DNA of 64,000 nucleotides. Origin: a virus. How positions within the stretch are numbered: the stretch's first letter is position 1; each line of letters starts with the position of its first letter. Under the pieces are notes generated by a model. The model made no database searches. It was not told the DNA's origin and was given only the letters and a program-made list of their open reading frames with translations. This document shows positions 1-64,000 of the stretch, piece after piece. The translations under genes and the position numbers were made by a program. The stretch spans positions 1 to 64,000 of IMG/VR virus record IMGVR_UViG_3300035670_000037, one strand, 5' to 3'.

Positions 1-46
1 TACGCTGATACCGTAGAGTATGGTTGTTCGAATCAACCTAGTAGTA
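1..46 (+). tRNA. tRNA-Ile(GAT), 3' part only
   Basis: The window opens inside a tRNA. Bases 2-16 form the anticodon arm apart from one upstream base (TACG, loop CTGATAC, CGTAG), so the anticodon is GAT. The T arm is GGTTG/CAACC around TTCGAAT, followed by a 7-base acceptor strand and discriminator A. No CCA is encoded, as in all other tRNAs here. The 5' half lies outside the window. Confidence 0.85.
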
Positions 47-290
47 CTAAGCCTTTCACGTTTGGGTAAGCACGCGGAGCAGAATGGTAACATTCTGAAA
101 CCCTTAAAACAACCGAATTAGGTAAATTGTGCCGTGATAGGATGGGCTGCCTATCAAGTTAATTTATAATCAATTAGGGCTTTTGATTTGCGGTGGGTAC
201 TACATTACACCTGTTGCACAAGAGGACAACCGTTTAGACAACCAGTCAAAAAGCAGATGATAATGTCATGGTGTAGTATTGATTATACAT
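47..290 (+). other. Structured non-coding spacer in tRNA cluster
   Basis: About 240 bases without a credible ORF. It contains several inverted repeats: CAGAAT/ATTCTG around 81-98, TGATAGG/CCTATCA around 136-156, and TACTACA..CACC against GGTGTAGTA near 210-280. It may be tRNA-precursor spacer or an independent small RNA. A run near 213-240 (ACACCTGT, then CAC, then a GTTTA-like end) resembles the terminator-like hairpin at 893-938. No known family was recognised. Confidence 0.4.
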
Positions 291-366
291 GCAGGTGTCG
301 CATAGTGGTCGATTGCGCTAGACTTCCAATCTAGAATTACCGTGGGTTCGAATCCCACTACCTGCT
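291..366 (+). tRNA. tRNA-Gly(TCC)
   Basis: Complete cloverleaf: acceptor GCAGGTG/TACCTGC, D arm with TGGTCGA loop, anticodon stem CTAGA/TCTAG around loop CTTCCAA (anticodon TCC), T arm GTGGG/CCCAC with TTCGAAT. CCA is not encoded, so the CCA-adding enzyme at 49.5 kb or the host enzyme must finish it. Confidence 0.93.
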
Positions 367-372
367 CAACAT

Positions 373-443
373 GGTGTTAATAGTGTAATGGTAGCACGAA
401 TGTCTGTGAAACATTTAGACAGGGTTCAAATCCCCTTAACACA
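373..443 (+). tRNA. tRNA-His(GTG)
   Basis: Acceptor GTGTTAA/TTAACAC preceded by an extra G at 373, consistent with the G-1 of histidine tRNAs. Anticodon stem AATGT/ACATT with loop CTGTGAA gives anticodon GTG. The T stem has two mismatches (CAGGG against CCCCT), which is unusual. A miniature HisRS-like gene on the minus strand at 58 kb makes this tRNA a plausible cognate partner. Confidence 0.82.
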
Positions 444-480
444 CAAAATTAAAAATTTTAACAAATTTTAACATTATTTA

Positions 481-512
481 TTTGCATATGTCAAAATTTT
501 TTCGTATGTTTG
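481..512 (+). promoter_or_regulatory. Bacteroidota-type promoter
   Basis: TTTG at 481-484 and TATGTTTG at 505-512, 20 bases apart, match the Bacteroidota housekeeping-sigma consensus (TTTG-N19-20-TAnnTTTG). The ATG at 517 follows only four bases later, so the message would be nearly leaderless. Almost the same 32-base element recurs at 1668, 40347 and, inverted, at 60483. Confidence 0.85.
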
Positions 513-516
513 CACT

Positions 517-831
517 ATGAAAAAATTCAATAAGAATAAAAATAGTCATTTTACGAAGAACAGTAGTAAAATAACTGACAAAAGTGTTTTAAGAAATATT
601 GAAAAAATTATTTCCGAAAAAGCAGGAAGTGTTTCATATTTCTTCTTAGAAGAAAGAATATCTAATATTCATTCAAATTCTATTAAGGATATGAAGGAGA
701 TAAAAAATAAATCAGTATTACATGTTAATTTAACAAGAGAAAGTATTGAAGATAAAACTCCTTCTGAAATCATGTATATGTTTGAAACAACTAAATGGGA
801 TTTAGGTGCAAATTATTTTGTAATAAACTAA
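517..831 (+). CDS. Hypothetical protein, 104 aa
   Basis: Small basic N-terminus rich in Lys, Asn and Ser, then a more ordered C-terminal half. No family recognised. It sits alone between tRNA genes directly behind a strong promoter and ends before a hairpin at 893-938, so it is a monocistronic unit, probably early expressed. The ATG is fixed by the promoter four bases upstream. Confidence 0.65.
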   Translation: MKKFNKNKNSHFTKNSSKITDKSVLRNIEKIISEKAGSVSYFFLEERISNIHSNSIKDMKEIKNKSVLHVNLTRESIEDKTPSEIMYMFETTKWDLGANYFVIN

Positions 832-892
832 TTTTGGGATATACAAACCTAGGATAAATATATCCAATCGTGTCTGTCACTAATGGTGACAC

Positions 893-938
893 AAGTAAAT
901 TAACACCTGTACACGAGGGTTAAACGTTTACTTTTTAA
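893..938 (+). terminator. Hairpin with T tract
   Basis: AAGTAAA pairs with TTTACTT, with an inner AAC.CC/GG.TT stem, followed by TTTTTAA. It likely ends transcription of the 104-aa gene or separates it from tRNA-Glu at 941. Confidence 0.6.
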
Positions 939-940
939 TT

Positions 941-1012
941 GGTCTATTCGTCTATCGGTTAGGATACAAGATTTTCACTCTTGCGAGGCGGGTTCGATTC
1001 CCGCATAGACTA
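941..1012 (+). tRNA. tRNA-Glu(TTC), first copy
   Basis: Acceptor GGTCTAT/ATAGACT (first pair G-T), D arm TCGTCTATCGGTTAGGAT typical of tRNA-Glu, anticodon stem CAAGA/TCTTG with loop TTTTCAC (anticodon TTC), T arm CGGG/CCCG with TTCGATT. CCA is not encoded. It is one of two Glu tRNAs here, matching the GluRS-like gene at 21.7 kb. Confidence 0.92.
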
Positions 1013-1229
1013 CATCTTTAAAATACCTGTGTTGGTTTTGTTCCACATATAGAGATTGTTTTCGCACATTAAATGTAAACAAAGTAGTATATGACGGTTA
1101 GAGTTTCTCGGTGAAACTTAGCTTTCTGGCGATGAGAATGCCTTATTTGCTTTAAAATAATAAAATAACACACAGAGATGCCGTGGGAGGAGGGTGTGGT
1201 AACCTTAGGCGAAAAGTCCTCCCTTTAAC
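1013..1229 (+). other. Structured non-coding spacer
   Basis: About 217 bases with no ORF between tRNA-Glu and tRNA-Met. The strongest element is GGGAGGA (1185-1191) pairing with TCCTCCC (1217-1223), which closes a 25-base loop and is followed by TTT. The upstream part has short hairpins and a GTAAAC word also seen at 1307. No family recognised. Confidence 0.4.
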
Positions 1230-1302
1230 ACCGATATAGTTCAATTGGTAGAACAACTCCCTCATCAGGAGAAGGTTGTAGGCTCGAATCCTGCTATCGG
1301 TA
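1230..1302 (+). tRNA. tRNA-Met(CAT)
   Basis: Acceptor ACCGATA/TATCGGT, D arm GTTCAATTGGTAGAAC, anticodon stem ACTCC/GGAGA (outer A-A mismatch) with loop CTCATCA, T arm GTAGG/CCTGC with CTCGAAT. Anticodon CAT. It could be an elongator Met tRNA or, if lysidine-modified, Ile2. Position 37 is C, which is unusual. Confidence 0.85.
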
Positions 1303-1305
1303 CAA

Positions 1306-1446
1306 AGTAAACAAGTATAAAAGGTATAGAGCGTAATGGCTTGCCGAGAAATATCCAGTAAGAGTAACCGATATACAGAGTTCTCCGAGGGCAGTCTAGA
1401 ACAGTAAGGGCTGTACGGTTAATACCACTGTTGACCTCTGTTTACT
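1306..1446 (+). ncRNA. Possible structured small RNA, ~140 nt
   Basis: AGTAAACA at 1306-1313 is the exact complement of TGTTTACT at 1439-1446, closing a 141-base segment that contains further short hairpins (for example ACAGTAAGGGCTGT). It lies between two tRNA genes, has no ORF, and resembles the stable RNAs found in some phage tRNA clusters. The family is unknown. Confidence 0.45.
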
Positions 1447-1451
1447 ATCTT

Positions 1452-1523
1452 GTCCCTATAGCTTAATGGATAAAGCGATGGTCTTCTAAACCATTTATTC
1501 AAGTTCAACTCTTGATAGGGATT
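1452..1523 (+). tRNA. tRNA-Arg(TCT)
   Basis: Acceptor GTCCCTA/TAGGGAT, D arm GCTTAATGGATAAAGC, anticodon stem ATGGT/ACCAT with loop CTTCTAA (anticodon TCT, reading AGA/AGG), T arm TCAAG/CTTGA with TTCAACT. AGA is the dominant Arg codon in this AT-rich genome, so the tRNA suits phage codon use. Confidence 0.92.
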
Positions 1524-1530
1524 CAACTAT

Positions 1531-1603
1531 TGCCTCATAACTCAGCGGTTAGAGTAGTTCACTCATAATGAAAAGGTCGTGGGTTCGATTCCCTCTGGGG
1601 CAA
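1531..1603 (+). tRNA. tRNA-Met or tRNA-Ile2 (CAT)
   Basis: Acceptor TGCCTCA/TGGGGCA, D arm ACTCAGCGGTTAGAGT, anticodon loop CTCATAA (CAT), T arm with TTCGATT. The loop is common to elongator Met and lysidine-modified Ile2 tRNAs, and the two cannot be separated by eye. Confidence 0.88.
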
Positions 1604-1636
1604 CAAGCATAAATTTTAACATTTTTAATAAAGGTA

Positions 1637-1667
1637 AGACACATTTTTCGGAAATGTGTCTTTTTTA
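1637..1667 (+). terminator. Rho-independent terminator ending tRNA cluster
   Basis: GACACATTT / AAATGTGTC around a TTCGG loop followed by TTTTTTATTT. It ends the tRNA transcript just before the promoter of the ThyX gene. Confidence 0.85.
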
Positions 1668-1699
1668 TTTGCATATGTCAAAAATTTTTCGTATGTTTG
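1668..1699 (+). promoter_or_regulatory. Bacteroidota-type promoter for thyX
   Basis: TTTG at 1668-1671 and TATGTTTG at 1692-1699. It is nearly identical to the promoter at 481. It lies inside a longer open frame that starts at 1656, which shows that the real gene start is the ATG at 1704. Confidence 0.85.
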
Positions 1700-1703
1700 C
1701 AGT

Positions 1704-2768
1704 ATGAAAAATAAAGTAAATATAACAGCACATAGTTTGTCACCACAAGGAGATGAACTTATTACAGTATTGGCTACATTTCCTAGAATTATATTAGCCG
1801 AAATTAATACACATAGAATGTTAAGTAAAAATACTTCTTCGAGTAGAGCAATTCCATTTAAAAAAATGGTTGAAAGTGTTCAAAACAATCCTTTTATTCC
1901 TATTGCTTGGCAGAAAGAACATACTGGAATGCAAGGATATGAATATATTACTGATAAAGAACAATTAGAAGCATTAGAAAAAATATGGTTATATAGTAGG
2001 GATGAAGCTGTAAGAAGTGCAAAAGCTATTAGTTCAGGCACTTTTGAATTAGACTTAGGAATTAAATATAACTATGGATTTAAAGCTACTAAACAACTAG
2101 CTAACAGACTTCTTGAACCATTTATGTGGACTACTATGTTAATTACAGGTAGTAGAGAAGGTTGGAATAATTTTTTTAATTTGAGATGCCCTCAGTATAA
2201 AATCCATCAAGGTACGTATAAAAGTAAGAAAGAAGCTTTAGAATACGGTCTTTCAAATGGTGAATTAAAAAATTGGAGTGATTTGGATTGGTTACAAAAC
2301 AATGAAGGTCACGCAGAAATTCATATAATGGATTTGGCTGAAAAGATTTATGATGCTGTAAACGAATCTACACCTAAGCAACTTAAAGCAGGTGAATGGC
2401 ATATTCCTTTTGAGGATGAAATCAGAAAGCTTGATATACCAGAATCGGTCAAAAGTGAATATTATAAAAATGGTATTGAACCACATTCAGCGGTAAAAGA
2501 TATTTTAATTAAGGTCTCGACTGCAATGTCCGCACATACATCTTATACTGTAGTAGGAAACGAGCCTATTAAGTCTATAGAGAAGTGGATTGAGTTACAT
2601 GATAAGCTAATTGGTTATGACCCACCTCACTCTTCACCAATGGAACATTGTTGTTTATGTGTTACAGAAGAAGAATATAATAGTTCATTTAAAGGACAGG
2701 AAAAAGGGTGGTTTAGAAACTATAAAAGTTTTAAATCTTATAGACAAATAATTGAAGAATCATTATAA
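1704..2768 (+). CDS. thyX: Flavin-dependent thymidylate synthase ThyX
   Basis: Makes dTMP from dUMP using methylene-tetrahydrofolate, FAD and NAD(P)H, supplying thymidylate for an AT-rich genome. The ThyX signature is visible at residues about 36-47 as THRMLSKNTSSSR (family RHRxxSxNxxSxR). Later blocks such as EIHIMDLAEKIYDAV and STPKQLKAGEWHIPF match the extended phage form of the enzyme. At 354 aa it is longer than cellular ThyX (about 220-250), as often seen in large phages. An in-frame ATG at 1656 lies upstream of the promoter, so 1704 is the better start. It is followed by a GIY-YIG gene 30 bases downstream. Confidence 0.93.
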   Translation: MKNKVNITAHSLSPQGDELITVLATFPRIILAEINTHRMLSKNTSSSRAIPFKKMVESVQNNPFIPIAWQKEHTGMQGYEYITDKEQLEALEKIWLYSRDEAVRSAKAISSGTFELDLGIKYNYGFKATKQLANRLLEPFMWTTMLITGSREGWNNFFNLRCPQYKIHQGTYKSKKEALEYGLSNGELKNWSDLDWLQNNEGHAEIHIMDLAEKIYDAVNESTPKQLKAGEWHIPFEDEIRKLDIPESVKSEYYKNGIEPHSAVKDILIKVSTAMSAHTSYTVVGNEPIKSIEKWIELHDKLIGYDPPHSSPMEHCCLCVTEEEYNSSFKGQEKGWFRNYKSFKSYRQIIEESL

Positions 2769-2798
2769 TTTTGTACTATAATACAATAATATAAAACT

Positions 2799-3599
2799 AT
2801 GAAAAGTGGTATATATAAAATAGAAAATAAAATAACTAAAGATATTTATGTAGGTAGCAGTGTTAATTTAAGTAATAGAAAATCTAGACATTTTAAAGAT
2901 TTAGAAAAACAAATTCATCATTCAATTATTTTACAAAGAGCTGTAAATAAATATGGAATTGAAAATTTTGATTTTATAATTATTGAAAAATGTAATAAAG
3001 ATGATTTATTAAATAGAGAACAATATTATTTAGATACATTACAACCTTTATATAATATATTATCTAATGCAGGAAATTCAATAGGACATATTGTATCTGA
3101 AAAAACTAAAGAAAAACTTAGACAATATGCTATTCAAAATGATATAAAACCTCCAGAAACAACTTGGAAAAGTAAGCAAGAAAAAGTTTACATGTTAGAT
3201 AAAAAAACATTAACAGTTCTAAAAGAATTTGATTCTTTATCTTCGGCATGTAGATTTATTGGAAAAAATGAAACGTTTGTATCTACTATTTCTGCGTGTT
3301 GTACTAATAAAAGATTTTCTGCATTTGGATATAGATGGACATATTCTATTACAGATATTTTTAATTTAAGGAATAAAATTAAAAAAGATCCTTGGAATAA
3401 AGGGATAAAAATAGATAATAAAAAATCCAAAAAAGTATTTCAATACACCAAACAAGGAAAATTTATAAAAGAATGGAAATCAGTTAAAGAAGCAGAATCT
3501 TTTTACGGTAAAGGTATATCTAACTGTGCATTAGGAAAAAGTAAATCTTCAAATGGATTTATTTGGAGGTATTTCATTGATAATAATATTGAATTATAA
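2799..3599 (+). CDS. GIY-YIG homing endonuclease
   Basis: N-terminal GIY-YIG nuclease domain: SGIYKIENKITKDIYVG gives GIY and YVG motifs (residues about 3-20), followed by Arg in SNRKSRH and Glu in NREQYYLDTL (about 70), the expected catalytic set. The C-terminal half (about 130-266) carries repeated NUMOD-like DNA-binding segments (VYMLDKKTLTVLKEFDS and VFQYTKQGKFIKEWKS). It is free-standing, wedged between thyX and the next gene with one base to the latter's ATG, and probably a selfish mobile gene cutting a related phage genome. Confidence 0.9.
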   Translation: MKSGIYKIENKITKDIYVGSSVNLSNRKSRHFKDLEKQIHHSIILQRAVNKYGIENFDFIIIEKCNKDDLLNREQYYLDTLQPLYNILSNAGNSIGHIVSEKTKEKLRQYAIQNDIKPPETTWKSKQEKVYMLDKKTLTVLKEFDSLSSACRFIGKNETFVSTISACCTNKRFSAFGYRWTYSITDIFNLRNKIKKDPWNKGIKIDNKKSKKVFQYTKQGKFIKEWKSVKEAESFYGKGISNCALGKSKSSNGFIWRYFIDNNIEL

Positions 3600-3600
3600 A

Positions 3601-4023
3601 ATGTCAAAAGTAAAAAAATCATTTAAAGTTATAATAGCAGGAAGTAGATCTTTTTCAAATTATAACCTTTTAGAAGAAAAATGTAATAAGATTTTGACCT
3701 CAATATCTGACGAAATTTGGATTATCTCAGGTTGTGCTAAGGGTACCGACCTTTTAGGTGAGAAGTACGCTAAAAACAAAGGATATTATCTCATGGAGTG
3801 TCCTGCTCCGTGGGATGACATCCAAAATAAACCGCAAAACCAAATAGGTATTACTAAAAACGGTGATAAATATTGGAAATTAGCAGGAATGCACAGAAAT
3901 GAGACCATGGCTAAAGAAGCAGACGCTTGTATAATATTTTGGGACGGTAAATCTACTGGTACAAAGAACATGATAAACCTCGCAAAAAAATATAAATTAA
4001 AACTAAGAGTAATAAATATATGA
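3601..4023 (+). CDS. SLOG-family (DUF2493, YspA-like) protein
   Basis: Rossmann-like nucleotide-binding protein of 140 aa. Visible blocks are VIIAGSRSFSNYNLL (N-terminal strand and GSR), IISGCAKGTDLLGEKYA (glycine-rich) and ADACIIFWDGKSTGTKNMI, diagnostic of the DUF2493/SLOG superfamily related to DprA and LOG proteins. Its role in phages is not settled; sensing or processing of a nucleotide-derived ligand is inferred. The longer frame from 3553 overlaps the GIY-YIG gene; the ATG at 3601 is preferred. Its stop overlaps the polymerase start by four bases (ATGA), so the two are translationally coupled. Confidence 0.85.
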   Translation: MSKVKKSFKVIIAGSRSFSNYNLLEEKCNKILTSISDEIWIISGCAKGTDLLGEKYAKNKGYYLMECPAPWDDIQNKPQNQIGITKNGDKYWKLAGMHRNETMAKEADACIIFWDGKSTGTKNMINLAKKYKLKLRVINI

Positions 4024-5942
4024 AAAATTATATATACGATTTAGAAACATACCCTAATCTATTCTGCGGTGTTTTTAATACTGAAGGTAAAGAAACTGTT
4101 TTTGAAATAAGTGCTAGAAAAAATGATTATGAAAAACTTTTAGAATTTTACACTGATAAAAATATAAAATATGCTATAGGTTTTAATAATGTTAGATTTG
4201 ACGCTCAAATTCTACATTATTTAGTATCCAATAAAGAATTATTTATAAAAAAACAAGGATCTGAACTCGTAAGTTTAATTTTTCTTTTTGCTCAAAAAGT
4301 AATATCATCAACTTATGATGGTGGTTTTCCACCATATGCTGAATGGAATTTTGAGGTAAAACAAATTGATTTGTTTTTAATAAACCATTATAACAATAAA
4401 AACAAAATGACAAGTTTGAAGTGGATTGAATTTAGTATTAACCATCCAAAAGTACAAGATCTACCTTATAAATTTGACAGACCTTTAAAATCAAGTCAAT
4501 TTGATGAAGTTATTGAATACTGTAAGAACGACGTTAATGCTACAAGAAAGTTCGCAGAGGAATGCAGAGATTTAATAAAACTTAGAATTTCTCAAGACAA
4601 GCAATATCCTAAACTTAGATTGTTGAATAAACCAGATTCTAGCGTAGGAGAACAATTGTTTTTACATTTCATGTCAGAATCAATGGGTATTGATATTAAG
4701 GAACTTAGAAAAATGAGAACTCATAGAGCTCCGCTTCCTGTAAAAGACTTAATACTACCTTATATTAATTTTAAAACATCTGAATTTCAAAAAATATTGG
4801 ATTGGTATAATTCATCTATGACAGGTGGTTTGGAAAACAGTGTAATGTTTGCTGGAATAGAGTTCGTATTTGGAGAAGGTGGAATACATGCCAGTTGGGA
4901 AAATAAAATATTCGAAGCAGATTCTGAATATGATATACTCGATATTGACGTAACGTCATTCTATCCAAATTTAGCAATTGTAAATAATTTTAGACCTGAA
5001 CATTTAGGAGACGCGTTTTCTCGCGTTTATAAAAATCTATTCTTAGAAAGAAAAAAATATCCTAAAGGAAGTGTTGAGAATCTATCGTATAAAATTATCT
5101 TAAATGGATCTTATGGAAAATTTGGAGACGAATATTCTTTCTTATATGATAAAAAAGTAATGAACCAGATTTGTATTAATGGTCAATTATTAATTGCAAT
5201 GTTATGTGAAAGATTATCATTTATTGATAGTGTCACTATTATTCAAGCAAACACAGACGGTGTAACAATTAAAGTTAAAAAATCTAAAAGAAACGAAGTA
5301 GAAGATACATGTAAGAGATGGGAAAAACTCACTAGTCTTGAATTAGAATATGCCGAGTATAAAAAAATGGTAATTAATAATGTAAATAATTACATGGCTC
5401 AGTATACAGATGGTAAAATAAAAGATAAAGGAGCATCATATATTGTTAATCCAGACCATCATAAAAATAAATCTCAACGTATAGTACAAATAGCATTAAG
5501 AAAATACTTTTTTGAAGGAATACCTATTAGAGAAACAATAGAAAATCATTTAACCACTACGGAAAAAGGATCTGAATGGAATGAGAAAAAGCAAAAATAC
5601 GAAGTACCTTATTACGGAATATATGACTTCTGTATAGGTAGAAAGGTAAAATGGAATCAGCGTTATGTTATTTTAAAAGGAATGGAAGATATAAAAATTA
5701 ATGAAAAAGTAATTAGATATTTCATTACCAAGGATAAAGCTACAATGATGAAGATGTATGACGACGGCAGAGTAGAATCTGTGAATAAGGGATATAACGC
5801 TAAACTATTTCAAAACTATGAAGAATTAAAACCAGAAGATTATGGTGTTAATTACGAATATTATATAAACGAATGTTATAAAATAACAACACCTTTTGAT
5901 AATGGAAATCCTAAACTAGGAAAACAATTATCTTTATTTTAA
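4020..5942 (+). CDS. DNA polymerase, family B, with 3'-5' exonuclease
   Basis: Replicative polymerase of 640 aa. Exonuclease motifs: YDLETYPN near residue 6 (Exo I), GFNNVRFDAQ near 58 (Exo II), YCKNDVNA near 161 (Exo III). Polymerase motifs: DIDVTSFYPN near 309 (A), KIILNGSYGKFGDEYS near 359 (B), ANTDGVTIKV near 417 (C, with TDG where many enzymes have DTD). It is short for the family, in the range of protein-primed or compact phage enzymes, but no terminal protein was found. The last residues KQLSLF match the beta-clamp binding consensus QL(S/D)LF, suggesting tethering to a sliding clamp. It follows the SLOG gene with a four-base overlap. Confidence 0.92.
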   Translation: MKNYIYDLETYPNLFCGVFNTEGKETVFEISARKNDYEKLLEFYTDKNIKYAIGFNNVRFDAQILHYLVSNKELFIKKQGSELVSLIFLFAQKVISSTYDGGFPPYAEWNFEVKQIDLFLINHYNNKNKMTSLKWIEFSINHPKVQDLPYKFDRPLKSSQFDEVIEYCKNDVNATRKFAEECRDLIKLRISQDKQYPKLRLLNKPDSSVGEQLFLHFMSESMGIDIKELRKMRTHRAPLPVKDLILPYINFKTSEFQKILDWYNSSMTGGLENSVMFAGIEFVFGEGGIHASWENKIFEADSEYDILDIDVTSFYPNLAIVNNFRPEHLGDAFSRVYKNLFLERKKYPKGSVENLSYKIILNGSYGKFGDEYSFLYDKKVMNQICINGQLLIAMLCERLSFIDSVTIIQANTDGVTIKVKKSKRNEVEDTCKRWEKLTSLELEYAEYKKMVINNVNNYMAQYTDGKIKDKGASYIVNPDHHKNKSQRIVQIALRKYFFEGIPIRETIENHLTTTEKGSEWNEKKQKYEVPYYGIYDFCIGRKVKWNQRYVILKGMEDIKINEKVIRYFITKDKATMMKMYDDGRVESVNKGYNAKLFQNYEELKPEDYGVNYEYYINECYKITTPFDNGNPKLGKQLSLF

Positions 5943-5959
5943 AATAAAATTATAAAATT

Positions 5960-6190
5960 ATGAAGCAAATATATTTAATAGAAAAATTATGGATCTCAGA
6001 AATAGCCCATAAAGATCACGAGGCGTATGGATATGAGATAATCGGGTATTTAGAAAAAGCGGAAGAAATACCTTATTACATAAACTCCGCAACACGTATT
6101 TACGATGTAAATGATTGTTGGGCAATAAAAGATAGATTACCTGAGTACAGAGTATATATTTTAAATAAACTAGAAGTAAATGAAGAATAA
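5960..6190 (+). CDS. Hypothetical protein, 76 aa
   Basis: Small acidic/aromatic protein, no family recognised. It lies 17 bases after the polymerase gene and overlaps the next start by 11 bases, so it probably belongs to the polymerase operon. Confidence 0.65.
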   Translation: MKQIYLIEKLWISEIAHKDHEAYGYEIIGYLEKAEEIPYYINSATRIYDVNDCWAIKDRLPEYRVYILNKLEVNEE

Positions 6191-6596
6191 ATATTTAGGA
6201 TTAAATAAAGTGTTTTCGGTGGATATACCTATTTACGATATTGATTTAGTTGTAATGGTAGGAGACGACATCCCCGCATTAAAAAAACAATTGGAAGAAT
6301 TAGTAAAAGAAGATCTAAGGTATAAACTAGACGAACTATGGAACCAACATGATATATCACTACAAGGATACTATACACACAATGACCCTTTAAAAGTAAT
6401 ATACATGTCAGACACTGAAGACTACCATGAATTCATATCTGTACTATCACATGAAATACTTCACGCTGTATTTAACATAGCTAAATATATAGGACTTAAA
6501 TACTCTGATAAATCAGAAGAGGCTTATACATACCTAACAGGTTATATAACTAGAGAGATATACAAACAGTTAGATGAATATATACCTAGTACTTAA
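6180..6596 (+). CDS. HExxH metallopeptidase-like phage protein
   Basis: 138 aa. Contains LSHEILHAVF near residue 88, a zinc-binding HExxH motif, followed about 27 residues later by EEAYTYLTGYITREIY, giving a candidate third ligand. The same plan (HEAVHAV then ELQAYLTEWVFEQV) is seen in the minus-strand protein at 58.8 kb, so the two are paralogues. Phage members of this type are widespread but of unproved activity. Last gene before a strong terminator. Confidence 0.7.
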   Translation: MKNKYLGLNKVFSVDIPIYDIDLVVMVGDDIPALKKQLEELVKEDLRYKLDELWNQHDISLQGYYTHNDPLKVIYMSDTEDYHEFISVLSHEILHAVFNIAKYIGLKYSDKSEEAYTYLTGYITREIYKQLDEYIPST

Positions 6597-6601
6597 TAAA
6601 C

Positions 6602-6634
6602 ACCCCCTACTTATTCAGGTAGGGGTTTTATTTT
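6602..6634 (+). terminator. Rho-independent terminator
   Basis: CCCCTAC and GTAGGGG pair around TTATTCAG, followed by TTTTATTTT. It ends the thyX-polymerase operon. Confidence 0.9.
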
Positions 6635-6660
6635 ACCCCCTCCTCAAAACATGTTTGTAA

Positions 6661-6720
6661 TTTTCAAAATACGCTTTGAGTTTTTCAAAATACGCTTTGA
6701 GTTTTTCAAAATACGATTTA
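6661..6720 (+). repeat. 21-bp direct repeats (iteron-like)
   Basis: Two perfect head-to-tail copies of a 21-base unit (TTTTCAAAATACGCTTTGAG plus T) at 6661-6681 and 6682-6702, and a third partial, diverged copy at 6703-6720. They sit at the start of a 1.1-kb gene-free AT-rich tract just downstream of the DNA polymerase gene. Iterons at a replication origin are a reasonable reading but unproved. Confidence 0.75.
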
Positions 6721-7465
6721 GATAGGGAGTGACTACCTACTATATAAAAAACGCCCCCCAGATTTCAAAATTTTTTCCATACCCCCTATCTATCAAAAGC
6801 CAGTTTTCAATAGATAACGTCTATAAGTTAAATATTTGTTAAATTTAGTTTTTTATTTGTGTATCTCAATTTTAAACATTTGTTTAATTTTAAGCCAGTT
6901 CTAGACTGTTATGCAATACATATTTATTTCAGCTTTTTTACTTGTTTTTGTCAAATATTTAAAAATATATGTAAATTATTAAATTATTAATAATTGCAAA
7001 TATTTTTTATTAAATTGCTATGCAATACATTGTTTTTATTGTGAATTATTTAGAATAATTCTAAATTAATTTAAACAAATGTTTATTTGAATGTTAAAAA
7101 CCTATTTTTTAGCTTATTTTAGGCACTATCTTTTTAAATATGTATGTAAGTATCAACTTATAAAAAATAATTGATTTTTGATAAAAAACCTTTGTTTATC
7201 GTACTTTACAAAGGTTTTTGATACTGGCTTACTAATTACATGACAAAAATCATGTTTTTTAATTTGCGTATCTCATAAATTTTTATATATTTTAAAATTA
7301 TTCATATTATTTTAATACCTTATTTAGATTTATTCTAAATTACAAGTTTTTGAAAGTTTGGCACACTTTCTGCAATACTCTAAACGTAACGGTAACGTTA
7401 CAAGAGTAGAAGCGCAAAGATAGATATTATCTATCAAACCATATAGACAAAATCTATTAAAAAAG
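6721..7465. other. Gene-free AT-rich region, possible origin
   Basis: No ORF of note. Very low GC with many A/T runs, repeated short words (GCTATGCAATACAT-like at about 6912 and 7018), an inverted repeat AAAAACCTTTG/CAAAGGTTTTT at 7188-7217, and a near-palindrome GTAACGGTAACGTTAC near 7386-7401. With the direct repeats at 6661 this is the best origin candidate in the window; it could instead be a regulatory or packaging region. Confidence 0.45.
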
Positions 7466-7498
7466 TTTGTTTTATACTGGTAAAAATATATATCTTTG
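7466..7498 (+). promoter_or_regulatory. Bacteroidota-type promoter
   Basis: TTTG at 7466-7469 and TATCTTTG at 7491-7498 (21-base spacer). It would start a transcript about 240 bases upstream of the 193-aa gene, giving a long structured leader. Confidence 0.75.
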
Positions 7499-7585
7499 CA
7501 AAGTGGTTTTTGAGAAATGGATATGTAAAAAAACTACAAAGAAAATACGTTCATTGGCATTATTGGGAAAAAATAGGTATATTCA

Positions 7586-7701
7586 TGGGATAACTATGTC
7601 CAAAAAATATCTAGGAACTTTAACCTAGTAAAAAAATTAAGGGTTGTCAATACTTACTGGAATAATCATGTCCAAAAATGTAAGTATTATAAACACAACC
7701 C
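7586..7701 (+). promoter_or_regulatory. Twin-hairpin 5' leader (operator or aptamer candidate)
   Basis: Two similar hairpins lie between the promoter and the ATG at 7740: TGGGATAACTATGTCCA at 7586-7602 and TGGAATAATCATGTCCA at 7657-7673. The second is nested in a longer stem (GGGTTGT / ACACAACCC with ACTTAC / GTAAGT inside, 7641-7701). Between them is CTAGG/CCTAG. Conserved loops in tandem suggest a protein-binding operator or a small ligand-binding RNA. No known riboswitch recognised. Confidence 0.55.
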
Positions 7702-7739
7702 GAAATATATACAATAACTAACTAACAAATAATTTTATT

Positions 7740-8321
7740 ATGGACAAAAAATCAGTAGATACTTTTGTATCGGGGATTGATGCGTTAATGCAAAAAACTG
7801 TAAACGCTAAAAAAGTGAAAATATCAATAACTGCCGTTATCGGTGGGGAGTCTGTAACAGTGTATTCTGACGAAGTAGAAGCTAACGAACTTCAAACTTC
7901 TGGGTATGATGCGTTCAGACGCGAAGTGAATGACCTTACTACCTACTACAAAGGTATGAATATTGCAGGAGCAAAGTGTGTTCTTACAATAGGTGAGTAC
8001 AAATTTGATTTTGTAGGTGGTAAATTTGTAAGCAATCTTAATACGCTTGTTAATGGTGCAGTGTTAAGAGTTGGCGGTACAAATAGAAAGGGTATGCTAG
8101 GTAAAAAGCATGACCTTAAGAGAGAAGAGAAAAAAGCATTGATGGATAAATTAGTGCCTCAAGGAAGTAGTTTACTACAATGGATTAGTGTATCTGCCTT
8201 TTTGGATAAATACGAAGACGCTGATATTAAACAGGCTTCTTCTGCCCTAATTTTTGATGACAAAGGTGCGTTAATATTTGACAAACCTGCAACCAAAGAA
8301 ATTGAGGTAAGTGGAGAATAA
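7740..8321 (+). CDS. Hypothetical protein, 193 aa
   Basis: Unrecognised soluble protein with a Lys/Asp-rich C-terminal half. It is the first gene behind the promoter at 7466 and the structured leader, so it is probably made in quantity and may be autoregulated through the leader hairpins (inference). GC content of the gene is a little above that of its neighbours. Followed by a hairpin at 8331. Confidence 0.75.
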   Translation: MDKKSVDTFVSGIDALMQKTVNAKKVKISITAVIGGESVTVYSDEVEANELQTSGYDAFRREVNDLTTYYKGMNIAGAKCVLTIGEYKFDFVGGKFVSNLNTLVNGAVLRVGGTNRKGMLGKKHDLKREEKKALMDKLVPQGSSLLQWISVSAFLDKYEDADIKQASSALIFDDKGALIFDKPATKEIEVSGE

Positions 8322-8330
8322 ATTTTTAGA

Positions 8331-8350
8331 GGTGCGTCTCAGGACGCACC
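8331..8350 (+). terminator. Hairpin after 193-aa gene
   Basis: GGTGCGTC and GACGCACC pair perfectly around TCAG, followed by TTATAAA. Weak T tract, so it may be an attenuator or an mRNA-stabilising end rather than a full terminator. Confidence 0.55.
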
Positions 8351-8364
8351 TTATAAAAGAACAG

Positions 8365-8736
8365 ATGTCGTTGGGCAAAAAACGACATAGAGTAGAGGTA
8401 AAACTCGGAGCGGGGCTTGGTGTGTTTAGACACCACCAACTTACAAAATCTAAAAACATAGATTCTGATAGGGAGAAAACTGGGCTTTTTGTATCTAGTG
8501 AAAAAACCCTAACTAAAAAAGTGCGTATGCCTAAAAATGGTACGGCACGAAAAATCCACAAAAAAGAAGTAGCAATAGCTAAAAACCACAGTGATGGTAT
8601 TTTGGCAGAGAGGGCTACGTTTAATTCAATCTATGAGGCGTATTGTAATAAATATGGTTTTATAGAATGGAGAAAATTTGAAAAATATAAAAACGGTAAA
8701 ACGTTTCAAAAAAGAATCCAATCATTAGACGCTTAA
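8365..8736 (+). CDS. Hypothetical basic protein, 123 aa
   Basis: Strongly Lys/Arg-rich (GKKRHRVEVKLG at the start), so possibly nucleic-acid binding; no family recognised. A frame from a GTG at 8311 adds 18 residues but would run through the hairpin at 8331-8350; the ATG at 8365 is preferred. It ends in a terminator whose stem overlaps the last codons. Confidence 0.6.
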   Translation: MSLGKKRHRVEVKLGAGLGVFRHHQLTKSKNIDSDREKTGLFVSSEKTLTKKVRMPKNGTARKIHKKEVAIAKNHSDGILAERATFNSIYEAYCNKYGFIEWRKFEKYKNGKTFQKRIQSLDA

Positions 8737-8749
8737 TGCGTCTTTTTTT
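8727..8749 (+). terminator. Rho-independent terminator
   Basis: AGACGC / GCGTCT around TTAAT, followed by seven T. The stem includes the stop codon of the 123-aa gene. Confidence 0.88.
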
Positions 8750-8750
8750 A

Positions 8751-9055
8751 TGCCTATACTTTCCTAAAAATAATGCTCAATATAAAAAATTTTTACCCTT
8801 AGTAAGTTTATACTGACTGAGGGAACCAATGCAGTAGGTGTACATTTTTTGTACGCCTTTTTTGCGAAACCTGAATTAACAGGTAGGTTGTCGCCCCGTT
8901 AACAATCTTACTTCCCAGCTGAGGGAAAGGTGGGTATTAAGTACAATAGGTGATTTTGTTATCACCAAAAAATTATGGATACACTTGAAAGCGCACACAA
9001 AGGTTTACAACCAGTGCGCTTATTTTTTTGATTATTAACATTAAATAACAATACA
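8751..9055 (+). other. Non-coding stretch with two terminator-like hairpins
   Basis: No convincing gene. GGTGTAC/GTACGCC with a T tract near 8838-8864 and GCGCAC/GTGCGC followed by seven T near 8990-9030 could end short RNAs. A TACTGACTGAGGGAA segment and a later CAGCTGAGGGAAAGG share GCTGAGGGAA-like words. Small regulatory RNAs are possible but not shown. Confidence 0.4.
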
Positions 9056-9388
9056 ATGAAGCCATTCAGTAGAGAAGCAAAACAAAAATACATCTCGGAA
9101 CACATGTCAGAATTGACTGAAAAAAGTTTTGAGGAGTATTATAACTTTTTCCATCAGCTAATAAAAGCGCAAGAAAAAAAGGCAAACGCTGAAACATACG
9201 TAAAAAAATCCGTAACAGTAAAAAAGATTATTGTTATTAACGGAAGAAAGCAAGAGGTATCTAGTTCTATGCTAGAAATAGTACACCCAAAAGAAGAGGG
9301 TATGACTAGAGAAAAACTGGATAAACACCTTACAAAATTAAGAGACCTTTATGAGAAACATAACATAGAGGAGACCGTTAAAAAATAA
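9056..9388 (+). CDS. Hypothetical helical protein, 110 aa
   Basis: Charged, Lys/Glu-rich protein predicted mostly helical, with a short KKIIVINGRKQEVSS strand pair in the middle. No family recognised. Isolated between two hairpin regions. Confidence 0.7.
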   Translation: MKPFSREAKQKYISEHMSELTEKSFEEYYNFFHQLIKAQEKKANAETYVKKSVTVKKIIVINGRKQEVSSSMLEIVHPKEEGMTREKLDKHLTKLRDLYEKHNIEETVKK

Positions 9389-9429
9389 ATTGTATCATTG
9401 TTATTGTAATTGTTAATGTGTTAGCATTT

Positions 9430-9454
9430 AGGGGGCGTATTGCGCTCCCTTTTT
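9430..9454 (+). terminator. Rho-independent terminator
   Basis: GGGGGC / GCTCCC stem followed by TTTTT, 40 bases after the 110-aa gene. Confidence 0.75.
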
Positions 9455-9492
9455 GCATAACATTTATGGCGGTATAATAACAAAGGTTTAAT

Positions 9493-9690
9493 ATAAAAGA
9501 AATAAAAAAACTAGACATCATAGACCTAATAGTATCATTCATACTTGTACTAATACCTTTAACAATAGGAGTATTATTATGCTATGTAATTATGTTTCAT
9601 TTATTAATACTTGTAAAGCTAGTGTTAATCGTACTGGTTTCAATTGCGGTGGTTAGATTAACCGCTATACTATTAATTCAAAGAGAGTAA
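9493..9690 (+). CDS. Possible small membrane protein without ATG start
   Basis: An open frame of 65 codons encodes IKEIKKLDIIDLIVSFILV and a second hydrophobic stretch, ending QRE-TAA: two membrane helices with a charged tail. There is no ATG, GTG or TTG near the beginning of the frame, so it either uses a rare start codon or is a gene remnant. The coding-like composition is the only support. Confidence 0.35.
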   Translation: MKEIKKLDIIDLIVSFILVLIPLTIGVLLCYVIMFHLLILVKLVLIVLVSIAVVRLTAILLIQRE

Positions 9691-9712
9691 TTTGTATGGT
9701 GATTATATCCAA

Positions 9713-9778
9713 ATTGCGAAATTCGCAATGAAAAATGCGTGGGGTTGGGATTTTTTGGTCTCAACCCTAGTGCATTTT
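9713..9778 (+). other. Strong hairpins, non-coding
   Basis: A palindrome ATTGCGAAATTCGCAAT (9713-9729) is followed by AAAATGC..GGGTTG..CAACCC..GCATTTT (9732-9778), a long stem with TTTTTT in its loop. It could be a regulatory site or small RNA. The rest of the sequence to 10054 is AT-rich and shows nothing else clear. Confidence 0.45.
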
Positions 9779-10054
9779 GGCATTTTTAGTAATACCTATT
9801 ATTTAAAATGTAATTAATTGTGGGATTCATTATGAATTTAATAATTAATCAGTGTGTAATTAAGTAGTTTTTGGGTGTATAATAACGTATTAAAATTTTA
9901 AAATTGTATTTGAAAAATTATTTTTTAAAAAATGTAACACGTTGATACAGTGTGTGGTAGAAGGAATTTATCCCCCAAACAAATTTTTAAACAAGGACTT
10001 TCCTCACTCAACAACGCTTTAATATTATACACTATTTAACCCCAATCAACAATC

Positions 10055-10192
10055 ATGCAAAATAATACACTTATCTTATTGAAAACAATTAGATACCTTG
10101 TAAGTATTCTATATTACAGTGATACTGCTAAAGCACCTGTATTGGATATTATAAATCGTTGGATTGAATACGAGAAAAAATATAACTCTTAA
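10055..10192 (+). CDS. Hypothetical small protein, 45 aa
   Basis: ATG to TAA, encoding a short protein starting MQNNTLILLKTIRYLV and ending WIEYEKKYNS. Amphipathic helices, no family recognised. Supported by codon-like composition and by a good A-rich upstream region. A variant of the recurring TCCACACTCAA word lies at 10001-10011. Confidence 0.45.
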   Translation: MQNNTLILLKTIRYLVSILYYSDTAKAPVLDIINRWIEYEKKYNS

Positions 10193-10392
10193 ATAACATT
10201 ATAATTATTAAATGTTTATATATTGCCACGTTATATATATTAGCACCTACTAAGGGTACATTCTTTAGTAAGTTTATGCTTATTAGTGATGATAGGTTAG
10301 AATGTAGTTATGGGTATAGTTATAATTAATAAATACCTATTTTACTTTGCGGTTTTAAAAAACTTAAACAATTTTCCCAAATAAAACTAACT

Positions 10393-10560
10393 ATGAAAGT
10401 AATTGCATACTCTTCAGAACTACAATATATCTATTTAAATAATAATGGATGTCTTGTATCTATTCAAACTAATGAATCAAAATCATTTTTAAAAAATGTG
10501 TTTGGTAATTTACCTGATGTTCCTAATAGAACAGAAGCAGAAAAATTATTGAATATATAA
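10393..10560 (+). CDS. Hypothetical small protein, 55 aa
   Basis: Starts MKVIAYSSELQYIYLNNNG and ends AEKLLNI. No family recognised. Lies in an otherwise gene-poor stretch, followed by an independent hairpin RNA at 10583. Confidence 0.5.
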   Translation: MKVIAYSSELQYIYLNNNGCLVSIQTNESKSFLKNVFGNLPDVPNRTEAEKLLNI

Positions 10561-10582
10561 TTGTAAAACATATAAATAATTT

Positions 10583-10653
10583 AAAGGATAAACTCCGTAA
10601 GACCAATGGAAGCCATTACAAAGTACAAAGGCAGTTGAAGTTTATCCTTTTTT
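10583..10653 (+). ncRNA. Candidate small RNA with long terminal stem
   Basis: AAAGGATAAACT (10583-10594) pairs with AGTTTATCCTTT (10639-10650), followed by TTT; inner sequence has ATGG/CCAT and other short pairs. The closing stem plus T tract makes this either an elaborate terminator or a self-contained ~70-nt RNA. Confidence 0.45.
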
Positions 10654-10660
10654 AATTCTT

Positions 10661-10810
10661 ATGAAACATATTAAAAAAACAGACAATAGAAATAAATATT
10701 TCTTAGTTAAAAGTTTGTTTAAAATAGTAGACGCTTTAGTAACATTATTATCATTAGGATATTATTGGTCTGACTTTGAGTATAATTACGTCAAAAAAAC
10801 AATTAGTTAA
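10661..10810 (+). CDS. Hypothetical small protein, 49 aa
   Basis: Basic N-terminus followed by one hydrophobic segment (IVDALVTLLSLGYYW), so probably a single-pass membrane peptide. Six bases before the next ATG, consistent with co-translation. Confidence 0.5.
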   Translation: MKHIKKTDNRNKYFLVKSLFKIVDALVTLLSLGYYWSDFEYNYVKKTIS

Positions 10811-10815
10811 GTAAC

Positions 10816-11277
10816 ATGGAAAAGCTAGTAGATATATTAATGCTACCTACAAATACAAAAACAAGTGTATTAAAGGTATATTCTGATGTAAATAAGGTTT
10901 TATACAACCTAAGATATAATGCGGAAAAAAATGATGATTATAAAGAATACCAACATCTTTATTTATTATCTAATGAGGAGGTTAAAGAAGGAGATTTTTG
11001 TATGTCATTTCCAGAGCAATTAAATCCTAACAATATTCATATATGTATAGATAGTGATTGTAAATTACACAAGTGTATGAAAATCATTGCTACTACTGAT
11101 GAATCATTAGGTTTACCAAAACCATCAAATAAATTCACAAAAAAGTTCTGTGAATACGGAGGTTTAAAAGTATGCTCAGTTAAACTTGATTATATACATA
11201 CTGACTTTGCACCAAATGGTTTTGAAACATTTTTAAAAATAACCAGTGATAACACTGTAGTAACAAATTTGGATTAA
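10816..11277 (+). CDS. Bacteroidota phage protein, 153 aa
   Basis: Unknown function. The block HLYLLSNEEVKEGDF..KIIATTDESL matches the start of the 257-aa protein at 35777 (HIYIISDEEIKDGDW..KIILTTDQDL), a family common in Bacteroidota phages and prophages. Paired cysteines (HKCM, KKFCEYGG, KVC) could bind metal. Ends one base before the next ATG. Confidence 0.75.
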   Translation: MEKLVDILMLPTNTKTSVLKVYSDVNKVLYNLRYNAEKNDDYKEYQHLYLLSNEEVKEGDFCMSFPEQLNPNNIHICIDSDCKLHKCMKIIATTDESLGLPKPSNKFTKKFCEYGGLKVCSVKLDYIHTDFAPNGFETFLKITSDNTVVTNLD

Positions 11278-11278
11278 C

Positions 11279-11566
11279 ATGGAAAAAGTATTCGGTGGAG
11301 TAAATCATAATGTAGAATTCCCTACATTTGATTCTATAGAAAATTTTGTATATGACGGTTTATTTGTAGAAAGTAAAAAAGGTTTTGCAAAATACAAAGT
11401 AGTTTCGTTAGTAGAATGGACTAACGATTCAGGAATAGGTAAGTTTTTATGTAGCGATGGTAAAGAAAGATTAATTCCGTCTTGCCAACTAACAAAAGAA
11501 TTTTTATCTAAATTTCCTAAAAGAAATAGAAATGGAGTATTGTTTGGACAACCTAGTAAATCATAA
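11279..11566 (+). CDS. Hypothetical protein, 95 aa
   Basis: Unrecognised. It contains alternating beta-like segments (GFAKYKVVSLVEWTND) and ends four bases before the lipoprotein start, forming an operon with its neighbours. Confidence 0.65.
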   Translation: MEKVFGGVNHNVEFPTFDSIENFVYDGLFVESKKGFAKYKVVSLVEWTNDSGIGKFLCSDGKERLIPSCQLTKEFLSKFPKRNRNGVLFGQPSKS

Positions 11567-11570
11567 CAAA

Positions 11571-11804
11571 ATGAAAAAAATATCATTGCTATTATTAATT
11601 GTTATTGTAACATTAATTAATTGTTCACACTCAACAAACAATATAGTATTAGAAGTACATTTTGATAATAATAAAGTAGATACTTTATCTAAGAGAGCTT
11701 ATACTTATTTTTTAATCGACGACAATTTATATTTTAAAGACGGTTTGGGAAATAGTAATCAAGTTGCAAATGGTGTAAAGTATATAAAACAGTTAAACCA
11801 TTAA
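11571..11804 (+). CDS. Small lipoprotein, 77 aa
   Basis: N-terminal MKKISLLLLIVIVTLINC is a lipoprotein signal peptide with lipobox LINC, so the mature protein would be lipidated at Cys18 and membrane anchored. A longer frame from 11532 exists, but the signal peptide fixes the start at 11571. The short mature part has no recognised domain. Phage lipoproteins of this kind are often superinfection-exclusion proteins; here that is only a suggestion. Confidence 0.7.
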   Translation: MKKISLLLLIVIVTLINCSHSTNNIVLEVHFDNNKVDTLSKRAYTYFLIDDNLYFKDGLGNSNQVANGVKYIKQLNH

Positions 11805-11814
11805 AACTATTAAA

Positions 11815-12042
11815 ATGGGATTTTTAAAAACATTACGTGAATCAATTCATATACCTACAAAAATTGTATCAAGTATCTCACTAGAAAAACCTCTACAAAT
11901 TCCTGACATTAAAGTAGAAGTTATCACTAAACCATTCGTACCGCCGAAAATTGATTATGCAGGTATAGAAATAGGTGAACCGACTAAGGTAGGTAAACAT
12001 TTGAAACACTTTAATGACATTCTCACCGATGTCGTAAATTAA
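11815..12042 (+). CDS. Hypothetical protein, 75 aa
   Basis: Pro/Val/Ile-rich middle (PLQIPDIKVEVITKPFVPP) suggesting an extended or beta structure; no family recognised. Last gene before a hairpin and a tRNA-like gene. Confidence 0.6.
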   Translation: MGFLKTLRESIHIPTKIVSSISLEKPLQIPDIKVEVITKPFVPPKIDYAGIEIGEPTKVGKHLKHFNDILTDVVN

Positions 12043-12082
12043 GTATTTGTAAGTTAATGCCATCTTAAACAAACACTTAATG

Positions 12083-12100
12083 TGGCACCTTAAATGGTGC
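12083..12100 (+). terminator. Hairpin before tRNA-like gene
   Basis: GGCACC / GGTGCC around TTAAAT, followed by AAAA rather than T. Perhaps an RNA-processing signal for the tRNA-like gene that begins eight bases on. Confidence 0.45.
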
Positions 12101-12107
12101 CAAAACC

Positions 12108-12202
12108 GACCTGTTCGTCTAGTGGTAAGGATAAGGCACGTGTTAATGCTTATAGATTAGTTAACACCGTCCGAGACAGAGGTTCGACTCCTCTACAGGT
12201 TA
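12108..12202 (+). tRNA. tRNA-like gene with enlarged anticodon region
   Basis: Acceptor GACCTGT/ACAGGTT, Glu-type D arm TCGTCTAGTGGTAAGGAT and T arm AGAGG/CCTCT are sound, but about 44 bases lie where 21-23 are normal. TGTTAA and TTAACA are inverted around 14 bases, and GG-ACG/CGT-CC can pair outside them. One reading is tRNA-Asn(GTT) with about 20 inserted bases in the anticodon loop; another is AGGCA/TGCTT closing an 8-base loop with GTT plus a 26-base variable region. The body matches the tRNA-like gene at 23211. Confidence 0.6.
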
Positions 12203-12225
12203 CAAATTAATTAAACTTAATAATT

Positions 12226-12714
12226 ATGAAAAAATTATTCGCACAATCAGATATAGATGGTTTTGGTAAAGTAGAAGTTTTAGCATATTATACCAATGGA
12301 CTTAATGAAGAAATGGTATTGATTGGATTATTGACACCTGATTTTCAAGGGCAACCAATTGATGGATTTTTTAGTGATGATTTATTAAGTGAGTTAGAAA
12401 TTGTTAGTACTGTTGAGAGGATATTAGAATATTCAAAAGAATGGCAACTATATCTTGTATTAAAAGAAGATTTAACAAATTTTCATTACGAAGTAGAATA
12501 TAATAATTTAAAATGTATTTGTTGTGATGTAGAATTTGAAAAAGATGATATTCCTCAAAATTATGGTACTGTAGTAGGAGGATATGGAAGTGACTATGAT
12601 TTTATAGAACATGAAATAGCCATATGTGACAAATGTATTAGAGAAAAATTAGAGAAAAAAGCTATAAATCCTTTAAGAAATATTTTAACAAAAGTAAAAT
12701 ATCAAAGACAATGA
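12226..12714 (+). CDS. Paralogue family A protein with zinc-ribbon-like cysteines, 162 aa
   Basis: Starts MKKLFAQSDIDGFGKVEVLA, closely matching the 112-aa protein at 13410 (MKRIFAQHSHFGKVEVLA). The C-terminal half adds CICC and CDKC pairs spaced for a zinc ribbon (about 98-140). Its stop overlaps the start of the next gene (ATGA). It begins a tandem set of five genes in which families A and B alternate. Confidence 0.75.
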   Translation: MKKLFAQSDIDGFGKVEVLAYYTNGLNEEMVLIGLLTPDFQGQPIDGFFSDDLLSELEIVSTVERILEYSKEWQLYLVLKEDLTNFHYEVEYNNLKCICCDVEFEKDDIPQNYGTVVGGYGSDYDFIEHEIAICDKCIREKLEKKAINPLRNILTKVKYQRQ

Positions 12715-13058
12715 AAGATTTAGATTTAAATAATTTACAGAAATGTAGATATAAAGAATATGATAGTAGTATAGTTGAGGGTTATGTATTAGCTAAAAGA
12801 GATTCAAAAAATCATTATTTAGTATATACCATAAATGGTAATAGGGGTCATAGCGGTGCTGGTGATTATGAAGGTATTCAACAAGATGGGTATAACTTTT
12901 ATATTACAGAAAAAGAGTTTAAATTATTAAGAAATGACAGCAAAATGTGGTATGTTTCAGAGGATTATTTTATAAATATAATTGAAGTAGAAAACAATAC
13001 TACTAATATCATCACAACAGTTGATGAAAACGGTAAGATACTTATAACAAAAGACTAA
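12711..13058 (+). CDS. Paralogue family B protein 1, 115 aa
   Basis: First of three tandem paralogues sharing a GHSG/GHIG motif (here GNRGHSGAGDYE), a middle block with EFKLLRNDSKMWYVSEDYF, and a C-terminal TVDENGKILITK. No function recognised. Coupled to the upstream gene by a four-base overlap. Confidence 0.75.
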   Translation: MKDLDLNNLQKCRYKEYDSSIVEGYVLAKRDSKNHYLVYTINGNRGHSGAGDYEGIQQDGYNFYITEKEFKLLRNDSKMWYVSEDYFINIIEVENNTTNIITTVDENGKILITKD

Positions 13059-13062
13059 CATT

Positions 13063-13404
13063 ATGAACAAAGATATAATTGGAAAATATTGTGAATTTTA
13101 TCTAGACGACGGTTCTGACGAAAGAGAAATAGGAAAAATTATAGGTTTCAATCCTAATAATAATGATGAGTTATTAGTATATGTTACTTCTAGTGATATA
13201 GGGCATAGTGGTGATTATTATGAATGGTTGTTAAGAGAAGGATGGGAAATTGATATACTTGAAGAACTATTTGAATTATTAAGAAAAGATAATAGATTTT
13301 GGTATGTTATTAGTGATTTATTTATTGGATTTGTAGACAATGAAATTTTATCAATAGAAACAACCGTAGACGAATCAGGTAAAATAATTATAACTAAAAC
13401 TTAA
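13063..13404 (+). CDS. Paralogue family B protein 2, 113 aa
   Basis: Same plan as its neighbours at 12711 and 13751: IGHSGDYYEWL, then LFELLRKDNRFWYVISDLF, then TTVDESGKIIITK. Five bases after the preceding gene. Diverged enough from the other copies to suggest an old duplication. Confidence 0.75.
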   Translation: MNKDIIGKYCEFYLDDGSDEREIGKIIGFNPNNNDELLVYVTSSDIGHSGDYYEWLLREGWEIDILEELFELLRKDNRFWYVISDLFIGFVDNEILSIETTVDESGKIIITKT

Positions 13405-13409
13405 ATATT

Positions 13410-13748
13410 ATGAAAAGAATATTTGCACAGCATTCACACTTTGGTAAAGTAGAAGTTTTAGCTTATGATACTATCTATGATTCAGATACATGGGTATTAG
13501 TTGGTTTAGATATGCCTAGAGGACACAGTGATTATGGTATATTAAACGAACTACAAATTATTAGTGACGTAGAAACAATATATAATTATGCTAGTAAGTC
13601 TAAACTTTATTGGGTAGAACCAGATGATTTAATTTATCCCGATTCCAAAATAATAGATGTTGTTTCTAAAGAAAATGAAGAACCTAAACAATCGACTACA
13701 AAACTATTAAGACAAAAAAGTTTTGTAAAAATAGACCAAACAGTTTAA
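13410..13748 (+). CDS. Paralogue family A protein 2, 112 aa
   Basis: Shares the N-terminal FGKVEVLAYDT and LNELQIISDVETIYNYASKSKLY blocks with the 162-aa protein at 12226 (LSELEIVSTVERILEYSKEWQLY) but lacks the cysteine-rich tail. Function unknown. Confidence 0.75.
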   Translation: MKRIFAQHSHFGKVEVLAYDTIYDSDTWVLVGLDMPRGHSDYGILNELQIISDVETIYNYASKSKLYWVEPDDLIYPDSKIIDVVSKENEEPKQSTTKLLRQKSFVKIDQTV

Positions 13749-13750
13749 AT

Positions 13751-14104
13751 ATGTATACTATAGATATTTTAAATAAAACTTGTAGATTTGTAAACGAGAA
13801 TACTGGTTCTGAAGCTATAGGAACAATAGTAGCTTTTAGAAACAAACCCTGTAAAGAATTATTAATAAATTTTTTAGAAGGGGATGAAGGTCATATTGGC
13901 CCAGAATATGATTTTTTGAAAAAAAATTCAAACGATTGGAATATTTTGATGACAAATGATGAGTACCAAAAGTTAAGAGATTTTAATAATCTGTGGTATG
14001 TAAATGAAGACCTAGTAATTAGTATTGAAGAAAGTAATGACAATAAACAAACCATACAAACATCAGTCGACGAATCGGGTAAAATAATTATAACTAAACT
14101 TTAA
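13751..14104 (+). CDS. Paralogue family B protein 3, 117 aa
   Basis: Third family B copy: EGDEGHIGPEYDFLK, YQKLRDFNNLWYVNEDLV and TSVDESGKIIITK. Two bases after the previous gene, completing an A-B-B-A-B run that looks like repeated segmental duplication. Confidence 0.75.
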   Translation: MYTIDILNKTCRFVNENTGSEAIGTIVAFRNKPCKELLINFLEGDEGHIGPEYDFLKKNSNDWNILMTNDEYQKLRDFNNLWYVNEDLVISIEESNDNKQTIQTSVDESGKIIITKL

Positions 14105-14121
14105 ATATAAAATCGTGTATT

Positions 14122-14412
14122 ATGAAAACATTTTCAAGTATTTTCAACGCAACTAAAGAAAACCTAAAAGCAGAAAAAGCTCCTTTAATTAGAAAGAAAA
14201 ATGAAAGAGCTGTAGATGCTGCTATTGACTCTGCTCTAGAACAAAAGATTGACGCAGAAGAAGAACTTTCAGCGTCTTTAGAAGTTGTAAGAGAAGGTAA
14301 GGTCATCAACGTAAACAAGGTTTTAGAACTTCGTCAAAAAATAGACGACTGTGATAAAACTATCGAAGCATTAAAAGAATTCAAAACAGAATTCTTTGCA
14401 GAAGAAAAATAA
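14122..14412 (+). CDS. Coiled-coil protein, 96 aa
   Basis: Highly charged, nearly all helical sequence with a heptad-like pattern (ALEQKIDAEEELSASLEVVREG) and no Cys except one. Similar in style to the 113-aa protein at 20017, and both precede a hairpin and a tRNA gene. Role unknown; a structural or decorating function is possible. Confidence 0.72.
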   Translation: MKTFSSIFNATKENLKAEKAPLIRKKNERAVDAAIDSALEQKIDAEEELSASLEVVREGKVINVNKVLELRQKIDDCDKTIEALKEFKTEFFAEEK

Positions 14413-14418
14413 AAATAA

Positions 14419-14449
14419 AATAGGTTTATAATAGTATAAACCTATTTTT
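14419..14449 (+). terminator. Rho-independent terminator
   Basis: AATAGGTTTAT / ATAAACCTATT perfect stem around AATAGT with TTTTT running out of the 3' arm, directly after the coiled-coil gene. Confidence 0.88.
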
Positions 14450-14453
14450 ACAC

Positions 14454-14525
14454 GGCTCGTTCGTCTATCGGTTAGGACACTTGGTTTTCAACCAAGCAAG
14501 AGGGGTTCGATTCCCCTACGAGCTA
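14454..14525 (+). tRNA. tRNA-Glu(TTC), second copy
   Basis: Acceptor GGCTCGT/ACGAGCT, D arm TCGTCTATCGGTTAGGAC, anticodon stem CTTGG/CCAAG with loop TTTTCAA (TTC), T arm GGGG/CCCC with TTCGATT. It lies five bases after a terminator, so it needs its own promoter or escape of termination. CCA is not encoded. Confidence 0.93.
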
Positions 14526-14539
14526 CTAAAAATTACGTT

Positions 14540-14782
14540 ATGAAAATAATTAGAAAACTATTTTACAACGAAAATACTAAGGTATATTCGGTAGAACTAG
14601 GGGAGAGTAACAAAGAAGTTACTTTCACTATTGATGACGTGAAAAGTTTAAATACTTATATAAACTATTATGGGTATACATTTTGTTATATAGCATTAAT
14701 AAATAATGAATATTATTTATGTAGCGCAGAAGAAACAAAACAAGGTGTAATACTCAGAGAGTTATTAGAACAATTAGATTAA
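14540..14782 (+). CDS. Hypothetical protein, 80 aa
   Basis: Unrecognised; ordered, beta-rich look (KVYSVELGESNKEVTFTID). Starts 14 bases after tRNA-Glu. A variant of the recurring TCCACACTCAA word (TCCTCACTCAA, 14784-14794) immediately follows its stop. Confidence 0.62.
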   Translation: MKIIRKLFYNENTKVYSVELGESNKEVTFTIDDVKSLNTYINYYGYTFCYIALINNEYYLCSAEETKQGVILRELLEQLD

Positions 14783-14807
14783 TTCCTCACTCAACATTTA
14801 AAATATT

Positions 14808-15026
14808 ATGAAAGTAAAAAACTTATTTTATTTAATTACAACTTTATTATTTGTAATAGGGTTGTGGCAAGTAATCTCAAACTTTAAAAGTATGGGAGAA
14901 GATGGTCAAGTTTTCTCAATTTTAGGATTGGTAATTCTTTTCATAGGAGTTCTAGTCGGTTTGATTGAATTTTTAAGTGAAAATTGGGATAGAAAAATAA
15001 GTTTCAAAAATTTTTTTGAAAGGTAA
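14808..15026 (+). CDS. Small membrane protein, 72 aa
   Basis: Two transmembrane segments: LFYLITTLLFVIGLWQVI (about 5-22) and VFSILGLVILFIGVLVGLI (about 35-53), with a basic C-terminal tail. No family recognised; holin-like size but no other evidence for lysis function. Confidence 0.68.
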   Translation: MKVKNLFYLITTLLFVIGLWQVISNFKSMGEDGQVFSILGLVILFIGVLVGLIEFLSENWDRKISFKNFFER

Positions 15027-15029
15027 TTT

Positions 15030-15480
15030 GATTTCATACAACGTATATAGTAAGAGTTATATCTATTTTCTCTTACTATATACTAATTTAATGCACCATT
15101 CTCATGTAGATATAAAGACTTCTTAGTGCTAAATTTCGGCAGTTAGTAATGTTTAGTCATAAACAGCTAAGATGTGAAACTACCTAATTAATTATAGAGG
15201 TTAAATGCCTTATCTGAAAAGTAACTGTCAGATATATTGATTAGTTCCCAAGGATGAGCAATTGTAATAAGAGAGAATGATAAGCTCTATATGAGTGAGT
15301 AAATTAAATACTTGTTACAATTGAGTGCAGAGGGGTATTATATAAAATAACTTGATAAGATTATTGTTTAGAAATAAATGTGTTATATTATATAACGTAA
15401 TAATCCGATGTCAGCAATGCTAAGTTATCTCAACAGTTCTCGCCTAAGAGTCGCCAGAGTTCTTATAAGCATTTTTAAAT
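15030..15480 (+). ncRNA. Structured non-coding RNA candidate, ~450 nt
   Basis: A 460-base gene-free stretch with regular inverted repeats: TATATAGTAAGAG/CTCTTACTATATA (15041-15085), CTGAAAAGTAACTGTCAG, AATTGTAATAAG/CTTGTTACAATT around 15258-15324, TATTATATAAAATAACTTGAT../ATATTATATAACGTAATA, and a compact GC-richer 3' part (TCTCGCCTAAGAGTCGCCAGAGTTC). It has the look of a large folded RNA and differs from the duplicated RNA at 17.7 and 37.7 kb. Confidence 0.5.
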
Positions 15481-15489
15481 TAAACGGAA

Positions 15490-15642
15490 ATGAAAATAGC
15501 ATTAATAAAAGATTCAGAAAATAAAACAATAGGTTATACTATTGAAGGAGAAACAAAAGATGAAAAATTAATTGTTAATTCTATTAGAAATATGCACTTT
15601 TTTGGTATAAATGATAGTGAAATAGTTTATGATGGTAGATAA
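15490..15642 (+). CDS. Small hypothetical protein, 50 aa, with in-frame stop downstream
   Basis: Starts MKIALIKDSENKTIGYTIEG and ends VYDGR-TAA. The same frame stays open after the TAA for another 22 codons (KNPNEPDYAGKLIFKQKSHA) before TAG, and the continuation looks like protein. Either the gene was truncated by a stop mutation or the stop is read through at low level. Confidence 0.5.
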   Translation: MKIALIKDSENKTIGYTIEGETKDEKLIVNSIRNMHFFGINDSEIVYDGR

Positions 15643-15757
15643 AAAAATCCAAATGAACCAGATTACGCAGGTAAATTAATATTTAAACAAAAAAGTCATG
15701 CAAATAGTTAGTATTACAGATATACAAGAAACGTCTAACTTATTATGTGACTTACAA

Positions 15758-15831
15758 AGCCTTGTAACTCAGTTGGTTAGAGTACCTGACTCATAATCAG
15801 GAAGTCGTGGGTTCGAGCCCCACCGAGGCTA
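15758..15831 (+). tRNA. tRNA-Met or tRNA-Ile2 (CAT)
   Basis: Acceptor AGCCTTG/CGAGGCT, D arm ACTCAGTTGGTTAGAGT, anticodon stem CCTGA/TCAGG with loop CTCATAA, T arm GTGGG/CCCAC with TTCGAGC. Nearly identical to the tRNA at 20389 except in the acceptor stem, so the two arose by duplication. The flanks 15643-15757 and 15832-16004 contain no other gene I can support; TTTATCCTTTCC/GGAAAGGAT near 15903-15940 is a hairpin. Confidence 0.92.
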
Positions 15832-16004
15832 CTAGTATACTTGAAATGATATATAGTATATGAAATTCCCGCTTTCGGTACCATGTTACTGATATAAATA
15901 AATTTATCCTTTCCAAGAGTGGGTGGGTGTAGGAAAGGATTTAATATTTATCGAACTTGCTTTAAAAATAAATGATTACTTAACCTTTTTAAATAAATAA
16001 AATT

Positions 16005-16574
16005 ATGAAAAAACTATTATTAGTAGTATTCACATTGTTACTTTCAACAATATCTTTTGCACAAACAGATTCAACATTTCTATCTAAAGTAGAAACAAAA
16101 GCCGTGACAAACGTAGATCAATTCATTACAAAACATCAACCTACATTTGACGAAAAACTAGGGCAATTGTGGGAATTTGCAAAAACAACCACTACCTCCA
16201 TGTACGAAGCGTTTGTAAGATACTTAATTGTAAAAGATTCTTATCCAATTATGCTTTGGTTGGTGTTCTTATTAGTATCTTATATACTTTACAGCAGGTT
16301 AAACAAATTTGTAAGTAAAAATAATACTTTGTTTGACAGCCTAAGTACTAGTGAAAAATTCACAGAATATGAGAGGATGATGGTAGAACATAGGAATAAT
16401 TATAGAAAAGTTCTAAACATGTTGTATAATTCACTACCTACTATTCTAATATATTCTGCCTTTGTTTATACAGTAGTAAAAATAGTACCTTATATTTACA
16501 ATATTGTACTTCTACTTATCGCTCCTGAAGCAAGAGTTTTAATCGAAATAACTAACATCTATAAAAGTTTGTAA
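16005..16574 (+). CDS. Exported membrane protein, 189 aa
   Basis: Signal peptide MKKLLLVVFTLLLSTISFAQ with the Bacteroidota-style cleavage before AQ or after it, then a soluble stretch and three further hydrophobic segments (YPIMLWLVFLLVSYILY, LPTILIYSAFVYTVVKIV, YIYNIVLLLIAP). No family recognised. First of three consecutive membrane or exported proteins separated by 2-4 bases, so an envelope-directed operon. Confidence 0.75.
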   Translation: MKKLLLVVFTLLLSTISFAQTDSTFLSKVETKAVTNVDQFITKHQPTFDEKLGQLWEFAKTTTTSMYEAFVRYLIVKDSYPIMLWLVFLLVSYILYSRLNKFVSKNNTLFDSLSTSEKFTEYERMMVEHRNNYRKVLNMLYNSLPTILIYSAFVYTVVKIVPYIYNIVLLLIAPEARVLIEITNIYKSL

Positions 16575-16576
16575 AA

Positions 16577-17383
16577 ATGTCAGGAAGCCTTTATAAAAAC
16601 GTAGATAAAAAAAGAGTTTTAGCAGAACAAGCTGCTAAAAAATTAGAGTCGCTGTCGATTGGATATGACCCAATAAATGCTGTAAAGTCAGACTTAAGAC
16701 ATTCAACTGTATTAGAAAAAGAGGCTGAAAGTATTCATAGAGAGAATATAGAAATTAACGCTCTTTCAAAAAAATACGGAGGAAGAGTAATAGATAGAAA
16801 AGATTTAGCTCATTATATACTATCTTCAAACATGGTTTTAAGAGAAGTATCTCATTATAAAGCTGATTTATCTAAAGAAGTTTTAACTGCAATTAAAGAT
16901 TTTGCTGATAAAAACGGAATTGATTTGAGAATGTATTCTAGTAATTTTAAAATACTAGCTCCTAAAAAATACTTTAACGAAAAAAATAGAAAGGTAGATA
17001 ATGTAAAACATAATGTTTATTATTTACCAGCAGAAAATGGCGGATGGGACACTGATAAATTTGTAGAAGTATATGGTTCAGATTTTGAATACGGATTTTT
17101 TGCACCAATTACAGAAGCATTTTCAGTAGAAACCTACAATGAGCGTAATATAGTGCCTGGATTAAGTATACTATTTACAATATTCAATGTAATAATGTTT
17201 GCAGCTTTTATAGCAACAGGTTTTGAGGTATTAAGTATTGGAATTATGTTTTTTTACCTTATTATCAATGTAGTATTGTTAATAGTAATAACAGTTTTTT
17301 ATAACGGGATATTTAAATCAAAAGAATATTTAAATGATATAAATATTAAAGACGTATTAAGAGAAGGACAAGGAAAAATATAA
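16577..17383 (+). CDS. Membrane protein, 268 aa
   Basis: Soluble N-terminal 190 residues with charged helices, then two C-terminal membrane segments (GLSILFTIFNVIMFAAFIATG and SIGIMFFYLIINVVLLIVI) and a short tail. Topology is that of a tail-anchored cytoplasmic protein. Unknown function; operon with 16005 and 17388. Confidence 0.75.
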   Translation: MSGSLYKNVDKKRVLAEQAAKKLESLSIGYDPINAVKSDLRHSTVLEKEAESIHRENIEINALSKKYGGRVIDRKDLAHYILSSNMVLREVSHYKADLSKEVLTAIKDFADKNGIDLRMYSSNFKILAPKKYFNEKNRKVDNVKHNVYYLPAENGGWDTDKFVEVYGSDFEYGFFAPITEAFSVETYNERNIVPGLSILFTIFNVIMFAAFIATGFEVLSIGIMFFYLIINVVLLIVITVFYNGIFKSKEYLNDINIKDVLREGQGKI

Positions 17384-17387
17384 AGTT

Positions 17388-17687
17388 ATGAAAAAAATAG
17401 CATTGCTAATATTATTTATTGTTTTAGGTTTTTCAACCCTTGCTTGGAATATCTCTCCACAAGAAACAGTAATCGTAGAAAAAGAATTAGAAACTAACAT
17501 CGATACGGAAGATGCTTTCAAAAAGTATAAAGTAGTAGAAGATGATGATTTCAAAATGATACCAAAAGTAGACGTATATAGAAGGTTTAAATATATTAAA
17601 GAAAAATCTATAGTTCCTTTTATATACAAAAAAACTACTTTTGTAGAATCTTCTACAGTGATAGAAGAAAACAATTGTGGATGTTAA
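17388..17687 (+). CDS. Exported protein, 99 aa
   Basis: Signal-peptide-like start MKKIALLILFIVLGFSTLAW, then an acidic and basic mixed region ending in NNCGC. The final Cys pair may form a disulphide or bind metal. Ends just before the first copy of the large structured RNA and the 11-base word at 17691. Confidence 0.7.
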   Translation: MKKIALLILFIVLGFSTLAWNISPQETVIVEKELETNIDTEDAFKKYKVVEDDDFKMIPKVDVYRRFKYIKEKSIVPFIYKKTTFVESSTVIEENNCGC

Positions 17688-17690
17688 TAC

Positions 17691-17701
17691 TCCACACTCA
17701 A
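17691..17701 (+). repeat. Recurring 11-base word TCCACACTCAA
   Basis: Exact copies at 17691, 20476, 21916, 23624, 34002, 41632 and 53219; one-mismatch copies at 10001, 11624, 14784, 26863, 27447 and 30874. All are on the plus strand. About half lie between genes, often just before an ATG; the others lie inside genes in different reading frames and encode different residues. Nucleotide-level conservation is therefore implied. Function unknown. Confidence 0.75.
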
Positions 17702-17702
17702 T

Positions 17703-18295
17703 AAACTATGTATGTGGTGTGAAGTCTGCACCAACAACTTAAATCTCAGTAAAAGAGCAGATAACTGAAGAGCCACACAGTTTATAATAATAAGGCTAAA
17801 CATTGAACCTTTGTAATCAAGAGAAAACGTAGTGGGGCTAGCCTACTTTAAATCAAATTTAGACATTGATTACATAAAGATACTAATCCTGAATTGACAG
17901 GATAAATTTTAGTGCAAAAAATTAAAGCAAATGGGAGAGGTACACTCCACTAATTTTTGGAGTAATCCTAGATGTGTTGTTCCCTTGAGAAAGGAATAGT
18001 TATAAAATAAGGTGATTAATTTCCCTTTTTAGAGAATAGATATGACAAGTGCTTATCAGCTATCTCACAACACAAATGAGCTGCTATCCGTGAGGACGCA
18101 GGTACAGAAATGTACTTCTCAGCAAGTAGTTAAACGATGTGTAACAGAAAGAACTATGATAGGAAGAACCTATACGTTGAAATCTTAGTACTTAACTACG
18201 TGACCCTACTCTTATAAACTTCCAAAGACACGAAACAGAAATGTGGATACCGTGCAAGTCAATATAAGACAAGAGGGTGCTAAAACTTTTATAAA
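17703..18295 (+). ncRNA. Large structured RNA, copy 1 (~600 nt)
   Basis: Gene-free stretch sharing ordered, near-identical blocks with 37.9-39.1 kb: AGGCTAAACATTGAACC (17793), ACATAAAGATACTAATC (17872) then GAATTGACAGGAT, GGAGTAATCCTAGATGTG (17959) with GTTGTTCCCTTGAGAAAGGA, ACAACACAAATGAG (18068), CTCAGCAAGTAGTTAA, AACTACGTGACCCTACTCTT (18194), GACAAGAGGGTGCTAAAA (18268). CCCTACTCTTAT can pair with ATAAGACAAGAGGG, closing the 3' domain. It ends just before a strong terminator. Size, phage setting and tRNA-rich surroundings recall the ROOL/GOLLD classes, but assignment is not possible by eye. No group I core was recognised. Confidence 0.7.
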
Positions 18296-18305
18296 GTCAA
18301 TCATG

Positions 18306-18347
18306 TAAATTGGCTAGGATATTATAGAAAAATTCTTAGCCAATTTT
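18306..18347 (+). terminator. Rho-independent terminator of large RNA
   Basis: TAAATTGGCTA pairs with TAGCCAATTTA, with TTTTA at the end. It lies directly after the conserved 3' block of the large RNA, defining its 3' end. Confidence 0.88.
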
Positions 18348-18378
18348 AAAATTAATTATTAATATAAACAATAATACA

Positions 18379-19992
18379 ATGGCTAAATATAGATTTAAAA
18401 CCGAAGAGGAATTTAAAGCGGAGGGATTATGGAATTATAAATTAGAAACTCCAAATAAATGGAATGATGAAGGAGAAATGGATGAATATCTCGGGAAAGA
18501 TATTCCTGATAAATATAATAGTAAATGTGATAGCAAACAATCATTCGTGTATGAAGGCTGGTATTTTAATGAAAATAGTTATGTATTAAAAGAAAAAGAA
18601 GAAAAAGTTCTTCGATTTAAAAAAGATAAGTGGTATCATTATAAAAAGGGAAAAGGGTATTATTTAAGAAGTGATAGAGATAGTGAAGATATTATCCATT
18701 ATTCAGAGTACATTTATCCTTCTGATAATGAACATGAATATCAAATTAATAGTTATGATAATGAGTATGTTACAGATGAAGAAGTACCTTTAGAAGAAGT
18801 TAGAAAATATCTTCTTAAAGGACATCCTGATAGGTTTAAAAAAGATTTAAAACTTAAAGATAATGTATGGTATGAAGTTACTTTGAGTCTTAAATTTAAG
18901 CATGTTTTTAAATTTATTGGGTATTATAAGCCAGGTAAAGTAAGTTTAAAGGAAGGTCATTATGATATTAATGGTGGTAGATGGGTAAATGCAAACTGTT
19001 TTGATTTTGATTCAATCACTGATATTAAAGAGTTATCAGTAGAAGATATTCAACAATATTTACCTGAAAATCATCCAGATAAAATTACAACTCCTAAATT
19101 TGAAAAAGGAAAATGGTATAAATGGTATCAAAAAAATCATGGCTCTTTTCATTATGGTAAATTTGATAGCATTATTAATACTTCTATGAAAATGAAACCT
19201 TGGATCAGGCACTGTGATTCTTATAATGAAACAGGTAGTTTTGATATAAATAGTGCACAGCAAATTACAGAAGTTTCTTATTCAGAAATCGAACAATTTT
19301 TACCAGAAGACATGAAAGAGACTAAAGACTTTCCTAAATATTGGTTTGTAAAAAACAATAAACAACCAGAACTATTAGATTATGCAGGTCATATTAGTAA
19401 GGAGAGTCCTAAGTGGTGGGAAACATATCCTTATATAGGTTATGACGGTGTACTATCTTGTAAAGGAATACACGGTTGTGGTACTCATGCTTTCATAAAT
19501 AACGCTATAGAAGTATCATTTGAAGATTTTCTTGAAAATGTATATTATGTAAAATTTCCTGAAAAAAGAAAACAAAAATCAGAATTTGTTTTACCTGAAA
19601 AATGGTATACTAAACCAAAAACAAATGAAGAAAAGGATGTTCTTAATAAATTTGTAGTAGATTTAAAAGATAATCATTGGAAAATTGAAGACAAATATTC
19701 CTATGAACATACACCACATTTTAAAAATGGAAATTATCAAAGATCTACATGGATTGGATATGAAGATAATGACTATACTGAAATTACTTTTGAACAGTTC
19801 AAAAAATACGTTTTGAAGGATAAAAGTGTCTCTTCAACAGATACAGTCAAATATGTTATGACTGCATCAGAAGAAACAGAATTTGTTTCTAGTGTAGTAG
19901 AATTGACACCTGTTTATATTTTAAATGTAGAAGATAGTAAAATATTACCATTACCAAAAAGTATAGAATCAGTAAAAACAAAATTAAATTAA
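18379..19992 (+). CDS. Repeat protein, 537 aa
   Basis: Built of about five diverged units of 80-100 residues. Each has a short acidic helix (VEDIQQYLPENHPDK, YSEIEQFLPED, FEDFLENVYY, FEQFKKYVL) followed by a basic W-rich strand (KFEKGKWYKWYQK, LKDNVWYEV, FKKDKWYHYKKG). No family recognised. The units look like binding repeats, perhaps for carbohydrate, nucleic acid or a host protein. No signal peptide. Confidence 0.75.
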   Translation: MAKYRFKTEEEFKAEGLWNYKLETPNKWNDEGEMDEYLGKDIPDKYNSKCDSKQSFVYEGWYFNENSYVLKEKEEKVLRFKKDKWYHYKKGKGYYLRSDRDSEDIIHYSEYIYPSDNEHEYQINSYDNEYVTDEEVPLEEVRKYLLKGHPDRFKKDLKLKDNVWYEVTLSLKFKHVFKFIGYYKPGKVSLKEGHYDINGGRWVNANCFDFDSITDIKELSVEDIQQYLPENHPDKITTPKFEKGKWYKWYQKNHGSFHYGKFDSIINTSMKMKPWIRHCDSYNETGSFDINSAQQITEVSYSEIEQFLPEDMKETKDFPKYWFVKNNKQPELLDYAGHISKESPKWWETYPYIGYDGVLSCKGIHGCGTHAFINNAIEVSFEDFLENVYYVKFPEKRKQKSEFVLPEKWYTKPKTNEEKDVLNKFVVDLKDNHWKIEDKYSYEHTPHFKNGNYQRSTWIGYEDNDYTEITFEQFKKYVLKDKSVSSTDTVKYVMTASEETEFVSSVVELTPVYILNVEDSKILPLPKSIESVKTKLN

Positions 19993-20016
19993 TATTAACT
20001 TTAAAATCAAAAAAAA

Positions 20017-20358
20017 ATGAAAAATTCAAAAAATTTCGTACAAGCAGTAGAAGCAAAATTAAAAGGAGAAGATGCGTCAACCGTAGCTAAAAAAATTCAA
20101 AAACAAGCAGATTCTGCTTTCAAAGCACATATCGCTAGTCTTACAGGTGATACAATTGCATTGGAAGACGCAGTAGAATCAGCTCAAGAAGCATTAGATA
20201 ATGCTAGAATCAACAACGCTCGAACTATTTCTAATAGAAATCAGTATGTTCAAAGTTTAGTTGCTGCAAAAAATAATTTAACTGCTGCTGAAAAAGCTCT
20301 TAAAGATCATAAGGATACTATCGCATTCTTAGAAGAGCAACACGAATACATCAAATAA
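20017..20358 (+). CDS. Coiled-coil protein, 113 aa
   Basis: Ala/Lys/Glu-rich helical protein with heptad spacing (EDAVESAQEALDNARINN) resembling the 96-aa protein at 14122. Both precede a hairpin and a tRNA, so the gene-hairpin-tRNA unit may have been duplicated. Function unknown. Confidence 0.72.
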   Translation: MKNSKNFVQAVEAKLKGEDASTVAKKIQKQADSAFKAHIASLTGDTIALEDAVESAQEALDNARINNARTISNRNQYVQSLVAAKNNLTAAEKALKDHKDTIAFLEEQHEYIK

Positions 20359-20362
20359 ACAA

Positions 20363-20386
20363 ATAAGCACAGTTATCTGTGCTTAT
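20363..20386 (+). terminator. Hairpin between coiled-coil gene and tRNA
   Basis: ATAAGCACAG / CTGTGCTTAT perfect stem with a TTAT loop and no T tract; tRNA begins three bases later. Possibly a processing signal. Confidence 0.6.
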
Positions 20387-20388
20387 AA

Positions 20389-20462
20389 GGTCTTGTAACT
20401 CAGTCGGTTAGAGTACCTGACTCATAATCAGGAAGTCGTGGGTTCGAGCCCCACCGAGACCA
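20389..20462 (+). tRNA. tRNA-Met or tRNA-Ile2 (CAT)
   Basis: Acceptor GGTCTTG/CGAGACC; the rest is the same as the tRNA at 15758 apart from one D-loop base. Anticodon loop CTCATAA. Two copies with different acceptor stems suggest different amino-acid identities, for example one Met and one Ile2. Confidence 0.92.
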
Positions 20463-20486
20463 CTAAAACATTAACTCCACACTCAA

Positions 20487-21362
20487 ATGAATAAATACTG
20501 TGTAGAACGTAATATTTCAAATTTTGAAGAAGTTAATAAACTATTTTCAGAATTATATAATAAGATTTATAAAGGTAAAGGAGTTTGCATAGAAAGAGGA
20601 CAAATTCGTGATTATTTACATTACCCTTATATAGATAACAAAAAGGTTGTAAGCTCATATATAAGTAAAGGTTATAAAAAAATAACATTAACAGAATTAA
20701 AAAGTATGATAATGAGTAATAAAAAATATACTAAACAAGATTGGTTAGATGGTAAGATTGCTTTGATTAACCATCCTGAAGATAAAGTATACTTACAATC
20801 ATTCTTTCAAGAATGTAATCAGCTTAATTCTAAACCTATTTTATCAAGCGGATATTATAGATGTGACACCAGTTCTTCATATAAAGGAATGTGGGTAAGA
20901 GAAGCATTTACGTCTTTACCAAAAGTCAGAATAAAAGAGTTGATTATAAATGACATTTGTGGACAAAAAATAATAGGTTATAAACTAAAAAAAGAGTATT
21001 TCAAATACGTTGATGTCATTAATCAATTAGTGTTTTATGTATATGGAGATTTTAATGCGGAAGACGTAATAGATTCCACAATGACACAAACTTTGAAGAT
21101 ATTAGAAAAATCCAAGATATTAGATAAATGGTTTGATGAAGTTTATTTCAAAGAACCAAAATTACCTATAATAAATAAATATGAAGGCAAGTATCATAAA
21201 AATAGCCATATATCTTATGGTTGTGCAGAGTTGCCTTTAGAATGGTTTATATCTGATAAAAATAGAAGTATGACTTCGATAACTCTTAATTCAGGAGCAG
21301 TACTTTCAAAATCAGATATAGAACAAATAAAAGAATACCTTATTTATCAAAATAATAAATAA
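20487..21362 (+). CDS. Hypothetical protein, 291 aa
   Basis: No family recognised. Mixed alpha/beta composition, with a middle segment YTKQDWLDGKIALINHPEDK that resembles short lure motifs of phage proteins with SKQD.. starts, and a C-terminal RSMTSITLNSGAVLSK. The 11-base word TCCACACTCAA ends one base before its ATG (20476-20486). Confidence 0.75.
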   Translation: MNKYCVERNISNFEEVNKLFSELYNKIYKGKGVCIERGQIRDYLHYPYIDNKKVVSSYISKGYKKITLTELKSMIMSNKKYTKQDWLDGKIALINHPEDKVYLQSFFQECNQLNSKPILSSGYYRCDTSSSYKGMWVREAFTSLPKVRIKELIINDICGQKIIGYKLKKEYFKYVDVINQLVFYVYGDFNAEDVIDSTMTQTLKILEKSKILDKWFDEVYFKEPKLPIINKYEGKYHKNSHISYGCAELPLEWFISDKNRSMTSITLNSGAVLSKSDIEQIKEYLIYQNNK

Positions 21363-21370
21363 TAATGGTA

Positions 21371-21441
21371 GGTGCCATAGCTCAGTAGGTAGAGCTGTGA
21401 CGACGGTCATGAAAGCATAGGTTCGAACCCTATTGGCACCA
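21371..21441 (+). tRNA. tRNA-like gene with unusual anticodon arm
   Basis: Acceptor GGTGCCA/TGGCACC, D arm GCTCAGTAGGTAGAGC and T arm ATAGG/CCTAT with TTCGAAC are perfect. The anticodon arm is not: TGTGA/TCATG closes a 6-base loop CGACGG (or GTGAC/GTCAT a 4-base loop GACG), and no T33 is present. Anticodon could be GAC (Val) or ACG (Arg) but neither fits well. Directly upstream of the tmRNA. Confidence 0.6.
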
Positions 21442-21442
21442 C

Positions 21443-21691
21443 AGATTGACTTGTTGACTTAGTAAGCAACTTTGCAGGACGAGGGTTCGAATCCCTCCAT
21501 CTCCACTACGTTATCACATGAGTGATTGTCAGTTAAATTCCCTAGAAGTTCATCAGAGCATGGTCTGATAAAAATGGGGATGACTGGTTTCGACTGTAAA
21601 CAGAGGTACTAACGAGAGTTAATTCATAAGTAAACGGAAACGTTGTAAAAATGAACTTCGCTACTGCTAGAGCAGTGGCATAGTTCCGTTC
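21443..21691 (+). ncRNA. ssrA: Circularly permuted (two-piece) tmRNA
   Basis: The tRNA-like 3' half comes first: T arm GAGGG/CCCTC with TTCGAAT, then CATCTCC and discriminator A at 21498-21505. After a 70-base intervening loop (21506-21575) comes the 5' half GGGGATGACTGGTTTCGACTG (21576 on). GGGGATG pairs with CATCTCC, and CTGTAAA (21594-21600) with TTTGCAG (21471-21477), forming acceptor stem and P2. An open frame before TAG at 21681 ends with codons for NFATARAVA, a plausible degradation tag. This order is that of permuted ssrA genes known from alphaproteobacteria and cyanobacteria. tmRNA rescues stalled ribosomes. Confidence 0.85.
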
Positions 21692-21717
21692 GGGGAGAAC
21701 GACATCTCCCCATTTTT
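21692..21717 (+). terminator. Rho-independent terminator of tmRNA
   Basis: GGGGAG / CTCCCC stem followed by ATTTTT, nine bases after the tag stop codon. Confidence 0.9.
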
Positions 21718-21740
21718 AAAAGACTAACATTATTTAATAT

Positions 21741-22523
21741 ATGAGTACTAAAGTAAGAACTAGAGTAGCACCCTCGCCGACAGGCTTTTTTCACATCGGT
21801 ACATTGAGAACTGCTTTATTAAATTATTTATTTGCAAAAGCAAATGACGGTGAATTTATCTTAAGAATAGATGATACAGACCAAGAAAGAGGAGACCAAT
21901 CTTTAATAGATTATATCCACACTCAAATGAGTGATTTTAAGTTACAACATGATTTAACGTTTCAACAATCTGACAGATTAGACAGATACAATGAAATTGC
22001 TAGATTGATAGGTACCTTAGAAAGTGATGGTAGTATTTCTATACAAATGGATGGATACACTATGGGATTAATCAGAAGTAATGGTTTTCCTTTATATAAT
22101 TTTGCAACAGTAGTAGATGATTTTGACTACGATATTACACATATTATAAGAGGAGTTGACCATATTTCAAACGCACAAAAACAAAAAATACTATGGTATA
22201 AAATTGCTGACGCTTTAAAAAGCACTAAACAGTTTCCTGAGTTAATACATGCAGGATTATTATTAGACGGTAAGACAGGTAAAAAAATCTCTAAAAGAGA
22301 TGGTTCTGGACTAGTATCAGATTATTCTGACTATAAAAAAGAAGCTATATTAAATTGGATTCTAAAGTTAGGATGGTCACACAAAGATTCAAAATTTGAC
22401 AAACATTATCCAACATTAACAATCGACCAAATGGTCGAAGTATTTAACGGTGGAAAAATCAACCAATCTAATGTAAAAGTATTTATAGATAAGTTAGATT
22501 GGTTTAACAAGAAATTTAAATAA
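21741..22523 (+). CDS. gltX: Miniature glutamyl-tRNA synthetase-like protein
   Basis: Class I synthetase catalytic domain of 260 aa. The start RVAPSPTGFFHIGTLRTA carries the HIGH-type motif (HIGT), then FILRIDDTDQERG, YNFATVVDDFDYDITHIIRG, and the KMSKS-type motif GKKISKRDG near 207; ILNWILKLGWSHKD matches the end of the GluRS core. Compared with about 470-500 aa in bacterial GluRS, the connective insertion is cut to about 30 residues and the whole anticodon-binding half is missing. GluQ-RS (YadB) is also truncated, but it modifies queuosine and has a degenerate KMSKS. Intact motifs suggest activity on tRNA or a tRNA-like RNA. Lies 24 bases after the tmRNA terminator. Confidence 0.85.
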   Translation: MSTKVRTRVAPSPTGFFHIGTLRTALLNYLFAKANDGEFILRIDDTDQERGDQSLIDYIHTQMSDFKLQHDLTFQQSDRLDRYNEIARLIGTLESDGSISIQMDGYTMGLIRSNGFPLYNFATVVDDFDYDITHIIRGVDHISNAQKQKILWYKIADALKSTKQFPELIHAGLLLDGKTGKKISKRDGSGLVSDYSDYKKEAILNWILKLGWSHKDSKFDKHYPTLTIDQMVEVFNGGKINQSNVKVFIDKLDWFNKKFK

Positions 22524-22551
22524 TTATTCAACCTTTATTAATTTTTTTATC

Positions 22552-23169
22552 ATGAAAAAAACAGCTTTATCAGGAGTTTTCACTCCAAAAACAAAAAAAG
22601 ACGCAGTAAAATTCCAAAAATTAGCAATCGCTTTAGGTTTTGCTTGGAAAAAAGCAGGTGCGAAAGTAATCAGTCTTAAAGACGGTCAAGCCATCAAATT
22701 AAAAGACGACGTGATGGTTCCTTGTACAGCTTGTGCAGACCAAGATACTCTTACTTTAGCAACAATGGAAAAAGAAGTTATTTCTGCTAGAGAAGGTAAA
22801 TTTGTGACAAATAGAGCTTCTTTACTAGAAGTTTTTAACGAAACTAAATGTAGAGAAATCGAAGACGTCATCAAAAAAATCTTACAAGATAACTATGACA
22901 AAGCCGATAACGAAGACTTCGTTGTTCCGCAAGAATATGTAGACAGAGCTTCAGTAGAACTTTCTGACGAACAAAGAGCATATTTTGCTGCCGCAGGATT
23001 GTATATTTCACATCCTTATGATGGATATAAAGTATCTTCTGTTAACGGATCTGAAGTACCTGCCGATTTAAATCTTAGAACTAAAACTTTAACAGAAGTA
23101 GCTTCTGGTACAAAAGTAGGTTCTGTGTTTACTGATACAGACGGAAACGTGTACTTTGTTAGTAAATAA
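22552..23169 (+). CDS. Hypothetical protein, 205 aa
   Basis: Unrecognised. Codon use and GC are higher than in neighbours, suggesting high expression. Short repeated Lys/Asp-rich segments, CTACADQDT in the middle (two Cys three apart), and a beta-rich C-terminal region ending GSVFTDTDGNVYFVSK. It stands alone with its own terminator, like the 193-aa gene at 7740. Confidence 0.75.
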   Translation: MKKTALSGVFTPKTKKDAVKFQKLAIALGFAWKKAGAKVISLKDGQAIKLKDDVMVPCTACADQDTLTLATMEKEVISAREGKFVTNRASLLEVFNETKCREIEDVIKKILQDNYDKADNEDFVVPQEYVDRASVELSDEQRAYFAAAGLYISHPYDGYKVSSVNGSEVPADLNLRTKTLTEVASGTKVGSVFTDTDGNVYFVSK

Positions 23170-23175
23170 TAATAA

Positions 23176-23206
23176 AAAATCCCACTTATATTGAGTGGGA
23201 TTTTAT
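23176..23206 (+). terminator. Rho-independent terminator
   Basis: AAATCCCACT / AGTGGGATTTT around TATATTG; ends the 205-aa gene. Confidence 0.9.
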
Positions 23207-23210
23207 ACTT

Positions 23211-23281
23211 GACCTGTTCGTCTAGTGGTTAGGACAATGCGCTGCGGTGTGTAAACAGAGGTTCGAATCCTCTACAGGTTA
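23211..23281 (+). tRNA. tRNA-like gene with 6-base anticodon loop
   Basis: Acceptor GACCTGT/ACAGGTT, Glu-type D arm TCGTCTAGTGGTTAGGAC and T arm AGAGG/CCTCT match the gene at 12108. Only 21 bases separate D and T arms; the best fold is TGCGC/GTGTA (two G-T pairs) closing TGCGGT. An anticodon GCG is possible but needs a non-standard loop. Might be a defective tRNA, a decoy, or a substrate of the anticodon-blind synthetases. Confidence 0.6.
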
Positions 23282-23308
23282 CAATTAATTAACTAAATTT
23301 ATTATATT

Positions 23309-25009
23309 ATGACAAGAAAAATCTTATCAAAAGAAGAATTAATGAATCTTAACGGAGAGTTAGTTTATATTTCCATGTTAAATGGGGAAGATACTTCGTT
23401 TTTTTTACAAAATGATTTCGAAAAGTACAAAGAACCTGCTTTAGTATTTGTACAAGATGAAAGAGTGTATTTATTAAACAGTGCCATATCTGGATCTGTT
23501 CCTCAAAATTTCAACTTTGAAAAAAGTATTTTCAACAGATCATATGTATATGATGAGGATATACTTTGTACTGAAATGTATGAGAATGAAAAAGATATTT
23601 ACATTGAAAGAATAAAAATATATTCCACACTCAATGGTGGAGAAGATTTATATTGTGACGGTGAATTTGGTAAAGCAATGCATTTAACTTCTCATGGTAT
23701 TACTTTTTCAAGTAACTCGCTTTTAACATTGAATACAGACTTTTTTCCTGTAAATTTTGATGAAGTAGAGTCTTACTTTAAAGGAATATTGGACTCAAAA
23801 ACTATTACTGAAAAGGAAAGAGCCAATATTATAAAATCAATAAAAGGTAAAGGTCATCCTAAAAATTATTTACCTTCATTGCATTATAGAGGAATAATTG
23901 TTTCAACTTCATTAAACAAACTTACTTTTAATGGTTTTGGTAATAATTTAAATGATTTATACAATATTAATATAGAAACAAGAATCTTCAAAGACACTAT
24001 AAAAACTGTAAGAAACTACAGTGAGGAAACTTTAACGGCAGTGTTAGATAAAAGATTCATTATAAGTAAGTCTTTTAATTCTATCATCAAATCGGTAGAT
24101 CAAAATGTACATGATTATCTTTCTCGTGAAGAAAATAATACAGGAATGCAGTTTATTTCACTAGATTTAACTGAAAAGGTTATTAAATTTTTGCCTAAAA
24201 AGAAAAATCTAGTATTAGATAAAAATGTAATTACTGAAAAAAACTTCCAAACTACAAAACCTCACAAGTTTTTTACTGCTGCTTTAAAAGGATTTATGAG
24301 TGAATACGATATTAAAAAATTCGTAGATACTTTATTAGCATATAAAGATCCTTATGTTATTAAATACTTCAGAGGTAAAAAAATTGCAGAAAACTACTCA
24401 AAACTAAATACAAGAGAATGGGCTACAACATCTTGTATGGATAGAAAAGCAGAAAATTTCTTTGAACTTTACACGGATAAAAAATTCAGATTAGGTGTAA
24501 TATTCAGAGATAAGGAGCAAGTAGGTAGATTCCTAGAGGTAACTACTGATGAAGGTCTTGTATATAACGATAGAGTTTATTACAAAGATGAAGCAACATT
24601 AGCTTGGTATAATAGATGGGTAGATACAAAAGGTCTTACTAGAAAAAAAGACAATACTTATACTAATAAAACCCAGTTTTATAATGTTAAAAAAGGTTCT
24701 TTTACACAAACTGTAACTGTAACACTTAGTAAAAAGTTAGAAAAAATAAGAATTTATCCTTATTTAGATACCTTAACATACGGTAGAGATAATAAGTTAA
24801 CTAATTATCATGATAATAAAATTACCTATACCTTTACAAATACAAACGGTAAGTGTGAAAGAAATAACATGGTTTTAGATGTTATCACAAATGAGTATAT
24901 CCACAATAATTATGCTGTCAGAATAGATTTCGGTCAACATGCTGGTAGAAGCACTACAGTAGAAAATCTAGTATATTCTTCAATCAACGGAGGACATTGT
25001 TTAAAATAA
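23309..25009 (+). CDS. Hypothetical protein, 566 aa
   Basis: Large soluble protein, no family recognised. It has no signal peptide or membrane segment, with mixed alpha/beta N-terminal half and a basic, beta-rich C-terminal third (YTNKTQFYNVKKGSFTQTVT, then SINGGHCLK). One exact TCCACACTCAA lies inside at 23624. Thirteen bases before the peptidase-like gene, so probably one operon. Confidence 0.75.
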   Translation: MTRKILSKEELMNLNGELVYISMLNGEDTSFFLQNDFEKYKEPALVFVQDERVYLLNSAISGSVPQNFNFEKSIFNRSYVYDEDILCTEMYENEKDIYIERIKIYSTLNGGEDLYCDGEFGKAMHLTSHGITFSSNSLLTLNTDFFPVNFDEVESYFKGILDSKTITEKERANIIKSIKGKGHPKNYLPSLHYRGIIVSTSLNKLTFNGFGNNLNDLYNINIETRIFKDTIKTVRNYSEETLTAVLDKRFIISKSFNSIIKSVDQNVHDYLSREENNTGMQFISLDLTEKVIKFLPKKKNLVLDKNVITEKNFQTTKPHKFFTAALKGFMSEYDIKKFVDTLLAYKDPYVIKYFRGKKIAENYSKLNTREWATTSCMDRKAENFFELYTDKKFRLGVIFRDKEQVGRFLEVTTDEGLVYNDRVYYKDEATLAWYNRWVDTKGLTRKKDNTYTNKTQFYNVKKGSFTQTVTVTLSKKLEKIRIYPYLDTLTYGRDNKLTNYHDNKITYTFTNTNGKCERNNMVLDVITNEYIHNNYAVRIDFGQHAGRSTTVENLVYSSINGGHCLK

Positions 25010-25021
25010 TAAAATATCCAA

Positions 25022-26287
25022 ATGAATATAAAATTTTATAAAAAACTTCTAAGTTTTAGAAGTCATTCTAAATCTAGAAAGCAACTAGAATTTAGAGATT
25101 GGTTGGAAGCATACATAACTGTAGAATTTCCAGGAGTAACTACTGAAATAGACGATTATGGTAATCTATACGTAACTAAAAACACTTCTGAACAAAGATA
25201 TTATAACTGTGTAGTAGCGCATTTAGATATTAATCAGAAAGTAATTACTGATGATTTCAGTATATTAGTAATCAATAATTATATTGTTGGTATTAATAAT
25301 GTTGACGGAAAACAAATTGGTTTAGGTCACGACGATAAAGTAGGTGTTTATTTTGCACTTCAAGCGTTAAAAAAGTTTGATAATATCAAATGTTTCTTCC
25401 CGCTGGATGAAGAAGTAGGATTATTAGGAACTAGAGCGTCCGAAGAAGATTTCTTTAATGACGTAGGATTTTTCTTACAGTTAGACAGAAGAGGATATTA
25501 TGATATTTCTCAGTTTACTAATGGTCATGCCACTGTTACATACGATACTAAAAAAGAATTTGAGAAATTATTATGTAAGTATAATTTCCATTGGACAAAT
25601 ACGGTATCTACTGATGTTGGAGCATTAATACAGAGACATTTTACACAAGGAGTAAATATTTCATGTGGGTATAACAACGAGCATACCAATGATGAGATAT
25701 TACATGTTTTAAGATATGATAATAGTGAAAAGTTTGCTATGGAGTTATTAAAACTTACCAATAATAAGTTTTATTACATGGATATAACTACTACTACATA
25801 TAACAAACCTGTTGCGAAAACAGTTACGTCTGGATATACGTGTGGGTATTCAAATTCTTCTAACACTAGTAATCAAAATGTACAGTCCACTGCTACCCCA
25901 ACGCTAAAAAAAGATGCGACAAGGAATAAAGAAGAAAAAAAAACAAAGACTACACCATCAATTTTCGAAGAAGGTAAGTCAATAACACAGTTAGAAACTT
26001 TGGAAGATGAGCTTGAATATTCTATAGAAATGTTATTAGATATAGATATTACTAGTTTAAAAGAGTACAATGAGTTCAAAAAAATAGTAGCGGATATTCA
26101 ATCTGAACTTAAAAAAGTACAAGATGAGCATTTAAGAAATACCTTAGTGTATAGATTATATACAAATGTTTGCTCTGTTAATGATACCTATTCTTTATCT
26201 CCGTATAGAAATTTAGGTACATTACATGATTTGGAAAAAGATCTAGAAACAGATTGGTTGAAAGCACAAGAAGATTATAACACTTGA
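25022..26287 (+). CDS. Zinc aminopeptidase-like protein (M20/M28/M42 clan)
   Basis: 421 aa. Di-zinc peptidase motifs are in order: CVVAHLDIN near 64 (HxD), LGHDDKVGVY near 102 (GHDD), PLDEEVGLLG near 127 (catalytic DEEVG), LQLDRRG near 153, STDVGAL near 196 and CGYNNEHTNDE near 216. The fold matches PepT/M42-type exopeptidases up to about residue 245; a Thr/Lys-rich linker and a helical C-terminal domain of about 120 residues follow. Possible roles are peptide recycling or removal of a host signal; such enzymes are uncommon in phages. Confidence 0.85.
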   Translation: MNIKFYKKLLSFRSHSKSRKQLEFRDWLEAYITVEFPGVTTEIDDYGNLYVTKNTSEQRYYNCVVAHLDINQKVITDDFSILVINNYIVGINNVDGKQIGLGHDDKVGVYFALQALKKFDNIKCFFPLDEEVGLLGTRASEEDFFNDVGFFLQLDRRGYYDISQFTNGHATVTYDTKKEFEKLLCKYNFHWTNTVSTDVGALIQRHFTQGVNISCGYNNEHTNDEILHVLRYDNSEKFAMELLKLTNNKFYYMDITTTTYNKPVAKTVTSGYTCGYSNSSNTSNQNVQSTATPTLKKDATRNKEEKKTKTTPSIFEEGKSITQLETLEDELEYSIEMLLDIDITSLKEYNEFKKIVADIQSELKKVQDEHLRNTLVYRLYTNVCSVNDTYSLSPYRNLGTLHDLEKDLETDWLKAQEDYNT

Positions 26288-26294
26288 TAATAAA

Positions 26295-26465
26295 ATGAAT
26301 ATTTATTACAAAGTTATTAACTATCACCTATATGTTTATGATAATGACTTAAATTTATTATTTAAAACAAAATGTAATATAGGTGATAGTATTCTTATTG
26401 TGATAGAAGATTATATGAAAAATAATAATATAGACGTTTATTTCGAACAATTAATACCAATATAA
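26295..26465 (+). CDS. Hypothetical small protein, 56 aa
   Basis: Starts MNIYYKVINYHLYVYDNDLN, ends FEQLIPI. Unrecognised; two bases before the next gene start, so co-transcribed. Confidence 0.6.
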   Translation: MNIYYKVINYHLYVYDNDLNLLFKTKCNIGDSILIVIEDYMKNNNIDVYFEQLIPI

Positions 26466-26467
26466 CA

Positions 26468-26797
26468 ATGAAATACACTTTTTATATTTCAAAAGAAAAG
26501 TATCTAAAAAGAGTAAAAGATATAATAGAAGAATTTTATTATGACGATGATATGTTCAATTTTTTTGAAAATGTAATATTTAAGAAATTAAGTAATAATT
26601 TGAATGACGTTGTAACTGTTGAAGATTTCATATCAATAGATTTTTATACCTCACTAACTATTAATGATATAGAAAAATCATTATCAGACAAAGACGCAGT
26701 CTCATTACTATCTGAATGTGGTGGAAATATAAATGATATGTGTACTATAAATAATATTGATCCCCGTGATATAATTGTAAGAATTGTAAGAAATTAA
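26468..26797 (+). CDS. Hypothetical acidic protein, 109 aa
   Basis: Acidic and helical, with an ISIDFYTSLTINDIEKSLSD stretch and a C-terminal SECGGNINDMCTINN with two Cys. Unrecognised. Confidence 0.68.
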   Translation: MKYTFYISKEKYLKRVKDIIEEFYYDDDMFNFFENVIFKKLSNNLNDVVTVEDFISIDFYTSLTINDIEKSLSDKDAVSLLSECGGNINDMCTINNIDPRDIIVRIVRN

Positions 26798-26820
26798 AAA
26801 TTAATTAACAATATATTAAA

Positions 26821-27318
26821 ATGAAAAAACTATTATTTATATTTATAACACTATTTGTATATTCCACACTCAGTGCACAGTACACAAGATACTTTAAAGG
26901 TTATAAAAAAGAAAATTCTTCTCATGAAATACAGTTGGGAATAATACCCATATCTGTTTCCAACGATTTAGAGTTAAATCAAACAGAAATAGGTTGGAGA
27001 AGAGGAACGTTTGGAATATCATTTAGATATGGTATAGATAACAATAGAACAGAATACTTTGATATAAATTTCCAAGGTTATTTCTGGATTACAAAACACA
27101 TTGATATTACTACAGGATTTGGATTTGGAAATAGAACAAATCTTGATTTTGTACTTGAGAAAAATTCAGACAGGTACTATATACCTTATAATATAGGTAT
27201 AGTAATAAAACCCGTAAGTTTTTTTCAAATAATAACAAAATATGAAAAATTTGATTACGAGCATGACGGTTATTGGCAATCTGGAGTATTGTTAAAATTT
27301 CCGTTAACAAGTCAATAG
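26821..27318 (+). CDS. Outer-membrane beta-barrel-like protein, 165 aa
   Basis: Signal peptide MKKLLFIFITLFVYSTLSAQ, then alternating aromatic beta strands (FGISFRYGI, YFDINFQGYFWI, HIDITTGFGFG, SFFQIITKYEKF, YWQSGVLLKF) typical of small eight-stranded outer-membrane proteins of Bacteroidota. In a phage this could change the cell surface after infection (exclusion of other phages); inferred. Carries a one-mismatch copy of the 11-base word in its signal peptide region. Confidence 0.75.
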   Translation: MKKLLFIFITLFVYSTLSAQYTRYFKGYKKENSSHEIQLGIIPISVSNDLELNQTEIGWRRGTFGISFRYGIDNNRTEYFDINFQGYFWITKHIDITTGFGFGNRTNLDFVLEKNSDRYYIPYNIGIVIKPVSFFQIITKYEKFDYEHDGYWQSGVLLKFPLTSQ

Positions 27319-27371
27319 TTAATATATTTTTAGTTAGTTGCCTTTCTTGTTATATAGGTTAAATAAGAGGC

Positions 27372-27435
27372 TCCCTGATACGCTATAAATGGTATAGCAT
27401 TATTAATCTGACCTGTTCGAATCAGTCTCAGGGAA
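27372..27435 (+). tRNA. tRNA-like gene lacking a normal anticodon arm
   Basis: Acceptor TCCCTGA/TCAGGGA with discriminator A, D arm GCTAT..ATAGC with GG-containing loop, and TTCGAAT T loop are present, but only about 12-16 bases lie between the D and T arms, with no stem, and the T stem has mismatches. Total 64 bases. It may be a degenerate tRNA or a deliberately reduced RNA. Confidence 0.5.
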
Positions 27436-27473
27436 CAAATAAATATTCCACAATCAAAATAATTTATAATCAC

Positions 27474-28490
27474 ATGCAAGAACAGAAATTTGAAGAAAGA
27501 ATAATAGATAAACTATTAGAAGTAATATCTGTTAATTTAGACTATCTTACACAACCAGAAAACATCCCCGCGCTAGGAAAACTAGGTCATATCTATAATA
27601 GATTATGGTATGCAGGAAGATTTGCATATGGTTATGAAGGTAAATTAAGAAAAGATAATCAGTGTGATGAAAATCCTAAATATAAACTTGAAATTTGTGA
27701 TGTAGGTACACCTGAACAATACAACTTAGTATATGACGCATGGGGCATGCACATAACAATGGAAGAGAAAATTCCATTAAATTTTGATAACTTTAAAAAT
27801 CTAATTTTAAATGGTAAAAATATTACTGAATTAGATAAAAAGATGGGTAAACTTAACAAAACAATAGATGATTGGGTAGAAATAAAAACAGATGAGAATT
27901 ATCGCTATAAATCGTTATATCCAGATAGAAAATCAGTGGTAGATCATTTATTATGTACTATCGGAAACGGTTACGGTTATAAAAATGGTTTTGTATTTGA
28001 AGAAGCAGGTGGTGCCGATATGAATATGGAATTATATTTCAATTGGGAGAACGCAACTTTTCCAAAACATATTCAAGAAGTAGTAGATTTCATTTTAGAG
28101 GACGAAGAGGTTAAAGAAATATTAGATTTTCAGCATGCAGAAGCTATCCTTTTCTATGAAAAAAGAGAAAAAGATAAAAAAGACTCATTAGTAAAAGCAT
28201 TAGTAAAATTAGGTAAAACACAAAAAGAAATAGAATTATTTATAGAGGATTTATTTAATGAAGATTTTATAACACCTGATACCAATAAGTATAAACCTTA
28301 TTATCCTATATGTGATTACTCTATTATAACAATGTTTGATGAAAATACTCATGATTCATATATCAAAGCTGCAATAGAGATATGTAAGGATATTTTAGAA
28401 AATAGTTCTTTAGAAAGAGAATCTAATGTAAAATTTGCAAATAGCTTTTTAAATAAAGATTTTATAAAAAATGTAAATGACAAGAATTAA
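27474..28490 (+). CDS. Hypothetical protein, 338 aa
   Basis: Acidic, mostly helical, no family recognised. Starts with a charged helix, has W/Y-rich YNLVYDAWGMHITMEE in the middle. Overlaps the DenV-like gene by 14 bases, so translation is likely coupled. Confidence 0.72.
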   Translation: MQEQKFEERIIDKLLEVISVNLDYLTQPENIPALGKLGHIYNRLWYAGRFAYGYEGKLRKDNQCDENPKYKLEICDVGTPEQYNLVYDAWGMHITMEEKIPLNFDNFKNLILNGKNITELDKKMGKLNKTIDDWVEIKTDENYRYKSLYPDRKSVVDHLLCTIGNGYGYKNGFVFEEAGGADMNMELYFNWENATFPKHIQEVVDFILEDEEVKEILDFQHAEAILFYEKREKDKKDSLVKALVKLGKTQKEIELFIEDLFNEDFITPDTNKYKPYYPICDYSIITMFDENTHDSYIKAAIEICKDILENSSLERESNVKFANSFLNKDFIKNVNDKN

Positions 28491-28881
28491 TTTAGGTATA
28501 AATCCTATATTTTTAAGTAAAGCACATTTATTAGCTGAGCATAGAGAAATAAAACGTATACCAAATACAATAAAATCTGGTAAAGCCGTAGTTAAAAACA
28601 TACCTGAAAAATTTACTTTAGGTACAGGACATGTTAAATTCTTCTATGATAAGTTATTTTATCTTAAAAAAAGATATGATAAAATATATCTAGAATGTAT
28701 TAATAGAGAATTAAATGTTACATATTATGGTGACGCCTTTGAAGATTTACCTGTAGAATTGTGTAATGATTATTCTCCAACAAAAAAAGATATAAATATA
28801 ATACTTTCTAGGTTATTAGAAAGAGATTATGATTTTTATTCAAAGTTATCAAACGTTGTACTTTATTTAAATAAAATTTAA
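28477..28881 (+). CDS. denV: Pyrimidine-dimer DNA glycosylase/lyase (T4 endonuclease V family)
   Basis: 134 aa, the usual length of the family. The start MTRINLGINPIFLSKAHLLA and EHREIKRIPN match T4 DenV (Thr2 is the nucleophile after Met removal; the Glu of the AEHREI block is the catalytic acid). GTGHVKFFYDKLFYLKKRYD is a second family block. It would cut at UV-induced cyclobutane dimers. Known from T4-like phages and algal viruses; its presence in this phage type is notable. Confidence 0.93.
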   Translation: MTRINLGINPIFLSKAHLLAEHREIKRIPNTIKSGKAVVKNIPEKFTLGTGHVKFFYDKLFYLKKRYDKIYLECINRELNVTYYGDAFEDLPVELCNDYSPTKKDINIILSRLLERDYDFYSKLSNVVLYLNKI

Positions 28882-28882
28882 C

Positions 28883-29278
28883 ATGAAAAATATAGTAGAA
28901 AATAATAGATTAATTGCCGAGTTTTTAAATTGGGAATTTGATGATTTATCAGAAACTTTTGAAACACCTTTTTTAAAATTAGTAGAACCTCAGGCTTTTG
29001 GTGATGAACAATTTAGTTGTAAATTACAAGATTTTGAATTAGAATTCCATTCAGATTGGAATTGGTTAATGGAAGTAGTAGAAAAAATACACAGTATGCA
29101 ATCTTACGGAGTTCTTATAAATCCAAACGGAACTTATATACAAGACGAAGATGATAAAGTAATTTGTATGACTTTTAAGAATGAAGAAGTCAATGGAGAA
29201 ATTATTTCAAGCTCTAATATCGAAGCTACATTTAATTGCTGTGTAGAATTTGTTAATTGGTATAACGAACAAAAATAA
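28883..29278 (+). CDS. Bacteroidota phage protein, 131 aa
   Basis: Acidic, with LEFHSDWNWLMEVVEKIH, a block I associate with a common phage and prophage family of unknown function in Bacteroidota. One base after denV. Confidence 0.7.
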   Translation: MKNIVENNRLIAEFLNWEFDDLSETFETPFLKLVEPQAFGDEQFSCKLQDFELEFHSDWNWLMEVVEKIHSMQSYGVLINPNGTYIQDEDDKVICMTFKNEEVNGEIISSSNIEATFNCCVEFVNWYNEQK

Positions 29279-29284
29279 ATAATT

Positions 29285-29746
29285 ATGAATAAAATTATAG
29301 CTGTAGAAAAAATAGATTTATCTTCTTTTTTAGAACAAAGAACAAAAGAAGTAAATGCTTTTCATTCAACACAGATCGACAAAAGAAAGGAAAGAATTGT
29401 AAAATTAACTCCATATATTGCTCAAGCGCTGTTTGGAATGGTAGAAATACACAATCATCTTATAAAAAATAATTCGGAAATATTTCTTTTTAAAAACGGT
29501 TTTATTGAAGATAGTCATTCGTTTGTAAATGATCAAATAAATAAAGAAAGTAATTGGAAATTTTATAATGATATAACAAACAAACATTATACAAATGTAT
29601 CTTTTGAATATTCATCATTATATATTTGGTTATCAGATAATTACGGGACTATGAAATATACATCAAATGCAGTATATCAAATGATTGTAACTGACAAAGG
29701 TAGTATATATTACCCTTATAATGTAGAAGCATTTCTTAAAAATTAA
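29285..29746 (+). CDS. Hypothetical protein, 153 aa
   Basis: Unrecognised; Asn/Lys/Tyr-rich, six bases after the previous gene. Includes a helix-rich start and a beta-rich C-terminal part. Confidence 0.68.
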   Translation: MNKIIAVEKIDLSSFLEQRTKEVNAFHSTQIDKRKERIVKLTPYIAQALFGMVEIHNHLIKNNSEIFLFKNGFIEDSHSFVNDQINKESNWKFYNDITNKHYTNVSFEYSSLYIWLSDNYGTMKYTSNAVYQMIVTDKGSIYYPYNVEAFLKN

Positions 29747-29773
29747 TAGATATAAAGATAAAATAATCTTAAA

Positions 29774-30394
29774 ATGAATGAATTAAGTTTTAAAACAGAA
29801 GTGTTAAGATATTTTGACGATTTAGAAGCTAAAGCATTATTTTTAATAGCAATAGCGTATCATAACGGAGAATTGACTAGAGAAAGTTATTTCGGACAAT
29901 TAAAATCTTTAAGAAAAGGTTTACTATTAAAAGAAAAAAAATCTTATCATTGTAAACTAGACGGTAGATGGTATAATGATCAATCAATAAGTTCAATATT
30001 ATCAGAGATAGCAGACTATAGTTTTGATCATTTGGTTTTGACTGGAGATGATTTATTAACCACAATTCAAGATTATTCTAATAAAAATTATAACTATTGT
30101 ATAAATTTATTATATTCCAAATATATAAAAGAAATATTAAATAAATGTTCTTTTTATTCAGATGTTTGTGAAGATTTAATTATTAGAGGTTTTGATTTTC
30201 CAATAGATATTAGAGTAGAAGGAACTGATTATCGTTGCGATTGTTGTGGTAGAGAAAAACAAGAGGTAAATAGATATTTAACTATAGAAAATGCAGAAAC
30301 TAAAATGATGGAATATTTACAATCCCTAAAAAAAGGAAATCAAAATAAAATTCCAAAATTAGAAAATGTATATGTCTATAAATTTATTAAATAA
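29774..30394 (+). CDS. Hypothetical protein with zinc-binding cysteines, 206 aa
   Basis: Helical N-terminal 150 residues, then YRCDCCGREKQEVNR with clustered Cys that could bind zinc together with nearby residues. No family recognised. Its stop overlaps the start of the radical SAM gene by one base. Confidence 0.7.
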   Translation: MNELSFKTEVLRYFDDLEAKALFLIAIAYHNGELTRESYFGQLKSLRKGLLLKEKKSYHCKLDGRWYNDQSISSILSEIADYSFDHLVLTGDDLLTTIQDYSNKNYNYCINLLYSKYIKEILNKCSFYSDVCEDLIIRGFDFPIDIRVEGTDYRCDCCGREKQEVNRYLTIENAETKMMEYLQSLKKGNQNKIPKLENVYVYKFIK

Positions 30395-31239
30395 TGAAAA
30401 TTAGAACAGATATATCAGCAAATTATAGAGCTGTATTTTTCAACGGTAAAACAATTAGACAACGTATTGATAATTCAAAACCTATTACCACACCAAAGTT
30501 TGCAGAAATAGAAGATGTAGCTATTAATTCGAAGTGTTTAGCGAATTGTTCTTATTGTTATACTAACGCACTCAAAACAGGCTCAAATTTCACAGATATT
30601 ATTGAAAAGGTACACAAGGTATGGGGAGTAAGAGATGAGAACGACAAACCTTTCCAAATAGCTATAGGAGGCGCAGGGGAACCAACACTTCATCCGCAAT
30701 TCAAAGAATTTGTAAAAACAGTAAAAGAAGTAGGTATAATGCCTAATTACACTACTAACGGAATGCATCTATCTGAGGAAATTCTACAAGCAACAGAAGA
30801 GTATTGTGGCGGTGTAGCTGTAAGTTTTCATCCGCATATTGAAAAAGTTTTTTATAAAGCTGTAGAAACATTATCCACAATCAACACTAGACTTAATTGT
30901 CATGTAATAATTGGAGATGAAAAATCTTTGGTAGATTTACAAAAAATGTATGATAAGTATTCAGACGTATTAGAATACATTGTAGTTCTTCCTTATCAAG
31001 CAGTAGGTAGAGCAAAACAAATAGAAACAGAAGAAGTTTGGAAAAAAACTTTTGAATGGATTAATACAGTTAATTCACAACAATTTGCCTTTGGTGCGTT
31101 ATTTTATCCTTATTTACAAAATAACGAGGTAGAATTAGATATAGATGTTTATGAACCTGAAATCTATTCTGGTTATAGAATATTTGATGATAGTTTTATG
31201 CATCTAAGACATTCGTCTTATGACTTAAATTTTAAATAA
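30394..31239 (+). CDS. Radical SAM protein
   Basis: 281 aa. CLANCSYCYTNA near residue 49 is the CX3CX2C iron-sulphur motif; IGGAGEPTLHPQF near 90 is the GGEP-type SAM-binding block; VSFHP and CHVIIGD follow in the barrel. No extra Cys-rich C-terminal domain, so not a SPASM maturase. The substrate is unknown; modification of a small peptide, tRNA or nucleotide are options. Translation coupled to the previous gene. Confidence 0.88.
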   Translation: MKIRTDISANYRAVFFNGKTIRQRIDNSKPITTPKFAEIEDVAINSKCLANCSYCYTNALKTGSNFTDIIEKVHKVWGVRDENDKPFQIAIGGAGEPTLHPQFKEFVKTVKEVGIMPNYTTNGMHLSEEILQATEEYCGGVAVSFHPHIEKVFYKAVETLSTINTRLNCHVIIGDEKSLVDLQKMYDKYSDVLEYIVVLPYQAVGRAKQIETEEVWKKTFEWINTVNSQQFAFGALFYPYLQNNEVELDIDVYEPEIYSGYRIFDDSFMHLRHSSYDLNFK

Positions 31240-31263
31240 TATTTATTGTATAAATTACAAAAA

Positions 31264-31644
31264 ATGAAAAACCTAGTATTTATTTTAAGAATAGATAATA
31301 CTATTGACTTAATAACAAATTCATCTTCCGAATTGTTTGTGATTAAATCCACAAAACAAAAAGAAGTTATAATAAAAATGTTAGAAAAAGCACTCGAAGG
31401 TATATATGATTATAATATAGAATTGGGTGAAAGAATTTTAAAAGAGAAGGAAGAATGGGAAGTAGATTATGAAAAAACAAATTTTCTAAATAATTTTCCA
31501 GAAGAAAAACATGAGGAAATAGAAGCATTGTTTTCTCAAACAAATTGGTATTCTTTTGTAATAGATAGAGACCATGAATACATACGTGAAATTGAAAACA
31601 CGTTAATTAAAATAGGATTTGAATTAATAGACACAGATTACTAA
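31264..31644 (+). CDS. NSSSELF-motif protein 1, 126 aa
   Basis: Starts MKNLVFILRIDNTIDLITNS then SSELFV, shared almost exactly with the next protein. The rest is charged and helical. A TTG start at 31246 is possible but less likely. The stop overlaps the next ATG by one base. Function unknown. Confidence 0.72.
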   Translation: MKNLVFILRIDNTIDLITNSSSELFVIKSTKQKEVIIKMLEKALEGIYDYNIELGERILKEKEEWEVDYEKTNFLNNFPEEKHEEIEALFSQTNWYSFVIDRDHEYIREIENTLIKIGFELIDTDY

Positions 31645-32168
31645 TGAAAAAAACATTATTCACAATATTTGTAGATAATACAATAGATATTATTACAAAC
31701 AGTAGCTCAGAGTTATTTGTACTAAACGGAGATACTTTAAACTCAGTACAACAAATGGTATCAAGTATTCATCCAGATTATCTTACTGAATATTATGAGG
31801 TAGTCGCTTTAAAAGATGCAGATGATATGATAGTAGAAACTTATCTAGATTGGATAGAAAATTCTTACCATAATTATTGGGAAGAAACAATAGGTATGTC
31901 GGAAAAAGAAAGAATTGAATATGATATTGCAAAACATACCAAGGAAGCAGAAAAATATGGAATGTTACCAGAAGCATTTTTTGAAAATTGGGATGAGAGA
32001 AACGATAAATATTTTTATAGTAGAATTTCTGAAAAAGGATATGACGCAGTAAGACATACTTTAGACCCCAACGGAAGAATATTCTTATTATTATCTCTAT
32101 ATGATAATCCAAATTGGGATAAGCAAGAGGCTCTGATGAATATTGGTAGTAGATACCATTTAGGGTAA
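31644..32168 (+). CDS. NSSSELF-motif protein 2, 174 aa
   Basis: Starts MKKTLFTIFVDNTIDIITNS then SSELFV, a paralogue of the preceding gene with a different, longer C-terminal region. The conserved N-terminus with variable tails suggests a shared targeting or assembly signal (inference). Confidence 0.74.
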   Translation: MKKTLFTIFVDNTIDIITNSSSELFVLNGDTLNSVQQMVSSIHPDYLTEYYEVVALKDADDMIVETYLDWIENSYHNYWEETIGMSEKERIEYDIAKHTKEAEKYGMLPEAFFENWDERNDKYFYSRISEKGYDAVRHTLDPNGRIFLLLSLYDNPNWDKQEALMNIGSRYHLG

Positions 32169-32196
32169 TTAAAAATAACAATTAAAAAATATAAAA

Positions 32197-32712
32197 ATGG
32201 ATTATACATCATTATTTTATTGGCTAGTAGTTGCTGATAATATGAAATCTTTATTTAAAGTAGGTATTACAATATTTACTATAATTGCACTGTTTGCAAC
32301 AATAGTTAATATAGTCTCTAAAGCAAACTATTTAGAGAAAGGAAGTGAGGATTATTTAAAAGACTCTATTGCTGCAAAAAAATGGATTTGGTGGTCTTAT
32401 CCTTTAACTTTTTTATTTTGGTCTTTGTTTATTTTAACACCATCTAAAAGAGATTCATTACTTATTGTAGCTGGCGGAGGTACATTAAATTTCTTAACTA
32501 CTGATTCTACGGCTAAAAAAATTCCACATGAAATGACCAATTTTGTTTTGACGGAATTGAAAAATATGGCTAAAGAAAACGAAGTAGAATTAGGAATTAA
32601 CGAACAAAAAGAAAAAGTTATTGAAGAAGCTAAGAAAATGTCTTCTGAAGAACTTATAAATAAGATTAAAACTGATTCCACGTTTAAGAAAATTCTAGTA
32701 GAAGAAAAATAA
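32197..32712 (+). CDS. Membrane protein, 171 aa
   Basis: Two membrane segments (VGITIFTIIALFATIVNIV near 22-42 and IWWSYPLTFLFWSLFIL near 66-83) and a charged cytoplasmic C-terminal helix region. No family recognised. Stop overlaps the next ATG. Confidence 0.72.
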   Translation: MDYTSLFYWLVVADNMKSLFKVGITIFTIIALFATIVNIVSKANYLEKGSEDYLKDSIAAKKWIWWSYPLTFLFWSLFILTPSKRDSLLIVAGGGTLNFLTTDSTAKKIPHEMTNFVLTELKNMAKENEVELGINEQKEKVIEEAKKMSSEELINKIKTDSTFKKILVEEK

Positions 32713-32948
32713 TGGTAACATTTGAATTAATAGAATTATATTTTAACTCTGAAAAAGGAGATGAAAAATATAAAGTAGAAGATTATTCTATAAATGGATC
32801 AATCATAACGATTCGTTACAAAAGATATGTAGAACATATAACCAAAGAAGGTAAAGATGAAAGCTGGTGGAATTATGATAATTACACTGAAGTAGAATTA
32901 CTTGATTATATTACATTTGTTTTCAATACTATTAATAATAACAAATAA
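32712..32948 (+). CDS. Hypothetical protein, 78 aa
   Basis: Small, acidic, beta-rich start; unrecognised. Coupled to the upstream membrane protein by a one-base overlap (TAATG). Confidence 0.62.
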   Translation: MVTFELIELYFNSEKGDEKYKVEDYSINGSIITIRYKRYVEHITKEGKDESWWNYDNYTEVELLDYITFVFNTINNNK

Positions 32949-32958
32949 AAATATAGTT

Positions 32959-33045
32959 ATGAATGAATTTATTCAAAATGTTTTACTAATTTATTGTGCT
33001 TTAATGCTTACAGCTATTTATCATATATTAAAACGTAAAAAATAA
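32959..33045 (+). CDS. Very small membrane peptide, 28 aa
   Basis: One hydrophobic helix (FIQNVLLIYCALMLTAIYHI) with a basic KRKK end, so positive side inside. Ten bases after one gene and two before the next; the tight fit supports it being real. Confidence 0.5.
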   Translation: MNEFIQNVLLIYCALMLTAIYHILKRKK

Positions 33046-33047
33046 TT

Positions 33048-33329
33048 ATGACAGCAGAAGAATTTTTAAAAAATAGTAAAAATGTAAGTTACACCTCTTT
33101 AAAAGATGAAGTTAAATTATATTTTATTGAACAAGATTTAATAGAGTTTGCAAAGATGCATGTTGAAGAAGCGTTAAAACAAGCTAGTGAAAAAGCTTAT
33201 GAAGAATATATAGATTTAAATACAAAAGAAATATTTGATTATACGGATGTTATGGTAGATGATGGTGTAGGAGTTAATATAAATAAAGATTCTATTTTAA
33301 ATGCATATCCTTTAGAAAACATTAAATAA
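33048..33329 (+). CDS. Hypothetical protein, 93 aa (MTAEEF family)
   Basis: Starts MTAEEFLKN, like the protein at 36778, a start common to small Bacteroidota phage proteins. The helix HVEEALKQASEKA resembles accessory-gene family members there. Unknown function. Confidence 0.68.
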   Translation: MTAEEFLKNSKNVSYTSLKDEVKLYFIEQDLIEFAKMHVEEALKQASEKAYEEYIDLNTKEIFDYTDVMVDDGVGVNINKDSILNAYPLENIK

Positions 33330-33330
33330 T

Positions 33331-33717
33331 ATGAAACGATTAACAGAAAAAGATATTCAAAAAATAAACAAATCTTTAGAATATCCATGGGATCAAGGAA
33401 TATATAAAGAACCTTTCGGTGTAGAGCATGTAAAAGAACATGTTATATATCAAAGACACAATTCACATGGGTATTCTGGTGGAAATTGTTGGGGAAACGA
33501 AGCAGAATATTACAGTAATGATGACAGACCAGAATGGGAAGTTTTTGATAAAGCTTTAAAAGAAGTTTGTCCACAAATTTCATATTTACAATATAAAGAT
33601 ATTGAAAAATTAATAACACATTTAGAAAGAGGAGAAGGAGGATACTATGGTAATAATGATTATTATGATATTTGGTATTTACCCTTAGAAACACTTTATA
33701 AATATTTAGGTATATGA
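33331..33717 (+). CDS. Hypothetical protein, 128 aa
   Basis: Rich in Trp, Tyr, His and Gly (HSHGYSGGNCWGNEAEYYS), acidic. Unrecognised. The stop overlaps the ATG of the next broken reading frame. Confidence 0.7.
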   Translation: MKRLTEKDIQKINKSLEYPWDQGIYKEPFGVEHVKEHVIYQRHNSHGYSGGNCWGNEAEYYSNDDRPEWEVFDKALKEVCPQISYLQYKDIEKLITHLERGEGGYYGNNDYYDIWYLPLETLYKYLGI

Positions 33718-33809
33718 ATATATCTAGAAAATAATATAAGTTTAGACCTTATTTAACAAAAGATCAATATAATAAAATATTAGCATACATTGTAAAAATT
33801 GAATTATGA
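33714..33809 (+). pseudogene. Small frame interrupted by in-frame TAA
   Basis: MNISRK, then TAA, then 24 protein-like codons (YKFRPYLTKDQYNKILAYIV..) to TGA, all in one frame. Start and end overlap the neighbouring genes in the usual ATGA style, as if this were once a normal 31-codon gene broken by one substitution. Confidence 0.45.
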
Positions 33810-34000
33810 TAAAAACAATAGGTTTTTGGTTAGGAGTAGACGTGTTAGGATTTTCTAACGTACATTTTCATACATTAGTGTATAAAAATGAATTACTTCC
33901 TAAAATAATAAATATTCCTACTAATAAAAAGTTAGGCACCAAATTTAATACAATAAATATAAATAGAAAAATTCTTCCTATCAAAGATAGAATAGATTAA
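33806..34000 (+). CDS. Hypothetical basic protein, 64 aa
   Basis: Unrecognised small basic protein; an exact TCCACACTCAA (34002-34012) follows its stop and precedes the next ATG. Confidence 0.55.
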   Translation: MIKTIGFWLGVDVLGFSNVHFHTLVYKNELLPKIINIPTNKKLGTKFNTININRKILPIKDRID

Positions 34001-34018
34001 CTCCACACTCAAAATATT

Positions 34019-34483
34019 ATGAAAGAACAATTTATACCATATGAATTAGCATTAGAACTTAAAAAATTAGGTTTTAATGAGCCATGTTTTGCTATATGGT
34101 CAGGGTTTGATGAAAATAATTTTAGTGTGACAGACACTGTAAGGCTTTTTTCTTCAAAATTTAGTATTGATGGAACTCAATCTAACACATTATATATTAA
34201 TCCTACTGATAATAGAGTTTCAGCACCTCTTTGGCAACAAGCTTTTGATTGGTTCAGAGAAAGGGGATATAACGCATGTATTGAAGTTACAGACACAACT
34301 ATACATTATTATTGGAGTATTACTATACAAGATTCAAACGATAGAGAATATAATGACGTAGATTTAATAGACTCTGTTAATAACAGATGGTATAGTTCAT
34401 TACGTTTTGAAAACTATGACAACGCTAGAATAGAAGCTATTAAAATAATAATTGATTTATATAAAAAGTATTTAGATAGATAA
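34019..34483 (+). CDS. Bacteroidota phage LWQQAFDWF-family protein 1, 154 aa
   Basis: Belongs to a family very common in Bacteroidota phages and prophages: ELALELKKLGFNEPCF at the start, APLWQQAFDWFRERG in the middle, a YYW strand and a C-terminal helix. Paralogues at 37014 (diverged) and 39458. Function unknown; high copy and divergence suggest interaction with variable host targets. Confidence 0.8.
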   Translation: MKEQFIPYELALELKKLGFNEPCFAIWSGFDENNFSVTDTVRLFSSKFSIDGTQSNTLYINPTDNRVSAPLWQQAFDWFRERGYNACIEVTDTTIHYYWSITIQDSNDREYNDVDLIDSVNNRWYSSLRFENYDNARIEAIKIIIDLYKKYLDR

Positions 34484-34485
34484 TT

Positions 34486-34728
34486 ATGAGCGATATTTAT
34501 ATTTACGAAGAAGAATCCGCACCTCCGAGACCTGATCACGGAAATAATTGTCACGGTCATTTTACTTCAATTTCAGTAGGAGGTAATGGACATAGTGTAG
34601 GAGACGGTTGTGGTTGTGAAGGAATTAATCCTGAAACAAGTATAGACTTTATAATTCCTTTTTTACTTATTACAGTAATATTATTAATCTATAAAAAATT
34701 AAATAAGGTTTGTCAAATTAAAACTTAA
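34486..34728 (+). CDS. Small His/Gly/Cys-rich membrane protein, 80 aa
   Basis: N-terminal NCHGHFTSISVGGNGHSVGD then GCGCEG (metal-binding look), C-terminal membrane helix IPFLLITVILLIYKKL. Tail-anchored topology. Unrecognised. Confidence 0.65.
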   Translation: MSDIYIYEEESAPPRPDHGNNCHGHFTSISVGGNGHSVGDGCGCEGINPETSIDFIIPFLLITVILLIYKKLNKVCQIKT

Positions 34729-34732
34729 TAAA

Positions 34733-35083
34733 ATGGAACGTACAATAAACACAAAATTTTATGAATTCAGACAAAATAATTCTGGTGGCTCATTTTCAAA
34801 TTCTGAAGAAGATGGAATTTGTGAATATGTAATTATTGAAGCATTAAATGCTGATGATGCCAATAATAGAGCAGAAGACATAGGATTGTATTTTGATGGA
34901 TGTTATAATGGTAGCGATTGTCCTTGTTGTGGTGATAGATGGTATAGAGTAGATGAAAGCGATGGTTCAGATGTTCCGTCAATTTATGGTACACCTTTAG
35001 AAAATACACAAAAAAGTTTTTTCAGAGATAAATGCTTTGTTCATTATTTAGATGGTACATTTAAGAAAATAGAATTGAGATAA
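34733..35083 (+). CDS. Phage protein with CPCCG zinc-binding motif, 116 aa
   Basis: NGSDCPCCGDRWYRV near residue 60 is typical of a small phage protein family with a rubredoxin-like knuckle; upstream segment AIEALNADDANNRAEDIG-like (here IIEALNADDANNRAEDIGLY) is also conserved. Function unknown. Confidence 0.75.
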   Translation: MERTINTKFYEFRQNNSGGSFSNSEEDGICEYVIIEALNADDANNRAEDIGLYFDGCYNGSDCPCCGDRWYRVDESDGSDVPSIYGTPLENTQKSFFRDKCFVHYLDGTFKKIELR

Positions 35084-35136
35084 AAGTCACCAACAAGTGT
35101 TGAATTACTTATTAAACAATTCAAAAATAAACAATC

Positions 35137-35550
35137 ATGAAAAAATTTACAGAATATATATTTGAAAAAGCACCTTATTGGATTGTATTTTTTATAGGAT
35201 GGATAATATCTACTATTTTTGGGTTTGTAATATGGACTCTTCTTAATTATATAGGAGAACACGATTTAGAGTTGCTAAAAATATTCCACCTTAATTTATT
35301 TTTAGGATTTTTTATAGGAGGTATAATGTTTTCATTATATGTTTCAATGTTCAGAAAACAATTATTATTTTCTAAATATTCTAAAGAAGTTGAAACACTA
35401 GTAGAAAATGCAAAAACTAAAGAAGAATTGCTACTAATTTGCGAAAATGAGTTTATTAAATTAAAAGAATCAAGTATAGACTATTATCATACTTTAAAAG
35501 TAAAAGAAATATTTGCGGTAATGAAAACAAAGTATAAATATTTAGATTAA
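35137..35550 (+). CDS. Membrane protein, 137 aa
   Basis: Two membrane segments (YWIVFFIGWIISTIFGFVIW and LNLFLGFFIGGIMFSLYVSM) and a charged helical cytoplasmic tail. No family recognised. Confidence 0.72.
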   Translation: MKKFTEYIFEKAPYWIVFFIGWIISTIFGFVIWTLLNYIGEHDLELLKIFHLNLFLGFFIGGIMFSLYVSMFRKQLLFSKYSKEVETLVENAKTKEELLLICENEFIKLKESSIDYYHTLKVKEIFAVMKTKYKYLD

Positions 35551-35552
35551 TT

Positions 35553-35774
35553 ATGAAAACAAACATTTTATCATTCCTATTAGGAATCTGTATGATGATT
35601 ATTTTATCAATGGGAACAAAGACAAATAATTTATTTATTGTAAAACCAGCAAGACCTATTTCTGTAGTGAAAACAAGTAGCTGGGAAGAGTCACAACAAT
35701 TTATAAGAAAAGGTTATATTGTAAAAACAGCTTTTGGAGATTATCACAAGTCATACATATTAGAAAAGTATTAA
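35553..35774 (+). CDS. Small exported or membrane protein, 73 aa
   Basis: Hydrophobic start MKTNILSFLLGICMMIILSM, then a short domain ending YIVKTAFGDYHKSYILEKY. The architecture recurs in the cassette gene at 48650 (MKTITGFIFGLVMAILIS.. GYVVKS.. FLVMEKY), so one lineage is both a resident phage gene and a cassette. Confidence 0.7.
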   Translation: MKTNILSFLLGICMMIILSMGTKTNNLFIVKPARPISVVKTSSWEESQQFIRKGYIVKTAFGDYHKSYILEKY

Positions 35775-35776
35775 CC

Positions 35777-36550
35777 ATGAAAAATATATATTTAATACCA
35801 ACAGATAAAGGAAGTAAATTAACAATAAGAAAATCAGACAGTAAATTATTATTTTCAAAAGATTATTTTAATACAGAATTAGGAGGAAATCAACATATTT
35901 ACATTATTTCTGATGAAGAAATTAAAGATGGAGATTGGGTATATTGTAAACATCTTAATTGTATTCTACAATTTAAAAATCCAAGTAATAGACATTTTTA
36001 TAAAAAAATCATTTTAACAACAGACCAAGACTTAATTAAAGATGGTGTACAAGCTATTGACGATGAGTTTTTAGAATGGTTTGTTAAGAATCCTACTTGT
36101 GAGTTTATTAATGTTGATGAAAAAACTCCTGATGAGATAGAAGTTGAATTAAATATTCACGGACATGATATAGGGCTAACTGACAGGGAATTTGATGAGT
36201 GGTTAAATAACGGTGGTCAATTATATAAAATAATCATTCCAAAACCAGAACAAAAACAAATACTTTCAGAAATGATGCAAGAAGATGAAAAATCAGGATT
36301 GTATGACGAAACAATAGAACAAGCTGCTCAAGAATATTCAAAGTATTTAGATGACTTTTCTTATAAAGACTTTTACGCAGGAGCTTTATACCAACAAAAA
36401 CAAACGTATTCTAAACAACAAACATTTGAACTAATGAAACAAGCTTTTGAAGCAGGTTTTAAAAAAGCTGATACCGTAGAAGCAGGTTTAGAACCTAAAG
36501 AAACTGAACAAGAAGTTAATTGGATTTTAACAAAATTTAAAAATAAATAA
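35777..36550 (+). CDS. Two-part Bacteroidota phage protein, 257 aa
   Basis: N-terminal domain HIYIISDEEIKDGDWVYC .. KIILTTDQDLIKDGVQAIDD belongs to a widespread Bacteroidota phage family (compare 10816). After residue about 205 a second module, QTFELMKQAFEAGFKKADTV plus EAGLEPKETEQEVN, is almost the same as the end of the 83-aa protein at 39870. So it looks like a fusion or shared tail. Confidence 0.8.
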   Translation: MKNIYLIPTDKGSKLTIRKSDSKLLFSKDYFNTELGGNQHIYIISDEEIKDGDWVYCKHLNCILQFKNPSNRHFYKKIILTTDQDLIKDGVQAIDDEFLEWFVKNPTCEFINVDEKTPDEIEVELNIHGHDIGLTDREFDEWLNNGGQLYKIIIPKPEQKQILSEMMQEDEKSGLYDETIEQAAQEYSKYLDDFSYKDFYAGALYQQKQTYSKQQTFELMKQAFEAGFKKADTVEAGLEPKETEQEVNWILTKFKNK

Positions 36551-36551
36551 C

Positions 36552-36797
36552 ATGGAAAAAATAATAACTAATATATGTGCAATATATTATGGTATAACCA
36601 TGTTGATAGGTTTATTGGTATGTATTATAGATAGTATATTTTTATTGACAATTAATAAAAGATTTTTTTATTTTGTAAATATAGATTTCTTTCTTATTAA
36701 TTTGTTACTATGTCCTTCAATAATGTTAATATTGATTTATTTTGGTAAATTAGTAGATTTAATAATTAAATATAAAAATGACAGCAGAAGAATTTAA
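36552..36797 (+). CDS. Membrane protein, 81 aa
   Basis: Three hydrophobic segments across nearly the whole length (GITMLIGLLVCIIDSIFLL, FYFVNIDFFLINLLLC, IMLILIYFGKLVDLII). Overlaps the next gene start by 20 bases. Unknown. Confidence 0.65.
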   Translation: MEKIITNICAIYYGITMLIGLLVCIIDSIFLLTINKRFFYFVNIDFFLINLLLCPSIMLILIYFGKLVDLIIKYKNDSRRI

Positions 36798-37029
36798 CAA
36801 AAAATATGAAAAATATATTGAACCAAGATTTTATGGTTTAGATATATCAAATGAAGACTTTATTAAATGGTTAGATAATAAATTTGAAGTATTTATTACA
36901 AGACCTAATTTTAAATTCTATCAAATTAAAACAAAATTTGGTATGGGTAGATTTTATTGTGAGGGTCTGAGTCAAGAAGAAGTATACGAAGTAGAAGAAA
37001 AAATATCTAACTTATGCAAGAACAATTAA
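36778..37029 (+). CDS. Hypothetical protein, 83 aa (MTAEEF family)
   Basis: MTAEEFNKKYEKYIEP start typical of small Bacteroidota phage proteins, then a beta-rich part. Its 3' end overlaps the next start by 16 bases. Confidence 0.68.
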   Translation: MTAEEFNKKYEKYIEPRFYGLDISNEDFIKWLDNKFEVFITRPNFKFYQIKTKFGMGRFYCEGLSQEEVYEVEEKISNLCKNN

Positions 37030-37418
37030 TTAGTTTTGAAACAGCAAAACTTGCTAAAGAAAAAGGATTTAACATTTTTACAGATGTTTGTTTTGCTAAC
37101 ACTCCTAATAGTGACGATAAGCAGTATAAAAAAATAAAGTTACATCATAGTCATTCTGTAGGAAGTGTAGATAGTTTTGGTAATATATTAACATTAGTTG
37201 CTTATGCACCAACGCAATCACTACTTTCTAAATGGTTGAGGGAAAAACATAATATTATCATTTTAGTTTTATATGATGGAAAAACTTTTTATTATCAAAT
37301 ACAAAGAAAAGAATGGGAAGATTGTATTATACAGTTTGATTTAACACTTAACCAAACTTATGAAGAAGCCTACGAGATTGGATTACAAGAAGCATTAAAG
37401 CAAATACCTAATATATGA
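37014..37418 (+). CDS. LWQQAF-family protein 2 (diverged), 134 aa
   Basis: Same plan as 34019 and 39458: ISFETAKLAKEKGFNIFTDV, then YAPTQSLLSKWLREKHNIII in place of the LWQQAFDWF block, a YYQI strand and the YEEAYEIGLQEALKQI helix. This variant is a recognisable subtype in Bacteroidota phages. Function unknown. Confidence 0.78.
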   Translation: MQEQLISFETAKLAKEKGFNIFTDVCFANTPNSDDKQYKKIKLHHSHSVGSVDSFGNILTLVAYAPTQSLLSKWLREKHNIIILVLYDGKTFYYQIQRKEWEDCIIQFDLTLNQTYEEAYEIGLQEALKQIPNI

Positions 37419-37663
37419 AAATAATATTAAAACAATTTTTAATAGTAGACGAGGATAGACAAGAAGAATTTAGAACTAAAATAGATTTTACTTCATGTAT
37501 TAAAAAATATAAACATGGTGATTTATATTTGGAAGTATGTGAGACAATACCTCAGCGCGGATTTTTCTATGAAGGAAACGGTTATAAAAAAATATTCATT
37601 GGTAAACTAAATTCTAAATTAAAAATAGAAGATTATTTGAAAATAAGACAACAAATTAATTAA
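37415..37663 (+). CDS. Hypothetical protein, 82 aa
   Basis: Unrecognised; basic beta-rich protein coupled to the previous gene by a four-base overlap (ATGA). Last gene before the second large RNA. Confidence 0.62.
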   Translation: MKIILKQFLIVDEDRQEEFRTKIDFTSCIKKYKHGDLYLEVCETIPQRGFFYEGNGYKKIFIGKLNSKLKIEDYLKIRQQIN

Positions 37664-38342
37664 AATTAAACACATAACTGAAGATAAGTAGTAAGTGAGA
37701 ATTGGTTCATGAAAGTGACCACGCCCCTTTATAGCATTTACCTACATCGAGACGACTTAATCACTGCCAAGAGTGAGTTACTTATTGTAAGATATTTTGA
37801 GTGCTACATGGTCATTGGTAATTACAGTGAATGATAGAAACAAAAATATTCCACTTGGAAATGGATTATGTGTTTTTAAAAATATTGCAGGTGGCTCCCT
37901 TAATAGTCAAGGCTGACCTTTAGCATCTGATAGAGTAACTATCTATACAGGGGGTGAAAGTAAAAGGCTAAACATTGAACCATTGTAAATCCGAAAGAAG
38001 TGTCAAAAGCTCTTAAGACACATTCACACTCTGGGGTCAGTTTGAATCTGGCGACACAAATTAGGGCTTGTGAATATCAGATGAGTTAAGAGAGAGTGTG
38101 GTTTACATAAAGATACTAATCTTGAATTGACAGGATGATTAATAGATGAGATTGTATCAAAGTCTCGTGTATAGACCGAGAATGTTAATTGGAGTAATCC
38201 TAGATGTGTTGTTCCCTTGAGAAAGGAGTGTAGAAGAAGTTAACATGGTTTTAGAATTGCCTGAAATCCACTTACAACACAAATGAGTTCTCAATATTTA
38301 CCCTAATTAGAAATAATGGGTGGAATATTTATTTTATTTTGC

Positions 38343-38373
38343 TTGATACTAATCATTTTTATTTGTATCTTTG
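38343..38373 (+). promoter_or_regulatory. Promoter for embedded HNH gene
   Basis: TTG at 38343-38345 and TATCTTTG at 38366-38373, 20 bases apart, fit the Bacteroidota consensus; the ATG is 18 bases further on. The HNH gene thus has its own expression signal inside the RNA. Confidence 0.7.
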
Positions 38374-38390
38374 TATAAATTATTAATAAT

Positions 38391-38876
38391 ATGTGGAAAC
38401 AAATAGAAGATTTAGATTATGAAATAAATTCTGAAGGGTTAGTAAGAAGAATTTCAACAAAAAGAATTAAGAAATCTTTTAAAAGACCAGATGGTTATAT
38501 AGGTATTCAATTATATTTAACAAAAGATAAAATTAAAAATTATCAATTGCACAGATTAATTGCAAATGCTTTTATTCCAAATCCTGAAAATAAACAGTAT
38601 GTTAATCATAAAGATTCTAATAGAGAAAATAATTTATTAGATAATCTTGAATGGGTAACATTTGAAGAAAATGTAAAACATGGATATGAATCAGGGTATG
38701 CTTCTAATAAAGGTTCTAAAAATGGGTTTTCTGTATTAACAGAGATACAAGTTTTAGAAATAAGAAAAAGAAGAGTAGAAGAAAAGTTATCATATCAAAA
38801 ATTAGCAGAAATATATAATGTTTCTTATAGTTGTATTGCTGGAATAATTCAAAGAATTAATTGGAAACATATTTAA
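38391..38876 (+). CDS. HNH homing endonuclease (NUMOD4-HNH type)
   Basis: 161 aa. N-terminal NUMOD4-like WKQIEDLDYEINSEGLVRR, central HNH core LHRLIANAFIPNPENKQYVN then HKDSNRENNLLDNLEWVT, C-terminal helix-turn-helix-like LSYQKLAEIYNVSYSCIAGI. Standard free-standing phage homing endonuclease. It lies within copy 2 of the large RNA; its likely cleavage site is the uninterrupted RNA gene, which copy 1 would still carry in related form. Confidence 0.93.
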   Translation: MWKQIEDLDYEINSEGLVRRISTKRIKKSFKRPDGYIGIQLYLTKDKIKNYQLHRLIANAFIPNPENKQYVNHKDSNRENNLLDNLEWVTFEENVKHGYESGYASNKGSKNGFSVLTEIQVLEIRKRRVEEKLSYQKLAEIYNVSYSCIAGIIQRINWKHI

Positions 38877-39134
38877 GATAAACTAAACCCTAATTGAAAC
38901 TATACAGTAATGTATAGAATGGATATAGTTGTATGAGATATACTATTGTAAACCATTGGGAGTTCTCAGCAAGTAGTTAAGCAATTGAAATAATAGAATT
39001 AGCAATATGCTCTATTAACTACGTGACCCTACTCTTATTTAATATTAAGATTGATGTCCATAATTATTTATGAAAAACTAGAGTTCTTTTTATTAAATAA
39101 GACAAGAGGGTGCTAAAATTTTAAATTAACTATT

Positions 39135-39458
39135 ATGGAAAAGCAAACATTTTTAATAAAATCTTTTATTCCTTCAGATGAAAATATTGTAAGGTCTGAT
39201 ATTTATAAGCTACAAAAATTAGGTTATAAACATAATATTACTTGGATATTTATTGCTATTACTTATAATGGTGGATACGGAACAGGTATGGATATTTTTG
39301 GACATAAAACTGAATTAGAAGCGGTTAAATCATTAATTTCTGTAGGTGCGTTTGATAATAGTGAAACAGAACTTTATAAGTTTGGAGATATGACTTTAGA
39401 TGAAGCATTAGAAATAAGAAAACAACAAGTAGAATATTTAACTCAAAAATTAAAATAA
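39135..39458 (+). CDS. Hypothetical protein, 107 aa
   Basis: Unrecognised; basic start and a central NITWIFIAITYNGGYGTGMD. One-base overlap with the next start (TAATG). Confidence 0.68.
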   Translation: MEKQTFLIKSFIPSDENIVRSDIYKLQKLGYKHNITWIFIAITYNGGYGTGMDIFGHKTELEAVKSLISVGAFDNSETELYKFGDMTLDEALEIRKQQVEYLTQKLK

Positions 39459-39868
39459 TGAAAAATTTATTTGTTCCTTATAAACAAGCATTGGAACTTA
39501 AAGAATTAGGTTTTGATGAAGAATGTTTAGGAGATTATTTTGAATTTAATGACTTAAATCAAAAATTAAAAGAAGATATACAATTATGTATAACTCAAGA
39601 CGATGTTAATGAATATACTGTAAGTAATTCATTATATCCTTTCTGGTCTTGCTCAGCCCCACTTTGGCAACAAGCGTTTGATTGGTTTAGAAATGAATAC
39701 AATTTATGTAGTTGGATTTACAAAAGTGCTTCAAGACCTTATAAATATCACTATAGTATTTTAAAAGACGCTAGAGTTTACGTAGAATCAGATAATAATA
39801 AATCTACTTATGAAGAAGCACGTTTAGAATGTCTTAAAAATTTAATTGAAATAGTTAAAAATAAATAA
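39458..39868 (+). CDS. LWQQAFDWF-family protein 3, 136 aa
   Basis: Close to the family consensus: YKQALELKELGFDEECLG, SAPLWQQAFDWFRNEYNLCS, YHYSI, TYEEARLECLKNLIEIVKN. Third copy in 5.5 kb. Unknown function. Confidence 0.82.
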   Translation: MKNLFVPYKQALELKELGFDEECLGDYFEFNDLNQKLKEDIQLCITQDDVNEYTVSNSLYPFWSCSAPLWQQAFDWFRNEYNLCSWIYKSASRPYKYHYSILKDARVYVESDNNKSTYEEARLECLKNLIEIVKNK

Positions 39869-39869
39869 A

Positions 39870-40121
39870 ATGACATCAGAAAGAATAAAAGAAATACAAC
39901 AGAAAACAGCTTATCCTGAAAGTAGAAGTGTAAAACAGGCACTTGACCAAGTATGGAACGAATGTTCACAAGAGTCTTATTCTAAACAACAAGTATTAGA
40001 GTTAATGAAACAATCGTTTGAAGCAGGATTTAAAAAAGCTGATATTGTAGAAGCAGGTTTAGAACCTAAAGAAACTGAACAAGAAGTTAATTGGATTTTA
40101 CTAAAACATAAAAATAAATAA
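39870..40121 (+). CDS. Bacteroidota phage protein, 83 aa
   Basis: MTSERIKEIQQKTAYPESRS start and SYSKQQVLELMKQSFEAGFK end; the last 48 residues duplicate the C-terminal module of the 257-aa protein at 35777. These small proteins commonly travel with the LWQQAFDWF family. Confidence 0.76.
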   Translation: MTSERIKEIQQKTAYPESRSVKQALDQVWNECSQESYSKQQVLELMKQSFEAGFKKADIVEAGLEPKETEQEVNWILLKHKNK

Positions 40122-40122
40122 A

Positions 40123-40344
40123 ATGTTAGAAAGAATTAATATAATAGAATTAGCATCAAATTTAGCTCACGAAGAGTTAATAAATGAATATGAAAATCTA
40201 TTAGAAAATAAAGAAAGGTTATTTCCAAATGGTATTTTTATAGATGAAGATGAGGAAACAACTAGATATTCTGAAGAAGCTCAGGATATATTTAATAGTT
40301 ATTATGATAAATATTTAACTATAATTGAAAAATGTAAAGAATAA
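40123..40344 (+). CDS. Hypothetical acidic protein, 73 aa
   Basis: Acidic helical protein, one base after the previous gene, unrecognised. The transcript then meets a new promoter at 40347. Confidence 0.6.
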   Translation: MLERINIIELASNLAHEELINEYENLLENKERLFPNGIFIDEDEETTRYSEEAQDIFNSYYDKYLTIIEKCKE

Positions 40345-40346
40345 TA

Positions 40347-40378
40347 TTTGCATATGTCAAAAAATTTTTGTATGTTTG
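40347..40378 (+). promoter_or_regulatory. Bacteroidota-type promoter
   Basis: TTTG at 40347-40350 and TATGTTTG at 40371-40378; near copy of the promoters at 481 and 1668. It would drive the genes from 40399 toward the NAD module. Confidence 0.82.
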
Positions 40379-40398
40379 CGAAATAAAATCAAAATAAA

Positions 40399-40623
40399 AT
40401 GAACACACAATTTTTAATTTATCTATTGGGATTTATTATATCTTATTTTTTAGTAAGAAACTTTTTTAGAAAACTAGCAGAAAGAAAATATGCGGAAGAA
40501 TATGGATGGTATAATGTATTTATTAATATAGCTATATCTAGTTTATCTTACATTTCAGTTATGATATTTTTATTTATATTTATTATTAGTAAATTTCCTA
40601 ATAAACCACCGAAATTTTTATAA
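40399..40623 (+). CDS. Membrane protein, 74 aa
   Basis: Two membrane segments (FLIYLLGFIISYFLVRNFF and INIAISSLSYISVMIFLFIFII). First gene behind the promoter at 40347. Unknown. Confidence 0.66.
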   Translation: MNTQFLIYLLGFIISYFLVRNFFRKLAERKYAEEYGWYNVFINIAISSLSYISVMIFLFIFIISKFPNKPPKFL

Positions 40624-40642
40624 ATTTTAAAAATAAATTATT

Positions 40643-40927
40643 ATGAAAGTAGACGAAAATTTATTACTAGATTTACCAAATATGGAAATCTTATCAAATG
40701 GTCAAACATCCTACTATAAAACAATAAGTATAGAAGGTAATGAGATATATTTAGTTAATATTTTAGACTATGATGATGAGTTATATATACCATTAAAGAA
40801 TTTGAGTAGCCACATAAATAATGTTGGACACGTATTAAATTATAATGAGTATATTTATTCATTGGAAGAAATATTTGAACACCGAGAGGTAATAGTTAGT
40901 AAAAATAATAAAAAATTTCAAAATTAA
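40643..40927 (+). CDS. Paralogue pair protein 1, 94 aa
   Basis: Matches the next protein in LLLDLPNMEIL, YYKTISIEGNEIYLVNI, WY/LYIPLKNLS and GHVLNYNEYIYSLEEI. Unknown function; recent tandem duplication is unlikely because identity is low. Confidence 0.7.
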   Translation: MKVDENLLLDLPNMEILSNGQTSYYKTISIEGNEIYLVNILDYDDELYIPLKNLSSHINNVGHVLNYNEYIYSLEEIFEHREVIVSKNNKKFQN

Positions 40928-40932
40928 AATAC

Positions 40933-41208
40933 ATGGGAAACTTATCAGTAAATCAAGAACTATTAAATAATATTCCTACATTAGAAGTATTATATATGGA
41001 TAGAAAAAAACATTATATTGTAAGAGATATTTACAATAATGAAATAACTTTAGAAAATATAAAAGATAATTTAGACGAATGGTATATAAATTTGAAAAAT
41101 ATTTCTCCAGATTGTGAAATAGGTAAAGTATTAAATTACGATAAATTTATAAAAGCAGTGAGAAATGTAATGCTAGAACAGGAGATAAATGAGTATCAAC
41201 AACACTAA
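40933..41208 (+). CDS. Paralogue pair protein 2, 91 aa
   Basis: Paralogue of 40643: ELLNNIPTLEVL, IVRDIYNNEITLENI, WYINLKNIS, GKVLNYDKFIKAVRNV. Five bases after its sister gene. Confidence 0.7.
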   Translation: MGNLSVNQELLNNIPTLEVLYMDRKKHYIVRDIYNNEITLENIKDNLDEWYINLKNISPDCEIGKVLNYDKFIKAVRNVMLEQEINEYQQH

Positions 41209-41218
41209 TAAATAATTA

Positions 41219-41824
41219 ATGATATTAAGTAAAAAATATGATTTAGAAAATCTACTAGATGTAAACTTTCCTTTCAAAATATCTGATATAAATAAAGATG
41301 ATGGTTTATTTTATTTTAAAATAAATGACGTTCAAATGTGTATCAGAAATTATGAAGTATATAATAATTTTGGATATTATTTAAAAAGATATTTTGACCT
41401 TCACTCAGGAAATATTTCTGAGAGTTTTAATTTAAATGAAGTTAATAGAAACATATATTTTAACGGAGACATGACAATATATGAAACTTTAACTGATGTA
41501 AATATTACAATAGAAGAAAAATACTTATATGAAAGATTTCAAAGTTATAGTCCTAAATGTTTTTGGGGTACAATTATATCACCAAATTATGTTAATATAG
41601 GACAAAGAAAAATAATAAAAGCAGAATACTCTCCACACTCAAAAGATAAAATGACAACTAAAGTTCTAGTGCAACCTGAAGGAGTGAATTACGAAGAATC
41701 GTATTTTGTATATATTGATAAAAAATTCAGACCTTCACATGAAACTAAGATATTACATAAATTTGTAAATGACAAGGGTATTTTACACTATAAAAAAAGT
41801 TTCTTTAACAATTGGGTTTATTAA
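41219..41824 (+). CDS. Hypothetical protein, 201 aa
   Basis: Unrecognised; beta-rich and Asn/Tyr-rich. Contains an exact TCCACACTCAA at 41632, here read in a frame giving SPHSK. Ends one base before the methyltransferase ATG. Confidence 0.7.
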   Translation: MILSKKYDLENLLDVNFPFKISDINKDDGLFYFKINDVQMCIRNYEVYNNFGYYLKRYFDLHSGNISESFNLNEVNRNIYFNGDMTIYETLTDVNITIEEKYLYERFQSYSPKCFWGTIISPNYVNIGQRKIIKAEYSPHSKDKMTTKVLVQPEGVNYEESYFVYIDKKFRPSHETKILHKFVNDKGILHYKKSFFNNWVY

Positions 41825-41825
41825 A

Positions 41826-42410
41826 ATGAAGTACAATATTATATACGCAGATCCACCTTGGCAATATGGAAGTAAATCTGCCGTGAACAATAGTAACGGT
41901 AGTGAGATTAAAAAATTATCAGAACACTATAATAGTATGACCATAGATGATATTAAATCTATAGATATAAAAAGTATTACTGAGGATGACGCTTGTTGCT
42001 TTATGTGGGTAACAGATTCACATTTAAAAGAAGGTATAGAAGTTATGGAGTATTGGGGATTCAAATATAAAACAGTAGCTTTTGTATGGGTAAAAACTAC
42101 AAACAAAGGTAATTACTGTAAGAATGTTGCACCTTGGACTTTAAAGAGCACAGAGCTTTGTTTATTTGGTACCAAAGGAACCATGACAAAATATAAAAAG
42201 AATAATTCTATAGAATCTTTAGTTTTTGCAGAAAGATTTAAACATTCTCAGAAACCAGAAGAAGTTAGAAGTAGAATAGAGAGTTTATTTGGTGATTTAC
42301 CAAAATTAGAGCTTTTTGCTAGAAGTGGTAGAGATGGATGGACTACGGTAGGCAACGCTATAGATGGAATGGATATTAATGAAAGTTTAGAATTATTAAA
42401 ACATGAGTAA
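41826..42410 (+). CDS. MT-A70 family N6-adenine methyltransferase
   Basis: 194 aa. YNIIYADPPWQYG at the start holds the catalytic DPPW motif; later blocks FMWVTDSHLKEGIEVMEYWG, FVWVKT, CLFGTKG, KPEEVRSRIESLFG and LELFARSGRDGW are typical of the phage/bacterial branch that methylates DNA adenine. It probably protects phage DNA against restriction. A frame from 41769 overlaps the preceding gene; the ATG at 41826 is preferred. Overlaps the macro gene by eight bases. Confidence 0.92.
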   Translation: MKYNIIYADPPWQYGSKSAVNNSNGSEIKKLSEHYNSMTIDDIKSIDIKSITEDDACCFMWVTDSHLKEGIEVMEYWGFKYKTVAFVWVKTTNKGNYCKNVAPWTLKSTELCLFGTKGTMTKYKKNNSIESLVFAERFKHSQKPEEVRSRIESLFGDLPKLELFARSGRDGWTTVGNAIDGMDINESLELLKHE

Positions 42411-42948
42411 ACATTTTTTTAAAATAGACAAAGGAAATCTTATAACAAAGGCATTAGACGGTGAATTTGATGTAATAGCACATGGTTGTAATTGTTTTTG
42501 TACCCAAAAATCTGGAATAGCTGTAGAAATGGTTAAGAATTTCAAAACAGATACTTTTCCAATGGAGACTCGTGGTAGAGGAGACATTAATAAACTAGGT
42601 CAGATTGATTTTATAAATTTTTATAAAGGAAAAAAAGATTCATTATTTCAAGATGAAGATTGGTATTTTTCATTTGATAGAAAGGAAGTACCTGATTTAG
42701 TAGTAGTAAATGCTTATACACAATATAAATATGGTAATAATCATAGTGATGGTGAAGCTGTACCATTAGATTATAGAGCATTAGCTTTATGTTTCAAGAA
42801 AATAAATCACACTTTTAAAGGTAAGCATATTGGTTTACCTTTAATTGGTGGTGGTTTGGCAGGAGGGGATATGGACATTATTATAAAAATAATGAGACAA
42901 GAATTTAAAAACTGTGACGTTACATTAGTATTATACGATAAAAATTAA
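42403..42948 (+). CDS. Macro-domain protein (ADP-ribose binding)
   Basis: 181 aa. KGNLITKALDGEFDVIAHGC N CFC is the first macro strand and loop; KSGIAVEMVK the second; LPLIGGGLAGGDMDIIIKIM the glycine-rich ADP-ribose-binding loop. The family binds ADP-ribose and may hydrolyse ADP-ribosyl groups. Placed directly upstream of NAMPT-like and PRPP-synthetase-like genes, it suits a module that handles ADP-ribose produced by NAD-consuming defences. Coupled to the methyltransferase by overlap. Confidence 0.9.
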   Translation: MSKHFFKIDKGNLITKALDGEFDVIAHGCNCFCTQKSGIAVEMVKNFKTDTFPMETRGRGDINKLGQIDFINFYKGKKDSLFQDEDWYFSFDRKEVPDLVVVNAYTQYKYGNNHSDGEAVPLDYRALALCFKKINHTFKGKHIGLPLIGGGLAGGDMDIIIKIMRQEFKNCDVTLVLYDKN

Positions 42949-42952
42949 AATT

Positions 42953-44815
42953 ATGGGATTCAGAATTAATTCACTTTATTTAAGTGATGGATATAAAGTT
43001 GGGCATAAAAGCATGTTAGCCCCAGGAACAACAAGATTATATGGTACATGGATACCTAGAAGTTTAAAACATGCCCCTAAAGGTATTAATAAAATAGTTA
43101 CATTTTATTATCAAGCGGTTTGGAAAAGATTGAATGACGAATTTAATGAAAACTTTTTCTTTACAGCAGAAAGAAACCTTGCAATACTTGATGGAGATCA
43201 AGATAAATTTGAAGAATTGAAAGTTAATGCAATGGTTTTTGCAAAAGATATGTCCGATTATCTTGGTATGGACTATGACGGAAATCATTTTGGACAATTA
43301 TGGGATATAGGTTATTTACCTATAAGAGTTAAAGCATTACCTGAAGGTATAGAAACTCTTCCTAACATTCCTCATATGACTTTTATCAACACTGTTAAAG
43401 GTTTTGGATGGCTTACTCTTTACTTAGAAACTATTGTAAGTAATCAAGCTTGGAAAGGTAGTACTTCTGCTACTATTGCTAAATTATATCGTAGACAAGC
43501 AGAAGAATGGGTTAATAAAACAGATAAAGCTAATATTGGATTAGTAGATTGGATGTGCCATGATTTCTCTTCTAGAGGATTGTCTGGCGTAGATGATATG
43601 ATTACTGTTGGATTGGGACACGCTACTTCTTTTAGAGGTTCTGATACATTAGTAACTATACCTGCTGCAAGATATTATTATAATGAAACAGAAGTTTGTA
43701 TTGGTTCTGTAAATGCATCTGAACACTCTGTATCTACAACTAAAATTTTCACTGTTGGTGAAAAGCAAATGATTATTGACTGGTTGAAAGAAATTCCAAA
43801 TGGTATTTTTTCAATGGTTTGTGATACATTTAGTACTTGGCAATTTATTGAATATTTAAAGGATCCTGAGATTAAAGAACTAGTACTTAATCGTAATGGT
43901 AAATTAGTAGTAAGACCTGATTCAGGAGACCCCGCAGATATTATTTGTGGTAAAAAACCTAAGAAAAGAAAATATTTTGCAGAATATTCTGAAAACGATA
44001 TAGAAGAATGGTTAGAAATTTCATCAGATGAAATGATAACTAATATATTAAATGATAAAGAATATATCTATGAATTAGATGATTTCTTACCATCAATGAG
44101 TGGTGGAAGAGATTATACTCCTGATTTTAAAGATGGGCAAACATGTTATATAAAAATAGGTAATAGAGTAATCGCATTTGAAGTATATACAGGAGAATGT
44201 GTAGAAGCTACTTGGGCTCATACTATTAATGAAACAGATATAAAAAATCTGAGAGAAGTAGACCCAATAGAAAAAAATTCACCCGAAGCAAAAGGAGTTG
44301 TAGAACTTCTTTGGGATATTTTTGGAGGAACAGTTAATGAACAAGGTTATAAAGTATTAGATCCTCATATCGGTGCCATTTACGGTGATAGTATTACACC
44401 TGAAAGACAAGTAGATATTTATAAAAGACTATCTGAAAAAGGATTTGCATCAACAAATATAGTTTTAGGTATAGGTTCATTTACATATGAATATATGACT
44501 AGAGATACTTTAGGTTTTGCTGCAAAAGGAGCATGGTTTGAAGTAGAAGGAGAAGGTAAGTGCAATTGTGGTCATACAATAGACTGTGACTGTGTAAAAC
44601 AATATGATATTTATAAAGACCCTATTACAGACGACGGTACTAAAAAATCATTAAAAGGATTTTTACAAGTATACAAAGATGAACAAGGAGAATATAGAGT
44701 CAAAGAACAATGTACTGTTGAAGAAGAAAATACAGGAGAATTACAATTGATATTTGAAAATGGTAAATTCTTTAATCAAACAAGTTTAACAGAAATTAGA
44801 AATAGATTAAAATAA
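42953..44815 (+). CDS. nadV: Nicotinamide phosphoribosyltransferase-like enzyme (NAMPT/Namat type)
   Basis: 620 aa, longer than usual NAMPT (about 490). SLYLSDGYKVGHKSML matches the N-terminal DSYK.TH block; HDFSSRGLSGVDDM the HDFG.RG block; ASEHSV, VCDTFSTWQF, LVVRPDSGDPADI and IYGDSITPERQVDIYKRL follow in order. An insertion near 340-390 (KKPKKRKYF..) and a Cys-rich loop GKCNCGHTIDCDC near 530 are extra. NAMPT makes NMN from nicotinamide and PRPP; the homologous NARP1 enzyme Namat uses ADPR-pyrophosphate to make NAD directly. The PRPP-synthetase-like gene next door fits either pathway. Confidence 0.9.
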   Translation: MGFRINSLYLSDGYKVGHKSMLAPGTTRLYGTWIPRSLKHAPKGINKIVTFYYQAVWKRLNDEFNENFFFTAERNLAILDGDQDKFEELKVNAMVFAKDMSDYLGMDYDGNHFGQLWDIGYLPIRVKALPEGIETLPNIPHMTFINTVKGFGWLTLYLETIVSNQAWKGSTSATIAKLYRRQAEEWVNKTDKANIGLVDWMCHDFSSRGLSGVDDMITVGLGHATSFRGSDTLVTIPAARYYYNETEVCIGSVNASEHSVSTTKIFTVGEKQMIIDWLKEIPNGIFSMVCDTFSTWQFIEYLKDPEIKELVLNRNGKLVVRPDSGDPADIICGKKPKKRKYFAEYSENDIEEWLEISSDEMITNILNDKEYIYELDDFLPSMSGGRDYTPDFKDGQTCYIKIGNRVIAFEVYTGECVEATWAHTINETDIKNLREVDPIEKNSPEAKGVVELLWDIFGGTVNEQGYKVLDPHIGAIYGDSITPERQVDIYKRLSEKGFASTNIVLGIGSFTYEYMTRDTLGFAAKGAWFEVEGEGKCNCGHTIDCDCVKQYDIYKDPITDDGTKKSLKGFLQVYKDEQGEYRVKEQCTVEEENTGELQLIFENGKFFNQTSLTEIRNRLK

Positions 44816-44816
44816 A

Positions 44817-45761
44817 ATGAAACTTCCTTGGAATAAAGATAATAGTGTGAAATCAGTAAATATACCAGAAGGTGATAAATCTTTTGGTGATCTTATAATG
44901 GATAATTCAATCGAAATAAGGATTATAAATGAATTTTATTACAAAGTCTTAAGTTATCCAGATGGTAGTAAATATGTCAAAGTTTATAACATTTATAACG
45001 ATTTAACTTTTAAAATTAATTCTTATGAAGATTTATGGATTTTAAATCAGATACATGACGTGGTTAAAAGTAAAGGTAGGTATGTTACTGTAACAATACC
45101 TAATTTAATTGACGCTCAAGCAGATAGAAGATTCAATTCAGATGAATCTAGTGGATTAAAATTAGTTTGTAACTTTTTAAATGGTCTTTCTAATTTCAAT
45201 TATAAGATATTTCATCCACATAATCAAGAAGTAGTTGAAGCTTTATTAGATAGAGTTGAAATCATTGATAATTCCGAATTTATAAATCAAGTAATATCTA
45301 TTAAATTGAATGCAAGAATAGATAACTCGGTAAAAGATAATTTAATTTTAATGAGTTCTGATGCAGGAGGATTCAAACCCTTAATGAAATTAGCTGATAA
45401 ACTTGCTTGGAGAGGTGAAACTTTCTCAGCGTCTAAATCTAGAAAATATGAAGAGGGTAAATCAAAATTACTTCAACAAATTGATAGACAGGACTTTAAT
45501 GGAAAAGATATTCTCATAATAGATGATATATGTGTTTATGGGGGAACATTTAAAGGTCTTGCTAAAATGTTAAGAGAAAGAAATTGTGGTAAATTATATT
45601 TAGCTGTAAGTCATATGACAGTTGAAAATTTAGGTGAAGATCCTGTAACTGATTACTTTGATATGGTTTATACTACTAATAGTAAATTTGAATTTTATGA
45701 TAAACCAGAAAAATATCATGGAGACAGATTAGATAATTTAGAAATAATTAAATTGTTTTAA
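44817..45761 (+). CDS. prs: Ribose-phosphate pyrophosphokinase-like enzyme (Prs/Adps type)
   Basis: 314 aa. TIPNLIDAQADRRFN replaces the Prs block IPY..RQDR; HPHNQEVVEAL replaces DLHA.QI; SSDAGGFKPL matches SPD.GG; ILIIDDICVYGGTF is the PRPP-binding loop. The changed substrate-binding blocks show a divergent enzyme. In the NARP1 system the Prs homologue (Adps) pyrophosphorylates ADP-ribose, which suits the macro and NAMPT-like neighbours; a plain PRPP supply for NAMPT is the alternative. One base after the NAMPT-like gene. Confidence 0.87.
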   Translation: MKLPWNKDNSVKSVNIPEGDKSFGDLIMDNSIEIRIINEFYYKVLSYPDGSKYVKVYNIYNDLTFKINSYEDLWILNQIHDVVKSKGRYVTVTIPNLIDAQADRRFNSDESSGLKLVCNFLNGLSNFNYKIFHPHNQEVVEALLDRVEIIDNSEFINQVISIKLNARIDNSVKDNLILMSSDAGGFKPLMKLADKLAWRGETFSASKSRKYEEGKSKLLQQIDRQDFNGKDILIIDDICVYGGTFKGLAKMLRERNCGKLYLAVSHMTVENLGEDPVTDYFDMVYTTNSKFEFYDKPEKYHGDRLDNLEIIKLF

Positions 45762-45765
45762 TACA

Positions 45766-46092
45766 ATGGAAGAAAATAAAAAAGAAACACCTGTAGAATG
45801 GTTATTTCAACAATTATGGGATACTCCTAAAGATAAATTTACTTGGTATAATATTTTAAATAAAGCTTTAGAAAAAGAAAAAGAAGAAATTACAAATGCT
45901 TTTATTTGGGGAGAAACTAATGAATACCAAAAAGAACCAAAAATAGCTAAATCTTTACAACCTAAAAGATTTAAAAGAAATTCTTACAAAACTTATACTA
46001 GAATTAAAAATAAGTCTTTTAGAAGATTTTTAAATGCCAATTTTGAAGTAGGTAAAGAAATTTTAAAGAAAAGATATGGTTGGGAATTTTAA
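45766..46092 (+). CDS. Hypothetical basic protein, 108 aa
   Basis: KKETPVEWLFQQLWDTPKDK start, basic RFKRNSYKTYTRIKNKSFRR in the second half. The EWL(F/V)(E/Q)QL start is common in small Bacteroidota phage proteins. Four bases after the Prs-like gene. Confidence 0.7.
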   Translation: MEENKKETPVEWLFQQLWDTPKDKFTWYNILNKALEKEKEEITNAFIWGETNEYQKEPKIAKSLQPKRFKRNSYKTYTRIKNKSFRRFLNANFEVGKEILKKRYGWEF

Positions 46093-46104
46093 TATTAATA
46101 TAAT

Positions 46105-46329
46105 ATGTCAAACAAGAAAATTTTAGAATTAATCCTAAATACAGCAGGATTTACTATGGAAAATTATGAACTTATTAAAGATGGTTCAATGGTAGGTTAT
46201 GAATTTGAAGCACATATTAATGGGCAATGTCAATTCCAAGTAGCAACAGATAGTTTTAAAGATGCTATTAGAGAAACTATAGAAGGTATATATTTTACAG
46301 ACGACCTTACTTTTGATTATATATTTTAA
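46105..46329 (+). CDS. Hypothetical protein, 74 aa
   Basis: Small acidic protein with VGYEFEAHINGQCQFQVATD, beta-rich; unrecognised. Confidence 0.62.
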   Translation: MSNKKILELILNTAGFTMENYELIKDGSMVGYEFEAHINGQCQFQVATDSFKDAIRETIEGIYFTDDLTFDYIF

Positions 46330-46348
46330 AAATAATAATTATAATATT

Positions 46349-46765
46349 ATGATACAAGAATTAGTAAAGCAATGGGAAGAAAATAAACATGAACTTGAAA
46401 ATTATTTCAGAACAACTAGACAAGAAGAGTATGCGTCAAGTTATAAACAAATATTGAAAAAAATATTTGAATTATGTTTATTGAAAGCAGATAATTACAC
46501 AAATTTTGATTTAGATAAAATGACTGTAATTGACGACGGTGATTATCAAGGTACACAAATTTTTATTATACCTAAAAACACCTATCAACCAAGTGTAGGA
46601 GATTATGTAATGACAAATACTTATTATGGTAGTTGTTCAGGTTGTGACACACTTCAGGCAATCTGTGAGTATGAAAATGGTCTACCAACAGATGATCAAG
46701 TAAAAGGTTATATGACTCTTGCTTTACATTTAGTTCAAAAACTAAAATGGTTAGATAAAAATTAA
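46349..46765 (+). CDS. Phage protein with YYGSCSGCD motif, 139 aa
   Basis: Helical N-terminal half and TYQPSVGDYVMTNTYYGSCS followed by GCDTLQAI, a motif recurring in phages of diverse hosts; two Cys three apart may bind metal. A frame from 46313 overlaps the previous gene; ATG at 46349 is preferred. Last resident gene before the cassette array; its 3' end contains GTTAGAT, which could be the first insertion point. Confidence 0.75.
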   Translation: MIQELVKQWEENKHELENYFRTTRQEEYASSYKQILKKIFELCLLKADNYTNFDLDKMTVIDDGDYQGTQIFIIPKNTYQPSVGDYVMTNTYYGSCSGCDTLQAICEYENGLPTDDQVKGYMTLALHLVQKLKWLDKN

Positions 46766-46804
46766 TTATTAAATTTAATTTTCAAAAATGGGGTCGCATC
46801 CAAA

Positions 46805-47258
46805 ATGAAACAAATAAAAGCAATACCAAAATTAGTTTTCGATAAACACTTTACTAATAAGGAGTTTGAATATTATGATTACTCTTGTTTTATTTCAATA
46901 CTTGATATTGATAATAATGAGCAAAAGTTTGATAAATCAATAGACAATTTTCTACAAGTAAAAATATGGGATATTGAAGAAGATCTGTTTGAAAATGGTG
47001 AGTTAAAATATGAAAAACCAAATGATAAAGAACTAAAAAAAAATAGTTGATTTTATAAATAAACATAAGGATAAATCAGTATTTATAGTTCATTGTTCTG
47101 CTGGGATTTCTCGAAGCGGTGCGGTTGCAATTTTTTTGTATGATAAATTTTTGTCAGAAATAGACAAAGAACAATTCAGAAGAGAAAATAAATACATAAG
47201 ACCAAACCTTTATATTTTAAACAGATTGAAGTATTTAGATATTGTCGTTTTAGAATGA
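46805..47258 (+). pseudogene. Cassette 1: dual-specificity phosphatase, frameshifted in an A9 run
   Basis: The first frame (46805-47050) gives 81 residues and stops just after nine consecutive A (47035-47043). One nucleotide skipped there opens the frame giving IVDFINKHKDKSVFIVHCSA then GISRSGAVAIFLY, which holds the HCX5R phosphatase signature (HCSAGISR), ending at 47258. Intact length would be about 150 aa, normal for a small tyrosine/dual-specificity phosphatase. Either an inactivating indel, polymerase slippage giving some functional product, or a sequencing error. It is followed directly by an attC-like site. Confidence 0.7.
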
Positions 47259-47259
47259 C

Positions 47260-47354
47260 GACTAACGGTTCGGGTATATATTCAGTACCCTTGCACCGAA
47301 CTTAAAAATTTAATATAAACTTTAATAGGGTATTGTATATATACTTTGTTAGCA
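47260..47354 (+). repeat. attC-like recombination site 1
   Basis: Left end CTAAC at 47262-47266, right end GTTAGCA at 47348-47354. Inner imperfect inverted repeat: GTATATAT..TACCC against GGGTAT..ATATATAC, about 85 bases between the AAC and GTT triplets. Layout R''-L''-L'-R' of integron attC sites. Confidence 0.75.
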
Positions 47355-47367
47355 AACGTTAATTATT

Positions 47368-47616
47368 ATGGATGAAGTTAAAATGTTTTTATTTGCAAGG
47401 TGGATTGCTACTTGCTATGCTGATACACATTTAGATAGTAAAATGAAATGTAAGCACGATGAAGGATTTAAAGAGTCAGAAGCAATCTCAGTTTTAAATA
47501 GAGAAACAGGATATTGGTATAAGGAACAATTAAAACATTTTAACGATGTCGTGTATCCGAACTACATTGAAAACGGAACAGTTGAAAATACGAAACAGTT
47601 CTTTAATGTTTGCTAA
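47368..47616 (+). CDS. Cassette 2 protein, 82 aa
   Basis: Hypothetical, MKMF-like start MDEVKMFLFARWIATCYADT, with several Trp and Cys. Fourteen bases from the left cassette junction; its TAA lies within the R'' box of the next attC site, a typical compact cassette. Not recognised. Confidence 0.65.
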   Translation: MDEVKMFLFARWIATCYADTHLDSKMKCKHDEGFKESEAISVLNRETGYWYKEQLKHFNDVVYPNYIENGTVENTKQFFNVC

Positions 47617-47741
47617 CGATTTGGTGTTTCTGAAGAACGGGCTACGGAAACTGAACTGACTAAATATAACTGAAATAACAACTAAAATCGCAATAACAAT
47701 AGATGTTTTTAAACCCGTTTTTTAGAAACATATTGTTAGCA
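47611..47741 (+). repeat. attC-like recombination site 2
   Basis: Left TGCTAAC (47611-47617), right GTTAGCA (47735-47741). Inner arms GTTTCTGAAGAACGGG and CCCGTTTTTTAGAAAC pair with a few mismatches. The left box, extended to TTTGCTAAC, is the exact complement of the cassette's own start GTTAGCAAA at 47348, as expected if the cassette had been a circle. Confidence 0.82.
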
Positions 47742-47758
47742 GCAGTAACACTAATTAT

Positions 47759-48046
47759 ATGGCACTTGATTTAGAAGAAATGAAAAAAAATATAGACGAG
47801 TTTTTAGCAAATATAACACAAGAGGAAATTAACAAATATTTTCCTCCTGATACTCGTCCAAAAGGTTGGTTAAGTATTGAAGAATATTTACCAATGATGT
47901 GTGCAATTGACATTGTACAGGGATATACACTTTATAAAGTGAAAGACAAGAATGGTAACGAATTTGAAAGTGCTGTATCAGACCATAATAATTGGTATTA
48001 CTACGCAAAAGAAGAAGGTATTACTCACTGGTGGAATGGAGAGTAG
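47759..48046 (+). CDS. Cassette 3 protein, 95 aa
   Basis: Acidic hypothetical protein; segments EEINKYFPPDTRPKGWLSIE and TLYKVKDKNGNEFESAVSDH. No family recognised. Single short gene close to the cassette start (47736), normal for integron cassettes. Confidence 0.68.
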   Translation: MALDLEEMKKNIDEFLANITQEEINKYFPPDTRPKGWLSIEEYLPMMCAIDIVQGYTLYKVKDKNGNEFESAVSDHNNWYYYAKEEGITHWWNGE

Positions 48047-48053
48047 TTATTGC

Positions 48054-48185
48054 TGCTAACGTTTTGCGTGTATAAGAAGTGGCGTAGAACGTGCCGAAGC
48101 ATTACAAAAATTAAATAATTATAAATTAATAAATAACCAATCCAAAACTGCCGATAGTAGCCATTTTTTATACACGCTGTTATCT
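48054..48185 (+). repeat. attC-like recombination site 3
   Basis: Left TGCTAAC (48054-48060), right GTTATCT (48179-48185). Inner arms GCGTGTATAAGAAGTGGC and GCCATTTTTTATACACGC. Extended left box TGCTGCTAAC is the complement of this cassette's start GTTAGCAGCA (47735). Confidence 0.84.
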
Positions 48186-48215
48186 TTCAGTTGCGGGTTT
48201 TAAAAACAGAATATT

Positions 48216-48449
48216 ATGAACATTCAAGACGAATTACAGAAAATCCACCATCAGTATGGAACAAGCGAAAAAGCTAATTATGAAATACAAAAACTATTTG
48301 ACAAACAAATTAGAGAAAGTGATTTTTTAGCGTGTCATTTTACTAAACATATTTTAAATATGCCAAATAATAAATTAGAGAGTAAAACAGTAAAAGAACA
48401 TTACTCAGAGTTTAAAAAACGTTATTTAGAAGAAAATAGTAGCAATTGA
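48216..48449 (+). CDS. Cassette 4 protein, 77 aa
   Basis: Helical hypothetical protein starting MNIQDELQKIHHQYGTSEKA. Stop codon abuts the R'' box of attC site 4. Not recognised. Confidence 0.67.
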   Translation: MNIQDELQKIHHQYGTSEKANYEIQKLFDKQIRESDFLACHFTKHILNMPNNKLESKTVKEHYSEFKKRYLEENSSN

Positions 48450-48579
48450 AGATAACGTTCGAGCATTGGCGAAGTGCAGACTAAGGATGCCGAACCTGAA
48501 AGGTTCAAGTCCGTGGCAAACGAAGGCAAATGCGACTATTAATAACTCAACTCTGCATTTTGCCAATGCTGTGTTATAC
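48450..48579 (+). repeat. attC-like recombination site 4
   Basis: Left AGATAAC (48450-48456), right GTTATAC (48573-48579). Inner arms GCATTGGCGAAGTGCAGA (48463-48480) and TCTGCATTTTGCCAATGC (48552-48569) pair with two mismatches, the best preserved of the set. The left box GAAGATAAC complements the start of cassette 4 (GTTATCTTTC). Confidence 0.86.
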
Positions 48580-48649
48580 GAAGAAGTTTTTTAGCAAAGG
48601 CAATACGGCTGGAACAGACGTAAATATTAACAAAGAAATTATATAAATA

Positions 48650-48907
48650 ATGAAAACAATTACAGGATTTATTTTCGGATTAGTAATGGCAATTTTAATT
48701 TCAGCCACTACCATCAATACCAGTTTAATTACAACAAAACCAAATACTCCAAAATCTGTTTTAGTGAAAGGATTTGGATATAATGAAGAAGAAGAAATTC
48801 AGCAATACGTTTCAGCTTGTACCAAAGACGGTTATGTTGTAAAATCGCTTAATGGTGGTGGTGGAAGTGGAGGAAGTTGGTGGTTTTTAGTGATGGAAAA
48901 ATATTAA
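48650..48907 (+). CDS. Cassette 5 protein, small exported, 85 aa
   Basis: Signal-like start MKTITGFIFGLVMAILISAT, then GGGGSGGSWWFLVMEKY at the end. Its architecture and ends resemble the resident phage protein at 35553. A cassette-borne relative of a phage gene suggests exchange between array and phage genome. Confidence 0.7.
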   Translation: MKTITGFIFGLVMAILISATTINTSLITTKPNTPKSVLVKGFGYNEEEEIQQYVSACTKDGYVVKSLNGGGGSGGSWWFLVMEKY

Positions 48908-48949
48908 AACACAACATTATAAAAAAAAGCGATGGCAAAAAACTTTTTT

Positions 48950-48956
48950 GTATAAC
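48950..48956 (+). repeat. Half attC site (R''-like GTATAAC), end of array
   Basis: GTATAAC complements the start of cassette 5 (GTTATAC at 48573), so it should be that cassette's left box. No matching right half is seen downstream, so the array seems truncated here. A short A/T hairpin lies between 48912 and 48950. Confidence 0.5.
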
Positions 48957-48993
48957 ACAAAAATAGACGCAATAAAAGTATTACAAAAACACG

Positions 48994-49179
48994 ATGAAGC
49001 CTTTGTACACAGAAGTTTTTACGCTCAAAATTTCAAAGCAACAAAAACAGACTTTAGAGAAGTTGAAATCAAGAAATATAAAGGTTTCATCTTTTGTAAG
49101 AAAAGCAATTGCGGAGAAAATAGAGCGTGATTATGAAAATCTAAAAGAAAAACCTAAAAAAGAATATTGTCCTTTTTAA
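48994..49179 (+). CDS. Ribbon-helix-helix-like protein, 61 aa
   Basis: FTLKISKQQKQTLEKLKSRN then IKVSSFVRKAIAEKIERDYE has the beta strand and two helices of small CopG/Arc-type DNA-binding proteins. It could regulate neighbouring genes. Lies just right of the truncated array, possibly part of the last cassette. An overlapping frame from 48948 looks like a shadow. Confidence 0.65.
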   Translation: MKPLYTEVFTLKISKQQKQTLEKLKSRNIKVSSFVRKAIAEKIERDYENLKEKPKKEYCPF

Positions 49180-49217
49180 TTTAAAACTTCCCACTAGTAA
49201 GTAAGTGGAACTATATA

Positions 49218-49511
49218 ATGAACAAAAAAGAATTTTATAATGACAATGATAAAGCATTTTTTGATGCTGGATTTGAAAGAACAGTTGATGATGAACTATT
49301 TCTATACTTTAAACAATTAATTTCTGAAGATGAAATTGAAAATCATGATTTAGAAGAGGAAGAAGTTCCAACACTTTTATTTGGAACCAATGGAATAAAT
49401 AGTGGTTTTGCTATATATACAGGAACACATTTCATTTGGATTGATTCTGAAACACCTAAAGATGCAAGTGATTTTGCTGATAAAATATTATCATTTGACA
49501 CAATATTTTGA
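49218..49511 (+). CDS. Hypothetical acidic protein, 97 aa
   Basis: Acidic, IENHDLEEEEVPTLLFGTNG then GINSGFAIYTG; unrecognised. First phage gene after the array; its stop lies two bases before the next ATG. Confidence 0.66.
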   Translation: MNKKEFYNDNDKAFFDAGFERTVDDELFLYFKQLISEDEIENHDLEEEEVPTLLFGTNGINSGFAIYTGTHFIWIDSETPKDASDFADKILSFDTIF

Positions 49512-49513
49512 AT

Positions 49514-50284
49514 ATGAAAAGATTTAAGTTATATAAAGTTGGGGGATGTGTAAGAGATTCTATATTAGGAGAATCTCCAAAAGACATTGATTTTGTTTTT
49601 GAATTTACACAGGATTTTCTAGATAGTGTTATAGGAAATGCCTCTGCAAACGTTTTATATATTACAATGAATAAAATGTTAGAACTAGAAGGTTTTACTA
49701 TATTACAGGATTTACCAGATTATTTTACAACTAAAGCAAGATTTCCTAAAGGACATAAATATGAAAATTTAGTTGCAGATTTTGTAATGTGTAGAAAAGA
49801 AATTTATACAGATTCATATAGTAGAAGACCTATTGTTTCTCCTGGTACCATATATGACGATTTAGAGAGAAGAGATTTTAGAATGAATGCTATTGCAGAA
49901 GATGAAGAAGGTAATATTATAGACCCTTTTAACGGTGTAGAAGATATTAAAAATAGGATAATAAGTTGTCCTAAAAATGCAAAACATTCTTTTTCAGAAG
50001 ACCATCTTAGAATGCTAAGAGCAATAAGATTTTGTATAACTAAAGATTTTACTCTCGATGACGAGGTATGGGAAGCTTTATGTAATAAGAACTTTTGGAC
50101 TAATTTACAATATCATGTTTCTATAGAAAGGATAAAAGACGAGTTATACAAGTGTTTTAAACATGATACTATTAGAACTATGAGATTGCTAATAGATATT
50201 GAATTTTTTGCAGAAATACTTATTTTAGAAAATATTTTCCCTGAAAAATTATGGTTAGAACCAACATTAAAAAGTAGAAAATAA
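49514..50284 (+). CDS. cca: CCA-adding enzyme (tRNA nucleotidyltransferase)
   Basis: 256 aa, shorter than bacterial enzymes (about 400), keeping the head/neck part of the class II polynucleotide polymerase family. FKLYKVGGCVRDSILG then ESPKDIDFVF holds the GGxVRD and DxD catalytic motifs; DLERRDFRMNAIAED is the RRDFxxNA motif; EDHLRMLRAIRFC the ERxxxE-region equivalent. It adds or repairs the CCA end; none of the tRNAs in this window encodes CCA. TTG at 49508 is a less likely start. Overlaps the next gene by one base. Confidence 0.92.
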   Translation: MKRFKLYKVGGCVRDSILGESPKDIDFVFEFTQDFLDSVIGNASANVLYITMNKMLELEGFTILQDLPDYFTTKARFPKGHKYENLVADFVMCRKEIYTDSYSRRPIVSPGTIYDDLERRDFRMNAIAEDEEGNIIDPFNGVEDIKNRIISCPKNAKHSFSEDHLRMLRAIRFCITKDFTLDDEVWEALCNKNFWTNLQYHVSIERIKDELYKCFKHDTIRTMRLLIDIEFFAEILILENIFPEKLWLEPTLKSRK

Positions 50285-50883
50285 TGAACAATTTTTACAA
50301 ATTAAAAAGTTATGTAGATAATCTTGAAGTAGATGATTTTCTATATATAGAAATTATGATTCGCAATAAAGATCAAAAAGATAATATTGGTAAAAATAAT
50401 AGAATTATAAAATCTTACAAAGTAGATATTTTAACAGATTTGAATAGATTAGAAGAAGATATTAAAAAGTTATGTAAAACTTTTAATGCTAGAGCATACA
50501 TATATTTATCTCCTAGAAATAATGAAAAAGTATTTTCAGAAATGTTATTGTTAATGGCTAATTATAATAAGATGAAAAATTATGATTCAATAAATAGAGT
50601 TTTTGATAAAGCATTAAAAAGTATAAAAGGTTCAATGAAACATTTTATAATTGATATAGACACTAAAGATCTACATTATATAACAAATGTTAGAGAAGAA
50701 ATAATAAATAGCGCTAAGTTAGATTCTATAGAAGCACCACTAATAGATATTTTTGAAACAAACAGTGGTTATCATATAATAACTAAACCTTTTAATTATT
50801 ACAAAACTTTTAAAGATAAATTTCCAGATATAGAAATACATAAAAATAATCCTACTTTACTTTATTATGATGGTAAAGTATAA
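50284..50883 (+). CDS. Possible primase-fold (AEP-like) protein, 199 aa
   Basis: FIIDIDTKD near residue 120 gives a hhDhD metal-binding pair and NSGYHIITKPFN near 160 an S-x-x-H element, the order seen in archaeo-eukaryotic primases. The rest (IHKNNPTLLYYDGKV) would supply the third strand. Short for a primase; a nucleotidyl-transfer or end-repair role with CCA enzyme and RtcB is equally possible. Assignment is weak. Confidence 0.5.
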   Translation: MNNFYKLKSYVDNLEVDDFLYIEIMIRNKDQKDNIGKNNRIIKSYKVDILTDLNRLEEDIKKLCKTFNARAYIYLSPRNNEKVFSEMLLLMANYNKMKNYDSINRVFDKALKSIKGSMKHFIIDIDTKDLHYITNVREEIINSAKLDSIEAPLIDIFETNSGYHIITKPFNYYKTFKDKFPDIEIHKNNPTLLYYDGKV

Positions 50884-50893
50884 AAAATAAATT

Positions 50894-52252
50894 ATGATAA
50901 CAGGAAAAGATTTAATAGCATTAGGATATATTCCTAATAAGCTATTTGGGGACGCAATAAAATATATAAATACATATGAATTATCTACAGAAGAAATCAA
51001 ATCTTTTCTAGATGAATTCTTTAAACCAACTCCTACTTTGGAGCCTTTTAAAACTCCTGTAGATTATATTCTTAATATTGAAGTAGAAAATCAAGACGAA
51101 GTAAACAACCTTAGTGCCATACACAATACTATGCAAGTCTTAATGAAGACTCCTACAGTGTTAACAGGTGTAATAATGCCTGACGCTTGTCCTACAGGAG
51201 AGCCTGGTCAGATACCTGTAGGTGGTGTTGTAGTAACAGAAAATGCTATACACCCATCTATGCACTCAGCAGATGTATGTTGTTCAGTTATGACTTCTGA
51301 TTTAGGTAAAATTGATCCTAAAGAAGTATTAGATATAGCATTTGCAACCACACATTTTGGTGCAGGCGGTAGAAAAGAACATGGTGGTTGGGGAGATTTA
51401 CTATATGATAATAATTACTTAGTAGAAAAAATACTAGGTAATTACTATACAAAAGATTATATAGAAAAAGCAGCAAAACATTTAGGAACTCAAGGTGATG
51501 GAAATCACTTTTTATTCGTAGGTATTTCTGAAAAAACAGGTAATACTCATATAGTAACACATCATGGTTCTAGAGGATTTGGTGCGGCAGTATATAAAAA
51601 AGGAATGGACACAGCAGAAAAGTATAGAAAAGAGCTTTCTCCAAATACTTTAAAGAAAAATGCTTGGATTCCTTATGATAGTGTAGAAGGTAAATTATAT
51701 TGGGAAGCTCTTCAAATAGTAAGAGAATGGACTAAACTTAATCATGAATCACTTCATAATAGAATTATAAATAAATTAAAAATTCAATATGAAAATAGAT
51801 TTTGGAACGAGCATAATTTTGTTTTCAAAGACGGTAATAAATTCTATCACGCTAAAGGTGCTACACCATTAGAAGATAAATTTGTACCTGATTCACAAAA
51901 TGGATTAAGATTAATACCTTTGAATATGTCACAACCTGTTTTGGTTGTAAAAGGTGAAGCTACAGATACAAATTTAGGATTTGCACCTCATGGTGCTGGT
52001 AGAAATGTATCAAGAGCAGAACATCATAGAAGACACGCTAACAAAACTGACGAACAAGTTTTTAAAGAAGAAACAAAAGGACTTGATGTTAGATTTTATA
52101 CAGGTAAAATAGATATATCTGAGTTACCTAGTGCATATAAAAATGCAGAAAGTGTACAAAGACAAATAGAAAAATTTGGACTAGGTACTGTTGTGGATAG
52201 AATAATGCCTTATGGTTGTATAATGGCAGGAAAACAAGAAAAATTTTATTAA
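50894..52252 (+). CDS. rtcB: RNA-splicing ligase RtcB
   Basis: 452 aa, normal length. Metal and GTP-binding blocks: MHSADVCCSVM, FGAGGRKEHGGWG, LGTQGDGNHFLFVG, HHGSRGFGAAVYKKG, and the guanylylated His in PHGAGRNVSRAEHHRR. RtcB joins 2',3'-cyclic phosphate and 5'-OH ends using GTP and Mn, repairing tRNAs cut by anticodon nucleases. Next to the CCA enzyme it forms a tRNA-repair unit in a phage that carries many tRNAs. Confidence 0.95.
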   Translation: MITGKDLIALGYIPNKLFGDAIKYINTYELSTEEIKSFLDEFFKPTPTLEPFKTPVDYILNIEVENQDEVNNLSAIHNTMQVLMKTPTVLTGVIMPDACPTGEPGQIPVGGVVVTENAIHPSMHSADVCCSVMTSDLGKIDPKEVLDIAFATTHFGAGGRKEHGGWGDLLYDNNYLVEKILGNYYTKDYIEKAAKHLGTQGDGNHFLFVGISEKTGNTHIVTHHGSRGFGAAVYKKGMDTAEKYRKELSPNTLKKNAWIPYDSVEGKLYWEALQIVREWTKLNHESLHNRIINKLKIQYENRFWNEHNFVFKDGNKFYHAKGATPLEDKFVPDSQNGLRLIPLNMSQPVLVVKGEATDTNLGFAPHGAGRNVSRAEHHRRHANKTDEQVFKEETKGLDVRFYTGKIDISELPSAYKNAESVQRQIEKFGLGTVVDRIMPYGCIMAGKQEKFY

Positions 52253-52253
52253 A

Positions 52254-52553
52254 ATGGATAATATATTTAATGTCTTTATAGGAATAGGTGTAACTGTAAC
52301 ATTTTTAGGAATGTTAATCACTTATTTAACTTATGATGAGCCCATGTATGTGGTAGAATACAATCACTGTTTATTAGGTAATAATGATAGTGATAATAAT
52401 AAAATACGAGTTAGAGTAAGAAAAGAAGGATTTTTTACTACTAAAATATATGACGAGTATATTTATTATTCTACATCGACAGAAGGTAAAATTATAATGG
52501 GTATGCTTAAAGACTGTTTAGAAAATGATAAACCAATACCTTTAAATTATTAA
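52254..52553 (+). CDS. Membrane protein, 99 aa
   Basis: One N-terminal membrane helix (IGIGVTVTFLGMLITYLTY) and a soluble beta-rich domain. One base after rtcB. Unknown. Confidence 0.68.
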   Translation: MDNIFNVFIGIGVTVTFLGMLITYLTYDEPMYVVEYNHCLLGNNDSDNNKIRVRVRKEGFFTTKIYDEYIYYSTSTEGKIIMGMLKDCLENDKPIPLNY

Positions 52554-52556
52554 AAT

Positions 52557-52874
52557 ATGAATATGGAATATATATCAACAATGAACTTCACAAGTTCAAA
52601 AGGAAAAAAGTATTACAGAGGAACTGTAATTAATAACAGTGAGTATTTATTACTTAATTATAACGATAGACGTATGTTTAAGGTAAAAGAAAGTTTCAAT
52701 AACGATTCAAAAAATAACGATAATTATTTAAATGGGACTACAGGATCTTATTATGATTATTCTAGTCCATCTTATGACAATTCAAGTAGTAGTAATAACG
52801 ATTCTTCATCTTCATTTGACGGCTTCGGTGGTGGAGGCGACTTTGGAGGTGGTGGAGCAAGCTCAGATTGGTAG
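52557..52874 (+). CDS. Protein with Ser/Gly-rich tail, 105 aa
   Basis: Short ordered start (SSKGKKYYRGTVINNSEYLL), then a Ser/Asn-rich linker and FGGGGDFGGGGASSDW at the very end. The GGGxFGGGGAS-W ending is common in small phage proteins and resembles tails of TPM-domain membrane proteins. Function unknown. Confidence 0.72.
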   Translation: MNMEYISTMNFTSSKGKKYYRGTVINNSEYLLLNYNDRRMFKVKESFNNDSKNNDNYLNGTTGSYYDYSSPSYDNSSSSNNDSSSSFDGFGGGGDFGGGGASSDW

Positions 52875-52947
52875 ATATGATTGATTACATTATAATATTT
52901 TTACTGTACATATACCTATTGTAATAGTGTATTTTTCATTTAGAAGG

Positions 52948-53097
52948 ATGTATATAAAATCTGATATTACTAGCAATAGTATAATATTAGATATAATACT
53001 TATATTTTTACCTATTGTTAATTTATTCTTATCTTTAATTGTAATAGGAACCTATTTAATGAACTTAGATTTTTCAAATATTAATAAAAACTTTTAA
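52948..53097 (+). CDS. Small membrane protein, 49 aa, perhaps the 3' part of a frameshifted gene
   Basis: Two hydrophobic stretches (IILDIILIFLPIVNLFLSLI..). The same frame continues upstream without an ATG as IPIVIVYFSFRR, and another ATG frame at 52877-52924 encodes MIDYIIIFLLYIYLL then stops. A -1 shift near 52910 would join them into one 73-residue two-helix protein, so an indel is likely. Confidence 0.5.
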   Translation: MYIKSDITSNSIILDIILIFLPIVNLFLSLIVIGTYLMNLDFSNINKNF

Positions 53098-53123
53098 AGA
53101 TTTTTTACTTTAAAAGATAAATT

Positions 53124-53166
53124 AAAATCCCCCAGATTCCTTAATTGGAGTTTGGGGGATTTTTTT
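53124..53166. terminator. Bidirectional terminator between converging genes
   Basis: AAATCCCCCA / TTGGGGGATTTTTTT with an A-rich left and T-rich right flank can terminate both the rightward transcripts and the leftward operon that ends at 53226. Confidence 0.9.
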
Positions 53167-53225
53167 GTTTCTACTCTTCGCTAATTTTTTAAGATGGACT
53201 GAGGAGACGTTTAATGTTTCCACAC

Positions 53226-56200
53226 TCAATAAAACTTTTTGCTTAAACTGTTTAAAGCATTTCTTATTTCTCCACCTCTCTGTGCATAATTTGTATTATT
53301 GTTAGAATTATTTTTAGCAATATTATTCATCATCCATATTATGTTCTGTTTGAATTTTTCCTCACCTTTACGAGTATCCTCGTCATTATCCTTCATATAA
53401 TCAGGTTGATTATAACTATCACTTCCTTTAGTGGCATTTATAAATTCGTATACATCAGGATACATTTCTCTTAATAATGAATTACCACCACCTTGCTTAT
53501 TTAACTCTTTAAATTTATTAAGATGTTCTTCTGTAAAATCTTCTTTGGAAGCATCATAAATTCCTTGATTTTTAAGTTCTTGTCTAAAACTTTGCATTCT
53601 AGCTAAATACTCTGTAGGATTAGAAGTATAATCAGTTACTATAGGTCTATCATAATCTGTACCATTAACTTTGAATCTAATATTATTGAATTTTTTAGAT
53701 ATAAAAGAATCACTAAATGGTTCATAGTTATCAGGATTATCAAATTCTTGCCCCGCTCTAGTAAAAGCATCATCTTCTTTTAAATACTTTTCAGTATCTG
53801 TACTTATAGGTAACATTCTATCTATAAATTCACGTTCTTTTTTGAAGTATGGATCCAATAAGTTTTTTGCCAATCCTTCACTATTCATTCCGTCAGGTCT
53901 ATTACCCCTAGTTCTATTGATAATATCTATCAATGTTTTTGTAGGCATGTCTACTGTACCGTCAGTAATAGCATGTGATATTTCATGGGTAAAAACACTA
54001 GGATTAAGTTTCGAACCCTCTTTTGTAACTTCTATATTACCTGCTTTTGTTGGATGTATTCTATAATTATATTTTTCATCATTTCTATAATCATTTTCTC
54101 TTGCATAAGTTACACCTAAAGTACCCTTTTCATTATTGATATTATCTACTATACTGATATTTTTTGAAGCATTTTGAAAATTATTCTTTCTATTCTCATA
54201 TAATCTATTAATAGTTTCTTCATCAGCATTAGGATATTCTTTTTTAAGCCTTTCTAAATACTTCGGTGAATTAATGTATTCTTTAAACCAAGCTACCTGT
54301 TGATCTTTATTCATTGGCTTCTTACCTCCTAATTGTGCATACCACATATTGTTTTCTGTTTTTCTATTATCTACTATATTATTCAATAACCAAACAGCAT
54401 CGTCTTGAGAGTTTAATATATTGAGTAATTCTCCTGAATTAGCTTCTATTAAAGGTTTATTGTTATTTTCTCCTGGTTTTTTATAATTATTTAAAAACTT
54501 AGTTAAATGTTCTTTAGTTATAGGAGATTTATAAGGATCTACAATACCACTATCTTTAAGTTCTTTTCTTAGAACATTCAATCTGGCATGTACTTCTGTA
54601 GGATTACTTAGGTAACTTCCTGAATCATCTCTAACCCTAGATAAAATATCCTCTACATCATTTCTGAGTAATAATTGATTTGCTCCTGTAGATTGATGAG
54701 TACCTTCATGTAATATAACATTTTCTGGAGCCATTCTTCTAGTTACAATATTGCCATATTTACTATTTGGACTAGTATAAGAAGTTCCTTGAAGGTCTTT
54801 GTTATTAAATCTTTCTCCCCTTTTTCTTGTATATGAATTTGTCGATTTTAATAAATCTTCTGCTGTAGATATTTCCAAATTCTGTCCACTAATTCTATCT
54901 AATCTAGTAGAAAGATTATCTACACCACTTTGCCCTTCTCTTTTAAAGGCTATTTTATTAGCCATAGGAGATTCTAACCATCCTTTCAAATAACCTATTT
55001 CGTCTGTCTTTAACATGGTTTGGGGTTTCAATACCCCATTAGTGTCAGAATATTCCCATTTTGATTCTGTAATCCCTCCTTTCTGAAATTTTGTAAGTAA
55101 TTCATTTAAAGAATTTCTAACATTTCCTCCTAATTTTTTTCTAGTAACAGTAATTTCAGGGTATTTAATACCTCTATCGTCTATAGAAGCCTTAGGTAAT
55201 TTCTTAACACTTTTAGAATTTATACCATCTATTAATGAGTTTATCTCTTTTAATATAAGCTTCTCATCTAAATTAGCTAAATCTGGAAATCCTGCACTAT
55301 TTAAATACTTATACCCGTGATAATTAACGTCTATCATGTCATTTGTAATACCCCTGTCCACTAATTTAAGTGTCATAGGATAACTATCGCTAGATAGAGA
55401 ATTCGCTGGTAAAAAAACTTTTCCTTTTTCTGATGAATTTACTTTATCGTATGCTTTTTTAAGCTTAGCCATTGGATTTAAATTCTCTCTTTTATACAAA
55501 GTTGGCATTAATTCTTCATCGTATTCTAAAGGCTTTCTTTCTATGAAAGGTGAAACTTTTTTATTAATATTTGATAATAAGCTATTACTATTAGTTTCAG
55601 TAGTAGGAACTCTTAAATTTCTAAATATAGGAGTTATATGTTCGACTAAATCGTCTTCGGAATATAAAGGTATTCTTGTATCACTAATTATTTCTTCTAC
55701 ATTTTGTTTACTTATAGGTTGTTCTTTTAATGCTTTAAGTCTACTATTTAAACTATTTTTATCAAAACCTGTAAGTAATATGAATTGGTCATCATTTAAA
55801 TGAGAAGAATTTTTAAATACGTCTTCTATTAACTTTGCATCACTATATAATTCACCTGAATTAACAATACTTCCTACATTTCTAACTGTAGATAATAATT
55901 TCTTTTCTCCATGTGAAAGACTCTCAGGTTTATTCAAAAATTTAAACTCTAAAGATTTTACTAAATTATTTAATTCTTCTTTAGTACCTACTTTATTTTT
56001 AAATAGTTTTGCTAAATCGTCAGATACTCCTGCGGCTGGAACTACTCCTAATAAATTTACAGCACCGCTTATCGTGTGCTTTCCAGCACCTTTAAAATTC
56101 CCTTCTATTAACTTTTCAGGGATTGTAACTACGTCTTTTGCTCCCTCTATTCCAGAATCAATCCATGATAATGGGTTAGCTATACTTGTAGCTATGTCTA

Positions 56201-56618
56201 AATTATTAGTTTTTCCTTTACTAAAATTATCAGGTATTCTTTGATTGTTTACTACATACTCTAAAGCTGTAGCGGGATTGGTAGCTATTTCCCATCCTTT
56301 TGAAAGTAATGATTGTTCTTCTTGAGACTTTTCAATACTTCCTGTAGATTTTTGATTATTCAACCTAGCTATATTATCCTCAAATTCTTGTTTTTGTATA
56401 AGCTCTACAGCTTTTTTTCTTGAAACATTGAATCTATTACTTACCTCTTCTATTTTCTTTGAATCTGCTTTAATTTTATTAATAGGATTTATATTTTTAG
56501 CTTTGGTAAAGTTTATTACTTTATTCGTATCAGATACGGTATTATCATCTAATAATCTTTTCATTCCACCTCTCTGATATTTTTCAACTAATTTATTTAT
56601 GTCTTCTCTTAAATTCAT
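53226..56618 (-). CDS. Giant protein with two HExxH domains and GG-motif repeats, 1130 aa
   Basis: Start MNLREDINKLVEKYQRGG (an upstream ATG at 56651 lies in the promoter). NVILHEGTHQ (about residue 635) and SVFTHEISHA (about 895) are zinc-binding HExxH motifs, each followed by SNPTEVHARL / SNPTEYLARM and then by YAQLGG / YAQRGG, so the C-terminal half is a duplicated domain of about 300 residues. Segments EKYQRGG, TKFQKGG and YAQRGG after N.LN.L.KK helices recur at domain boundaries. It resembles very large virion or peptidase-type proteins of Bacteroidota phages; internal processing at GG is possible. Cargo protein or protease role inferred. Confidence 0.8.
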   Translation of the reverse strand: MNLREDINKLVEKYQRGGMKRLLDDNTVSDTNKVINFTKAKNINPINKIKADSKKIEEVSNRFNVSRKKAVELIQKQEFEDNIARLNNQKSTGSIEKSQEEQSLLSKGWEIATNPATALEYVVNNQRIPDNFSKGKTNNLDIATSIANPLSWIDSGIEGAKDVVTIPEKLIEGNFKGAGKHTISGAVNLLGVVPAAGVSDDLAKLFKNKVGTKEELNNLVKSLEFKFLNKPESLSHGEKKLLSTVRNVGSIVNSGELYSDAKLIEDVFKNSSHLNDDQFILLTGFDKNSLNSRLKALKEQPISKQNVEEIISDTRIPLYSEDDLVEHITPIFRNLRVPTTETNSNSLLSNINKKVSPFIERKPLEYDEELMPTLYKRENLNPMAKLKKAYDKVNSSEKGKVFLPANSLSSDSYPMTLKLVDRGITNDMIDVNYHGYKYLNSAGFPDLANLDEKLILKEINSLIDGINSKSVKKLPKASIDDRGIKYPEITVTRKKLGGNVRNSLNELLTKFQKGGITESKWEYSDTNGVLKPQTMLKTDEIGYLKGWLESPMANKIAFKREGQSGVDNLSTRLDRISGQNLEISTAEDLLKSTNSYTRKRGERFNNKDLQGTSYTSPNSKYGNIVTRRMAPENVILHEGTHQSTGANQLLLRNDVEDILSRVRDDSGSYLSNPTEVHARLNVLRKELKDSGIVDPYKSPITKEHLTKFLNNYKKPGENNNKPLIEANSGELLNILNSQDDAVWLLNNIVDNRKTENNMWYAQLGGKKPMNKDQQVAWFKEYINSPKYLERLKKEYPNADEETINRLYENRKNNFQNASKNISIVDNINNEKGTLGVTYARENDYRNDEKYNYRIHPTKAGNIEVTKEGSKLNPSVFTHEISHAITDGTVDMPTKTLIDIINRTRGNRPDGMNSEGLAKNLLDPYFKKEREFIDRMLPISTDTEKYLKEDDAFTRAGQEFDNPDNYEPFSDSFISKKFNNIRFKVNGTDYDRPIVTDYTSNPTEYLARMQSFRQELKNQGIYDASKEDFTEEHLNKFKELNKQGGGNSLLREMYPDVYEFINATKGSDSYNQPDYMKDNDEDTRKGEEKFKQNIIWMMNNIAKNNSNNNTNYAQRGGEIRNALNSLSKKFY

Positions 56619-56637
56619 TATTTTACTAATTATACTA

Positions 56638-56669
56638 CAAATATAAAACAAAAAAAAGATTAATCCAAA
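56638..56669 (-). promoter_or_regulatory. Promoter of giant-protein gene (minus strand)
   Basis: Read on the minus strand: TTTG (56669-56666), 20 bases, TATATTTG (56645-56638), 20 bases before the ATG at 56618. It overlaps the terminator hairpin of the upstream operon. Confidence 0.75.
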
Positions 56670-56682
56670 TAGATTAATCTTT
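56655..56682 (-). terminator. Terminator (minus strand)
   Basis: AAAGATTAATC / GATTAATCTTT perfect stem; on the minus strand it is followed by TTTTT. Ends the leftward operon whose last gene stops at 56686. Confidence 0.82.
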
Positions 56683-56685
56683 AAA

Positions 56686-57192
56686 TTAATGTTTTCCGTT
56701 TAAAAACTTGATATAACTACATCCCCCAAATAATGTACGTGTACTTAATAATGAGCATACTGTTCTTATTAAGGTTTCATTAGCCTTAAAATTGTGCAGT
56801 TTTGGGGCTTTCTTTATTATTTCTATATTATCTCCCTCTACATATATTAACCCAGCGTATTCAGGTATTTCTGTTGGTTTTACCATATCTTTCGGTACAA
56901 CATATATAAAATGGTTTGGTAAACTAGGATGTTGTTTCCACTTTAAATATCGTTCTATTTTATAAGTTGGATTAGAAAGTCTTTTATGTTTATATGTTTT
57001 CTTGAAGTCTGCTTTAAAATCTGATCTTGACGTTTTTATTTCATATTCATATACAATATTTGATTCTGTAATCCTAAGTACATCACACTCTGAGAAACCC
57101 ATCCCTTGAAAATTTGTACAAAAAATACTTCTAGACTTCTCATACAAATTTTTCATAAGGATATTTTTAAGATGGTTACTACTAATCTTCAT
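56686..57192 (-). CDS. PD-(D/E)XK nuclease-like protein, 168 aa
   Basis: ECDVLRITESNIVYEYEIKT then SRSDFKADFKKTYKHK gives a D..ExK pattern, and HFIYVVPKDMVKPTEIPEYA with GLIYVE is a C-terminal block seen in small phage nuclease-fold proteins related to the MmcB/DUF group. A role in DNA repair or host DNA breakdown is plausible. Start moved to ATG 57192; it overlaps the MazG-like gene by 11 bases. Confidence 0.68.
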   Translation of the reverse strand: MKISSNHLKNILMKNLYEKSRSIFCTNFQGMGFSECDVLRITESNIVYEYEIKTSRSDFKADFKKTYKHKRLSNPTYKIERYLKWKQHPSLPNHFIYVVPKDMVKPTEIPEYAGLIYVEGDNIEIIKKAPKLHNFKANETLIRTVCSLLSTRTLFGGCSYIKFLNGKH

Positions 57193-57466
57193 ATCTATCT
57201 TCTTCAATTCTTTTAGCTAATCTTTCTAATTTGAATTTTTTAAATCTTTCTACATTGTCAGCACAGGATAGAAACATTCCTTTTAATTGTTCTATCATTA
57301 TTTCTACGTCTGCTATCTCATTACACATAGCCATAAAAGTTTCATCGTTATTTTTTCTAATGTGTTTTCTAACAGCCAATGCTAATTCCGTTGCTTCTTC
57401 TTGCGCCATTTCTAATTGAGATAAGTGTCCCCATTTTTCTAAAGCTCTGTCATAAATGTCTTTCAT
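57182..57466 (-). CDS. MazG-like nucleotide pyrophosphohydrolase, 94 aa
   Basis: QLEMAQEEATELALAVRKHI and CNEIADVEIMIEQLKGMF carry the EExxE and ExxD metal-binding helices of the all-alpha NTP pyrophosphatase fold; 94 aa is a normal single-domain phage size. It may trim dNTP or lower (p)ppGpp-like signals. Start codon overlaps the preceding stop (ATGA). Confidence 0.85.
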   Translation of the reverse strand: MKDIYDRALEKWGHLSQLEMAQEEATELALAVRKHIRKNNDETFMAMCNEIADVEIMIEQLKGMFLSCADNVERFKKFKLERLAKRIEEDRYED

Positions 57467-57771
57467 TTTTTTAATTTTAATTCGTTTGTGTATATTCTTT
57501 TAAATTGTCTATTGAAAGTTTTTTTATTATAGTATAAACTATACGGTATATAATTATTAGTATTAAGAACTACACCGTTAATATCATATAATCTGTCGTC
57601 TATTTTTGTAACAATATGATCATTATTTGAATAAGGTATAGCTTCTGGAAAAATAGAGTGAAGTATTAAGAACATATTTATACAAGATCCTTTGGTAAAT
57701 ATATCTACCATACTAGAGTGAGATTCCCTAATATTATATATTATATTTAATATTTTTCTGTGTTTTGTCAT
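57463..57771 (-). CDS. Hypothetical protein, 102 aa
   Basis: Looks like the DUF-type phage protein with MVDIFTKGSCINMFLILHSI and FPEAIPYSNNDHIVTKIDDR, a conserved arrangement in phages (Lys-containing start, Asp near DGxxYD-like IDDRLYDINGVV). Function unknown. ATG at 57771 overlaps the upstream stop; 57777 is an alternative. Confidence 0.72.
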   Translation of the reverse strand: MTKHRKILNIIYNIRESHSSMVDIFTKGSCINMFLILHSIFPEAIPYSNNDHIVTKIDDRLYDINGVVLNTNNYIPYSLYYNKKTFNRQFKRIYTNELKLKK

Positions 57772-57950
57772 GACCATTCGAACCAATTACCTCTTTTATG
57801 TGGTAATCCATTTCTTACTTTTTTATTAAAGTATCTTTTCCAAAATTTACCTGATGGTTTTACCCAATAACTAAACCATAATCCACCGTGAGGATTATCT
57901 TTTAATATTTTACGTTTTCCTAATCGTAATTTATATTTATCTTCATTCAT
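57768..57950 (-). CDS. Small basic protein, 60 aa
   Basis: Very basic with many aromatic residues (GGLWFSYWVKPSGKFWKRYF), unrecognised; perhaps nucleic-acid binding. Fits tightly between overlapping neighbours. Confidence 0.6.
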   Translation of the reverse strand: MNEDKYKLRLGKRKILKDNPHGGLWFSYWVKPSGKFWKRYFNKKVRNGLPHKRGNWFEWS

Positions 57951-57952
57951 AT

Positions 57953-58588
57953 TTATTTTATATTTAAAAGTCTGTCCACCCCTATGGCAAATCCTACTCC
58001 ACCTTCATATTCTCCACCTCCACAAACTTGTTTTGAACTTCCAAGAGCTTCGCAAGTTATTTCAAACCCTTTACCTTCTTTATAATAATCCAAACCTCTT
58101 TTTACATTAAAATGTAAATCAAATTTTTCTTTTGAAACTGATGTTAGTAATTTATAAGCTAACTCTGGTAAAATAAATCCACTTCCAATATAATCTGTTG
58201 TTGGATTTATGATTTCTACACCAATTTGTGTAAATTGTCTGTATCTACCCGCTTGAGGTTTCTCACCTCTAAAACATTCTTGAACATAAAATAACTTTAC
58301 GTCTTTTTCCATCTTAAAGGTTGTATTACTTAACTTTTGGATTACCGCCGTATATTCTGGTGCCAAACAAAGATTTCTATCACCTCTGTCTTTAAAATTA
58401 TACATGAGGTTATTATTTTCCTCACCTACTTTTCCCTCGAAAGTTTTTTGAGACTGTATAATAGGAATTGATATTTCTTTAAATCCCTCTGATTTAAGAA
58501 TATCAATCATCATATTGATATTATCTCTTTTTTTGTTTCCTAAAACAATTCTTGTTCCTTTATAACATGTTTCTTTAATTTCTTCCAT
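57953..58588 (-). CDS. hisS: Miniature histidyl-tRNA synthetase-like protein
   Basis: Class II catalytic core of 211 aa (bacterial HisRS about 420). GFKEISIPIIQSQKTFEGKV (motif 1 region), LCLAPEYTA (PEGTA block), FRGEKPQAGRYRQFTQIGVE (motif 2), NVKRGLDYYKEGKGFEIT (HisA), CGGGEYEGG and VGFAIGVDRLL (motif 3). The helical insertion between motif 2 and HisA is almost absent and the anticodon-binding domain is missing. HisZ regulators are also shortened but keep about 300 aa. With tRNA-His(GTG) at 373 a charging role is possible; conserved catalytic blocks argue for activity. Confidence 0.87.
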   Translation of the reverse strand: MEEIKETCYKGTRIVLGNKKRDNINMMIDILKSEGFKEISIPIIQSQKTFEGKVGEENNNLMYNFKDRGDRNLCLAPEYTAVIQKLSNTTFKMEKDVKLFYVQECFRGEKPQAGRYRQFTQIGVEIINPTTDYIGSGFILPELAYKLLTSVSKEKFDLHFNVKRGLDYYKEGKGFEITCEALGSSKQVCGGGEYEGGVGFAIGVDRLLNIK

Positions 58589-58590
58589 AT

Positions 58591-58809
58591 CTATAAAATA
58601 AAATAATTACTGTATTTAATTATAAAAGGTACATGTGAAAAATATGCATCATCTACTATTTCATAAGTGCTATTTTTTTCGTTAATACCTATTACAATAT
58701 ATTCAAAAGGAGTACCTACATTTATTACGTCATTATGTCTATAGTAAAGTCCTGCTACTCGTATGTTAATGACTTCTAATCCTAGTTTGTAAAGTATTTT
58801 ATATATCAT
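58591..58809 (-). CDS. Hypothetical protein, 72 aa
   Basis: Beta-rich small protein (VAGLYYRHNDVINVGTPFEY); the start MIYKILYKLGLE at ATG 58809 lies inside the end of the upstream gene. Unrecognised. Confidence 0.6.
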   Translation of the reverse strand: MIYKILYKLGLEVINIRVAGLYYRHNDVINVGTPFEYIVIGINEKNSTYEIVDDAYFSHVPFIIKYSNYFIL

Positions 58810-59143
58810 ATTCTTCAAAATAATTTTCTACTTGTTCAAATACCCATTCTGTTAGATAAGCCTGTAACTCATCATTATTTATATCTAATTTTATACCTCT
58901 GGATTTAAATATATTATTTACCGCATGAACAGCTTCGTGGGCAATTACTGCATTACTAGGTTTATTTATAAAATATATTTCATTGTAAGAAATATTATTT
59001 TCTTCTTTAAATATAACACAGGCATCCATAATATTTGTTAAATCAAAACCATATTCTTTATTTACTTTTTTCCAACTTTTTATTCGTGCTATACAAAGTT
59101 TTCCACCTAATATTGGTATATCTATTATCTTTTTATCTTTCAT
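58799..59143 (-). CDS. HExxH metallopeptidase-like phage protein, 114 aa
   Basis: SNAVIAHEAVHAVNNIFKSR carries HExxH near residue 70, with ELQAYLTEWVFEQVENYF 20 residues later. Paralogue of the protein at 6180, here with a shorter N-terminus. Overlaps both neighbours. Function unknown. Confidence 0.72.
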   Translation of the reverse strand: MKDKKIIDIPILGGKLCIARIKSWKKVNKEYGFDLTNIMDACVIFKEENNISYNEIYFINKPSNAVIAHEAVHAVNNIFKSRGIKLDINNDELQAYLTEWVFEQVENYFEEYDI

Positions 59144-59660
59144 TTAAAAAATTTAAAATTTTATTTGAAGTAAAGGATTGTTCACAGTCCGTAATCATAT
59201 TTATATCAGTATTGGAAGATACTATATTATAAATTTGTTCAGAAAATTCATTACTTTCTTCTTCAGTTTGATTTCTACCTTTTTCAACATAAGGTTTAGT
59301 TCTATTTAAAAATATATTAATATTATCGAATTTGTTTACTTCATGTAATACTATATTCTTAAAATCACTTGAGTTATCACCATATTTATAATTATAAAAC
59401 AATGATAGTATCAAAGGTCTATCTGTGATAATATATTGAACTTTATCTTTCAATCTAAACATTCTATGATGTTGTTTTGCAAATAAATACAATTCATTTT
59501 TAAAGGTTTCTGTCCTCTCTTCCCATACTAATTCTTTTGCGTATTCTGATACTATTTCTACGTCATATCCTTGCCATTTCATTAATGCGAATAATTCTGA
59601 TGCCAATGTACTTTTTCCTGTACCTGGAGCTCCTATTAAATTAATTACTGTAGTTTTCAT
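59133..59660 (-). CDS. P-loop ATPase/kinase (NadR-like, AAA_28), 175 aa
   Basis: INLIGAPGTGKSTLASELFA is a Walker A motif at the N-terminus; YIITDRPLILSLFYNY a Walker B-like strand; HEVNKFDNINIFLNRTKPY a lid region. This matches small P-loop kinases related to the NadR nicotinamide riboside kinase domain. With the NAD genes at 42-46 kb, a link to nicotinamide riboside phosphorylation is possible, but many phage members have no known substrate. Confidence 0.82.
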   Translation of the reverse strand: MKTTVINLIGAPGTGKSTLASELFALMKWQGYDVEIVSEYAKELVWEERTETFKNELYLFAKQHHRMFRLKDKVQYIITDRPLILSLFYNYKYGDNSSDFKNIVLHEVNKFDNINIFLNRTKPYVEKGRNQTEEESNEFSEQIYNIVSSNTDINMITDCEQSFTSNKILNFLNER

Positions 59661-59727
59661 ATATTAAATTTCTAAAGTTAGTTGTAAAAACTTCCAATCT
59701 GTCCCATCGGGATCTAAAAGATAATGT

Positions 59728-60138
59728 TTAAAGTTTATTTTTTCCATTTTCTTCTAACTCTTTTATTTTTTCTGTTAATATTTCAACATTCCTCTTCATT
59801 CTTTCCAATTCGTATTTATCATTTAGTAATTCTTTTTCCAAATACTCATCTCCTTTTTTATGTACCCATTTTATAATATCTTTCTCTGTCATTTCCAATA
59901 ACTCTAACGGAAGAGTATAATATTCTTGGTACGTAAAGTCTTCGTATGGAACATGATCGTTATTGTAATATGTGACAGTTTTACGATCCAAATCTATTTT
60001 TAAACTATACCATCCTAAAAAAGTTTCATAGTCATATTGAGTATTATAATCCAAATAAATATCTTTTTCACTTAACTCGCTGGCTTCTGTACTTACTACT
60101 ACTGTTACTTCCCAAAGTTTTTTTAAGTCTATTAACAT
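59728..60138 (-). CDS. Hypothetical protein with coiled-coil end, 136 aa
   Basis: Acidic, Tyr-rich middle and a C-terminal coiled coil (ELERMKRNVEILTEKIKELE). Unrecognised. Overlaps the next upstream gene by seven bases. The 67 bases between 59661 and 59727 hold nothing clear. Confidence 0.68.
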   Translation of the reverse strand: MLIDLKKLWEVTVVVSTEASELSEKDIYLDYNTQYDYETFLGWYSLKIDLDRKTVTYYNNDHVPYEDFTYQEYYTLPLELLEMTEKDIIKWVHKKGDEYLEKELLNDKYELERMKRNVEILTEKIKELEENGKNKL

Positions 60139-60464
60139 ATTTCTAAATTTTCAATTATATATTTTTCTATTTTTTTAAACTCTTTACCTTTCAACATTAT
60201 TTCATCTCCATTAACATATTTATAAATTTTTATTACATCTACTTCTTTAGAAATAAGATTACAGTCATCTTCTTTAGGAGAATCAGATGTTTCTTTATGA
60301 TACCATCTTTTATATTTAATATCTACGTGCATTTTTGACATATAATCTTTTCCACCTACATCAAACTCTAATTCAAATACTCTTGCATCATTATAATACT
60401 CATATCCTGAATTTGGAAATTCCTCGTAATCGGGAAACTCTTCAAAATGTACTTTCAATCCCAT
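60132..60464 (-). CDS. Hypothetical protein, 110 aa
   Basis: Acidic beta-rich protein (ARVFELEFDVGGKDYMSKMH), unrecognised. First gene behind the minus-strand promoter at 60483-60515. Confidence 0.68.
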   Translation of the reverse strand: MGLKVHFEEFPDYEEFPNSGYEYYNDARVFELEFDVGGKDYMSKMHVDIKYKRWYHKETSDSPKEDDCNLISKEVDVIKIYKYVNGDEIMLKGKEFKKIEKYIIENLEIC

Positions 60465-60482
60465 ATTTTCTAATTTTATTTT

Positions 60483-60515
60483 GCAAACATACGAAAAATT
60501 TTTGACATATGCAAA
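60483..60515 (-). promoter_or_regulatory. Bacteroidota-type promoter (minus strand)
   Basis: Inverted copy of the element at 481, 1668 and 40347: TTTG (60515-60512) and TATGTTTG (60490-60483). It lies inside the short gap between the methyltransferase stop at 60525 and the 110-aa gene. Confidence 0.85.
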
Positions 60516-60524
60516 TATATTATG

Positions 60525-61400
60525 TTAAAATTCTTTTAATTGATTGAAAATAAAAGCAATAACGTCTACCGTCCAACCATTTCCTAACATTTTATATCTC
60601 TGTGAGTTTGACACAATACTTGTGTAATTATCAGGAACTGTTTGCAATCTCTCACATTCTAACGGAGTAAGTCTTCTATAAGAATTAGTTCCGTTTATTA
60701 ATACTTTTGGATGCCTATTTCCGCCTTGCATTGTATCAAGAGTAGGGCTTTTACCGCTACTTGCATAAATCCTTTTTATAGAATCATTTCCGTTTATATC
60801 TAAAGCGTTTCCTATATGATGACAAATACTATTCTCATTAAACTCTTTTAATTCACATTCTCCATATTTAAAATCACCATCATCTTCTAAAATATCTTTT
60901 AATAATATGTTTTTATCTTCAATGGTAGTTGTAATAGGTATATTAGTCCAATATAATCTTTCCCTATTTTGTGCTGAAAATTTAGAAGAATTAATCAAAA
61001 TTGGTTCTACACCTAAATATTCTGATATAACATCTATATATTCTTTTTTCATTCTAACATTTTCTAAAAGAAAATATTTTGGATTTAAAGCATTTTTCAA
61101 TTTTACAAATTCAAAAAATAACCTAGATCTTGGATCTTCAAAATTCAACTGTTTTCCTGCAAAGCTAAATCCTTGACAGGGAGATCCTCCTATGAGTAAA
61201 TCTATAGTAGGTAATTCATTTATATTTATCTTTGTAATATCTCCTAACTGTATTGTATTTGGGTAATTATACTGTGTTACTTCTATTGCGTATTTATCTA
61301 TTTCTGACGCATAGTAATTGTCATATGATATACCTGCTTTATTTAAAGCTATTTGCCCACAACTCATACCATCAAAGGCACTTAATACATTTTTAATCAT
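60525..61400 (-). CDS. C5 cytosine DNA methyltransferase
   Basis: 291 aa. VLSAFDGMSCGQIAL (motif I), GGSPCQGFSFAG (catalytic PCQ, motif IV), FLLENVRM (ENV, motif VI), AQNRERLYWTN (motif VIII) and a short C-terminal RRLTPLECERLQTVP .. YKMLGNGWTV (motifs IX-X). Compact phage form in which the recognition domain is short. Probably modifies phage DNA to resist restriction. Followed by a promoter for the downstream genes. Confidence 0.93.
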   Translation of the reverse strand: MIKNVLSAFDGMSCGQIALNKAGISYDNYYASEIDKYAIEVTQYNYPNTIQLGDITKININELPTIDLLIGGSPCQGFSFAGKQLNFEDPRSRLFFEFVKLKNALNPKYFLLENVRMKKEYIDVISEYLGVEPILINSSKFSAQNRERLYWTNIPITTTIEDKNILLKDILEDDGDFKYGECELKEFNENSICHHIGNALDINGNDSIKRIYASSGKSPTLDTMQGGNRHPKVLINGTNSYRRLTPLECERLQTVPDNYTSIVSNSQRYKMLGNGWTVDVIAFIFNQLKEF

Positions 61401-61415
61401 ATTATTAATTAGTTA

Positions 61416-61910
61416 TTATATAAATTTATCATAAAACAATGTTTCGTGAGTAACTTTTTTTAAAAATGGTTTTAATTCTTTATATCTTTCTACAGAAAGT
61501 TGAAAACATTTCATCTCTTTTCTATTTGAAAGGCTACTATCAAATCTATTATGTGCTTCTGCTGATAAATATATAATATTAAAATCATCTGTTGCCACTT
61601 CTGGACTTAAAGATTTAGAAAGTATATGACATACTTCATATATGTTACCTGTTAGTTTAACATTTGTTTCTGCACATCTCTTTCTCGAAGCGATTTTAAT
61701 ATGTTTCTTAAAAAAATCAGGATAATCTTTTCTAATCTCTGCCCTAATACTTCTAGTTCTCTTTGTCTTATCAGATATTTCAGATTTTTTATTAAACTGT
61801 GAAGCATGATAAGGACATACTCTTTTTCCAAAAAACTCACTGTCTTTGTTTTTTATAGTAGTCCTTATCTTCACCATTTTTTCACAGTCAGGTATCTCAC
61901 ATTTATACAT
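61416..61910 (-). CDS. HNH nuclease-like protein, 164 aa
   Basis: Two Cys pairs at the N-terminus (CEIPDCEK and CPYHA) form a zinc site, followed by a basic helix and EVCHILSKSLSPEVATDDFN with YLSAEAHNRFD, an HNH-type core with His at CHI and HNR. Likely a phage-encoded DNA nuclease acting in replication, recombination or host DNA breakdown rather than a homing enzyme. Overlaps the next gene by eight bases. Confidence 0.8.
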   Translation of the reverse strand: MYKCEIPDCEKMVKIRTTIKNKDSEFFGKRVCPYHASQFNKKSEISDKTKRTRSIRAEIRKDYPDFFKKHIKIASRKRCAETNVKLTGNIYEVCHILSKSLSPEVATDDFNIIYLSAEAHNRFDSSLSNRKEMKCFQLSVERYKELKPFLKKVTHETLFYDKFI

Positions 61911-62520
61911 GATTTAATAATAATTTATAATTATATTTTATAATATCTTGGTTTTTATCTATAAAATTACATATAGGACATTCTTCTGGAGTCCATTTAG
62001 TAGTATAAGCATTTGTAGGTTTAAAAAACAATGTTTTCATTTGATTTAAATACTTTTGTTCATACTCAAATTGCATTACGTATGAGTATACTACTGCTTT
62101 AATCATATCTTCTGTGTAGGAATCTTTATAATAAAGAAACTCTGATATATAGAATAATAATTTTCCACCACCTGAAATATGTTTAAGTGCACCAATTTTT
62201 TTATACTGCTCGGTAACATACTCAAGTGTAAATTCCGCTAAAGGATGTATAGGTCTTTGGAACATATCTTTTATAATCTGTTCTCCTTTATCAGATAATC
62301 TTATTCTTTCCCAAGGTCTTGATTTTGCTCCTGTTTTTATATATTTAATGTAACCTGCTTCTTCTAGAATATCACATGGTAATTTACCACTCTCGGTGGT
62401 ATATTCAAATAAATAAGTTCTAATTATATCAGACACGTATTCATCTCCTGTGTTAAGTTTTAAGTATATTAATAGCCCTAATGTTGATGGGTTTATTTTT
62501 TCTTTTTCTAATATATTCAT
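61903..62520 (-). CDS. Winged-helix-like protein, 205 aa
   Basis: LEEAGYIKYIKTGAKSRPWE with RIRLSDKGEQIIKDM looks like the wing and recognition part of a winged-helix domain; a C-terminal EECPICNF Cys pair adds a possible zinc site. The position between helicase, exonuclease and nuclease genes suggests a replication initiator or helicase-loader role; inferred only. Confidence 0.66.
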   Translation of the reverse strand: MNILEKEKINPSTLGLLIYLKLNTGDEYVSDIIRTYLFEYTTESGKLPCDILEEAGYIKYIKTGAKSRPWERIRLSDKGEQIIKDMFQRPIHPLAEFTLEYVTEQYKKIGALKHISGGGKLLFYISEFLYYKDSYTEDMIKAVVYSYVMQFEYEQKYLNQMKTLFFKPTNAYTTKWTPEECPICNFIDKNQDIIKYNYKLLLNHV

Positions 62521-62861
62521 TACAATTTTTTTACTGCTTTAACATATAAATTATTTGGATATTTATCAAATAAATAAAGTGTTACAGGGCATAACCAAAC
62601 TACAAAATCTTCCATTTTTACAGAGTATGTTGCTCCTGATTCATCACTATATAACTTTTTTAAATGTAAATGCGTACTCTTTTTTTTATTAGAAAAATTA
62701 ATAATTACTTCATTACTGTACTTAGATAATTTGTCTAATAATAAATCTGCTCCATCTATCATTTCTAAAGCTTCTATAGGCATGTCATTATCTAACCATT
62801 CAGGCAGATCAATATACCATCTTCCTTCGTCTGTTTTATAAAATCTTTTTGTAAATTCCAT
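62520..62861 (-). CDS. Phage protein of the DUF6717-like type, 113 aa
   Basis: RFYKTDEGRWYIDLPEWLDN and LEMIDGADLLLDKLS are typical of a small family in T4-like and other phages; YDESG-type segment SDESGATYSVKMEDFVVWLC follows. Function unknown. One-base contact with its neighbours. Confidence 0.75.
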   Translation of the reverse strand: MEFTKRFYKTDEGRWYIDLPEWLDNDMPIEALEMIDGADLLLDKLSKYSNEVIINFSNKKKSTHLHLKKLYSDESGATYSVKMEDFVVWLCPVTLYLFDKYPNNLYVKAVKKL

Positions 62862-63374
62862 TTATAATTTTAAACCTTTTTTCTTGTATTTTAATAACAC
62901 CTCTGCGTTTCCTACAGCGTCATCTACAGGATTATGTGTATGTTCGGTATCTCGCATCCACTTCCATTTGAAATATAAGTTATTTTCATAACCACAAATC
63001 AAATCTGTAATTCTTCTACTAGACCATCCAAATGGGTTTTTACCTAAATACTTTATAAAATACCAATTGATCCATGATGCATCGAACCCATTGTTATCTG
63101 ATATTAAAGTAGGCTTACCATTAATGTTTTCTTTCAACCATTTTTCAAATAGTTCCATTACTTCTTTAGGATCGTCAAAAGTTTCATGTTCTTCTCTAGA
63201 GAATCCTGAAACAGCTAGTGCTTCTGGATCATATTCACTAGATATAGGTCTAGTCTTACCATAAAACGTTCGTTTTAAACCATCTTCTACTATGACTGCT
63301 CCAAAACATACCATACTATTTGTTCCTAGTAAATTTCCGTCTGCTTCTACGTCTACTACTACTAATTTTCCCAT
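62862..63374 (-). CDS. 3'-5' exonuclease, DEDDh family (RNase T/DnaQ-like)
   Basis: 170 aa. LVVVDVEADG (Exo I), ISDNNGFDASWINWYF (Exo II), HNPVDDAVGNAEVL (Exo III with His), in the expected order and spacing. It may trim RNA or DNA during replication. Three bases after the helicase gene in the same operon. Confidence 0.9.
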   Translation of the reverse strand: MGKLVVVDVEADGNLLGTNSMVCFGAVIVEDGLKRTFYGKTRPISSEYDPEALAVSGFSREEHETFDDPKEVMELFEKWLKENINGKPTLISDNNGFDASWINWYFIKYLGKNPFGWSSRRITDLICGYENNLYFKWKWMRDTEHTHNPVDDAVGNAEVLLKYKKKGLKL

Positions 63375-63377
63375 AAT

Positions 63378-64000
63378 TTAAAATATTAATTTATCTTCTG
63401 TTGAATCTTTTTCCATTTCTGACATAGTATTTATGTCATCTTTTTCCTCCTCATTTAAATACTGACAGTATAATTTTGGAGTACCATCGTCTAATCTTAC
63501 TTTTAAAAAGTCAAAATAAACTCGGTTATTACCTTTCAATCTAACATAGTCTTTTGGAGAAGCTTTATCCTCGTCGACAATGTGTTCTTCTAAATGCTCA
63601 TATCTCTTTCTATTAACTGTACAATATTTTTCCAAACCTGCTTTTTCGGGTATTACAGATGCAACTATAACGTCTGCATATTGTTGTAAAGCATCCGAAC
63701 CATAAATATATTCCGATGTAACTCTAAGATTAATAGGGTTAATATCTCTGGTTCTCCATAATCTTTCTATATCTCTATTTAATTGCCCTAAAACTATAAA
63801 AGTAAGTTTATTAGGGTAATCTAATTTAAGATTATTCATTACTTCCAATATTTCAAAAATAGCCTCTAATTTATTTGAACCTTTTGTAATACCTACGTGG
63901 TCTACGACAATAAATAACTGTTCTTTTTCTATATTTTCTTCTATATATTTTCTACATACATAATCAAATTCCGTAGGAGATAGTGATTTTTCTACTGTTA
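63378..64000 (-). CDS. Replicative helicase, DnaB/RecA-like, C-terminal part
   Basis: The frame stays open to the window edge, so the 5' part is outside. EKEQLFIVVDHVGITKG is the Walker B strand region, TFIVLGQLNRDIERLW matches the DnaB sensor (LSQLNR), SEYIYGSDALQQYADVI and VRLKGNNRVYFDFLKVRLD the motif 4/5 end. Hexameric helicase that unwinds DNA at the fork, working with the polymerase at 4 kb. Confidence 0.85.
   Translation of the reverse strand, partial: TVEKSLSPTEFDYVCRKYIEENIEKEQLFIVVDHVGITKGSNKLEAIFEILEVMNNLKLDYPNKLTFIVLGQLNRDIERLWRTRDINPINLRVTSEYIYGSDALQQYADVIVASVIPEKAGLEKYCTVNRKRYEHLEEHIVDEDKASPKDYVRLKGNNRVYFDFLKVRLDDGTPKLYCQYLNEEEKDDINTMSEMEKDSTEDKLIF

Follow-up and report, generated by a model that had tools for sequence, protein, structure and literature searches.

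The stretch analysed here (the window) comprises the first 64,000 nucleotides of an IMG/VR virus record of 132,008 bases. Its proteins include PHROG matches to tail, DNA polymerase, NAMPT, RtcB, tRNA nucleotidyltransferase and helicase proteins, and the record beyond the window adds portal, virion and primase proteins, with structural proteins that match virion PHROGs. Judged by these matches, the record looks like a crAss-like phage. The carrier of the array described below is a virus of Bacteroidota bacteria. The array contains four inverted-repeat sites of the form AAC..GTT, each lying 5' of a single ORF, and no recombinase gene (Table 1). The sites are of a non-classical type, unlike the attC sites of CALINs, clusters of two or more attC sites lacking a nearby integrase.

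Table 1. Features of the array and its left flank (positions in the window)
Feature	Position	Strand	Remarks
Dual-specificity-phosphatase-like gene, left of array	46805..47256	+	DSPc E=1.9e-5, below cut-off
Unit 1 (hairpin and following ORF)	47264-47617
attC-like hairpin site 1	47264..47350	+	Short class, AAC..GTT; 5' part of unit 1; R1 E=2.2e-7
Cargo ORF c2	47368..47616	+	82 aa; no Pfam family above cut-off
Unit 2	47615-48060
attC-like hairpin site 2	47615..47737	+	5' part of unit 2; R1 E=1.4e-10
Cargo ORF c3	47759..48046	+	95 aa; weak DUF551 similarity
Unit 3	48058-48456
attC-like hairpin site 3	48058..48181	+	5' part of unit 3; R1 E=2.4e-11
Cargo ORF c4	48216..48449	+	77 aa; no Pfam match
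Unit 4	48454-48956
attC-like hairpin site 4	48454..48575	+	5' part of unit 4; R1 E=8.9e-11
Cargo ORF c5	48650..48907	+	85 aa; N-terminal hydrophobic segment; no Pfam match
End box of last unit, ACTTTTTTGTATAAC	48942..48956	+	Complementary to own start box 48573-48587

The four repeats had been noticed in an initial annotation of the sequence, and a covariance search bears them out. Our covariance model, R1, was built from 39 sites of other loci, with the window sites excluded. Run with filters off on both strands of the 64 kb, it finds exactly the four sites (E from 2e-11 to 2e-7), the next match having an E-value of 0.63; with default filters it misses them. A site-geometry scan of the window likewise returns these four, all on the + strand, and nothing else, and the remaining 68 kb of the record contain no further ones. 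Strict sites arise by chance at 6 per Mb in shuffled sequence. An Rfam scan at gathering thresholds gave no match to an attC family. Close likenesses of the site 3 hairpin are present in loci L012, L022, L043, L050 and L074, and the site 4 stem recurs in L052.

Both ends of the array differ from their original description. The stretch at 46749-47260, taken then for a first cassette, has neither a complementary start box nor a preceding hairpin and is probably a flank or relic; the phosphatase-like gene there is split by a frameshift within a nine-A run near position 47040, and lacks a start box of the cassette type. The final cassette, described as retaining only a half site, is instead a complete unit with its own hairpin and end box, followed by neither the constant half of an attI site nor a recombinase gene. 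The absence of an integrase from the window, on the other hand, was correctly noted and extends to the remainder of the record: no PF00589 protein, cassette-type recombinase or attI site was found in all 132,008 bases, a record that may itself be incomplete.

A structural signature of the units is the relationship between their two ends. Across 104 consecutive units, the bases that follow the start GTT complement those that precede the end AAC of the same unit. Seven positions pair at frequencies of 0.62-0.96, the eighth at 0.02 against a chance level of about 0.25, and the next four at 0.62-0.76. Complementary runs of at least five bases occur in 60% of own-unit box pairs, compared with 4-5% of same-site or random pairs; no such relationship links the two boxes of a single array site, and box complementarity played no part in finding the sites. 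The initial annotation had reported this relationship for cassettes 2-4: it is clear for c2 and c3, requires a one-base offset for c4, and is also clear for c5 (GTTATACGAAGAAGTTTTTT / AAAAAACTTTTTTGTATAAC). The boxes are of the GTTANNNG type, not GTTRRRY. Two integron traits are nevertheless present, namely the R''-L''-L'-R' layout of the attC hairpin and complementary start and end boxes within one cassette.

When the sites are rebuilt as they would occur in an excised circle, they form one long hairpin, with the top (coding) strand predicted to be more stable in 103 of 104 cases. Compensatory changes affect 17 of the 18 pairs of the inner stem. The stems of the family are unbulged, have no extrahelical bases and contain a conserved G.T wobble at position 14 before GTT; a scan free of any wobble requirement collected 109 sites, 81% of which have it. 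A second, seemingly invariant wobble was rejected, as it had been partly imposed by the first search pattern and occurs in 31% of unselected sites.

The limits of the mobile unit were established by comparison with other genomes. Homologues of c3 are encoded on two viral contigs with differing neighbourhoods (L004, 86% identity; L005, 83%), and homologues of c2 on four others with unrelated neighbours (L006-L009, 60-95%). For the c3 unit, DNA similarity to its relatives stops at its own boxes (window 47733-48062). The DNA that the c2 unit shares with L007 (47263-47618) takes in the hairpin before the ORF, and the surroundings differ. More widely, a hairpin-only DNA pattern retrieved at least 120 stretches from viral contigs, along with 111 stretches from bacterial and archaeal genomes (257 Gb), a strict site being present in 41 of the latter. 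From 284 distinct sites we obtained 1837 pairs with similar hairpins and full flanks, in which only the downstream side was shared in 297 pairs, only the upstream side in 8, and both in 1. Identity across the unit border is 1.00 at AAC but only 0.20 two bases further left, so that it ends at TAAC. The unit therefore consists of a hairpin plus the ORF that follows it, and the earlier placement of each hairpin at the end of its cassette was wrong.

This polarity (hairpin-ORF) is opposite to that of a classical cassette (ORF-attC). Viral ORFs run sense to site polarity in 203 cases and antisense in 8, and for bounded units the longest ORF is sense in 94 of 99. Eleven pairs of units are at least 90% identical despite unrelated upstream DNA; these comparisons show that units have been exchanged between genomes. 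Searches based on NAMPT or RtcB synteny yielded no close relative of the window locus, whether carrying the array or lacking it, and hence none with an empty site for comparison, and the cassette ORFs had no match among INPHARED phages.

Related arrays are associated with a recombinase. PF00589 searches of array-bearing contigs revealed short tyrosine recombinases of 265-289 aa, mostly beside the arrays. A protein-only search for the recombinase then provided 407 viral loci, of which we read the best 80; 61 of these have at least 1.5 kb of upstream sequence. Sites lie upstream on the recombinase's strand in 48 of the 61, with a total of 130 sites upstream (311 kb) vs 1 downstream (314 kb) and 0 on the opposite strand. 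As a control, a relaxed scan of RtcB-centred viral contigs yielded 6 sites in 2.36 million strand-bases. An attI-like site precedes the recombinase start codon by about 50 (or 67) nt in 58 of 76 loci. It comprises a variable cassette end (..TTGCNNNTAAC) and a constant NNNNATATGTA; in most loci its variable half complements the beginning of the last unit (score of at least 7.5/10), and this match combined with a stringent hairpin is seen in 20 of 46 cases vs 2 for swapped boxes. Complete members have the order (hairpin-ORF)n, attI, recombinase.

The viral recombinases tested score below every curated cut-off, including that of TIGR02249 (265 bits). In phmmer alignments with VchIntIA (2a3v), the viral enzymes skip about 50 residues between the KDR and HxLRH motifs, a gap that does not appear on alignment with archaeal XerA; the spacing between the two motifs is 53-64 in the viral enzymes vs 101 in IntI. 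An AF2 model (pLDDT 88.9) has no extra helix at the place of I2, and its best structural matches are XerA and then 2a3v. By alignment and modelling, the viral recombinase is not an IntI and is missing the I2-containing segment. In a phylogenetic tree, 60 viral enzymes form one clade (support 100/99), apart from 18 Bacteroidota chromosomal homologues; the single IntI included sits on a long branch, and its position is unsure. According to the literature, the I2 helix is unique to IntI, is needed for cassette capture and is what allows action on folded sites (PMC7790495). As these recombinases are without it, a folded single strand is a putative substrate for them.

The chromosomal homologues (L353-L374, L469, L470 and L473) encode a related recombinase, also without I2 and usually extended at the N-terminus. 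Their attI-like site lies on the opposite strand from the gene and at its 3' end, and in several loci hairpins follow further out; this finding led us to reject the notion that all bacterial homologues lack attI. In bacterial loci, ORFs are sense to site polarity in 14 cases and antisense in 33, and some of the sense cases are probably prophages or phage contigs within MAGs. Comparing the bacterial and viral counts, Bacteroidota chromosomes thus appear to carry an integron-like version with classical polarity, and the phages a reversed one.

Evidence that the arrays belong to phages comes mostly from metagenome contigs, with TerL detected by a single Pfam model (PF03237) in 12 of 48 related contigs. 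An isolated and complete genome, that of Polaribacter phage Leef_1, encodes an integrase that shares 33% identity with the L300 enzyme, with an attI-like sequence immediately before it and three units ahead of it whose own boxes match at 9-10 of 10 positions.

We conclude that the four units in the window are very probably mobile gene cassettes belonging to an integron-like system carried by phages, a reading in which recombination is deduced from the sequence comparisons. After excision as a circle, the start and end boxes of a unit would pair around its hairpin, rebuilding a full site that is predicted to be most stable on the top (coding) strand. A short recombinase resembling XerA/C/D would then join this folded site with the attI-like site ahead of its own gene. 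As recombination would take place at that site, new cassettes would enter at the recombinase end, and older ones would lie further upstream. Given that the 132-kb record has no recombinase, one acting in trans from a co-infecting phage or the host chromosome probably brought in the window cassettes and may move them to this day; the array may also have been left behind. Such a platform could let Bacteroidota phages trade small accessory and counter-defence genes.

Other explanations account for parts of these observations. One is a classical CALIN, made up of ordinary ORF-attC cassettes derived from a bacterial integron and recognised by IntI; the initial annotation read the array as an integron-type one without an integrase. 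The box logic and hairpin layout are indeed the same, CALINs do exist in phages, and five of six phage sites tested recombined with IntI1 (PMC9892861). However, the hairpin travels with the following ORF (297 vs 8), viral ORFs are sense to site polarity (203:8) although the bacterial loci are mostly the reverse (14:33), and the linked recombinase has no IntI-specific segment. No TIGR02249 match over cut-off was obtained in the 37 bacterial genomes that carry such sites, the CALIN phage P12002L has no site of this type, and none lies beside two true IntI genes, the last being a weak control with few classical attC sites. We regard a classical CALIN as highly improbable. What stands of the integron-type interpretation is the mobile units, the circular-site logic and the relatives with recombinase and attI; what probably falls is membership of the known sort of CALIN. 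A different role for the enzyme is conceivable, with units moved by a host Xer-type or chromosomal Bacteroidota cassette recombinase and phage recombinases a sideline. This would suit a window phage without a recombinase, and relatives exist on chromosomes, with similar hairpins and an attI-like site of their own, but most recombinase-bearing viral contigs tie the arrays to the phage enzyme in a fixed orientation, and we consider it a rather unlikely, if reasonable, option.

There is still less to recommend the view that the hairpins are static, serving as terminators or 5' regulatory RNA elements and having spread through ordinary homologous recombination. It is the top strand that folds best, which also holds for RNA with G.U pairs, and the start codon lies within the hairpin in 61 of 238 units. 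Yet the complementarity joins the start and end of a unit, hundreds of bases apart, rather than the parts of one site, the unit borders are sharp, and attI-like sites and recombinase occupy the same end of the arrays; the chance that this view is right seems very small. An assembly artefact or mis-binned bacterial DNA, finally, must be considered for a window record (G000) that, like most of its relatives, is a metagenome contig. Against this, tail, portal, virion, DNA polymerase and primase proteins are encoded in the window and the rest of the record, TerL is found among the related contigs, and the isolated Leef_1 carries attI-like DNA together with three units whose own boxes match perfectly or nearly so, leaving an artefact hardly credible.

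Mobile cassettes of a phage system, our preferred reading, share several properties with the IntI/attI/attC integrons: each mobile unit carries a single gene, the folded site is rebuilt from the two ends of its unit, an attI-like site for insertion adjoins a tyrosine recombinase gene, and the arrays contain unrelated cargo. They differ in that the phage recombinase is without the I2-containing segment and falls below the TIGR02249 cut-off, the hairpin precedes the ORF, the ORFs point toward the recombinase, and the sites are marked by a conserved G.T wobble, whereas integron attC sites are marked by bulged bases. XerA, XerC and XerD provide the closest solved structures and NCBIfam models, but the phage members tested are below the curated cut-offs of all three and are linked to cassette arrays and attI, not to dif. 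The chromosomal Bacteroidota homologues share the I2-less recombinase, an attI-like site and similar hairpins, and are distinguished by the usual N-terminal extension, attI at the 3' end and ORF-then-site polarity. In the reverse integron of Treponema denticola, the integrase and cassettes are also transcribed in the same direction, but its cassettes are downstream of intI (PMC4909258, PMC7691350), whereas the phage cassettes are upstream and point at the recombinase. Phage arrays had been called very rarely described, a statement overtaken by Qi et al. (2023), who reported 17 phage CALINs, with cassette sites in virulent phages and DNA methyltransferase cargo (PMC9892861). Both of these features recur here, but theirs are classical attC sites with no dedicated phage recombinase family; P12002L, mentioned above, is the only one of their CALINs that we examined.

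The reversed, I2-less phage system appears to be new, with nothing matching it in the open-access literature searched, where phage CALINs (PMC9892861) and the reverse integrons come closest. It apparently represents a large group of integron-like systems for swapping genes between phages that had gone undescribed. Nearly all that is known of integrons concerns bacteria and platforms reliant on the I2 helix of IntI, and tools built on IntI and classical attC models probably missed this system. We think it likely that it constitutes a phage-dedicated integron class, in which cassettes with folded sites and inverted polarity are captured by a clade of short I2-less recombinases, each at an attI just ahead of the recombinase gene, and which gives Bacteroidota phages a network for exchanging counter-defence genes. 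In that case cassettes could be recombined as single strands without the I2 helix, the capture of genes through folded sites would extend beyond IntI, and the role of I2 would become directly testable. Phages would gain a dedicated route for trading anti-defence genes, and Bacteroidota chromosomes, in which few integrons are on record (PMC9024848), would gain an integron-like system.

The cargo of the family is rich in DNA methyltransferases. Among 128 unit ORFs, Pfam identifies 10 N6/N4 methylases, 5 C5 methylases, 4 MT-A70 members and one each of Dam, Mom and the Thoeris inhibitor Tad3; this known cargo is best read as counter-defence. The majority have no Pfam family. The sites could serve as a signpost toward new anti-defence genes. 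Cargo also surfaced in the RtcB-centred control: in L392, L398 and L418 RtcB has the sites on its flanks or directly ahead of it and is therefore itself carried as a cassette in these loci.

An integron-like version of these arrays is found on Bacteroidota chromosomes (loci L353-L374, L236, L240, L469, L470 and L473), where the cassettes have the classical polarity of ORF then site, the recombinase lacks the I2 helix of the integron integrase IntI, and the attI lies at the recombinase 3′ end. At L473, one cassette is present in two copies. Own-box units also occur in a cultured phage, Polaribacter phage Leef_1 (table), where one ORF of the region is annotated as DUF551, a family that the window cassette ORF c3 weakly resembles.

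The hairpin loop holds the translation start in many units (for example L241:283-1150, L098 and L054). Stem and box are therefore translated as a recurring leader, MIDRITEQPFCQTRV..., and every cassette would in this way bring along its own start signal.

In the viral contigs L392, L398 and L418, cassette-type sites flank or directly precede the tRNA ligase RtcB, so RtcB itself is cargo of a cassette there.

The window phage carries 11 predicted tRNA genes alongside two aminoacyl-tRNA-synthetase-like proteins. Judged by its covariance match, the RF04321 feature is evidently a phage-encoded tmRNA, and an unusual tRNA adjoins it.

Features in the window and in Leef_1
Feature	Location	Details
Dual-specificity-phosphatase-like gene	window 46805-47256	split by a frameshift within a run of nine A
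Permuted tmRNA (predicted)	window 21371-21619	RF04321, 56.1 bits, above gathering
Glutamyl-tRNA-synthetase-like protein, truncated	window 21741-22523	by eye
Class II aminoacyl-tRNA-synthetase-like protein	window 57953-58588	by eye
Leef_1 cassette region	L482 3850-6864	three own-box units (start and end boxes complementary) and an attI-like site before the annotated integrase

The phosphatase frameshift may reflect sequencing error, decay or programmed frameshifting. Elsewhere in the window (12711-14104), small paralogous ORFs were seen by eye side by side in a run.
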